A DNA stretch of 25,931 bases from a virus, in IMG/VR virus record IMGVR_UViG_3300026078_000084, positions 1-25,931 of that record; one strand, given 5' to 3'. The notes beneath the pieces were generated by a model. It had not been told where the DNA came from, made no database searches, and saw only the letters and a program-made list of their open reading frames with translations. The translations under genes were made by a program, and so were the position numbers. Positions 1 to 25,931 of this stretch are shown in pieces (position 1 is the first letter of the stretch; each line of letters begins with the position of its first letter).

Positions 1-246
1 CAGGCCGGTTGTGTCAGGCTGTTTCCATGAGGCTTTCAGCCTTTTTGGAAGCATGGCGCCCAGCTCTGCTGAAGTAAAAATGGAGCATTCAGGCTCACGG
101 CCATTATTCCATTTTTCCAAACAAATGCGATTGGCACCATAACCATCATAATCTGACCAGAAGAAAAAAATTGATTCCTGAATTATGCCCAGCTCTTTCA
201 ATCGTTTCGCCTGAGCTATCGTGCATACCTGATTTTCGAGTTTCAT
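1..246 (-). CDS. Phage hypothetical protein, 3' end cut by window edge
   Basis: An open frame starts at the ATG at 246 and runs 82 codons off the left edge with no stop. It begins MKLENQVCTIAQAKRLKELG and continues with an aromatic, acidic stretch (FFFWSDYDGYG). The ATG is one base beyond the TAG of the gene at 248-790, the spacing seen throughout this operon, which supports the start. The style matches small accessory proteins of Bacteroidetes phages, but I do not know a function. The C-terminus is missing from the window. Confidence 0.7.
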   Translation of the reverse strand, partial: MKLENQVCTIAQAKRLKELGIIQESIFFFWSDYDGYGANRICLEKWNNGREPECSIFTSAELGAMLPKRLKASWKQPDTTGL

Positions 247-247
247 A

Positions 248-790
248 CTATAGCTGATTATTTTTATAAAGAATACCGTGAACAAACGACGGGTCTTTGA
301 ACACTATGGCCTCCCTGTTCGGGCGTCGGTAATTCATCAACGGATCTTCAACATAGCGGCCTTTATCATCTTTCAGCTTTACCCAGTAACTACCCTTTTG
401 GGGCCGCCAGTCAATGGTATTATCAAGCTCACGCAGACACTCGGCCATTCTTATCTGCCATTCGCGAGGCATAGCCTGCATAACGGAGCGAGGCACGGTA
501 AGGTACTGAGCATAGGTAAGCTCAAACCATTGATGGATTGGTTCATCCGACTTTCGGTAAATACTTGGTTCAATCGTTTCATCCGGATTGTCAAATGATA
601 ACGCCAACCAGGGCGTGGCACCTTCAGGAATAGCATCTTCATTCATGGGTGCAACCTCGATGTCTTTATAGATGCCGAGGGTAGAGCCATCGCCACAATC
701 ATCCAATAAATTCTTTTTGTGATCCAGTATTGCGACTTCTGGATCTCCCGGAATGAGTTCGAGTTGTTTTATGAGTTCACTTTTTTTCAT
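248..790 (-). CDS. Phage hypothetical protein, two-part
   Basis: This is a 180-residue protein. The N-terminal 50 residues (MKKSELIKQLELIPGDPEVA) resemble the short phage domain with an ELIKxLExxPGDxEV pattern. The C-terminal half (about 90-165) has a separate conserved-looking segment with LTVPRSVMQAMPREWQ, TIDWRP and DPLMNYRRP, so it may be a fusion of two small phage proteins. No catalytic motif, signal peptide or membrane segment is visible. It lies between the 168-residue gene and the partial gene at the left edge and is probably co-transcribed with both. The family feel is real but the function is unknown. Confidence 0.75.
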   Translation of the reverse strand: MKKSELIKQLELIPGDPEVAILDHKKNLLDDCGDGSTLGIYKDIEVAPMNEDAIPEGATPWLALSFDNPDETIEPSIYRKSDEPIHQWFELTYAQYLTVPRSVMQAMPREWQIRMAECLRELDNTIDWRPQKGSYWVKLKDDKGRYVEDPLMNYRRPNREAIVFKDPSFVHGILYKNNQL

Positions 791-826
791 GCTAAAGCTT
801 TTATATTTTGTAAATCGGTTGAGCGG

Positions 827-1333
827 TTAATAGCTTACTTTGTCGGACCAGCATATTATCTGACCGCTGAATTGCTCGCCATTCCTTTTTGGATGAATAT
901 TGAACCAAGCCCAAAAATCAGCCACATATAAGCCATCATTGTTTGCAAGCGTTTGTAATCCCGTATCAGGGATGAAAGAGCCATGTTGAATAGTATTGAT
1001 CGAGTAATTGCCGTCGCTGATACTAACATCCCACGTCTTAATAATTTTCACCTTCGCGAACTCTACCTGTTTTGATCGGTATGGCTTATCCGACCAGACC
1101 CGAAGGCTCGCCATATCTCCCGCTTTCCACCGATTACCGACTCGAATGGTATGGTGTTTAAGCATTGTGCAGTTATAATATTGATACCAGTCGTAAAGGA
1201 TAAAATCATCCTTCATTTTCCAGTCGGGCAGAGTATCAGCAAGCCCCGCCATAATCTTTTCCACGAACCAAGTAGGCTGCCCATGCTTCGGATGGCCCTT
1301 GGGGAAAAAGCGAGAGAACGTTAAGACTTTCAT
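827..1333 (-). CDS. ASCH/PUA-like small phage protein (tentative)
   Basis: This 168-residue protein carries, at about 58-100, the pattern KHHTIRVGNRWKAGD followed by LRVWSDKPYRSKQ. That resembles the ASCH/PUA-like fold, in which a K-x-x-T-x-R/G-D core binds RNA or modified bases. The N-terminus (FSRFFPKGHPKHGQPTWFVEK) and the tryptophan-rich C-terminus do not suggest anything further. Its ATG overlaps the stop of the upstream 225-residue gene as ATGA (1330-1333), implying translational coupling. The ASCH call is an inference from a short motif; the gene itself is well supported. Confidence 0.7.
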   Translation of the reverse strand: MKVLTFSRFFPKGHPKHGQPTWFVEKIMAGLADTLPDWKMKDDFILYDWYQYYNCTMLKHHTIRVGNRWKAGDMASLRVWSDKPYRSKQVEFAKVKIIKTWDVSISDGNYSINTIQHGSFIPDTGLQTLANNDGLYVADFWAWFNIHPKRNGEQFSGQIICWSDKVSY

Positions 1334-2007
1334 TGTTCATTGTGTTTAAATAACTCACCTTGAATGCTTTTTTCCGGGATGAGGCTCACATTTTTGTTGA
1401 CCAACGAATCAAAAAAATACTGCGTTTGCCGATGCGCAATTTTTGCACTCACCCCAGTACCCGTATTTTCAGGAGCCGGAACAAAAACTATTTTATCCTT
1501 CAATGCCTCTTTCTGGCAACCGAGGTTAACCGCATACTTACTGATGATATCGAGATCTTCCTGCTTTTCGAATAGAATATCATTGAGATATTCCCATAGG
1601 TTGGTTTTCATATTGACTGGCAATGGCACAATCTTCTTCACATTGTCTGCATGCTCATAATCAGGTTTAAAGAATTCTTCACCATAACCTTCCTCATCAT
1701 ACCAGCTGGTATCATAAGAGCCATTTAACTCTGCAAATCCGCTGAACACGCCCATGTGACAGGGCACTACCGTAACTTGTGCCTTCATAGTAAGCGTCCC
1801 TGTGCGGAGGGTATTTGAAAGATTAATTTCATGTTCAATGAAAAAATGGCAAACATCGTCAGGCTTAACACCGTGAGGAATGCGAAATATTATTCCAGGT
1901 TGCCGGCAATACCGGTACACCTTAAAGTGTGTACACGCCTGAATGAGTTCTGTGTGCTTTATTAATTGTTCCGGAAATCTGAGGGTAACATAATTTATAG
2001 TTGCCAT
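1330..2007 (-). CDS. Phage hypothetical protein, 225 aa
   Basis: This 225-residue protein is not one I recognise. It is soluble by appearance, with a tyrosine/glutamate-rich centre (SWYDEEGYGEEFF) and a C-terminus ending IQGELFKHNEQ. There is no signal peptide or membrane helix and no obvious enzymatic motif. It sits one base after the 138-residue gene and overlaps the next gene by four bases (ATGA), so it is part of the leftward operon. Real gene, unknown role. Confidence 0.75.
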   Translation of the reverse strand: MATINYVTLRFPEQLIKHTELIQACTHFKVYRYCRQPGIIFRIPHGVKPDDVCHFFIEHEINLSNTLRTGTLTMKAQVTVVPCHMGVFSGFAELNGSYDTSWYDEEGYGEEFFKPDYEHADNVKKIVPLPVNMKTNLWEYLNDILFEKQEDLDIISKYAVNLGCQKEALKDKIVFVPAPENTGTGVSAKIAHRQTQYFFDSLVNKNVSLIPEKSIQGELFKHNEQ

Positions 2008-2008
2008 C

Positions 2009-2425
2009 TTAAAACAGTTTTGTTGTGTAACGAAATCCCTGGAAACCTCTTAATGTTCTTTTAAATGGGCATTTTTCAAAAGGGCCAGATAATATGACGA
2101 ATGGTTTATCCATTAACTTCTGTTTGCCGGTAGCCCCATAACCGATAATACCTGGGCTGGGTTTCCTGTAGAATCCTCCGCAATAAACGCGGCCATATAG
2201 TCGGTTCGCTACGATAATGTAAATGTGGTCTACTTCCAACGTCGGCAAATTTGAACATGTGTGCATCCAATAGCTTCCAGCCTCGTACTCATTCATCGTT
2301 TCTTGGAAAGCCTTCAAAAAAGTTTTCAGGCCTCCCTGTTCTTCAATCATCTGCTGACCGAAAGTGACCGCAATTCCCTCAGGCATAATTGAAGGGTCTT
2401 TTGAGTAGCCAGTTGAAGTGATCAT
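2009..2425 (-). CDS. Phage hypothetical protein, 138 aa
   Basis: A 138-residue protein with a basic, aromatic C-terminal part (KCPFKRTLRGFQGFRYTTKLF) and a glycine-rich centre (YCGGFYRKPSPGIIGYGATG). Three cysteines are scattered and do not form a clear zinc site. It lies 18 bases downstream of the small HTH protein and one base before the next gene. I do not recognise a family; its compact context supports it being real. Confidence 0.7.
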   Translation of the reverse strand: MITSTGYSKDPSIMPEGIAVTFGQQMIEEQGGLKTFLKAFQETMNEYEAGSYWMHTCSNLPTLEVDHIYIIVANRLYGRVYCGGFYRKPSPGIIGYGATGKQKLMDKPFVILSGPFEKCPFKRTLRGFQGFRYTTKLF

Positions 2426-2443
2426 ATTTGTAAATTTTCGCGG

Positions 2444-2635
2444 TTATACTATTGATTGAGGTCTACGTTTCCATCCCTTTTTTCTATATCTGTTCAACCG
2501 GTATCTCTCTGCAATGCGCTGCATGGTGCTCATGCTCACCCCGAGGTACGCTGCCATTTTCCTCAGGGTAACCTTTTCGTATTGTTCCTTCAGGTAATCT
2601 TCCTGATCTATTGTCAATTCAATTTTCTTGCTCAT
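2444..2635 (-). CDS. Small helix-turn-helix DNA-binding protein
   Basis: A 63-residue basic protein with a helix-turn-helix at about 22-45 (TLRKMAAYLGVSMSTMQRIA) and an arginine/lysine-rich C-terminal tail (RYRLNRYRKKGWKRR). The layout resembles transposase- or resolvase-type HTH modules used alone by phages as regulators. The start ATG overlaps the stop of the DUF1064 nuclease gene as ATGA (2632-2635). It may regulate later genes or assist the replication proteins upstream; the target is unknown. Confidence 0.75.
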   Translation of the reverse strand: MSKKIELTIDQEDYLKEQYEKVTLRKMAAYLGVSMSTMQRIAERYRLNRYRKKGWKRRPQSIV

Positions 2636-3063
2636 ACCTCTTTGATTATGATGTTGTGAACCTTTTTCATCAGCCGTCGCTTCTTCTTATATTCCTGTGT
2701 TCTATGCCCTTTCGCATCTTCCACTACCCTTTCGCCGGTCGCGCTGATCACGTAGACAAAGTCGGCGATGTATTCAAGTGAATGCGTACCACCCTTGTTT
2801 AACTCGAATGGTACCTGCAGTTGTAGCAACCCAATCGTGCCGGCTTTGAGTAATAATTTCAATTGCCCGTACCTATTCGCTTCTCTTTTGCTATCGAATT
2901 CAATTCCATCAACTTCGTGTTTTTCATTGCCGTACTTCGATTTCTTTTTTTGTTTCTGTTCCATGGGTAACTTTACCGGTACCGGATTATTTACTTTATA
3001 ACCCTGGATGGTACCAGCGGCGAGTTTTGCCTTTATGTCTTCTATCGTCATGCGTGGTTTCAT
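2632..3063 (-). CDS. DUF1064 family nuclease-like protein
   Basis: This 143-residue protein has the DUF1064 signature: YGNEKHEVDGIEFDSKREANRY at about 44-65, then EYIADFVY and VVEDAKGHRT at about 96-123. The spaced E, D and E-x-K residues (FDSKREA, ADF, VEDAKG) fit a PD-(D/E)XK-type nuclease core, as proposed for this phage family, so a branched-DNA or Holliday-junction resolving role is plausible. The N-terminus (residues 1-40) is basic and probably disordered. Its ATG overlaps the TGA of dnaB (ATGA at 3063), so helicase and nuclease are translated together. Confidence 0.85.
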   Translation of the reverse strand: MKPRMTIEDIKAKLAAGTIQGYKVNNPVPVKLPMEQKQKKKSKYGNEKHEVDGIEFDSKREANRYGQLKLLLKAGTIGLLQLQVPFELNKGGTHSLEYIADFVYVISATGERVVEDAKGHRTQEYKKKRRLMKKVHNIIIKEV

Positions 3064-4592
3064 CAGAAGGGAAGATCTTTGTCTTCTGAATTGTCTTTGT
3101 AAGGCATTCTTGGGCTTTCTTTCAGAACCTCAGATAGCGGCCGCAGATTTGATGTTGGTGCCGGTTTTGGAGCAACTTCTACTTCTGCCTCCTCCCAGTC
3201 CTGCGTATCCTTGTTGAGCTCAAAATCAAGCGTCAGCAGCATTCCGTTTCTTGCCTTGGCAATTCTGGCATAACGCCGGTTCGCCAGTGATGCGTCTTTT
3301 TCAATCTCTTCTTCATCTGGCCCCCAAAGAAATATCACTACATCGGCATCCTGCTCTATAGATCCCGATTCGCGCAGATCGCTCAGCTGGGGTTGTCGTT
3401 TTGCTCCAGTTCTTTTTTCCACGTCCCGGCTTAATTGGGACAAGGCAATAACCGGAATTTTGAGCTCCTTAGCCAACAGTTTCAGACCACGGCTTATTCG
3501 TGATATCTCCTGCTCACGATTGCCTTTTACCTCATCTCCGCTCATCAGCTGCAGATAGTCTACGAGGATAAGGCCGATGTTATATTTCTTTTTCAACCTG
3601 CGTGCTTTGGCCCGCAGTTTCAATAGATTTAGACCAGGTTCATCGTCAATGAAAATCTTAGTACCTGCAAGAGTTTGTATCCCTTTTCTGAATAATGTCG
3701 CCATGTCTGTGTCTTCAAGCCTTCCGGTCTGAATGCGGTGCAACATCATTCCTGATTCAGCGGCTAACATTCTTAACGCCAGCTGCACATCTTCCATTTC
3801 CAACGACCAGATCGCAACAGGCACAGGGTTAGTTTGATTCAATGCTGCATTGCGGGCAAGCTTAAGGGCGAAAGAGGTTTTACCAACCGAAGGACGGGCA
3901 GCGAGAATAATCAAATCCGTATCCTGCCAGCCACGAGTAGCTCTGTCTAAACGTTCATATCCTGAAGGAACACCTGTTACATGCGTATCCTGCTGGCGCC
4001 ATTCCTCTATTTTCTGAACAGCCTTCACCAGTACCGCATCAATACCTTTCACCTCTCCATGAATGTGTCGTTGCCCAATGCTCATCAGTTCCTCTTCTGC
4101 CTGATCAAGCATCTGAAAAACATCTGTCGAGTTCTCATACGCTTCCCTGACGATATCAAGAGAAACGCGAATCATTTCCCTTGCAAGAAATTTTTCGGCT
4201 ACCACCTTCGCATGATGCTCGATGCTGGCGGAAGAAACGACCTTGTTAGTAAGCTGAACAACATAGTAAGGCCCGCCAACATCTTCCAGCTTTTCCTGCC
4301 TTCGCAATTCTTCAACAACCATCCCAAGATCCGCAGGTTGGCCTTTGCGATGAAGAGAAACCATACACCGGAATATTTCCTGATGTGCTGTGACGTAAAA
4401 CGACTCGTCGGTTACGTATTCCAGAACGCGATCAAGCGCATCGGCCTCCAGCATGATCGCCCCGAGGATCTTTTCCTCCAGATCTTTTGCCTGAGGCGGC
4501 ACTTTACCGTAAATCGCGTTTTGATCGATTAACTGTGGTTTACTCTGATCCTGCCTTTTGTTATCTCTTGACTTCCGGTCCATCAATACCAA
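3063..4592 (-). CDS. dnaB: Replicative DNA helicase (DnaB-like)
   Basis: A 509-residue hexameric replicative helicase with the DnaB domain order. The N-terminal helical domain runs from about 33-150 (KDLEEKILGAIMLEADAL), followed by a linker and a RecA-like C-terminal domain. Walker A is ARPSVGKT (232-239), Walker B is LILVDYLQLM with Asp345, and the DnaB signatures LSQLSRDVEKR and LRESGSIEQDAD follow. It would unwind the phage fork 5' to 3'. The start overlaps the end of the DUF4373 gene by 32 bases; an alternative ATG three codons in (4583) is also possible. The protein ends SEDKDLPF, resembling the SSB tip (see findings). Length is slightly above host DnaB because of a 60-residue C-terminal tail. 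Confidence 0.95.
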   Translation of the reverse strand: MVLMDRKSRDNKRQDQSKPQLIDQNAIYGKVPPQAKDLEEKILGAIMLEADALDRVLEYVTDESFYVTAHQEIFRCMVSLHRKGQPADLGMVVEELRRQEKLEDVGGPYYVVQLTNKVVSSASIEHHAKVVAEKFLAREMIRVSLDIVREAYENSTDVFQMLDQAEEELMSIGQRHIHGEVKGIDAVLVKAVQKIEEWRQQDTHVTGVPSGYERLDRATRGWQDTDLIILAARPSVGKTSFALKLARNAALNQTNPVPVAIWSLEMEDVQLALRMLAAESGMMLHRIQTGRLEDTDMATLFRKGIQTLAGTKIFIDDEPGLNLLKLRAKARRLKKKYNIGLILVDYLQLMSGDEVKGNREQEISRISRGLKLLAKELKIPVIALSQLSRDVEKRTGAKRQPQLSDLRESGSIEQDADVVIFLWGPDEEEIEKDASLANRRYARIAKARNGMLLTLDFELNKDTQDWEEAEVEVAPKPAPTSNLRPLSEVLKESPRMPYKDNSEDKDLPF

Positions 4593-5418
4593 GTTTTTTA
4601 CGGTTTTCTGCCTCTTCCAGTTGACGCATAGTTGCGCCAGCCTTAGCTGGAGGATCTTCTTTTTTCTGCCCCTTAAACCGATGTTGGTTCTTTTCCCAGG
4701 TGATCAAACGAAGTTTGGTGTCCCACGTTTCCTGCATCTCCTTTTTGAATTTTGTACAGCTTTTATTTGGCTCACGCCAGTAATCGTAAAAAGCCCGGAT
4801 CATTTCCTTTCCATACTGTGGAATGTATTCAACGAGACTATTTCCAAACTCCTGCTGCCGAATGATCATTTCCCTTTGCTTCTCTTCCAAACTTTTTTTT
4901 GGAGGCGAAACGGCATCGCCGTTTTCGCCATTACTTACTTTCTTTTCTTTACTTTCCTTTACTTTACTTTGTGGAGTTTCTTCCGACTTTTTCGGGGTTT
5001 CTTCCGGAAGATTACCGGAAGAAACCTTTAAAACAAGAAACTTTTCATCTATTACGCAGTCCTTTCGTTTACGTGTAGCATCCAGCCAAGTAGCTTGGAT
5101 ACGTGCCGAAGTGAGAACATGAAACGAATCAAAGACAGTTCGATCAAATAACTCCCATTTGATTAACCTCGGTACAACCTCATTTAAGAAACTCACTGAG
5201 AAACCACAATAATCATAGCGTCTCAGGAACCTCAATTGTACATCTTCGTCCCATTCGGTATAGTATCCGTTCGTCTTATAAATCCATGCACAAAGCTTTA
5301 TGTAAAGAAGCTCACCTTTAACTTTAAATTCACCTACAATCATTCCCAGTTTATCATCCAAGTCAAGATCAACATCATAAGGGAAATAGTCTATTCCTTG
5401 TCGGGTCGGCCGCGCCAT
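4561..5418 (-). CDS. DUF4373-type phage replication protein
   Basis: A 285-residue protein that starts MARPTRQGIDYFPYDVDLDL. Together with the following GELLYIKLCAWIYKTNGYY this matches the DUF4373 / Lin1244-Lin1753-like N-terminal domain of phage replication initiators. A charged linker (about 135-185, rich in E, K, S, P) leads to a C-terminal part with AFYDYWREPNKSCTKFKKE and TWDTKLRLITWEKN, similar to the end of DnaD-like replisome organisers. It probably recognises the origin and loads the DnaB encoded immediately downstream; the genes overlap by 32 bases. The role is inferred from family and position. Confidence 0.85.
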   Translation of the reverse strand: MARPTRQGIDYFPYDVDLDLDDKLGMIVGEFKVKGELLYIKLCAWIYKTNGYYTEWDEDVQLRFLRRYDYCGFSVSFLNEVVPRLIKWELFDRTVFDSFHVLTSARIQATWLDATRKRKDCVIDEKFLVLKVSSGNLPEETPKKSEETPQSKVKESKEKKVSNGENGDAVSPPKKSLEEKQREMIIRQQEFGNSLVEYIPQYGKEMIRAFYDYWREPNKSCTKFKKEMQETWDTKLRLITWEKNQHRFKGQKKEDPPAKAGATMRQLEEAENRKKLGIDGPEVKR

Positions 5419-5453
5419 TCAAATCAGGTTTTTAAGGTTTGGAAGGTTCAGTT

Positions 5454-6050
5454 TTATAAGGTTCTGAGTTTAGGCATTATCCACGGCACTTTGATCCATT
5501 CAAAAAATTCCTGTTCACTATCCCACATAGGAGGCCTCTCAGCGTCAGGGTTAATGCAACGCCAACTGCGCTTATTTGAAAGCTTATCGATCGATTCCAC
5601 GCAGTCAGATATTTTTCTTAGTCCCATATCACTACCGCACCAGCCTTTTCGAAGCCAGCCGGCAGCAATCGTCTTATGCGCATATTCAGCTGATCCTGTA
5701 CGTATAGCGTATTGGCGAAAGTAATCGTCCGGATCAGGCATGAAGAGATCAAGATTGATCCGCTGCGGCAGCTCGATCTGCATATATCTCCCATCCGGTT
5801 TGCCTTTAATAATTTTACCCAGGGACTTCACCATCCCGACATAATTCACGCTGATAACTTTTTCGACAGCTGTATCGCTGAATAAGGCAGCCTGGTTACC
5901 TTCAACATACCGCGGAAGGCATATGATCTCAATATCTTTCACATCCGGCTTTTCGCGGCGTATGCTGCCGGCGATATTAATGCGCGTGGTGAAGGGCATA
6001 AGCTTTAGCCCTACCTGCTTTGCAATTTCTTTAGCATCGTTTAGTCTCAT
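5454..6050 (-). CDS. DNA polymerase X-like nucleotidyltransferase
   Basis: A 198-residue protein with a Pol-beta-type palm. The helix N-cap motif is AGSIRREKPDVKDIEII, giving Gly28-Ser29 and the acidic pair Asp39 and Glu41. A third carboxylate is in RINLDLFMP (Asp101), and YAIRTGSAEYAHK follows at about 114-126. The second acidic residue is Glu rather than the usual Asp. The fingers and the 8-kDa lyase domain of full Pol X enzymes are reduced or absent, so a gap-filling or other nucleotidyl-transfer reaction is likely but the substrate is unknown. Its ATG overlaps the helicase stop (ATGA at 6047-6050). Confidence 0.8.
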   Translation of the reverse strand: MRLNDAKEIAKQVGLKLMPFTTRINIAGSIRREKPDVKDIEIICLPRYVEGNQAALFSDTAVEKVISVNYVGMVKSLGKIIKGKPDGRYMQIELPQRINLDLFMPDPDDYFRQYAIRTGSAEYAHKTIAAGWLRKGWCGSDMGLRKISDCVESIDKLSNKRSWRCINPDAERPPMWDSEQEFFEWIKVPWIMPKLRTL

Positions 6051-8299
6051 GCTGCTGCTTTTGAAAATGGAACATTGGTTAACTGTCGGCCCTCATTGAC
6101 AATCATGTATAATCCCCGCTCATCGGTGGTGATCTTCATTGTCTCGATCTTTCCAAACAGATTGATATTCCCACCGAGATCAACGATCCATCCTTCCTTC
6201 ACACTGCCGTCGGCATACTTGAATGGCCGCATAACACGCCCAACAATCTGGTAATATAGAGCAAGCGACATGGTTGAACGCGCAATAAGAACAGCTTCCA
6301 GTTCCGGGTAATCGAACCCTGTCGTCAGTACGCCCACGTTTATCACGCAGCGAATCTTGCCCGCTTTAAACTCGTTTAATATTTTAGTCCGAACAGCCAT
6401 TTCTGTTTCACCGGTAATTACCACGGATCCGGGAATGCCTTTGGCTACCTGCATGGCCTCATCGATCAATGCGCAAAACACCAGCAGGTTATTACGTTTC
6501 TTTAGTAGCCGATTGCCATACTCGATCGTGATCTTTGGCATGTTAATCTGCCGGTAATATGCCCTCATTGAAGCATCGGTAAAATCGGTACCTGACGAGT
6601 TCATCGAAAGCATGGTGCGATCGATCACATTGAAGGAGAAATATTTCAACGGTGCCAGGTGACCGGCATTGAAAAGCACATCGTTCTGGACGTAATAGAG
6701 CACCTTATTAAATATTCTCGGTACTTGACGGGTTATAAACCGCAGTTCTGCACCCTCCACGCCCGATGCCAATCTGTATGGCGTTGCAGTTAAACCAAGG
6801 ACTTTTGTATGCGACAGCGTATTAATAAAGTTTTCATACATGCCTTGGGCGGGATTCACCAGGTGACAGTTATGGACAATTATGCCACAAGGAGGAGACT
6901 TATAGTTCTTGTCATATCTTCCGGGAGAAATAACATAGGTCTCATTATCTTCTACCTGGATATTATATACAGGTTCAATTCCGGCTAATTCTTTTCCCTG
7001 TAAGACACATGCTCCACGTTCCTCGAATGAAACATCCCAAGTATAAGTACCTGCTAAGTGTCTCACCGAATCTACCAGCTTGTACTTCATGGAAGGATGA
7101 ACATATTTTGCGATAAGCCGACTTAAATTTTCGAGGGCTGTCTTTTTGAATTTGATATAATAATGCGGCTTATTACTCAATGTGCTTTTACCCGTACATA
7201 CCGATCCGGGCGCCCCAAAAGATCTTAATTTGGCGCAAAGCTTTTCGGTCAACTCCTTCGATGTTGCGGTTGAGTAGAGCGAGGCTTGATTTTGATTCTT
7301 TGATAAGTAGCCATCATCCATCCATGCAACTGCAAGCATCTTGTGATTCAAATTGTCAATTGCATATTCCTGTGTACACCGATCGTCTTCCAAAAAAAGA
7401 ACATTGGACGAGAAGCCAAATGCTTCTTTGCCAGCGAACCCATTCTTTTTTATCAGTCGCGGTTTTTGGTTCAATAATTCGGCCTTCCATTGCAAGTATT
7501 CTTTTTGATCGGCTCCCTGAATAAAACGAAATCTGTTAATGTTTTTGATTTTCCTCGTCTTATCCAAAGAGCCATCGCCCAGTAAGCTGCCGAGAAGAAA
7601 AGATTGCTGATCCTTGTTCGGAATGACCGAATATGTTCCATTTGCCCAAGATGTTAAAATGCAATCACCTATCTGCAATTCACCCGCGGTTCTCCAACCA
7701 TTGTTTGTTAGGAATGGATGATTTGCAGTACACTTGACATTTACATTCTTGCTAAATTTTAGGTTCAAGAGCTCTCGTTCTCCATTACATCTACCGGTTA
7801 TAACTGACTTTAACTCCATGCAATCGGCTTTCTCATTATAGCTTAATACTCTTGGCATTTTTTTACCAGCCTTCAACTGCTTCACGTAATATCCGATGCG
7901 CATTTTCCCGGTCTCGGTACTGATGAATGCATCATAGGGAAAACACTCATCGATGATTATGTTCTTGAACTTCTCGAAAAGGTGAATTTTCTTAGCCACG
8001 CTTCCGATTGTAACAAAGGTGATATCATCGATGTACTTCATACCTGCAGACGCAGAATAGATGCCGGCGCGGTACCCGTACGATAAGAACTTTTTGAAGT
8101 TCTGTTCAAGGATCTCTTTCGATGGCTGGAAAACCACGGTTTTACCGGTTAATTCTTTTGCGATATTGGCAATAACTACACTTTTCCCTGATCCCGTTGG
8201 CAGGATTTCGATGCCGTTGTATTTCTTTTTCGGATCATGAAAAAAATCAACAGCGGCATCGATCGCTTCTCGCTGATATGGTCTTGGTTGAAAGCTCAT
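6047..8299 (-). CDS. Superfamily 2 DNA helicase interrupted by an intein
   Basis: A 750-residue precursor: 391 residues of helicase plus a 359-residue intein at 119-477. Extein motifs are Q-motif-like RPYQREAID (6-14), Walker A LPTGSGKS (33-40), motif II DE|CH split by the intein (117-118 and 478-479), motif III LTATP (503-507), motif V TTGFDYP (659-665) and motif VI QIVGRVMRPF (684-693). After splicing it is an RecG/UvsW-size DExH helicase of the DEAD/DEAH-like type common in phage replication modules, probably unwinding recombination or replication intermediates. It is coupled by ATGA overlaps to the genes on both sides (8296-8299 and 6047-6050). Confidence 0.93.
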   Translation of the reverse strand: MSFQPRPYQREAIDAAVDFFHDPKKKYNGIEILPTGSGKSVVIANIAKELTGKTVVFQPSKEILEQNFKKFLSYGYRAGIYSASAGMKYIDDITFVTIGSVAKKIHLFEKFKNIIIDECFPYDAFISTETGKMRIGYYVKQLKAGKKMPRVLSYNEKADCMELKSVITGRCNGERELLNLKFSKNVNVKCTANHPFLTNNGWRTAGELQIGDCILTSWANGTYSVIPNKDQQSFLLGSLLGDGSLDKTRKIKNINRFRFIQGADQKEYLQWKAELLNQKPRLIKKNGFAGKEAFGFSSNVLFLEDDRCTQEYAIDNLNHKMLAVAWMDDGYLSKNQNQASLYSTATSKELTEKLCAKLRSFGAPGSVCTGKSTLSNKPHYYIKFKKTALENLSRLIAKYVHPSMKYKLVDSVRHLAGTYTWDVSFEERGACVLQGKELAGIEPVYNIQVEDNETYVISPGRYDKNYKSPPCGIIVHNCHLVNPAQGMYENFINTLSHTKVLGLTATPYRLASGVEGAELRFITRQVPRIFNKVLYYVQNDVLFNAGHLAPLKYFSFNVIDRTMLSMNSSGTDFTDASMRAYYRQINMPKITIEYGNRLLKKRNNLLVFCALIDEAMQVAKGIPGSVVITGETEMAVRTKILNEFKAGKIRCVINVGVLTTGFDYPELEAVLIARSTMSLALYYQIVGRVMRPFKYADGSVKEGWIVDLGGNINLFGKIETMKITTDERGLYMIVNEGRQLTNVPFSKAAA
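6869..7945 (-). mobile_element. LAGLIDADG intein within the helicase gene
   Basis: An in-frame insertion of 359 codons. It starts with Cys119 (CFPYDAFISTETG, block A) and ends IIVHN (block G) followed by the +1 Cys478 of the extein. Block B has the T-x-x-H motif (TANH, 191-194), and block F is at about 444-460 (VYNIQVEDNETYVI). Two LAGLIDADG motifs, LLGSLLGDG (235-243) and LAVAWMDDG (322-330), retain their acidic catalytic residues, so the homing endonuclease looks intact. All residues needed for splicing (Cys1, His-Asn, Cys+1) are present. It would spread by cutting intein-less copies of the same helicase site. Confidence 0.95.
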
Positions 8300-9024
8300 A
8301 TTGGTGAATCAAATTCGTCGTCGGATTCAATTTCTTCAACAGCGTCGGCCTCTTCAGTCTCAACACTGCCATCGGTTCCCGAGATGGAAAGCTGCTTTGG
8401 CTTCCTATGCCGACGACCATCTTTTTTTGACACTATCTCTTCCTCGTTTTCCTCATCAATATCAGGCACTATATACTTACCCTCTTTATAGAGTGCCACT
8501 TCCTCACGTGCTTTATCAGCCAATTCCTTTAATTCGTTATGCCATTTGTAAGAAGATAAGGTTGAAATATCGATCCATGGCGTAGTAAGAGCCATACGAC
8601 CGCCTACCATGGCAATGTGCTTGCTTCCTATAAGGCTAATAGATTCCATGTCTTCCCCCCCTTTCACCTTAAAGCCACTCACGTGAAACTCAGCGGTGAT
8701 ATCATCATTGTGGTGAAGATCTATATCCTGTATGTCCAGTCCCTGCAGGGAGAAAACGCCATAGACCGCTGCCATGTGCACGCGAAGGTTCCTGAATACC
8801 TCGCGCATATCGTCCACGATGATCCCTTTGCCGTCAACCTTGTGCCGATCGTAAGGACCTTTACCCTCGGTCATTTCATATTTATAATTGCAGAAGTCGT
8901 CAACGATGACTGCCTCAGTGATCTTATAAGGCCTTTTGTTTAGGTTAAGTAACGCGTCAGCGATCGCGGCAAGATCTTTTTGTGTTACCGGATTTTCCTT
9001 TGTTCCTTTTTTGGGCTTTGCCAT
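8296..9024 (-). CDS. Phage hypothetical protein with acidic tail
   Basis: A 242-residue protein. The first 180 residues look globular (RPYKITEAVIVDDFCNYKYE near 31-50; an Asp-rich LQGLDIQDIDLHHNDD near 92-108). The last 50 residues are strongly acidic and low in complexity (TEEADAVEEIESDDEFDSPI). The tail pattern resembles that of DNA-mimic or single-strand-binding-associated proteins, but no such domain is visible. Its stop overlaps the helicase start by four bases (ATGA). Function unknown; its place between the methyltransferase and the helicase suggests a role in DNA metabolism. Confidence 0.75.
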   Translation of the reverse strand: MAKPKKGTKENPVTQKDLAAIADALLNLNKRPYKITEAVIVDDFCNYKYEMTEGKGPYDRHKVDGKGIIVDDMREVFRNLRVHMAAVYGVFSLQGLDIQDIDLHHNDDITAEFHVSGFKVKGGEDMESISLIGSKHIAMVGGRMALTTPWIDISTLSSYKWHNELKELADKAREEVALYKEGKYIVPDIDEENEEEIVSKKDGRRHRKPKQLSISGTDGSVETEEADAVEEIESDDEFDSPI

Positions 9025-9048
9025 AGTGATTGTTTATTTTGAAGGTTA

Positions 9049-10614
9049 TTAAGCGATTTTTCGGTTATGTCCAATAAGGCGGGATGCAAGCGCTTCGGTC
9101 CATCTTTTCACCACGAGTGGCACCACACTATTTCCGATGAACTTTTTTTGATCTGTCTGGTTTCCCGCCAATTTGTATTCAATCGGGAAACCCTGTATTC
9201 GAAGTAATTCATGTACACGAAGCATGCGCATCTTTATGTCAACAATACCATATACAGCCATGAACTGTTTGATGCGGATCATTACTTCGCTATCACCTTC
9301 ATAAATTGGGACCAGGAAATTTCCTGTTTCAGCTTGTACAACGTAGAGCGGTGCTTTATCCTGTCGCGCAATTATTACCGGGCATGGACCATCAGTAGAC
9401 TGGATGTGACCGCCGTGCGACGGATTTACCAGATAATGATATTTCCTGTTGGCCGTTATTGTCGGTGCTGGCTGATCAATTGATACGGGTTTGTTGTCGT
9501 AGTTTGTCGGCATAATGAAGGGAGCGCAAGTAATAACGCGATGCTTATCATTCGGCATAACGGTTCCGGCAGGATGCTCGATCGACAGTACCTGAGCAGA
9601 TATCATTGCTATGCGATCCTTTGTCGGAATCGTTGGAGCGGGTTTGTCTATCGCTGAAATATTATCTCCATTGCCGTAATATGCAGCCAAGAATCGAGCT
9701 TGTACCAAATATTGGTTATTGAATGTGGTAACAGTCCCTGCCGGCTTCCCTATGCTAACAACCTTACCGGTAGGCTTCCCGCTATAGTATTTGGTGATAA
9801 ATGAAGTATCGCCTTTAGCTACAAACTTTACCAATCCAGCATATATCCTTTCCAGGGAGCTATCAACGAGGGGAACCTTTCGGTTAAATATACTTTCCCC
9901 TTCATCATCAAAATCAAGAACGTCCTTCACTGCCTTCCATTTCTGAAGATCGCCATGCATAGAAAACTTTGAGGGGTTCTTGGCATGCGTTGGTTCAGGC
10001 CAAACGATCGGCAAACCCGGTCGCGCAAATATTCCAAATAACCGGTTACGGCTTGTATAGGCTCCGTAATTGGCGCTGTTCAATTCTTTCCAGTCATCTA
10101 CATAGCCATGACTACAGATCAATTTTCTCCATCTCATCCAATCCTGACCGTTCTTTCTTGACATCGGTTTGCCTTTTTCGTCAAGCGGTCCCCAACTCAT
10201 GAACTCTACGACATTTTCTATCTGTACATAATCAGGTTGAAGTGCAACGATATACCTGTCAAGGTGATCTGCCAGGGTCCGGCTGTCAGCATCCCGCGGT
10301 TGACCGCCCTTCGCCTTAGAGAAATTTGTGCATTCGAGAGATGCCCAAAGAATTACAAATGCATTGGGGCATTTCATCTTATAATAGCCAACGAGTTTAA
10401 TCAGTTCTGTTAAATCCAACGTGCGGATGTCTTCTTCAAAATGTTTTACATCAGGATGATTCAACCAGTGTGATTTGATCGCCTTTGGATCATGATTAAT
10501 GCAGGCAATAACTTTTGCAAGGCTGATATCCTCTAATTCAGCCTGCACAAAGCCCGTGGTCGTTCCACCAGCACCACAAAAAAGGTCAATAACCAAGAAT
10601 AATGGATCGTTCAT
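9049..10614 (-). CDS. DNA cytosine-C5 methyltransferase
   Basis: I start this gene at 10614 (521 residues) rather than 10638. The ATG there overlaps the TGA of the upstream gene as ATGA, and the protein then begins MNDPLFLVIDLFCGAGG, the usual distance to motif I. Other C5-methylase motifs are ECTNFS with the catalytic Cys95 (motif IV, Glu94 where Pro is usual), ENV at 133-135 (motif VI), SRNRLFGI (motif VIII, about 188-195) and GNSVVP (motif X, about 494-499). Between motifs VIII and X, in the target-recognition region, lie five short repeats of the type KPAPTIxTxDR (about 290-427). It methylates cytosine in phage DNA; the target sequence is unknown, and no restriction partner is seen. Confidence 0.92.
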   Translation of the reverse strand: MNDPLFLVIDLFCGAGGTTTGFVQAELEDISLAKVIACINHDPKAIKSHWLNHPDVKHFEEDIRTLDLTELIKLVGYYKMKCPNAFVILWASLECTNFSKAKGGQPRDADSRTLADHLDRYIVALQPDYVQIENVVEFMSWGPLDEKGKPMSRKNGQDWMRWRKLICSHGYVDDWKELNSANYGAYTSRNRLFGIFARPGLPIVWPEPTHAKNPSKFSMHGDLQKWKAVKDVLDFDDEGESIFNRKVPLVDSSLERIYAGLVKFVAKGDTSFITKYYSGKPTGKVVSIGKPAGTVTTFNNQYLVQARFLAAYYGNGDNISAIDKPAPTIPTKDRIAMISAQVLSIEHPAGTVMPNDKHRVITCAPFIMPTNYDNKPVSIDQPAPTITANRKYHYLVNPSHGGHIQSTDGPCPVIIARQDKAPLYVVQAETGNFLVPIYEGDSEVMIRIKQFMAVYGIVDIKMRMLRVHELLRIQGFPIEYKLAGNQTDQKKFIGNSVVPLVVKRWTEALASRLIGHNRKIA

Positions 10615-11462
10615 TGTAATAAATTTTGTAGTGACCAATTATTCTTAAAAGTTGCTTCGCCTCGAATTTCCATGTCTATCAGGTCTGACAACAATCCCGG
10701 GCGGTGCCTGGCGCCAACCTTCAGATCATTCAAACTCCCGAGAATACAAAAAACGCAACTGACCCGATCATTCCCATATGCATAAGCGGGGTGAAAAGGC
10801 CACCATCCGGGGACTGAATTATTTAATCTGTAATATTCCCTGGCCTCAGAAAGAAGTTGAGAATTCATGTTATAGGTGCTCCAAACTTCTTCAGTTGAAA
10901 AGTTGAATATCGGGTACCATGTTATGGCAAGTCTTTTTCCAGATGTGAAGTTTGCAATGGACTCTTCCACAGTCATGCCCTTATAAAAAGCACTTGTGAT
11001 ACTCCACCTAATTTCAAGAGGATTCTTTTTCGCCCTGGCACGGCTCTCTTCGGCCCTTACACCTTCGCAACTGATAATAAAGTCATGTCCGCATTTCCGA
11101 AGAAAAGAATTAATCGGACCTCGCTTTAGATCACTGGTACAGTATCTATTAACCGCACTGCTCCAAAATGGCTTACCTGTACCCGCCAGTTTTCCTAAAC
11201 GATCTTCCCAATGGTCCAATAAATCGCGGTCGTCTGAACGATGACCAATATATAAAGGGATATCAAATTCTCCTTGCAACTTTTTACACATCATCATGCT
11301 TTCGGTCCATTCTATTCTACCGAGATCTGCATGTACCAAAGCTTCAACTGTAAATCCCCAATTCGTTAGCGACTTAACCATAGCCTGACCATCCTTCCCC
11401 CCTGATATGCTGCTATAAAGCTTTGCGCCTTTGGAAATAGCTGAGTTTACTAAGTCGATCAT
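10611..11462 (-). CDS. PAPS reductase-like PP-loop protein
   Basis: A 283-residue adenine-nucleotide alpha-hydrolase-fold protein. The PP-loop is SISGGKDGQAM (18-28), with Gly25 where most members have Ser or Thr. Also present are YCTSDLKRGP (107-116), GVRAEESRAR (134-143) and a CVFC pair (236-239) with Cys108, which could bind metal or an Fe-S cluster. This is the PAPS reductase/DndC-like group often found in phages, where sulfur assimilation, base thiolation or DNA phosphorothioation have all been suggested. Overlap with the C5 methyltransferase (ATGA at 10611-10614) suggests a joint role in DNA modification. Substrate unknown. Confidence 0.88.
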   Translation of the reverse strand: MIDLVNSAISKGAKLYSSISGGKDGQAMVKSLTNWGFTVEALVHADLGRIEWTESMMMCKKLQGEFDIPLYIGHRSDDRDLLDHWEDRLGKLAGTGKPFWSSAVNRYCTSDLKRGPINSFLRKCGHDFIISCEGVRAEESRARAKKNPLEIRWSITSAFYKGMTVEESIANFTSGKRLAITWYPIFNFSTEEVWSTYNMNSQLLSEAREYYRLNNSVPGWWPFHPAYAYGNDRVSCVFCILGSLNDLKVGARHRPGLLSDLIDMEIRGEATFKNNWSLQNLLQ

Positions 11463-11488
11463 AATGAATCCAAGGTTATCGATCCAGG

Positions 11489-11776
11489 TTAATTGTCTTT
11501 TTTACTTACGAGAGGTCTTGCCGATTTTTGATATGTATATCGGCGTGATAAACCGGACATATAAAGCCCGAGGTTTTCTGCTTTGTGCAGCTCTTCAACC
11601 ATTTTCTTATCTACACTGGGATAGATATACGCCACGCCATGCATAAACTGTATGAATATATCAGTACCATTGGTGCCGTAATACTCTATACTATTCGAGG
11701 GCTTGTTGGCGATCTCGAAGCCCTCAAGCTGTTTATCTACGTTATATTCGTCCGGGTTGATAAAATATTTTTCCAT
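11489..11776 (-). CDS. KTSC-domain-like small protein
   Basis: A 95-residue protein. Residues about 27-80 (SNSIEYYGTNGTDIFIQF, GVAYIYPSVDKKMVEEL, AENLGLYMSGLSRRY) follow the KTSC domain pattern: S-x-x-I, an F-x-x-G-x-x-Y-x-Y strand pair, then an A-x-x-x-G-x-Y helix end. KTSC domains are small and occur alone or next to lysyl-tRNA synthetase or nuclease domains; their function is unclear. It starts two bases downstream of the 99-residue gene and belongs to the leftward operon. Confidence 0.75.
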   Translation of the reverse strand: MEKYFINPDEYNVDKQLEGFEIANKPSNSIEYYGTNGTDIFIQFMHGVAYIYPSVDKKMVEELHKAENLGLYMSGLSRRYTYQKSARPLVSKKDN

Positions 11777-11778
11777 GA

Positions 11779-12078
11779 TTATGTAAATTCAAATCGTTCG
11801 TTTTCTTTTACTATTGTCGTTTTAAAAGGAAGCTTCTCTCGCGGCACTTTTTCAATCTGATCCATAAGGCCTGTCGAACCTGTAAAAATCACGTGCTTCG
11901 TTTGATTCAGTTCTATTTGCAGATGCAGGCATTTTCCTGATGCCTTTTCGAATTTTGATTTCTCAATCTTATAATCGAGCACCACGATCTCCCGATTTAA
12001 GATGCGGTCGATCTTTATTTTGTCGCCGGTGAAGGCGACGCGGGAGGATGTTATCTGAAAGTCTTTGAATGCGTTCAT
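11779..12078 (-). CDS. Phage hypothetical protein overlapping the RT gene
   Basis: A 99-residue protein (MNAFKDFQITSSRVAFTGDK start), rich in beta-strand-type sequence and lysine, with FTGSTGLMDQIEKVP near 65-80. Its first 110 bases overlap, in another frame, the last 36 codons of the reverse transcriptase. The balanced composition and the tight two-base spacing to the KTSC gene suggest this frame is the older gene and that the RT gene has come to run into it. No family recognised; a single-strand-binding or other replication accessory role would be guesswork. Confidence 0.7.
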   Translation of the reverse strand: MNAFKDFQITSSRVAFTGDKIKIDRILNREIVVLDYKIEKSKFEKASGKCLHLQIELNQTKHVIFTGSTGLMDQIEKVPREKLPFKTTIVKENERFEFT

Positions 12079-13027
12079 TGCTTAGTAAGGTTTTGAGTAA
12101 GTGCCCGCAGTTTGCATGACAACACCAACCATAATAACTTGCTATTGATAGTCTATTGGGGCGGCTTGCCACCATGCGAGCGAAATTTTGTTTAATGGAT
12201 TTTCTAAGTAATGTATGCGAGTGGTAAAATCTATAACCGACAAAGTCGATTCCCCTGGATTCTACCGGAAACACTTGATAGTTTTCTTTTACGGTCAGAT
12301 TAAGGCGCTCTTTTAAATAACCGGTAATATCGGAAAGCAGAACGTGCAGGTAGGATTTGTCATGGTGAAGGATCACCAGATCATCAGCATAGCGGAAATA
12401 ATACCGAACCTGCTTCTGCTCTTTAATCCAATGGTCGAAATAAGTAAGATAAAAATTCGCAAAATATTGGCTGAGATAATTGCCGATAGGAAGTCCGCTG
12501 GCACTGTCGATGATCTCATCCAGAAGCCAAAGCAGATCCTGATCTTTAAATTTCCGGCGGAGCAAATGCTTTAATATGGGATGATCGACAGATGGATAAA
12601 ACTTTTTAATGTCCAATTTCAGGCAGTATGTAGTGCCGGATGAATCCCGCAAATCCCGCTTAATGCCCAGAGCGGCCGCATGAATGCCTTTCCCCTTTAT
12701 GCAGGAATAAGTATCCGCCGTGAACGTGGAGCAAAATACCGGCTCCAATACATTCATTATGGCATGATGTACAATGCGATCCGGAAAATAAGGAAGCCTG
12801 AATACCTCGCGTTCTTTTGGCTCGTAAATTTTAAAGGTAGTGTACTTCGAAGTAGAGTAAGTCTTACTTAAAAGAGAATTATGTAACCAGAGTATATTGG
12901 TTTCACGGTTTTTGTCGTGAATATGAATCCCATATTGTTTTGATTTCCCTTTTCTGGCTATTGCATCTGCCAGATTGAGATTATCAATACTACAAATTCG
13001 CCGATATAAATTTCCTATCCGCTTCAT
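11969..13027 (-). CDS. Diversity-generating retroelement reverse transcriptase
   Basis: A 352-residue reverse transcriptase. Visible motifs are LKLDIKKFYPSVD with the first catalytic Asp139, IGNYLSQYFANFYL (181-194) and FRYADDLVIL with YADD at 213-216. The IGNxxSQ form of motif 4, with SQ where retroviral and group II enzymes have QG, is a hallmark of DGR reverse transcriptases. Size fits the family. It reads the template RNA encoded just upstream (13137-13200), misincorporating opposite adenines, so that the cDNA replaces variable repeats in the two target genes. No maturase or endonuclease domain is present, so it is not a group II intron, and no retron msr/msd lies next to it. The last 36 codons overlap the next gene out of frame and are probably not conserved. 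Confidence 0.95.
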   Translation of the reverse strand: MKRIGNLYRRICSIDNLNLADAIARKGKSKQYGIHIHDKNRETNILWLHNSLLSKTYSTSKYTTFKIYEPKEREVFRLPYFPDRIVHHAIMNVLEPVFCSTFTADTYSCIKGKGIHAAALGIKRDLRDSSGTTYCLKLDIKKFYPSVDHPILKHLLRRKFKDQDLLWLLDEIIDSASGLPIGNYLSQYFANFYLTYFDHWIKEQKQVRYYFRYADDLVILHHDKSYLHVLLSDITGYLKERLNLTVKENYQVFPVESRGIDFVGYRFYHSHTLLRKSIKQNFARMVASRPNRLSIASYYGWCCHANCGHLLKTLLSNERIQRLSDNILPRRLHRRQNKDRPHLKSGDRGARL

Positions 13028-13136
13028 TATACAGGCCTTGTTTACGCGGTCGCTTTCCCGTTTCCGGTACCGGCGCCCTGGTTAAAAGAAACTTTTTTTG
13101 CCAAGGGGCAAGGTCTGTACTGCAAAATCAATCAAA
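13028..13136 (-). other. DGR template-to-RT spacer
   Basis: These 109 bases separate the template repeat from the RT start and should be part of the template RNA. By analogy with the Bordetella phage DGR, sequence downstream of the template repeat is needed to prime cDNA synthesis. Visible structure: a small hairpin TTGCC/GGCAA (13098-13102 with 13107-13111) and a 10-base palindrome CCGGTACCGG at 13064-13073. No open reading frame for an Avd-type accessory protein fits here. The functional role is inferred. Confidence 0.5.
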
Positions 13137-13200
13137 CAATGTGGGAGCTGACATTCGAATTCGTGTTATCGTAGTTGACATCGTTCAGGCGAAAGCCGGA
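13137..13200 (-). repeat. DGR template repeat (TR)
   Basis: A 64-base non-coding copy of the variable repeats, 42 bases beyond the stop of the nearer target gene and 109 bases before the RT. In the frame of the targets it would read GFRLNDVNYDNTNSNVSSHI then Val-stop. It has five Asn codons (AAC/AAT), the usual adenine-rich codons of DGR templates. Of 17 coding-strand adenines, 13 differ in VR1 and 15 in VR2. None of the other 47 bases differs in VR1, and only the outermost differs in VR2. This one-directional adenine pattern identifies it as the donor. Confidence 0.96.
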
Positions 13201-13242
13201 AAGCGAAGCCGCCAGCCACAGCAGTACACAACCTGTTTTATT

Positions 13243-13638
13243 TTATTCCAATACCATTAAATCGCGATAAAGAGATTCAAACTGCTTTGCAGCATATTCT
13301 GCGAGCTTCCGTGTTCGATATACAAGGCGGGAGCCGACAGACGAATACGCGTCATCGCAGCGGACAGCGTGCAGGCGAAAGCCGGATGGATTATTCTCAG
13401 CCTTTTCGAGATCGAACCAAGGATAATATTTGTCTTCCTCGCAATTAGTCCAATCCGGCGTCCAGTCCTTATTGCCATTATCAACGTAGTTCATTGCCTC
13501 ATTGACAATAATGAGTTTGCTTGTGGCTGTCAATGCTTTTTTGTGCTGCTCAGGAAAGACTGAAAAATCAGGCAGAACCGTTTCAGGGTTATAACCTTTT
13601 ACCTTACAGGCATCTTCGAAAGTTTTGATTTGTTTCAT
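13243..13638 (-). CDS. DGR variable protein 1
   Basis: A 131-residue target protein. Residues 1-70 form a helical part (IKTFEDACKVKGYNPE at 4-19) also present in variable protein 2. KYYPWFDLEKA (70-80) precedes the variable stretch at 85-105 (GFRLHAVRCDDAYSSVGSRL). A non-templated tail, LAEYAAKQFESLYRDL (112-127), ends the protein. The WYPWF...GFRL...VGSRLVF...AxYAAxQFxxLY layout occurs in small Bacteroidetes phage proteins, but I know no function. No signal peptide or phage-tail feature is visible. Eleven codons differ from the template, all through adenine changes. Confidence 0.9.
   Translation of the reverse strand: MKQIKTFEDACKVKGYNPETVLPDFSVFPEQHKKALTATSKLIIVNEAMNYVDNGNKDWTPDWTNCEEDKYYPWFDLEKAENNPSGFRLHAVRCDDAYSSVGSRLVYRTRKLAEYAAKQFESLYRDLMVLE
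13323..13386 (-). repeat. DGR variable repeat 1 (VR1)
   Basis: This repeat aligns without gaps to the template repeat over 64 bases with 13 differences, every one at a template adenine on the coding strand. Changed codons correspond to residues 90, 91, 93, 94, 96, 97, 98, 100, 102, 104 and 105 of variable protein 1 (for example AAC to CAC, AAC to CGC, AAT to TCT). The constant part encodes SGFRL at the upstream end. Confidence 0.95.
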
Positions 13639-13673
13639 TTTTTACGCTTGAAATATTGGTGAAAAGTGAAGTT

Positions 13674-14150
13674 TTATATTTCAAAAAGATTGCTGTATAA
13701 CCCCAGGAATTGATTAGCCGCATAGCGAGCAAGTTCTTCCGTTATAAAAACAAGGCGGGAGCCGACACCCGAACCCGCGGCATCGCAGCCGACACCGTCC
13801 AGGCGAAAGCCGGGTTTATCCATATAGAACCAAGGGTACCATTTCCTTTCATTGGAGTTGTTATAATCGGGTACCCATTCCTTTTTGCCATTTGCAAGGA
13901 AATTCAAGGCCCTCACTACTACTTTCAGTTGTTTATAAGCAACTTCGTCCTGTTCGTCTGATTCATGCCAAACGTCGTCAGTATCGATATCAAGGATTTC
14001 GCAGGCATCAGCGAAAGTTTTTATTCTGTCAGTGGGCTTTTCAGAGAAAAACGGTTTGCCGAAAGTGTCTTCAAGGACGGCCTTAAAATCATCAGAAGCT
14101 TTCGGATAAAGTTTTTTGGCATTGCCTTCGTCAATAACTAATTGTTTCAT
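13674..14150 (-). CDS. DGR variable protein 2
   Basis: A 158-residue paralogue of variable protein 1. I choose the ATG at 14150 (MKQLVIDEGNAKKLYPKASD) because it lies 20 bases after the upstream gene; the longer frame from 14252 overlaps that gene and adds an unlikely leader. The N-terminal 40 residues are extra relative to protein 1. RIKTFADACEILDID (42-56) and KWYPWFYM (103-110) match protein 1. The variable stretch is at 113-133 (GFRLDGVGCDAAGSGVGSRL), followed by LARYAANQFLGLYSNLF (140-156). Its variable positions are unusually glycine- and alanine-rich in this copy, perhaps an inert or recently mutated state. Confidence 0.9.
   Translation of the reverse strand: MKQLVIDEGNAKKLYPKASDDFKAVLEDTFGKPFFSEKPTDRIKTFADACEILDIDTDDVWHESDEQDEVAYKQLKVVVRALNFLANGKKEWVPDYNNSNERKWYPWFYMDKPGFRLDGVGCDAAGSGVGSRLVFITEELARYAANQFLGLYSNLFEI
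13751..13814 (-). repeat. DGR variable repeat 2 (VR2)
   Basis: This repeat aligns gap-free to the template repeat, with 15 of 17 coding-strand adenines changed plus one non-adenine difference at the outermost base (13814), which probably marks the homology edge. Homology with the template also continues three bases further at the other edge (13748-13750). VR1 and VR2 differ from each other at eight of the adenine positions, so the two targets have been mutated independently. Confidence 0.95.
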
Positions 14151-14169
14151 GTTGAAGTTTATAAGTGTT

Positions 14170-14907
14170 TTAAAATGGGGTTTTGTTAAAAGGTATTTCC
14201 ATACCTGCTTCGGCAATATGAACAGTCTTACCGGTAACTTCCTGCACTTCACGTTGAAATCTCAATGCATCACTGTTGCCGTCGGAAAGGTGAATCAGTA
14301 CGATGTTGTTTACCTGGCTGAGATCATTTGCCTTTAAAAGCTCTTTACAGGTCTGGATGCTCATATGGCCTTCTATGACATGGTCGCGGTATTTCTTCGC
14401 CACACCGGCCTCGTATTGCTCCTGTAGTATGTTTTCGCAGTAATTGGCTTCCAGGATGATATTGTTCAGACCTGAGAACTTATACCGGGAATAATAACTG
14501 TCTGTGAGGAAAAGAACGCTACCACATTCATCATGGTAGATCAGGTAGCCAAATGGTTGAGCGGCGCCATGCATCACGTCAAATGGAAGCACTTTGAAGT
14601 TTCCGATCATCGCCTGTTTACCGGATTCAAGATTCCATGCGCGGTGATGATCGCTTGTACCCATGGCTTTGTGTGTACCTGCTGAAGTATATGCATTAAT
14701 CCCTGCCCGTAATATATTATGCACCGATTTGCAATGGTCCTTATGTTCATGGGAGATAAGACAGCCAACAACTTTTTTAAGGTTGAAACCAAGTGCCTGC
14801 TGGATCCTGTCAAAGCGAACGCCACATTCAAGAATTAACGTCTCCTGATCATTACCCAGCAGGTAACTATTGCCGGCACTATTGCTTCCAATGATGGTCA
14901 ACTTCAT
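14170..14907 (-). CDS. Metallo-beta-lactamase-fold hydrolase/nuclease
   Basis: A 245-residue MBL-fold protein starting at the first strand (MKLTIIGSNSAGNSYLL). The metal motif is SHEHKDH (His53, His55, Asp57, His58). Further candidate ligands lie in VMHG (about 111-114), LTDS (about 133-136) and the late IHLSDGN. It resembles the YycJ/WalJ-type hydrolases that phages carry next to RecT, which points to a DNA nuclease in recombination rather than a lactamase. The ATG overlaps the recT stop (ATGA at 14904-14907). It may supply the exonuclease that RecT needs; this is inferred from position. Confidence 0.85.
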   Translation of the reverse strand: MKLTIIGSNSAGNSYLLGNDQETLILECGVRFDRIQQALGFNLKKVVGCLISHEHKDHCKSVHNILRAGINAYTSAGTHKAMGTSDHHRAWNLESGKQAMIGNFKVLPFDVMHGAAQPFGYLIYHDECGSVLFLTDSYYSRYKFSGLNNIILEANYCENILQEQYEAGVAKKYRDHVIEGHMSIQTCKELLKANDLSQVNNIVLIHLSDGNSDALRFQREVQEVTGKTVHIAEAGMEIPFNKTPF

Positions 14908-15815
14908 AAGAAAGGAGCTTTGATTTGTCCGTTACCGGTAACTGTAACTGGTTGGGTTTCCTGTTCTATCTGCGCAGCTGTTTCATTTGAATCTGTTGTG
15001 ACTTCTTCCGGCTGCTGAATGGAATCATCAAAACCAATCTCAGTTCTGTTGGAGTTGTCCTTTATCTCACGCTGAACATTGGCAACAACAGTATCACCAG
15101 GAACATCTTCGCTTTGATAAAGGTCCGAATCATCAGTACTATTGATGATCTTTTTGCAGGCACGGTTGATCACTGTTTTAAGGGCCATTTCATCTGTGAA
15201 GTTGTTGTGAGCTCCACTATTGCCTTTGGCCGCACCCTGCTGCCATGCCTGCCTGATCTGTTTGATATTCATGATCTCGGTATCAAACTTGCCATCATTA
15301 TATTCAATGATAGCGTAAGCCCCTTTTACTTTCTCGTGATCTATATTGTCGAGCTTCTGTTCATGCTTTGTAACAAGCTTGGTTCCATCCTTTTGAATCT
15401 GAAACTCGAACATATCGTTTTCATAAATGGGAACGCCCTTTATCTCCTTCACATTGCCAACCCGTTTCGCCACAACTTCAGCACCCTGATACGACCGCAT
15501 CATTTTGAGTTGATCGCCGTAGATGATAAAATAGCATTGTTTCTTTACTGGGTTCAATCCCTGTACGACCATATCGAATAGCGCATTGGCTATCGAATGA
15601 GGTTTGCAGACAGCAAGAGCGTAATTGTTGTTACGATCTTTAACTTCCTGTAACATCAACCATGCGGATTTAAGAGCGTTCTCAGGGCTATAATTCGCAG
15701 GTAATTTTAATTCCCGGTTTTCGCGGAATTGATTTACACGAGCCAGTACTTGTTGAGCAGTATTATCCTGCATTTTTGCCATTTGCTTATTCTCTTGTTG
15801 ATTATCACTTGCCAT
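14904..15815 (-). CDS. recT: RecT-family single-strand annealing protein
   Basis: A 303-residue protein matching RecT: NALKSAWLMLQEVKDRN near 48-64, IANALFDMVVQGLNPVKKQCYFI near 75-97, and YGDQLKMMRSYQGAEVVAKRV near 99-119. These are the QGLNP/YGxxLxxxxSYxG signatures of the family. The C-terminal 70 residues are Gln/Glu/Thr-rich and probably disordered. RecT proteins coat single-stranded DNA and anneal complementary strands in phage recombination. It lies between the zinc-hook ATPase and the MBL protein, and all three are probably one recombination unit. Confidence 0.95.
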   Translation of the reverse strand: MASDNQQENKQMAKMQDNTAQQVLARVNQFRENRELKLPANYSPENALKSAWLMLQEVKDRNNNYALAVCKPHSIANALFDMVVQGLNPVKKQCYFIIYGDQLKMMRSYQGAEVVAKRVGNVKEIKGVPIYENDMFEFQIQKDGTKLVTKHEQKLDNIDHEKVKGAYAIIEYNDGKFDTEIMNIKQIRQAWQQGAAKGNSGAHNNFTDEMALKTVINRACKKIINSTDDSDLYQSEDVPGDTVVANVQREIKDNSNRTEIGFDDSIQQPEEVTTDSNETAAQIEQETQPVTVTGNGQIKAPFL

Positions 15816-15856
15816 AATTGATTTTTAAAAATTTTATAGAATAAGAATATTGATAA

Positions 15857-17899
15857 CTATACCGCCTCCTGCATTTCCAATGCTTCAATGCGCAGCTTCT
15901 TATCTGATGCTGAAACGATCAGATTTATTAACTGGGCTTCTGTATCAGGAATAGCGGTAACGCCTTCACGATTATCCAGGAATATCGGAGCCGACACGTT
16001 GTAATGCTGGGAGAGTGTATTAATAATATCAATCCCAGCCCATACCTTACCAGCATTGTTGAGATCGCTAAAAGGCACACCCTTGTAGGTTGTTTCGCAC
16101 GTTTCAACTTCGGCGCCGTTGATCTGCTCTTCGAACATTTTGAATTTTACGTATTTGAACCGGCCGTTAATACGTTCTTCGAGGGCATCAATCTTGGCTT
16201 TCGTAAAACGCTGGATGGTAAACTCAGTTCCTTCGAGATCGGCTATCTGCTGAGCCAGTTTCTTTTCTTCAGCTTCCAGATCAGCAATACGCTGTTTCGT
16301 GCGAGTGATCTGGTCCTTAACCGCCAGTTGCTTATTGATGGTATCAATATGAGTGGTGAGATTCGCTTTCCTTTCACGCAACTCGTCCTGTGTTTTGGAG
16401 TTGGGCGTTTTCAGCGCATCGATTTCGATTTGCAGGTCCGAGGCTTTTTTATTAAGCGCAACGATTTCGGCGTTGGTTGCGAGTGCTGTTGTTACCTGAG
16501 TTGCTTCCGATTCATTAAGCGAGGTGTGAGTAAGTTCTAGGCTGGCAATCTCACTCTGAAGATCAGTGATCTTTGCCTGGTTTGCTTTTTCATCACCGAG
16601 TGATGCCAATTTCTTTTTAAGTGATTCAACTTCTCCAGCAATAGCAAAACCACGATCGGTAATTACCTTAATGCGATTAACCTTGCCGGTATTGAATTCG
16701 GCCCGCAGCTTTTCCCGATTCGCGTTGAAATTTTCTTCCAGTTGTTTGCGGCTCGATTCGATCGTATCTGTGGGCAGACGCTGTTTGCAGGTTGGACAAA
16801 CACACTTATTTTCATCAAACTGGAATACATCGGTGAATTGAAACTCCTCTTTATTCACCACTTCCCATTTGGCGCCCAATTCTTCGCGTTCCTTTTCCAG
16901 TGTTTCAATAGCCGCATTTGTCCGGGTAATTAATCCAGCATTATTTTGCGCTTCGTCCTGAAGATTACGCAGTTCACGCTTTTTTGAAGCAATAAGAGAT
17001 TCACGATTGGCGCGTGCTGTATTAATTTCGCTTCTGATCTTATGCTCGATGGCTAGCACCTGGTTTTGGAGTTCGCCACGCTGCCTGATCTTATCAGCAA
17101 TAATATTATTGGTTTGCTTTGCCTGTTCCGCCTCATTTTGTAGGCCGGCATCTATTACCTGCAGATCTTCCTGCAATTGTTTTAATTGTTTTTCCAGAGC
17201 AGGAAAATCGACCGGATCAGGTAAGGAGCGGTTTGCCTCATCGATACGGGTAGGAATAGTATCCAGCTGATCCTTTATTCGCTTTTTATTGGCCGCTGTT
17301 TCTTTTTTGAATTCCTCCAAAGTCTTGCGGCCGAGGGTAGCTAATAGCTGCTCAAAGGCGGTATCGCCATTGGCAACGTCGTTATCATTGATCTCACCCG
17401 CAATGCCGATCAGCACCTGACGGCGATCCTGCCATTTTAATGAATTGTAATAAAGCGGGTTGGTGATCAATTTGAAGATATTCTCTTTGATCATCTCACC
17501 TATCTTTTTCTGGTACTCGCTTTCTTTGAGCGGTACATCATTCCAGAAAAAAAGATTTTCATTGCCGGTAAATTCCGGCTCCAGGGCGCTGCGTTTTTTC
17601 TGCCACTTTTCGCGCAACACTTTCTTTAAAGTCACAACTTCGCCATCAACTATGCAGCGGGCAGATACCTCGTGCTCTATTTTCGGGATTACTTTACCCC
17701 TACTATCCACCGTCTTTATCTGAAAGTCTGTGCGATCCGTACTGTCTTTGCCGAATAACAGCCATCGGAATGCATCCTGAATAGTTGTTTTACCAGCTTC
17801 GTTGGCACCGTATACATTGGTCCAGTGATTAAAGTTTATAACCAGCTCGCGGATGCCTTTGAAATTGATTAGCGTGAGTTGTTCTATTAAGAATTTCAT
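15857..17899 (-). CDS. Rad50/SbcC-like zinc-hook ATPase
   Basis: I start this at 17899 (680 residues, MKFLIEQLTLINFKGIREL). The longer frame from 17947 would begin inside a terminator hairpin. Walker A is YGANEAGKTT (30-39). Two long coiled-coil arms (about 195-350 and 380-590) flank a zinc hook CPTC (368-371). The C-terminal ATPase lobe has the Walker B-like APIFLDNREGVT. This is the SMC-type layout of Rad50/SbcC. No Mre11/SbcD gene is next to it; RecT and the MBL-fold protein follow instead. It probably tethers or processes DNA ends in phage recombination. Confidence 0.92.
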   Translation of the reverse strand: MKFLIEQLTLINFKGIRELVINFNHWTNVYGANEAGKTTIQDAFRWLLFGKDSTDRTDFQIKTVDSRGKVIPKIEHEVSARCIVDGEVVTLKKVLREKWQKKRSALEPEFTGNENLFFWNDVPLKESEYQKKIGEMIKENIFKLITNPLYYNSLKWQDRRQVLIGIAGEINDNDVANGDTAFEQLLATLGRKTLEEFKKETAANKKRIKDQLDTIPTRIDEANRSLPDPVDFPALEKQLKQLQEDLQVIDAGLQNEAEQAKQTNNIIADKIRQRGELQNQVLAIEHKIRSEINTARANRESLIASKKRELRNLQDEAQNNAGLITRTNAAIETLEKEREELGAKWEVVNKEEFQFTDVFQFDENKCVCPTCKQRLPTDTIESSRKQLEENFNANREKLRAEFNTGKVNRIKVITDRGFAIAGEVESLKKKLASLGDEKANQAKITDLQSEIASLELTHTSLNESEATQVTTALATNAEIVALNKKASDLQIEIDALKTPNSKTQDELRERKANLTTHIDTINKQLAVKDQITRTKQRIADLEAEEKKLAQQIADLEGTEFTIQRFTKAKIDALEERINGRFKYVKFKMFEEQINGAEVETCETTYKGVPFSDLNNAGKVWAGIDIINTLSQHYNVSAPIFLDNREGVTAIPDTEAQLINLIVSASDKKLRIEALEMQEAV

Positions 17900-17933
17900 A
17901 ACTTTATTTTGAATTTGAGTGTTTTTTAAAGAG

Positions 17934-17953
17934 GCCCCGGTATGCACCGGGGC
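17934..17953 (-). terminator. Rho-independent terminator-like hairpin
   Basis: A perfect 7-bp stem GCCCCGG/CCGGGGC with a 6-base loop, between the stop of the 129-residue gene and the start of the zinc-hook ATPase. On the minus strand it is followed by CTCTTTAAAAAA, a weak T run, so termination may be partial. It shows why translation from 17947 is unlikely. Confidence 0.6.
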
Positions 17954-17980
17954 TTTTGCTGATTCTGAGATTGCGTAATC

Positions 17981-18370
17981 CTATTCACCTTCGCCGTTGC
18001 CTGTTGCTTCTTCAGTGGCTTGCGTATCGCCTGTTGCGCCTTCTGCTACTTGTTCATCCTGCTGTCCCTCTTTGGGGTCGATATATGAAAGATTCATGGC
18101 AGTTGTCGACTGATATTGCTCAGTCAGGCATTTAATAGCGTCGAAGAATTTTTCTTCGAATTCTTTTTGAGTTATTTTTTTACCTATTGATAAAGCACTC
18201 TGCACTTTTTGCTTGAAATATTCTGAATCAACAGCGGTTGTAAATACGGAGCGTTGCGAGACAGTAAATACAGTGTAATCTGTAATACATGTATATACGC
18301 CATACTCCTTATAATAAGCCGGAGTCTCTATATCAGCTACCTCAACCTGTTTTGGTATTACTATTTTCAT
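17981..18370 (-). CDS. Phage hypothetical protein with acidic repeat tail
   Basis: A 129-residue protein from the ATG at 18370 (MKIVIPKQVEVADIETPAYY). The frame continues upstream to 18418, but that extension lies across the terminator at 18383-18411, so the shorter start is preferred. Residues 1-95 look folded (YGVYTCITDYTVFTVSQRS near 24-42). The last 30 residues are a low-complexity acidic tail of GAT/EEAT units (EGATGDTQATEEATGNGEGE). Function unknown. It is the first gene before the recombination block, separated from it by a hairpin. Confidence 0.75.
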   Translation of the reverse strand: MKIVIPKQVEVADIETPAYYKEYGVYTCITDYTVFTVSQRSVFTTAVDSEYFKQKVQSALSIGKKITQKEFEEKFFDAIKCLTEQYQSTTAMNLSYIDPKEGQQDEQVAEGATGDTQATEEATGNGEGE

Positions 18371-18382
18371 AAAATGCTTTTT

Positions 18383-18411
18383 AAAAAAACCGGCGGCAGC
18401 TCGACCGCCGG
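18383..18411 (-). terminator. Strong rho-independent terminator (minus strand)
   Basis: Stem CCGGCGG/CCGCCGG (18390-18396 with 18405-18411) with an 8-base loop, followed on the minus strand by seven T residues (complement of 18383-18389). It should stop transcripts coming from the tRNA-like region, 12 bases before the 129-residue gene starts. Confidence 0.8.
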
Positions 18412-18458
18412 GCACCAACCTTTAAACCTTAGCCTGAAAAAACTTTGGGTACATCTTT

Positions 18459-18490
18459 AAAAAGCCGGGGCCTCCATGATCACCCCGGCT
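18459..18490 (-). terminator. Rho-independent terminator (minus strand)
   Basis: An 8-bp perfect stem AGCCGGGG/CCCCGGCT (18463-18470 with 18483-18490) with a 12-base loop. On the minus strand five T residues follow or overlap the stem end (18459-18463). It is the first of two terminators downstream of the tRNA-like RNA. Confidence 0.7.
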
Positions 18491-18590
18491 ATAAACCACA
18501 TCAGAATTGCTACATAAGAAAGATCTTTTTTTTAAACCTTCCCGTAGAAACGGGATGGCTATGATTGATCGTACCCTTTACATAAAATTG

Positions 18591-18768
18591 TCGGGAGGAC
18601 AGGATTCGAACCTGTATGGTGTTATGACCTTACGACTGCTTTCACCAAAGGCTGCCAGTTTCCCCCACCTGGCTCCGTATTGCAAGCTGACATCCCTTGC
18701 ATATACCCGCTATCCCGGGCATGTCATAGCCCTTTAACCTTCGCGTCTACCAATTTCGCCACCTCCCG
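18591..18768 (-). ncRNA. tRNA-like RNA with insertion in anticodon loop
   Basis: On the minus strand the ends fold as a tRNA: acceptor CGGGAGG/CCTCCCG (18768-18762 with 18598-18592), T and G at positions 8-9, D-arm GCG-AAATTGGTAGA-CGC as in tRNA-Leu, and T-arm ACAGG-TTCGAAT-CCTGT. A class II-type variable arm is possible (TGGTG/CACCA, 18647-18643 with 18621-18617). An anticodon stem AAGGT/GCCTT (18741-18737 with 18652-18648) encloses 84 bases instead of 7. The insert holds hairpins TGCAAG/CTTGCA and GCCAG/CTGGC. No CCA is encoded and no anticodon can be read. It could be an intron-bearing tRNA-Leu, a degenerate tRNA or a tRNA mimic. Confidence 0.6.
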
Positions 18769-18907
18769 CCAAACAAGCCCCGACGTAGAAACATGCAGGG
18801 CTTAACGATTGCTTACTGTTTAAGAAAAGAACTAATAATCTTTTTAAATACCAGCCCTGGAAAGAGCCGGTGTGAATGCTAACATGACATGATTATGAAA
18901 AAAAACT

Positions 18908-19033
18908 TCATTTGTGATAAAACGCCTCAGTATTCTCATCCAATTCCGGTATATCTATCTTACAGAATAAGCTGATATAAACGGCCATAACAAAATCAAT
19001 AATGCAACCACTGATGAACTTTACAGTTTCCAT
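18908..19033 (-). CDS. Small hydrophobic ORF, 41 aa
   Basis: An ATG two bases after the stop of the 72-residue gene opens a 41-codon frame, METVKFISGCIIDFVMAVYI, ending in a polar FYHK tail. Residues 5-24 are hydrophobic enough for one membrane segment. The tight spacing to the upstream stop fits this operon. No family recognised; the coding call is moderate because the frame is short. Confidence 0.45.
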   Translation of the reverse strand: METVKFISGCIIDFVMAVYISLFCKIDIPELDENTEAFYHK

Positions 19034-19035
19034 GG

Positions 19036-19254
19036 TTATAGATTTACGAGATTGTCAAAACATTCCTGACCGAGTATATTAGTCATAATCTCTTTGCTGT
19101 CATGAGCCTGACTTTTAAGGTCGCACACGAGGCGACGAAAGCGGGACACATCCGGATCGTTTACCACGTTAGATATTGCAACTCCCCAAACACTATTCAC
19201 GTCGACTTTCTTCAGGCATTCAAAAAACTGTTTTTCTTTTTCTGAGATATCCAT
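19036..19254 (-). CDS. Phage hypothetical protein, 72 aa
   Basis: A 72-residue charged, mostly helical protein (MDISEKEKQFFECLKKVD start), with FRRLVCDLKSQAHDSKE near 38-54. No known motif. It starts 23 bases after a terminator-like hairpin and is followed directly by the 41-residue ORF. Confidence 0.55.
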   Translation of the reverse strand: MDISEKEKQFFECLKKVDVNSVWGVAISNVVNDPDVSRFRRLVCDLKSQAHDSKEIMTNILGQECFDNLVNL

Positions 19255-19276
19255 ATGATCAGGTTGTAGTTTTCAT

Positions 19277-19313
19277 AAAAGCAGCCGGCGGTACGGATTA
19301 CCAGAACGGCTGC
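19277..19313 (-). terminator. Terminator-like hairpin
   Basis: A 7-bp stem GCAGCCG/CGGCTGC (19281-19287 with 19307-19313) with an inner GGT/ACC pairing, followed on the minus strand by four T residues. It lies between the 93-residue gene (19323-19604) and the 72-residue gene. Confidence 0.5.
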
Positions 19314-19322
19314 GAACCGTCG

Positions 19323-19604
19323 CTAATATTGTAAATGCATTATTGCCGGGAAAAGAGCCTGTTCCATGATTGGATGAATATTGCTTTCCGATTTCTTTAT
19401 TTCAGCCGCCTCTATATCATCTTGCATTTGTTCTACCAATTTGCCTGTGTCGGTTATATGCCGAAGGCAATTGGCAGAAAAAGCTGCATCGCTTATTTCG
19501 ACCTTACCACCAGTAAGATTATAATTCACCTTTGCGTAAAAGGGTTTTGTTACCCTTACCGAAGGAAAGTATTGATCGGGTATGCGATACAGTATCGTTT
19601 TCAT
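19323..19604 (-). CDS. Phage hypothetical protein, 93 aa
   Basis: A 93-residue protein (MKTILYRIPDQYFPSVRVTK start) with strand-type sequence up to about 50 (YAKVNYNLTGGKVEISDAAF) and a helical C-terminal half. No signal peptide or motif. It lies 14 bases downstream of the next small gene, in the accessory part of the early operon. Confidence 0.6.
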   Translation of the reverse strand: MKTILYRIPDQYFPSVRVTKPFYAKVNYNLTGGKVEISDAAFSANCLRHITDTGKLVEQMQDDIEAAEIKKSESNIHPIMEQALFPAIMHLQY

Positions 19605-19618
19605 GCTGCTCGTTTTAA

Positions 19619-19894
19619 TTAATTAAGTGTTGGATCGGGAACAATGGCCTCGGCCGATATGCCATCAATTTCATCTGCATCGGCCCCGGGAAGAATTGCG
19701 AAACATCGTGCATCAAAACCACCAAGCTCATGATGCTCTTCGAAATTGTATACATCATGTTTTCCGCAGCTGCAGGTATGTTGACTCTTTACGGTACAGA
19801 TATCACCAACTTTTGGCACAGTACCACCCACCCATCGGGCAGCTATTTGCCAGCCGAAAAGACTTTTAATGCACATTACTTTTATCGAGGCCAT
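19619..19894 (-). CDS. Small phage protein with SH3-like pattern
   Basis: A 91-residue protein from the ATG at 19894; a TTG two codons earlier is less likely. VPKVGDICTVKSQHTCSCGKHDVYNFEE followed by HELGGFDARCFAIL resembles the small phage proteins with a GxxYTVxxxxxxxxxxYxLxExGGFxAxRFxPL layout, probably an SH3-like barrel. A CSCGKH cluster near 42-47 might bind metal. Function unknown; such genes are common fillers of phage early regions. Confidence 0.65.
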   Translation of the reverse strand: MASIKVMCIKSLFGWQIAARWVGGTVPKVGDICTVKSQHTCSCGKHDVYNFEEHHELGGFDARCFAILPGADADEIDGISAEAIVPDPTLN

Positions 19895-19905
19895 AACCAA
19901 GGGTT

Positions 19906-19977
19906 TTAGAGGTTCATTATTCTCTGACAGGCTTTGATTGCCTGCTCAGCAGTGAGGGTAACGGATTGGCTTTTCAT
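19906..19977 (-). CDS. Very small ORF, 23 aa
   Basis: A 23-codon frame (MKSQSVTLTAEQAIKACQRI) lies between the 46-residue membrane ORF and the 91-residue gene, with gaps of 2 and 11 bases. The spacing matches the packed operon and the sequence would form one amphipathic helix. Too short to be sure it is translated. Confidence 0.35.
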   Translation of the reverse strand: MKSQSVTLTAEQAIKACQRIMNL

Positions 19978-19979
19978 TG

Positions 19980-20120
19980 TTATAAGTTTGCCTGGTTGAA
20001 GAGGTAATTCACACGGTCCTTCATAGCTTCAAATGATCGCTTTTGGAAGCGCGCTATTTTTATTTCCATGATCACAATCCCGGTGACTGCAATAGCGAGA
20101 GAAAAAATAATCGTTGTCAT
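19980..20120 (-). CDS. Small membrane protein, 46 aa
   Basis: A 46-codon frame beginning MTTIIFSLAIAVTGIVIMEI, one clear membrane segment (3-19), followed by a basic cytoplasmic-type tail (KIARFQKRSFEAMKDR). The design suggests a single-pass inner-membrane peptide. It may influence the host envelope or lysis timing, but that is guesswork. Confidence 0.5.
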   Translation of the reverse strand: MTTIIFSLAIAVTGIVIMEIKIARFQKRSFEAMKDRVNYLFNQANL

Positions 20121-20137
20121 AAGGGTACGTTGATGTA

Positions 20138-20215
20138 TTATTGGAATAAATAATTGATCAGGAAAAGAGCGGCGAAAATTGCCACTGCGATCAACTGGGG
20201 TAAATACTTTTTCAA
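20138..20215 (-). CDS. Tiny membrane peptide, 25 aa, TTG start
   Basis: A 25-codon frame with a TTG start (M/L)KKYLPQLIAVAIFAALFLI then NYLFQ, a lysine cap followed by one membrane segment. It sits 17 bases before the 46-residue membrane ORF. The charge/hydrophobic pattern argues for coding, but the non-ATG start and size make this tentative. Confidence 0.35.
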   Translation of the reverse strand: MKKYLPQLIAVAIFAALFLINYLFQ

Positions 20216-20367
20216 GGTTAATGTTTTAGTGGTTAAGACCAACCCCATGTCTACGTGTTTCCGCTGTCGATTGCCTTCCAATTATTACCTGTTAAAAACA
20301 GGGAGGAGTTATTTTAAAGGCGTTCCCCACGGCGCACTGGGTGATGGTTTCGGCTAATTAAGCCTCA

Positions 20368-20739
20368 TCAGTTAACCTTTGAAAAAATAACTGAACCGTT
20401 ATTGAAAGAATTTTCCCATACAAATAAATCTGTTTCTGTAGCTTTCACTTTGCTGAGAGGTATACATTTATTCTTGACCGCATCATATACTTTCACAATG
20501 CCTTTCACATTTTTTAAGCTTAATAAAGTATATACACAAGTGGGGCGATTAAACTTTTTTACCTTATTCCAATCCGGAGAGCTAAAGCCCATAATGATCA
20601 GGGTGTTTCCTACTTCGTCTTTGAAATAAGTCCATGACAATTGAGAATAGAATTCACGCATAACTGTACCGGCTGGTATTGTCTTTTCGCCTTGCGTTAC
20701 GCAGCTTTTCATATCTTCTAATAATTGTATCGTTTGCAT
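20368..20739 (-). CDS. Phage hypothetical protein, 123 aa
   Basis: A 123-residue protein (MQTIQLLEDMKSCVTQGEKT start). IPAGTVMREFYSQLSWTYFKDEVGN near 21-45 gives a strand-rich beginning like small SH3/beta-barrel phage proteins, and LYSLKNVKG-type strands continue to the end. No catalytic motif. It is the largest product of the small-gene cluster. About 150 bases of sequence with no evident gene separate it from the tiny membrane peptide downstream. Confidence 0.65.
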   Translation of the reverse strand: MQTIQLLEDMKSCVTQGEKTIPAGTVMREFYSQLSWTYFKDEVGNTLIIMGFSSPDWNKVKKFNRPTCVYTLLSLKNVKGIVKVYDAVKNKCIPLSKVKATETDLFVWENSFNNGSVIFSKVN

Positions 20740-20743
20740 GGAA

Positions 20744-20902
20744 CTAATTTATTTTAGGGTGATTAGTTTCTTGTTCTTGTTCTGATTCAACTTCTTTAAT
20801 CAATCGATCAAACACTTCGTCCACGAAGAAATTTATCAGCCTTTCCTTCGGATCGGCGATGTAAAGAGGTTCGGGAGGTTGTTTAATTACAGACTTTGAC
20901 AT
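20744..20902 (-). CDS. Small acidic protein, 52 aa
   Basis: A 52-codon frame, MSKSVIKQPPEPLYIADPKE start, then a helix FFVDEVFDRLIKEVE and a Glu/Gln tail (SEQEQETNHPK). It ends four bases before the 123-residue gene starts, as expected in the operon. Soluble, function unknown. Confidence 0.5.
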   Translation of the reverse strand: MSKSVIKQPPEPLYIADPKERLINFFVDEVFDRLIKEVESEQEQETNHPKIN

Positions 20903-20909
20903 GGTTGAA

Positions 20910-21032
20910 TCATTGTATCGCTTGAATCCATTTCACAGAGGATTTCGATTTCTTTTTAACCTGGTAAATCCATATCTCACCGATCGTTACACTAATGGCG
21001 ATTAAACCGGCGAGTTGTAATAGTTCTGTCAT
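20910..21032 (-). CDS. Small membrane protein, 40 aa
   Basis: A 40-codon frame starting MTELLQLAGLIAISVTIGEI, with one membrane segment (4-22) and a basic tail (YQVKKKSKSSVKW). Its stop is seven bases before the 52-residue ORF. It repeats the design of the 46-residue ORF at 19980-20120 without clear sequence similarity. Confidence 0.5.
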   Translation of the reverse strand: MTELLQLAGLIAISVTIGEIWIYQVKKKSKSSVKWIQAIQ

Positions 21033-21107
21033 GGGCTACGATGTTGATTGTTGTTATGTATCGGTTAAGGGTATTGCAGGGACCGGAATTTTTTGCATTC
21101 TTTGCGG

Positions 21108-21332
21108 TTACTTAGCCGCGTGTACCGGTTCGCCTTCCTCCAATATCTCGTCGTCCGTTAAGCCTGTTTCTGCTTTGATAATATTTGTAGCAGATGGCGC
21201 CGTAAGCCTTACTTCACCTTCATCAATCCATCTCTTTATTGTAAAAACCGAACAGTTAAACTCTAATGCCAGTAGATTCTTTAACCTGGTATTGCTATTA
21301 ATCGCCGCCTTTGCCTTGTCCGTGAGTTTCAT
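21108..21332 (-). CDS. Cro-like helix-turn-helix regulator
   Basis: A 74-residue protein, MKLTDKAKAAINSNTRLKNL start. The helix-turn-helix is in LALEFNCSVFTIKRWIDEGE (about 21-40), followed by TAPSATNIIKAETGLTDDEIL, a pattern seen in small Bacteroidetes phage regulators. It is divergent from the repressor at 21455 and is the first gene of the leftward operon, so it most likely acts like Cro, switching to early expression by binding the shared intergenic repeats. Its promoter is visible just upstream. Confidence 0.8.
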   Translation of the reverse strand: MKLTDKAKAAINSNTRLKNLLALEFNCSVFTIKRWIDEGEVRLTAPSATNIIKAETGLTDDEILEEGEPVHAAK

Positions 21333-21364
21333 ACTTAGTATATTTGATGAGCATCATTGCCATA

Positions 21365-21394
21365 CAAATATACGAATCAACCAACATAAACCAA
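21365..21394 (-). promoter_or_regulatory. Bacteroidota-type promoter of the leftward operon
   Basis: On the minus strand, TTG (21394-21392) is followed by exactly 19 bases and TATATTTG (21372-21365), matching the Bacteroidota sigma consensus TTG-N19-TAnnTTTG. It sits 33 bases upstream of the Cro-like gene start, and the -33 element overlaps the TGTTGGTT repeats, so bound repressor would block it. Confidence 0.75.
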
Positions 21395-21441
21395 CAGTTA
21401 CGAACAGATTTGTAAAATATTCAACAAACACTAACCAACAT
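21379..21441. promoter_or_regulatory. Operator-like repeats between repressor and cro
   Basis: Three direct copies of AACCAACA at 21379, 21389 and 21433. The first two are 10 bases apart, so on the same DNA face. The third is 44 bases further, close to the repressor start. They cover the leftward promoter, as expected for repressor or Cro sites. The call is from position and repetition only. Confidence 0.5.
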
Positions 21442-21454
21442 TAGAAAACGTTTA

Positions 21455-21904
21455 ATGAATAGCAAGCAATTGAAAAATATTATCGAACAGATTCAGAAAA
21501 ATGAAGGGATAAAGCTCGCCAACATAGCAAAGACTGCTAGTATAAATAGGAGCTATTTAAGCACTTTAATCAATGATGAAGAAATAAAAGAGGTTGAAGA
21601 TGCTTATATCGGGAAAATATCAAAACATTATCCAGCTTATTTTAACCAACAGAAACAAACAGACAAAAACAAGCTTGATCAAATCCTGGCTAATTTAGAC
21701 GAGCTCCGGGGATATACCATTGCGATATTGACGGGTCAATCGGCCGGTCATGAGGTAATAATGGGTTCTCTGGATAGATTGGAACAGAATCCCGAAGGAT
21801 CGCTTTCCTCTGCAGCGGACAAATTAGCATTAAAGCTTGCTGAGAGAATGAACGTGATTCAAAAGGGCAAGAAAGCCGATATGGGCAGGTCATACAAGGA
21901 TTAA
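21455..21904 (+). CDS. Phage repressor-like HTH protein
   Basis: A 149-residue protein. The N-terminal HTH is IKLANIAKTASINRSYLSTLIND (about 19-41). A helical C-terminal part has LDELRGYTIAILTGQSAGHEVIMGSLDRLE (about 81-110) and a lysine-rich end. The TGQSAGHEVIM...NPEGSL segment recurs in Bacteroidetes prophage regulators. It lacks the Ser-Lys peptidase domain of LexA/CI, so induction would not be by self-cleavage. Divergent orientation to the Cro-like gene makes it the lysogeny repressor candidate. Confidence 0.8.
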   Translation: MNSKQLKNIIEQIQKNEGIKLANIAKTASINRSYLSTLINDEEIKEVEDAYIGKISKHYPAYFNQQKQTDKNKLDQILANLDELRGYTIAILTGQSAGHEVIMGSLDRLEQNPEGSLSSAADKLALKLAERMNVIQKGKKADMGRSYKD

Positions 21905-22573
21905 TATTTTCCATGGCGAAATAATTCTATTACGCGGTTCTGATTGTCTGATGTGGATTGATAAAAAGGGCGCAGCCTTCATTGCAGCGATTCAGGGACT
22001 GGCATCCCCGCGAAACCACAACTACACAGCTGCGCCTTATCGGCGCATACTTGCAGTTACCAGTTTCGCATTGAAAATTGCCAGTTTTGAATCGCGATGG
22101 TAAACTAAAGTATCCAATATTTTTACCGGTTTCCCGGCGTGAAGACCGCAAATGTAATGAAAGAGAATCAATTACGAAGACGAAAGGTGTCGGTACATTC
22201 GATTAAGTTTTAAGGGAATTAAGGAATCCGGTTAATGCTATCAAAGTTTTACCCAATACATTTTTCGCAGGAAAGGACAGGATTACTAATGTACAAAGTT
22301 TGATATACATCAAAAAACTAAAATTGTCATAACGTCCAACAAATTGACCCGTGTCAATATGAAATCTAAAAAACATAAGGGTAATATTTAGTATAGTCAA
22401 CATCAATGGTCATGCGGTCATTGCTTGAACAAACTTATTGATTGCTGTCAAACCGTCCATGTGCAAAACCTCTGATTATTTTGTTATTTTTCGGGAAATT
22501 CCTGTTGTTTTCAACATTATAGCCCGATGTTTTTCCCGGCCATTATAAACCATCACCGTTAATACTAATCAAC
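21905..22573. other. Gene-poor stretch, 669 bases
   Basis: No convincing gene is found. It contains the alternating hairpins at 21963-22047 (separate entry) and an imperfect direct repeat around CCAGTTT at about 22060-22090 (copies in ATTGCCAGTTTTG and TTACCAGTTTCG). The remainder is AT-rich DNA up to the DUF4468 gene, where I see no clear TAnnTTTG box. Two frames on the minus strand here are rejected as chance. Confidence 0.6.
21963..22047 (-). promoter_or_regulatory. Attenuator-like pair of exclusive hairpins
   Basis: GGCGCAGC (21969-21976) pairs perfectly with GCTGCGCC (22029-22036), and on the minus strand this is followed by five T residues (21967-21963), as in a terminator with a 52-base structured loop. 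TGCGCC (22031-22036) can instead pair with GGCGCA (22042-22047) around a 5-base loop. The two foldings share one strand, as in an attenuator or riboswitch. Whether it is transcribed on the minus strand, antisense to the repressor, is unknown. Confidence 0.4.
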
Positions 22574-23077
22574 ATGAACCGTTTGCTCATGCTCTTACTT
22601 TTCGTTCCTATTTTCTCATATAGTCAACCACAGATGCCGCTTAAAGATGGCAAAGTGTTTTACGAAGAAATAGACACCTTGCCAAATTCGTTGAAAGCAG
22701 ATCTTTATAATAGATCAAGAATTTGGTTTGTCAATACGTTTAATAGCGCAAAGGCAGTTTTGCAAATGGACGATAAGGAGGCCGGCATCGTTATGGGAAA
22801 AGGTGCAACGGGTCTTGATATAGGAAATTTCATTAGTGGGACTATAAAATCGTATATAAATTATACAATAAATATAACAGTAAAGGATAATAAATGCAGA
22901 ATGCAGGTTTTTGACATCTATGTTTCTGATCTTAATAATAATTCTTATACTCCTGAGTATTGTCTCAAATATCCAAAAATGAATAAAAAGAAATTAGAAA
23001 GGATTGATAACAGTGTAAAGGATTTGATTGCAAGCTATAAAGCTGCTGTTTCAAAAAAATCGGAAGACAATTTTTAG
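22574..23077 (+). CDS. Secreted DUF4468-type protein
   Basis: A 167-residue protein with a signal peptide (MNRLLMLLLFVPIFSYSQ, cleavage near Ser-Gln). Then LKDGKVFYEEIDT, YNRSRIWFVNTFNSAK and MDDKEAGIVMGKG follow, the DUF4468 pattern with a TBP-like fold. Such proteins are exported in many Bacteroidota. In this window it is a likely cargo (moron) gene expressed from the lysogen rather than a phage replication gene, since it lies between the repressor and the recombinase on the lysogenic strand. Function unknown. Confidence 0.8.
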   Translation: MNRLLMLLLFVPIFSYSQPQMPLKDGKVFYEEIDTLPNSLKADLYNRSRIWFVNTFNSAKAVLQMDDKEAGIVMGKGATGLDIGNFISGTIKSYINYTINITVKDNKCRMQVFDIYVSDLNNNSYTPEYCLKYPKMNKKKLERIDNSVKDLIASYKAAVSKKSEDNF

Positions 23078-23133
23078 TTTACTATATTAAGCTGCAGAGA
23101 TTCCCGGCATTATTAACTTCAAAACCTCTCAAC

Positions 23134-23361
23134 ATGGATTCGCAAATTCTTTTAACCTACGCTGGCTGTGCTCTATTCTCCCTGGTCCTTTATTATCTCA
23201 TCACTCAATGGGTGCACCAAATCCACAAGCGGAACCGGTATCTCAAAGCTCAGATCGAGTTGCTCTGTAAAATCGCCGAAAAGCACGGAGTAGCTATAGA
23301 AGAAATTGAAGCCATTATTTCCGCAGCTGAAAAGAAAGAAAACCCTTTGGCGTTGACATAA
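23134..23361 (+). CDS. Small membrane-anchored protein, 75 aa
   Basis: One membrane segment at about 5-23 (ILLTYAGCALFSLVLYYLI), then a helical cytoplasmic tail with RYLKAQIELLCKIAEKHGV and EEIEAIISAAEKKE. The LKAQxxLLxxIAEKxGV pattern is frequent in small Bacteroidota proteins of unknown function. It lies 56 bases after the DUF4468 gene, on the same strand. Confidence 0.65.
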   Translation: MDSQILLTYAGCALFSLVLYYLITQWVHQIHKRNRYLKAQIELLCKIAEKHGVAIEEIEAIISAAEKKENPLALT

Positions 23362-23417
23362 CCATCCGTTGAACATTCAATGGGTTCCGGGGCCAGTAGG
23401 ATGTTCCCATTCGTGTA

Positions 23418-23442
23418 GGCCTTTCCTTGAATTTTAAAGGCC
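23418..23442. repeat. Inverted repeat after the 75-aa gene
   Basis: A perfect 7-bp inverted repeat GGCCTTT/AAAGGCC (23418-23424 with 23436-23442) with an 11-base spacer, 57 bases after the 75-residue gene. No T run follows on either strand, so it may be a weak terminator or a protein site. Confidence 0.4.
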
Positions 23443-23451
23443 GATCAGACA

Positions 23452-23501
23452 CTTGATCTTGATCAAGGAATTATATAATATCAAATCTATTCTTATATTT
23501 G
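23452..23501 (+). promoter_or_regulatory. Promoter-like box with upstream palindrome
   Basis: TATATTTG at 23494-23501 matches the Bacteroidota -7 consensus. No TTG stands 19 bases upstream, but the inverted repeat CTTGATC-TT-GATCAAG (23452-23467) lies 26 bases upstream and overlaps or abuts the -33 region, suggesting an activator or repressor site. A small hairpin GGCATT/AATGCC (23509-23524) begins the expected leader. It would drive the 70- and 150-residue genes. Confidence 0.5.
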
Positions 23502-23597
23502 CATGGTCGGCATTGCCCAATGCCTTGAAAAACCCTCATAAAATCTCCAACCAGGTCAATTTTTCAATACATTTTGCGTTACTATTAAAAATTTACC

Positions 23598-23810
23598 ATG
23601 TCGTGTAAAGTATCATATCAATCTCATCTTTTCAAGTACTTGACGCCAAGGGAATTTGTTTCATTGATCAAAACAGACAGAGGTTCCATAAAAAAATCTA
23701 AGTTCATTCCGCCGAGGTTAGGCACACTTAGCCTCGGAAAAATCTACGTAGAATACAATTATGAACCAAAGTCAAGACACCCAGAAAAATGGAAAAAATC
23801 AAAAGATTGA
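23598..23810 (+). CDS. Small hypothetical protein, 70 aa
   Basis: A 70-residue basic protein (MSCKVSYQSHLFKYLTPREF start, ending HPEKWKKSKD). It begins 96 bases after the promoter-like box and overlaps the next gene by 50 bases in another frame. No family recognised. The clear upstream promoter favours it being translated, but the overlap leaves some doubt. Confidence 0.5.
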   Translation: MSCKVSYQSHLFKYLTPREFVSLIKTDRGSIKKSKFIPPRLGTLSLGKIYVEYNYEPKSRHPEKWKKSKD

Positions 23811-24213
23811 ACTCGATCAGGAGACAATTAAGGCGATCATAGCCCAGAAAAATCAAGAGGTTCAGTTAGAGTTTCAAAGGTTAAAACTCGATGAAAAGAG
23901 ACTTGAGCAGGATGGCAAACTTGCTGAAAAATCAATGGATTATAATAGCAGGTTAATAAAAGACTACCCAAAGCAACATCGTCAAACATTAATCACTTAC
24001 GGCATTTTTATAACTGTTATTCTTTTTGGTGTATTAATCTTTATTGGTTATTGCCTACAGAGAGGAGATTCAGAATTTGCAAAACAGTTCTTAGCAGTAA
24101 TAACACATATTATCACTTTGATAATCGGATTCTTTGTCGGAAAACAGGTCAATAAGAAGAAATCTGATAAGGATGCACCTGGAGAACCAGAAGATGCTCA
24201 AATTATAGATTAA
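23761..24213 (+). CDS. Coiled-coil membrane protein, 150 aa
   Basis: The N-terminal half is a charged helix or coiled coil (residues about 17-60; KNQEVQLEFQRLKLDEKRLE). Two membrane segments follow, at about 78-98 (TLITYGIFITVILFGVLIFI) and about 110-128 (FLAVITHIITLIIGFFVG), and then an acidic tail. Both ends would face the same side of the membrane. Possible roles include superinfection exclusion, as with other small lysogen-expressed membrane proteins next to integrases, but nothing in the sequence proves this. A strong terminator follows. Confidence 0.7.
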   Translation: MNQSQDTQKNGKNQKIELDQETIKAIIAQKNQEVQLEFQRLKLDEKRLEQDGKLAEKSMDYNSRLIKDYPKQHRQTLITYGIFITVILFGVLIFIGYCLQRGDSEFAKQFLAVITHIITLIIGFFVGKQVNKKKSDKDAPGEPEDAQIID

Positions 24214-24236
24214 TAAAAGTGACGCTTTTAATATTC

Positions 24237-24260
24237 GCCTGGCCCTGTCCAGGCTTTTTT
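24237..24260 (+). terminator. Strong rho-independent terminator (plus strand)
   Basis: A 6-bp stem GCCTGG/CCAGGC with a 6-base loop and six T residues immediately after. It ends the transcript of the coiled-coil membrane protein and insulates the recombinase gene, which starts 46 bases later. Confidence 0.85.
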
Positions 24261-24306
24261 ATTTGTAAATTCTACGTAAATTCAAAGCCCCCTAATATAT
24301 TTACAA

Positions 24307-25875
24307 ATGAAAGCCATCGGGTACATACGACTATCAGACGAGGACCAAAGCAACTATTCAATTGAAGGTCAGGAACGGCAAATTAAAGAATACTGCAATA
24401 AGAATAATCTCGAACTGCTGAAAATTTATCAGGATAACGGTGAAAATTCTTACACTTTCGACCGTAAAGCGTTTGGCACACTCGAAAAAGAAATTAAGCA
24501 GGCTCAATTTCTTATTGTATATCATCTCGACCGGTTCAGCCGTAATATGGCTGAAGCAATGTTAAAAGTCAGTCAATACTTGGAGCGGGGCATTCGGATA
24601 CGCGACGTCACTGAGGAACTGACCATGGATGACTACGATCCTAATGTTTTTATGATGCGCACATTAAAATTCATGCAGGCGGAAATGGAATTGCACAATA
24701 TACGCCGCCGAACGAGAAAGGGAATGGTTGACGCAGCGCTCGCCGGCAGGCATGCGAATGTGGCTCCGGTCGGATATAACAATGCTCGCGACGAAAGAAA
24801 TAAACCAATTCTTACTATTGATGAAGAAAAGGGTTTTATTATCCGCATCATTTTTCGTGAATACCTAAACGGAATGGGTGTGGAGGAACTTAGAAGAATG
24901 GCGTCCCGATACGGCTTTAAACATAAAGGAAATAGTGCCATACAACGTATTCTTGCAAATCCTGTATACGCCGGATTCGTGAAAGTTCCAGCAACCAAAA
25001 CTCAACCGGCCCACCTGGTGAAAGGTCTGCATACTCCCCTCATTAGTGAACAGGATTACTGGTTGGTTCAAGAACGACTTCAAGGAAAAACGATGTCCAT
25101 TCAAAATAGGGAAGATGTACCTCTTCGTGGAGTTCTTCAATGTTCATGTGGTAGAAAATTTACTGCTGGTAATAGTAAGGGTAAGACCAGGTATTACTGG
25201 TACTACGTGTGTCATGAATGCCGCCAGAATCTATCAGCAAAGTGTCTTCATAAACAATTCGATGAGTTATTGGATAACCTGTCTTTCGATCCAAAGGATC
25301 TGCAACTACTAAAACAAAAATTATCGGCAAAACTAAATGACTATATAAAAAATCGCGGTGATAAAATCAGGCAGGCAGAAAAACAACTGAAGTTAGTGGA
25401 GGAAAAAATAAGTTCTGTAGAAATCAAATGGCTAACAAAACCGGATGTTTCGGAAGCTTCTTATAACAAAGTTATTTCTGAATTAAGGGCAGATCAAAGC
25501 CGGCTATATAAAGAAATTACCAAGGCAAACACGAACCAGCAGGCCTATTGGGATAAAATGAATAACCTACTCTTAATACTTTCGGACCTTCGATCTCATT
25601 TTGAAAAACTCGAATTGGAAAAAAAGCATCAGTTTATAAATTGGGTGTTCGACAGCAGCTTGAGCCATGATGGAGAAATCTATCGAACACCTTTCATCAA
25701 TGACCTGTTCGCTCACAACACATTGACATTAAAAGAAAAGGGACTACTGGAAATAGTAGCCCCTGTCATAAAATTGGGAGAAACTCCCATTCGTACCCGG
25801 GATGGGAGCTCTATCGAACACTTTCCCGATATTTTAACTCACCTGGACCGCTTACTGGCCATCTTTGCCGCTTAA
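24307..25875 (+). CDS. Large serine recombinase (phage integrase)
   Basis: A 522-residue serine integrase. The N-terminal catalytic domain starts KAIGYIRLSDEDQSNYSIEG with nucleophile Ser10, and YHLDRFSRN (72-80) carries the conserved arginines. The recombinase domain is at about 155-260 (PVGYNNARDE, RILANPVYAGF). A zinc ribbon has Cys279, Cys281, Cys302 and Cys305, and a long coiled coil (about 340-420) follows, as needed for synapsis control. It catalyses attP x attB integration and, with a directionality factor, excision. Its position at the end of the element is typical, with an att site close by. Confidence 0.95.
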   Translation: MKAIGYIRLSDEDQSNYSIEGQERQIKEYCNKNNLELLKIYQDNGENSYTFDRKAFGTLEKEIKQAQFLIVYHLDRFSRNMAEAMLKVSQYLERGIRIRDVTEELTMDDYDPNVFMMRTLKFMQAEMELHNIRRRTRKGMVDAALAGRHANVAPVGYNNARDERNKPILTIDEEKGFIIRIIFREYLNGMGVEELRRMASRYGFKHKGNSAIQRILANPVYAGFVKVPATKTQPAHLVKGLHTPLISEQDYWLVQERLQGKTMSIQNREDVPLRGVLQCSCGRKFTAGNSKGKTRYYWYYVCHECRQNLSAKCLHKQFDELLDNLSFDPKDLQLLKQKLSAKLNDYIKNRGDKIRQAEKQLKLVEEKISSVEIKWLTKPDVSEASYNKVISELRADQSRLYKEITKANTNQQAYWDKMNNLLLILSDLRSHFEKLELEKKHQFINWVFDSSLSHDGEIYRTPFINDLFAHNTLTLKEKGLLEIVAPVIKLGETPIRTRDGSSIEHFPDILTHLDRLLAIFAA

Positions 25876-25878
25876 AAA

Positions 25879-25911
25879 CTACAAACCCCATCTTTCGACG
25901 GGGGCCTGTAG
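25879..25911. terminator. Hairpin after the recombinase gene
   Basis: Two nested stems, CTACA/TGTAG (25879-25883 with 25907-25911) and CCCC/GGGG inside, three bases after the recombinase stop. On the minus strand it is followed by TTTTTAAG, so it would terminate leftward transcription entering from beyond the window; on the plus strand no T run follows. It may also lie within the attachment site region. Confidence 0.55.
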
Positions 25912-25931
25912 TAAGTATGGAAATGCTAAGG

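What the first reader, a model, noticed from the sequence alone, without database searches (positions are those of the whole stretch)
11969..14150. Complete DGR with strictly adenine-specific divergence in two targets
Seen directly: the 64-base template repeat differs from VR1 at 13 positions and from VR2 at 15, all at coding-strand adenines (17 available), plus one edge base in VR2; the other bases match. The RT has the DGR motif IGNYLSQ and YADD. The two VRs differ from each other at eight adenine sites, so mutagenesis was repeated and independent. With 17 adenines the theoretical DNA repertoire per target is 4 to the 17th.
Basis: partly seen in the sequence, partly recalled or inferred. Interest (0 to 1): 0.88.

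Follow-up and report, generated by a model that had tools for sequence, protein, structure and literature searches.

The report
Phage mutation cassette with two targets
This phage carries a real diversity-generating retroelement that rewrites only adenine positions in two small neighbouring genes; it is a known kind of device, but its cassette also contains an overlooked partner gene strictly tied to the reverse transcriptase, and it sits among replication genes, far from the tail genes where such devices usually work.

Summary
In detail: a 65-nt template repeat (TR, 13136-13200 -) differs from VR1 at 13 and from VR2 at 15 positions, all template adenines, plus one edge base in VR2. The RT groups with DGR RTs. 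Two inferences need correction. The three 3' adenines (SSH to GSR) are fixed TR/VR differences across 220 related VRs, so about 14 adenines are mutable (4^14 DNA, 1.9e8 protein variants), not 17. No second copy of this phage was found, so activity is shown only in relatives: near-identical contigs differ at 21, 39 and 15 sites, of which 21, 35 and 15 are VR template-adenine positions.

Beyond the finding: (1) a basic 99-aa ORF (11779-12078 -) overlapping the RT end, without Pfam or PDB match, follows the RT in 122/123 twin-target loci and is fused to the RT in the 123rd, in L313 and in a hankyphage; as bait it sits beside an RT in 78/78 testable loci. No Avd was found. (2) The twin targets are small, leaderless proteins beside replication genes, 15-29 kb from tape-measure genes in relatives, suggesting intracellular diversification (inferred). 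The TR-RT spacer is a covarying RNA resembling Rfam RT-17.

The parts
11969..13027 (-). DGR reverse transcriptase, 352 aa (IGNYLSQ, YADD)
   Evidence: RVT_1 and phrog_1423; inside the DGR clade; 81% identical to a Niastella caeni prophage RT
11779..12078 (-). accessory ORF, 99 aa, pI 9.3, 11.6 kDa; overlaps the RT 3' end
   Evidence: phrog_19665 of unknown function; 122/123 twin-target loci, fused to the RT in L114 and a hankyphage and in L313; RT upstream in 78/78 testable bait loci
13136..13200 (-). template repeat (TR), 65 nt, 17 coding-strand A of which about 14 are mutable
13322..13386 (-). variable repeat 1 (VR1)
   Evidence: 13 mismatches to TR, all at A
13750..13814 (-). variable repeat 2 (VR2)
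   Evidence: 15 mismatches at A plus a T>C at the edge
13243..13638 (-). target 1, 131 aa, VR1 near the C-terminus
   Evidence: homologous small target in the same place in relatives
13674..14150 (-). target 2, 158 aa (ATG at 14150; the ORF list gives an upstream GTG at 14252), VR2 near the C-terminus
13030..13119 (-). structured RNA spacer between TR and RT; first hairpin 13098-13111
   Evidence: covariation score 0.649 against 0.042-0.105 for slid controls over 40 sequences; Rfam RT-17 at 13038-13115, 32.1 bits, below the gathering score of 40.4; extra long-range arms 13109-13119 / 13030-13040 seen in the window only, not part of the consensus structure
13136..13149 (-). 3' end of TR, proposed IMH*-like stretch (TR has A at 13149, 13142, 13140 where VRs carry G, G, C)
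   Evidence: fixed differences in 202/202, 197/197 and 24/24 VRs

Best explanation
A functional-looking diversity-generating retroelement without a recognisable Avd, in a Bacteroidota phage. The TR plus the folded spacer RNA between TR and RT is transcribed and reverse-transcribed by the RT, which misincorporates opposite template adenines. The mutagenised cDNA replaces the core of VR1 or VR2 (about 14 adenines), while the 3' GSR stretch stays fixed and distinguishes VR from TR (IMH versus IMH*). The 99-aa basic protein encoded in overlap with the RT is proposed to be an RT cofactor, for example holding the template RNA. The two targets are small soluble proteins from an early/replication block, proposed to be variable binders used inside the infected cell. 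Shown: repeats, A-specificity, DGR-clade RT, spacer RNA covariation, accessory linkage and fusion, live variation in relatives. Inferred: cofactor role, intracellular role, activity in this phage.
For: Repeats and A-specificity. RT clade. Same [target 2][target 1][TR][RT] order in relatives: 129 loci with small targets. Live variation restricted to template-A sites in VRs of near-identical relatives. Fixed 3' sites. Spacer RNA. Accessory linkage; fusions in L114 and a hankyphage and L313; hankyphage domain by hhalign 97.4%, E=1.3e-11; copies just after the RT in the archaeal viruses vir525 and ANMV-1. Context: neighbours with a known family are mostly replication, recombination and methyltransferase genes; the 12 records with a tape-measure match have it 15-29 kb from the RT (coordinates). 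Of 242 targets none has a hydrophobic N-terminal core and 2 have a TM-like segment.
Against: No population data for this phage (one search found no copy). The accessory role is inferred from linkage and fusion only; hankyphage has both an annotated Avd and the fused domain, so the domain need not replace Avd. 10 of 19 large-target loci with related RTs show no detectable accessory. Not every small window ORF was scanned for Avd. The neighbour tables list only the top 25 families.
Confidence: 0.8

Rival explanations
1. The targets are virion proteins (minor tail or decoration proteins) and the DGR changes host range as in BPP-1; the early-region location is incidental.
For: Most viral DGR targets are annotated as tail proteins (Roux 2021, PMC8144416). 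A LoVEphage homologue of the targets has a C-terminal stretch 49% identical over 39 columns to the VR domain of the large targets.
Against: Neighbours are replication/DNA-metabolism genes; tape measure 15-29 kb away in 12/12 records that have one; 131-158 aa with no fibre domain; DGRs with related RTs and large targets sit beside tail genes instead.
Confidence: 0.35
2. The DGR is intact in sequence but no longer active in this phage; VR divergence is an old record of activity.
For: No second copy to show variation; 7 of 13 VR1 changes are shared with VR2.
Against: RT, TR, VRs, accessory and spacer RNA are all intact; all eight VR1/VR2 adenine differences lie in the mutable core; relatives are active.
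Confidence: 0.12
3. The 99-aa ORF is a neighbouring phage gene with an unrelated job, kept next to the RT by shared translation only.
For: No functional annotation anywhere.
Against: 78/78 testable bait loci have the RT next to it while other flanking genes vary; three RT fusions; also in archaeal viruses.
Confidence: 0.1

Closest known systems
Bordetella phage BPP-1 DGR (Mtd/Avd/Brt)
   Same: RT in the same DGR clade, A-specific TR to VR transfer, VR at the target C-terminus
   Different: BPP-1 has one tail-fibre target and Avd between VR and TR; here two small early-region targets, no Avd found, and a 99-aa ORF overlapping the RT
crAss-like phage DGRs (LMMB, cr52_1, cr55_1, cr60_1)
   Same: nearest RTs in named phages, 50-57% identity
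   Different: tail-protein targets, holin next to the RT in several; the accessory is not detectable there, except a weak, unreliable resemblance at the cr55_1 RT C-terminus
Hankyphage DGR
   Same: RT carries the same accessory domain fused at its C-terminus (E=2e-10)
   Different: also has an ORF annotated as Avd and a tail-fibre target
ANMV-1 archaeal virus DGR
   Same: homologous small ORF directly after the RT; Paul 2015 drew a putative Avd for ANMV-1 (PMC4372165), which ORF was meant is not certain
   Different: archaeal virus, single target adtA near tail-fibre genes
Rfam RT-17 RNA (RF03020)
   Same: full-length weak match in the TR-RT spacer, E=2.6e-4; relative L150 passes the threshold
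   Different: window scores below the gathering cut-off; 17 of 18 relatives tested are not recognised at that cut-off

Membership tests
Diversity-generating retroelement | RT within the DGR clade | tested here: met
   100% SH-aLRT against non-DGR RTs (quick tree, long branches flagged)
Diversity-generating retroelement | TR and VR differing at template adenines only | tested here: met
Diversity-generating retroelement | VR near the C-terminus of a target ORF | tested here: met
Diversity-generating retroelement | IMH/IMH* difference at the 3' end of VR and TR | tested here: met
   fixed G/G/C in VRs where TR has A; function as IMH inferred
Diversity-generating retroelement | hairpin just downstream of VR (present in BPP-1, not universal) | tested here: not met
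   no fold better than shuffles, z -0.72 and -0.26
Diversity-generating retroelement | active VR diversification | tested here: inconclusive
   shown in relatives, not testable in this phage
Avd-type DGR accessory | Avd homologue (four-helix, S23/IVP family) in the cassette | tested here: not met
   no PF05635 among neighbour hits listed and no profile similarity of the 99-aa ORF to two Avd proteins; not every small window ORF was scanned
C-type-lectin DGR target | CLec fold around the VR | tested here: inconclusive
   AF2 models (pLDDT 86, 90) have no PDB fold match; profile bridge through a LoVEphage homologue
Rfam RT-17 RNA | covariance-model score above the gathering cut-off | tested here: not met
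   32.1 against 40.4 bits in the window; met by L150

The most novel reading that the evidence does not exclude
A widespread class of Bacteroidota phage DGRs uses a previously unrecognised RT cofactor, a basic 100-aa domain encoded in overlap with or fused to the RT, and diversifies pairs of small intracellular early proteins rather than tail fibres, for example to meet host factors or defences.
Probability: 0.35. Interest if true: 0.8.

Novelty: new variant of a known kind. Interest (0 to 1): 0.5.

Why it matters
A DGR that lacks a recognisable Avd but carries a strictly linked, sometimes fused RT domain offers a testable second solution for DGR priming or template binding. Hypervariable proteins made beside replication genes would extend DGR use from host attachment to events inside the infected cell. 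The many relatives, and contigs that differ almost only at template adenines, make both questions open to direct experiments. Whether Wu et al. 2018 (not held here) already describe this accessory as their unclassified protein could not be checked.

Tried and rejected
A scan for other copies of the TR/VR scaffold in IMG/VR found none. Pfam, PDB sequence and Foldseek-PDB searches of the targets gave no family. Accessory as Avd homologue: rejected by profile comparison. Accessory fused in crAss-like RTs: only a weak hit for cr55_1, not claimed. Hairpin downstream of the VRs: no better than shuffles. The minimum-energy fold of the window spacer alone is not better than shuffles; only the alignment shows the structure. 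The first RT motif filter missed L206/L043; a direct tblastn found the RT. Wu 2018 is not held, and a search for papers naming its accessory genes found nothing relevant.

Full report
Observation. The window is a 25,931-bp IMG/VR phage contig. On the minus strand it carries, in transcription order, target 2 (13674-14150), target 1 (13243-13638), a 65-nt TR (13136-13200), an RT (11969-13027) and a 99-aa ORF (11779-12078). TR against VR1 gives 13 mismatches, all at template A; TR against VR2 gives 15 at A and one T>C at the first base; there are 17 A, and VR1 and VR2 differ at 8 A sites and the edge base.

RT. RVT_1 and phrog_1423 match; NCBIfam scores for group II, retron and DRT families are all far below their cut-offs. 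In a quick tree of 48 RTs the window RT lies with BPP-1, VHML, BalMu-1, ANMV-1, vir525, hankyphage and crAss-like DGR RTs, apart from group II and another non-DGR RT at 100% SH-aLRT (some branches are long). The nearest RT is 81% identical, in a Niastella caeni prophage.

Relatives. An adenine-only repeat caller rang in 149 of 161 loci, the window included, of which 129 have small targets; VR1 lies about 190 nt and VR2 about 600 nt upstream of the TR, and the TR ends about 100 nt before the RT. Live variation: L009/L087 differ at 21 sites, all VR template-A positions; the L017 group of five contigs has 39 variable columns, 35 of them such positions; L141/L142 (a large-target relative) differ at 15, all such positions. 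No second copy of the window phage was found.

Effective repertoire. Across 220 VRs, template-A sites at -42 to -5 relative to the GSR motif are variable, whereas sites at 0, +7 and +9 are G, G and C in 202/202, 197/197 and 24/24 VRs where TR has A. In the window these are TR positions 52, 59 and 61, shared by VR1 and VR2. They look like IMH/IMH* differences; Paul 2015 describes G versus A differences of that kind (PMC4372165). That leaves 14 mutable A: 4^14 = 2.7e8 DNA and 1.9e8 protein variants, with no stop codon possible in the core.

Spacer RNA. In 40 sequences the TR-RT spacer has three helices with strong covariation, score 0.649 against 0.042-0.105 for slid controls, 96% of cells paired. 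Rfam RT-17 matches it below cut-off in the window and above it in L150.

Accessory. The 99-aa ORF (pI 9.3; family median 9.0) matches phrog_19665 of unknown function, no Pfam above cut-off and no PDB sequence. It follows the RT in 122 of 123 twin-target loci, mostly overlapping its end. The exception, L114, has it fused to the RT (E=9e-45), as does a hankyphage (E=2e-10), and L313 (E=2.5e-28). Used as bait in IMG/VR, 77 of 78 testable loci had an RT upstream by motif and the last by tblastn. Two archaeal viruses carry it after the RT. Profile comparison with two Avd proteins gives nothing; with the hankyphage RT C-terminus it gives 97.4% probability. A role as RT cofactor is inferred.

Targets. 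No Pfam, PDB or NCBIfam family. AF2 models (pLDDT 86 and 90) are helical, in the target 2 model with a hairpin leading into the VR, and end in two helices; Foldseek finds no PDB fold and only uncharacterised phage proteins. A LoVEphage homologue aligns over its length (E=1.4e-29) and also, over 39 columns at 49% identity, with the VR domain of large targets, so a reduced C-type-lectin-like domain is possible. Of 242 targets, 2 have a TM-like segment and none a hydrophobic N-terminal core. Neighbours with a known family are replication, recombination, integrase, terminase and methyltransferase genes, with no tail family among the top 25 listed, and in the 12 records with a tape-measure match it lies 15-29 kb from the RT (my arithmetic with the coordinates). 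I infer an intracellular role; it is not shown.

Literature. Roux 2021 reports tail structure proteins for most viral DGR targets and C-type lectin folds for the annotated VR regions (PMC8144416). A review mentions one DGR-associated protein from an earlier survey that has no Pfam or CDD assignment (PMC10053308). I take that survey to be Wu 2018, which is not held, so prior notice of the accessory cannot be excluded.

Noticed in passing
6047-8299 (-): RadD/ResIII-like helicase ORF containing an intein (TIGR01445, LAGLIDADG_2)
   Followed up: no
9049-11462 (-): C5 cytosine methyltransferase next to a PAPS-reductase-like gene; a methyltransferase also follows the DGR in other loci
   Followed up: partly
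24307-25875 (+): large serine recombinase, likely the phage integrase
   Followed up: no
LoVEphage L166:8001-8585: homologue of the small targets with no RT annotated in the 16.6-kb stretch fetched
   Followed up: partly
L130:19285-19412: a pair called by the adenine caller here is a tandem repeat within an ORF, not a DGR
   Followed up: no
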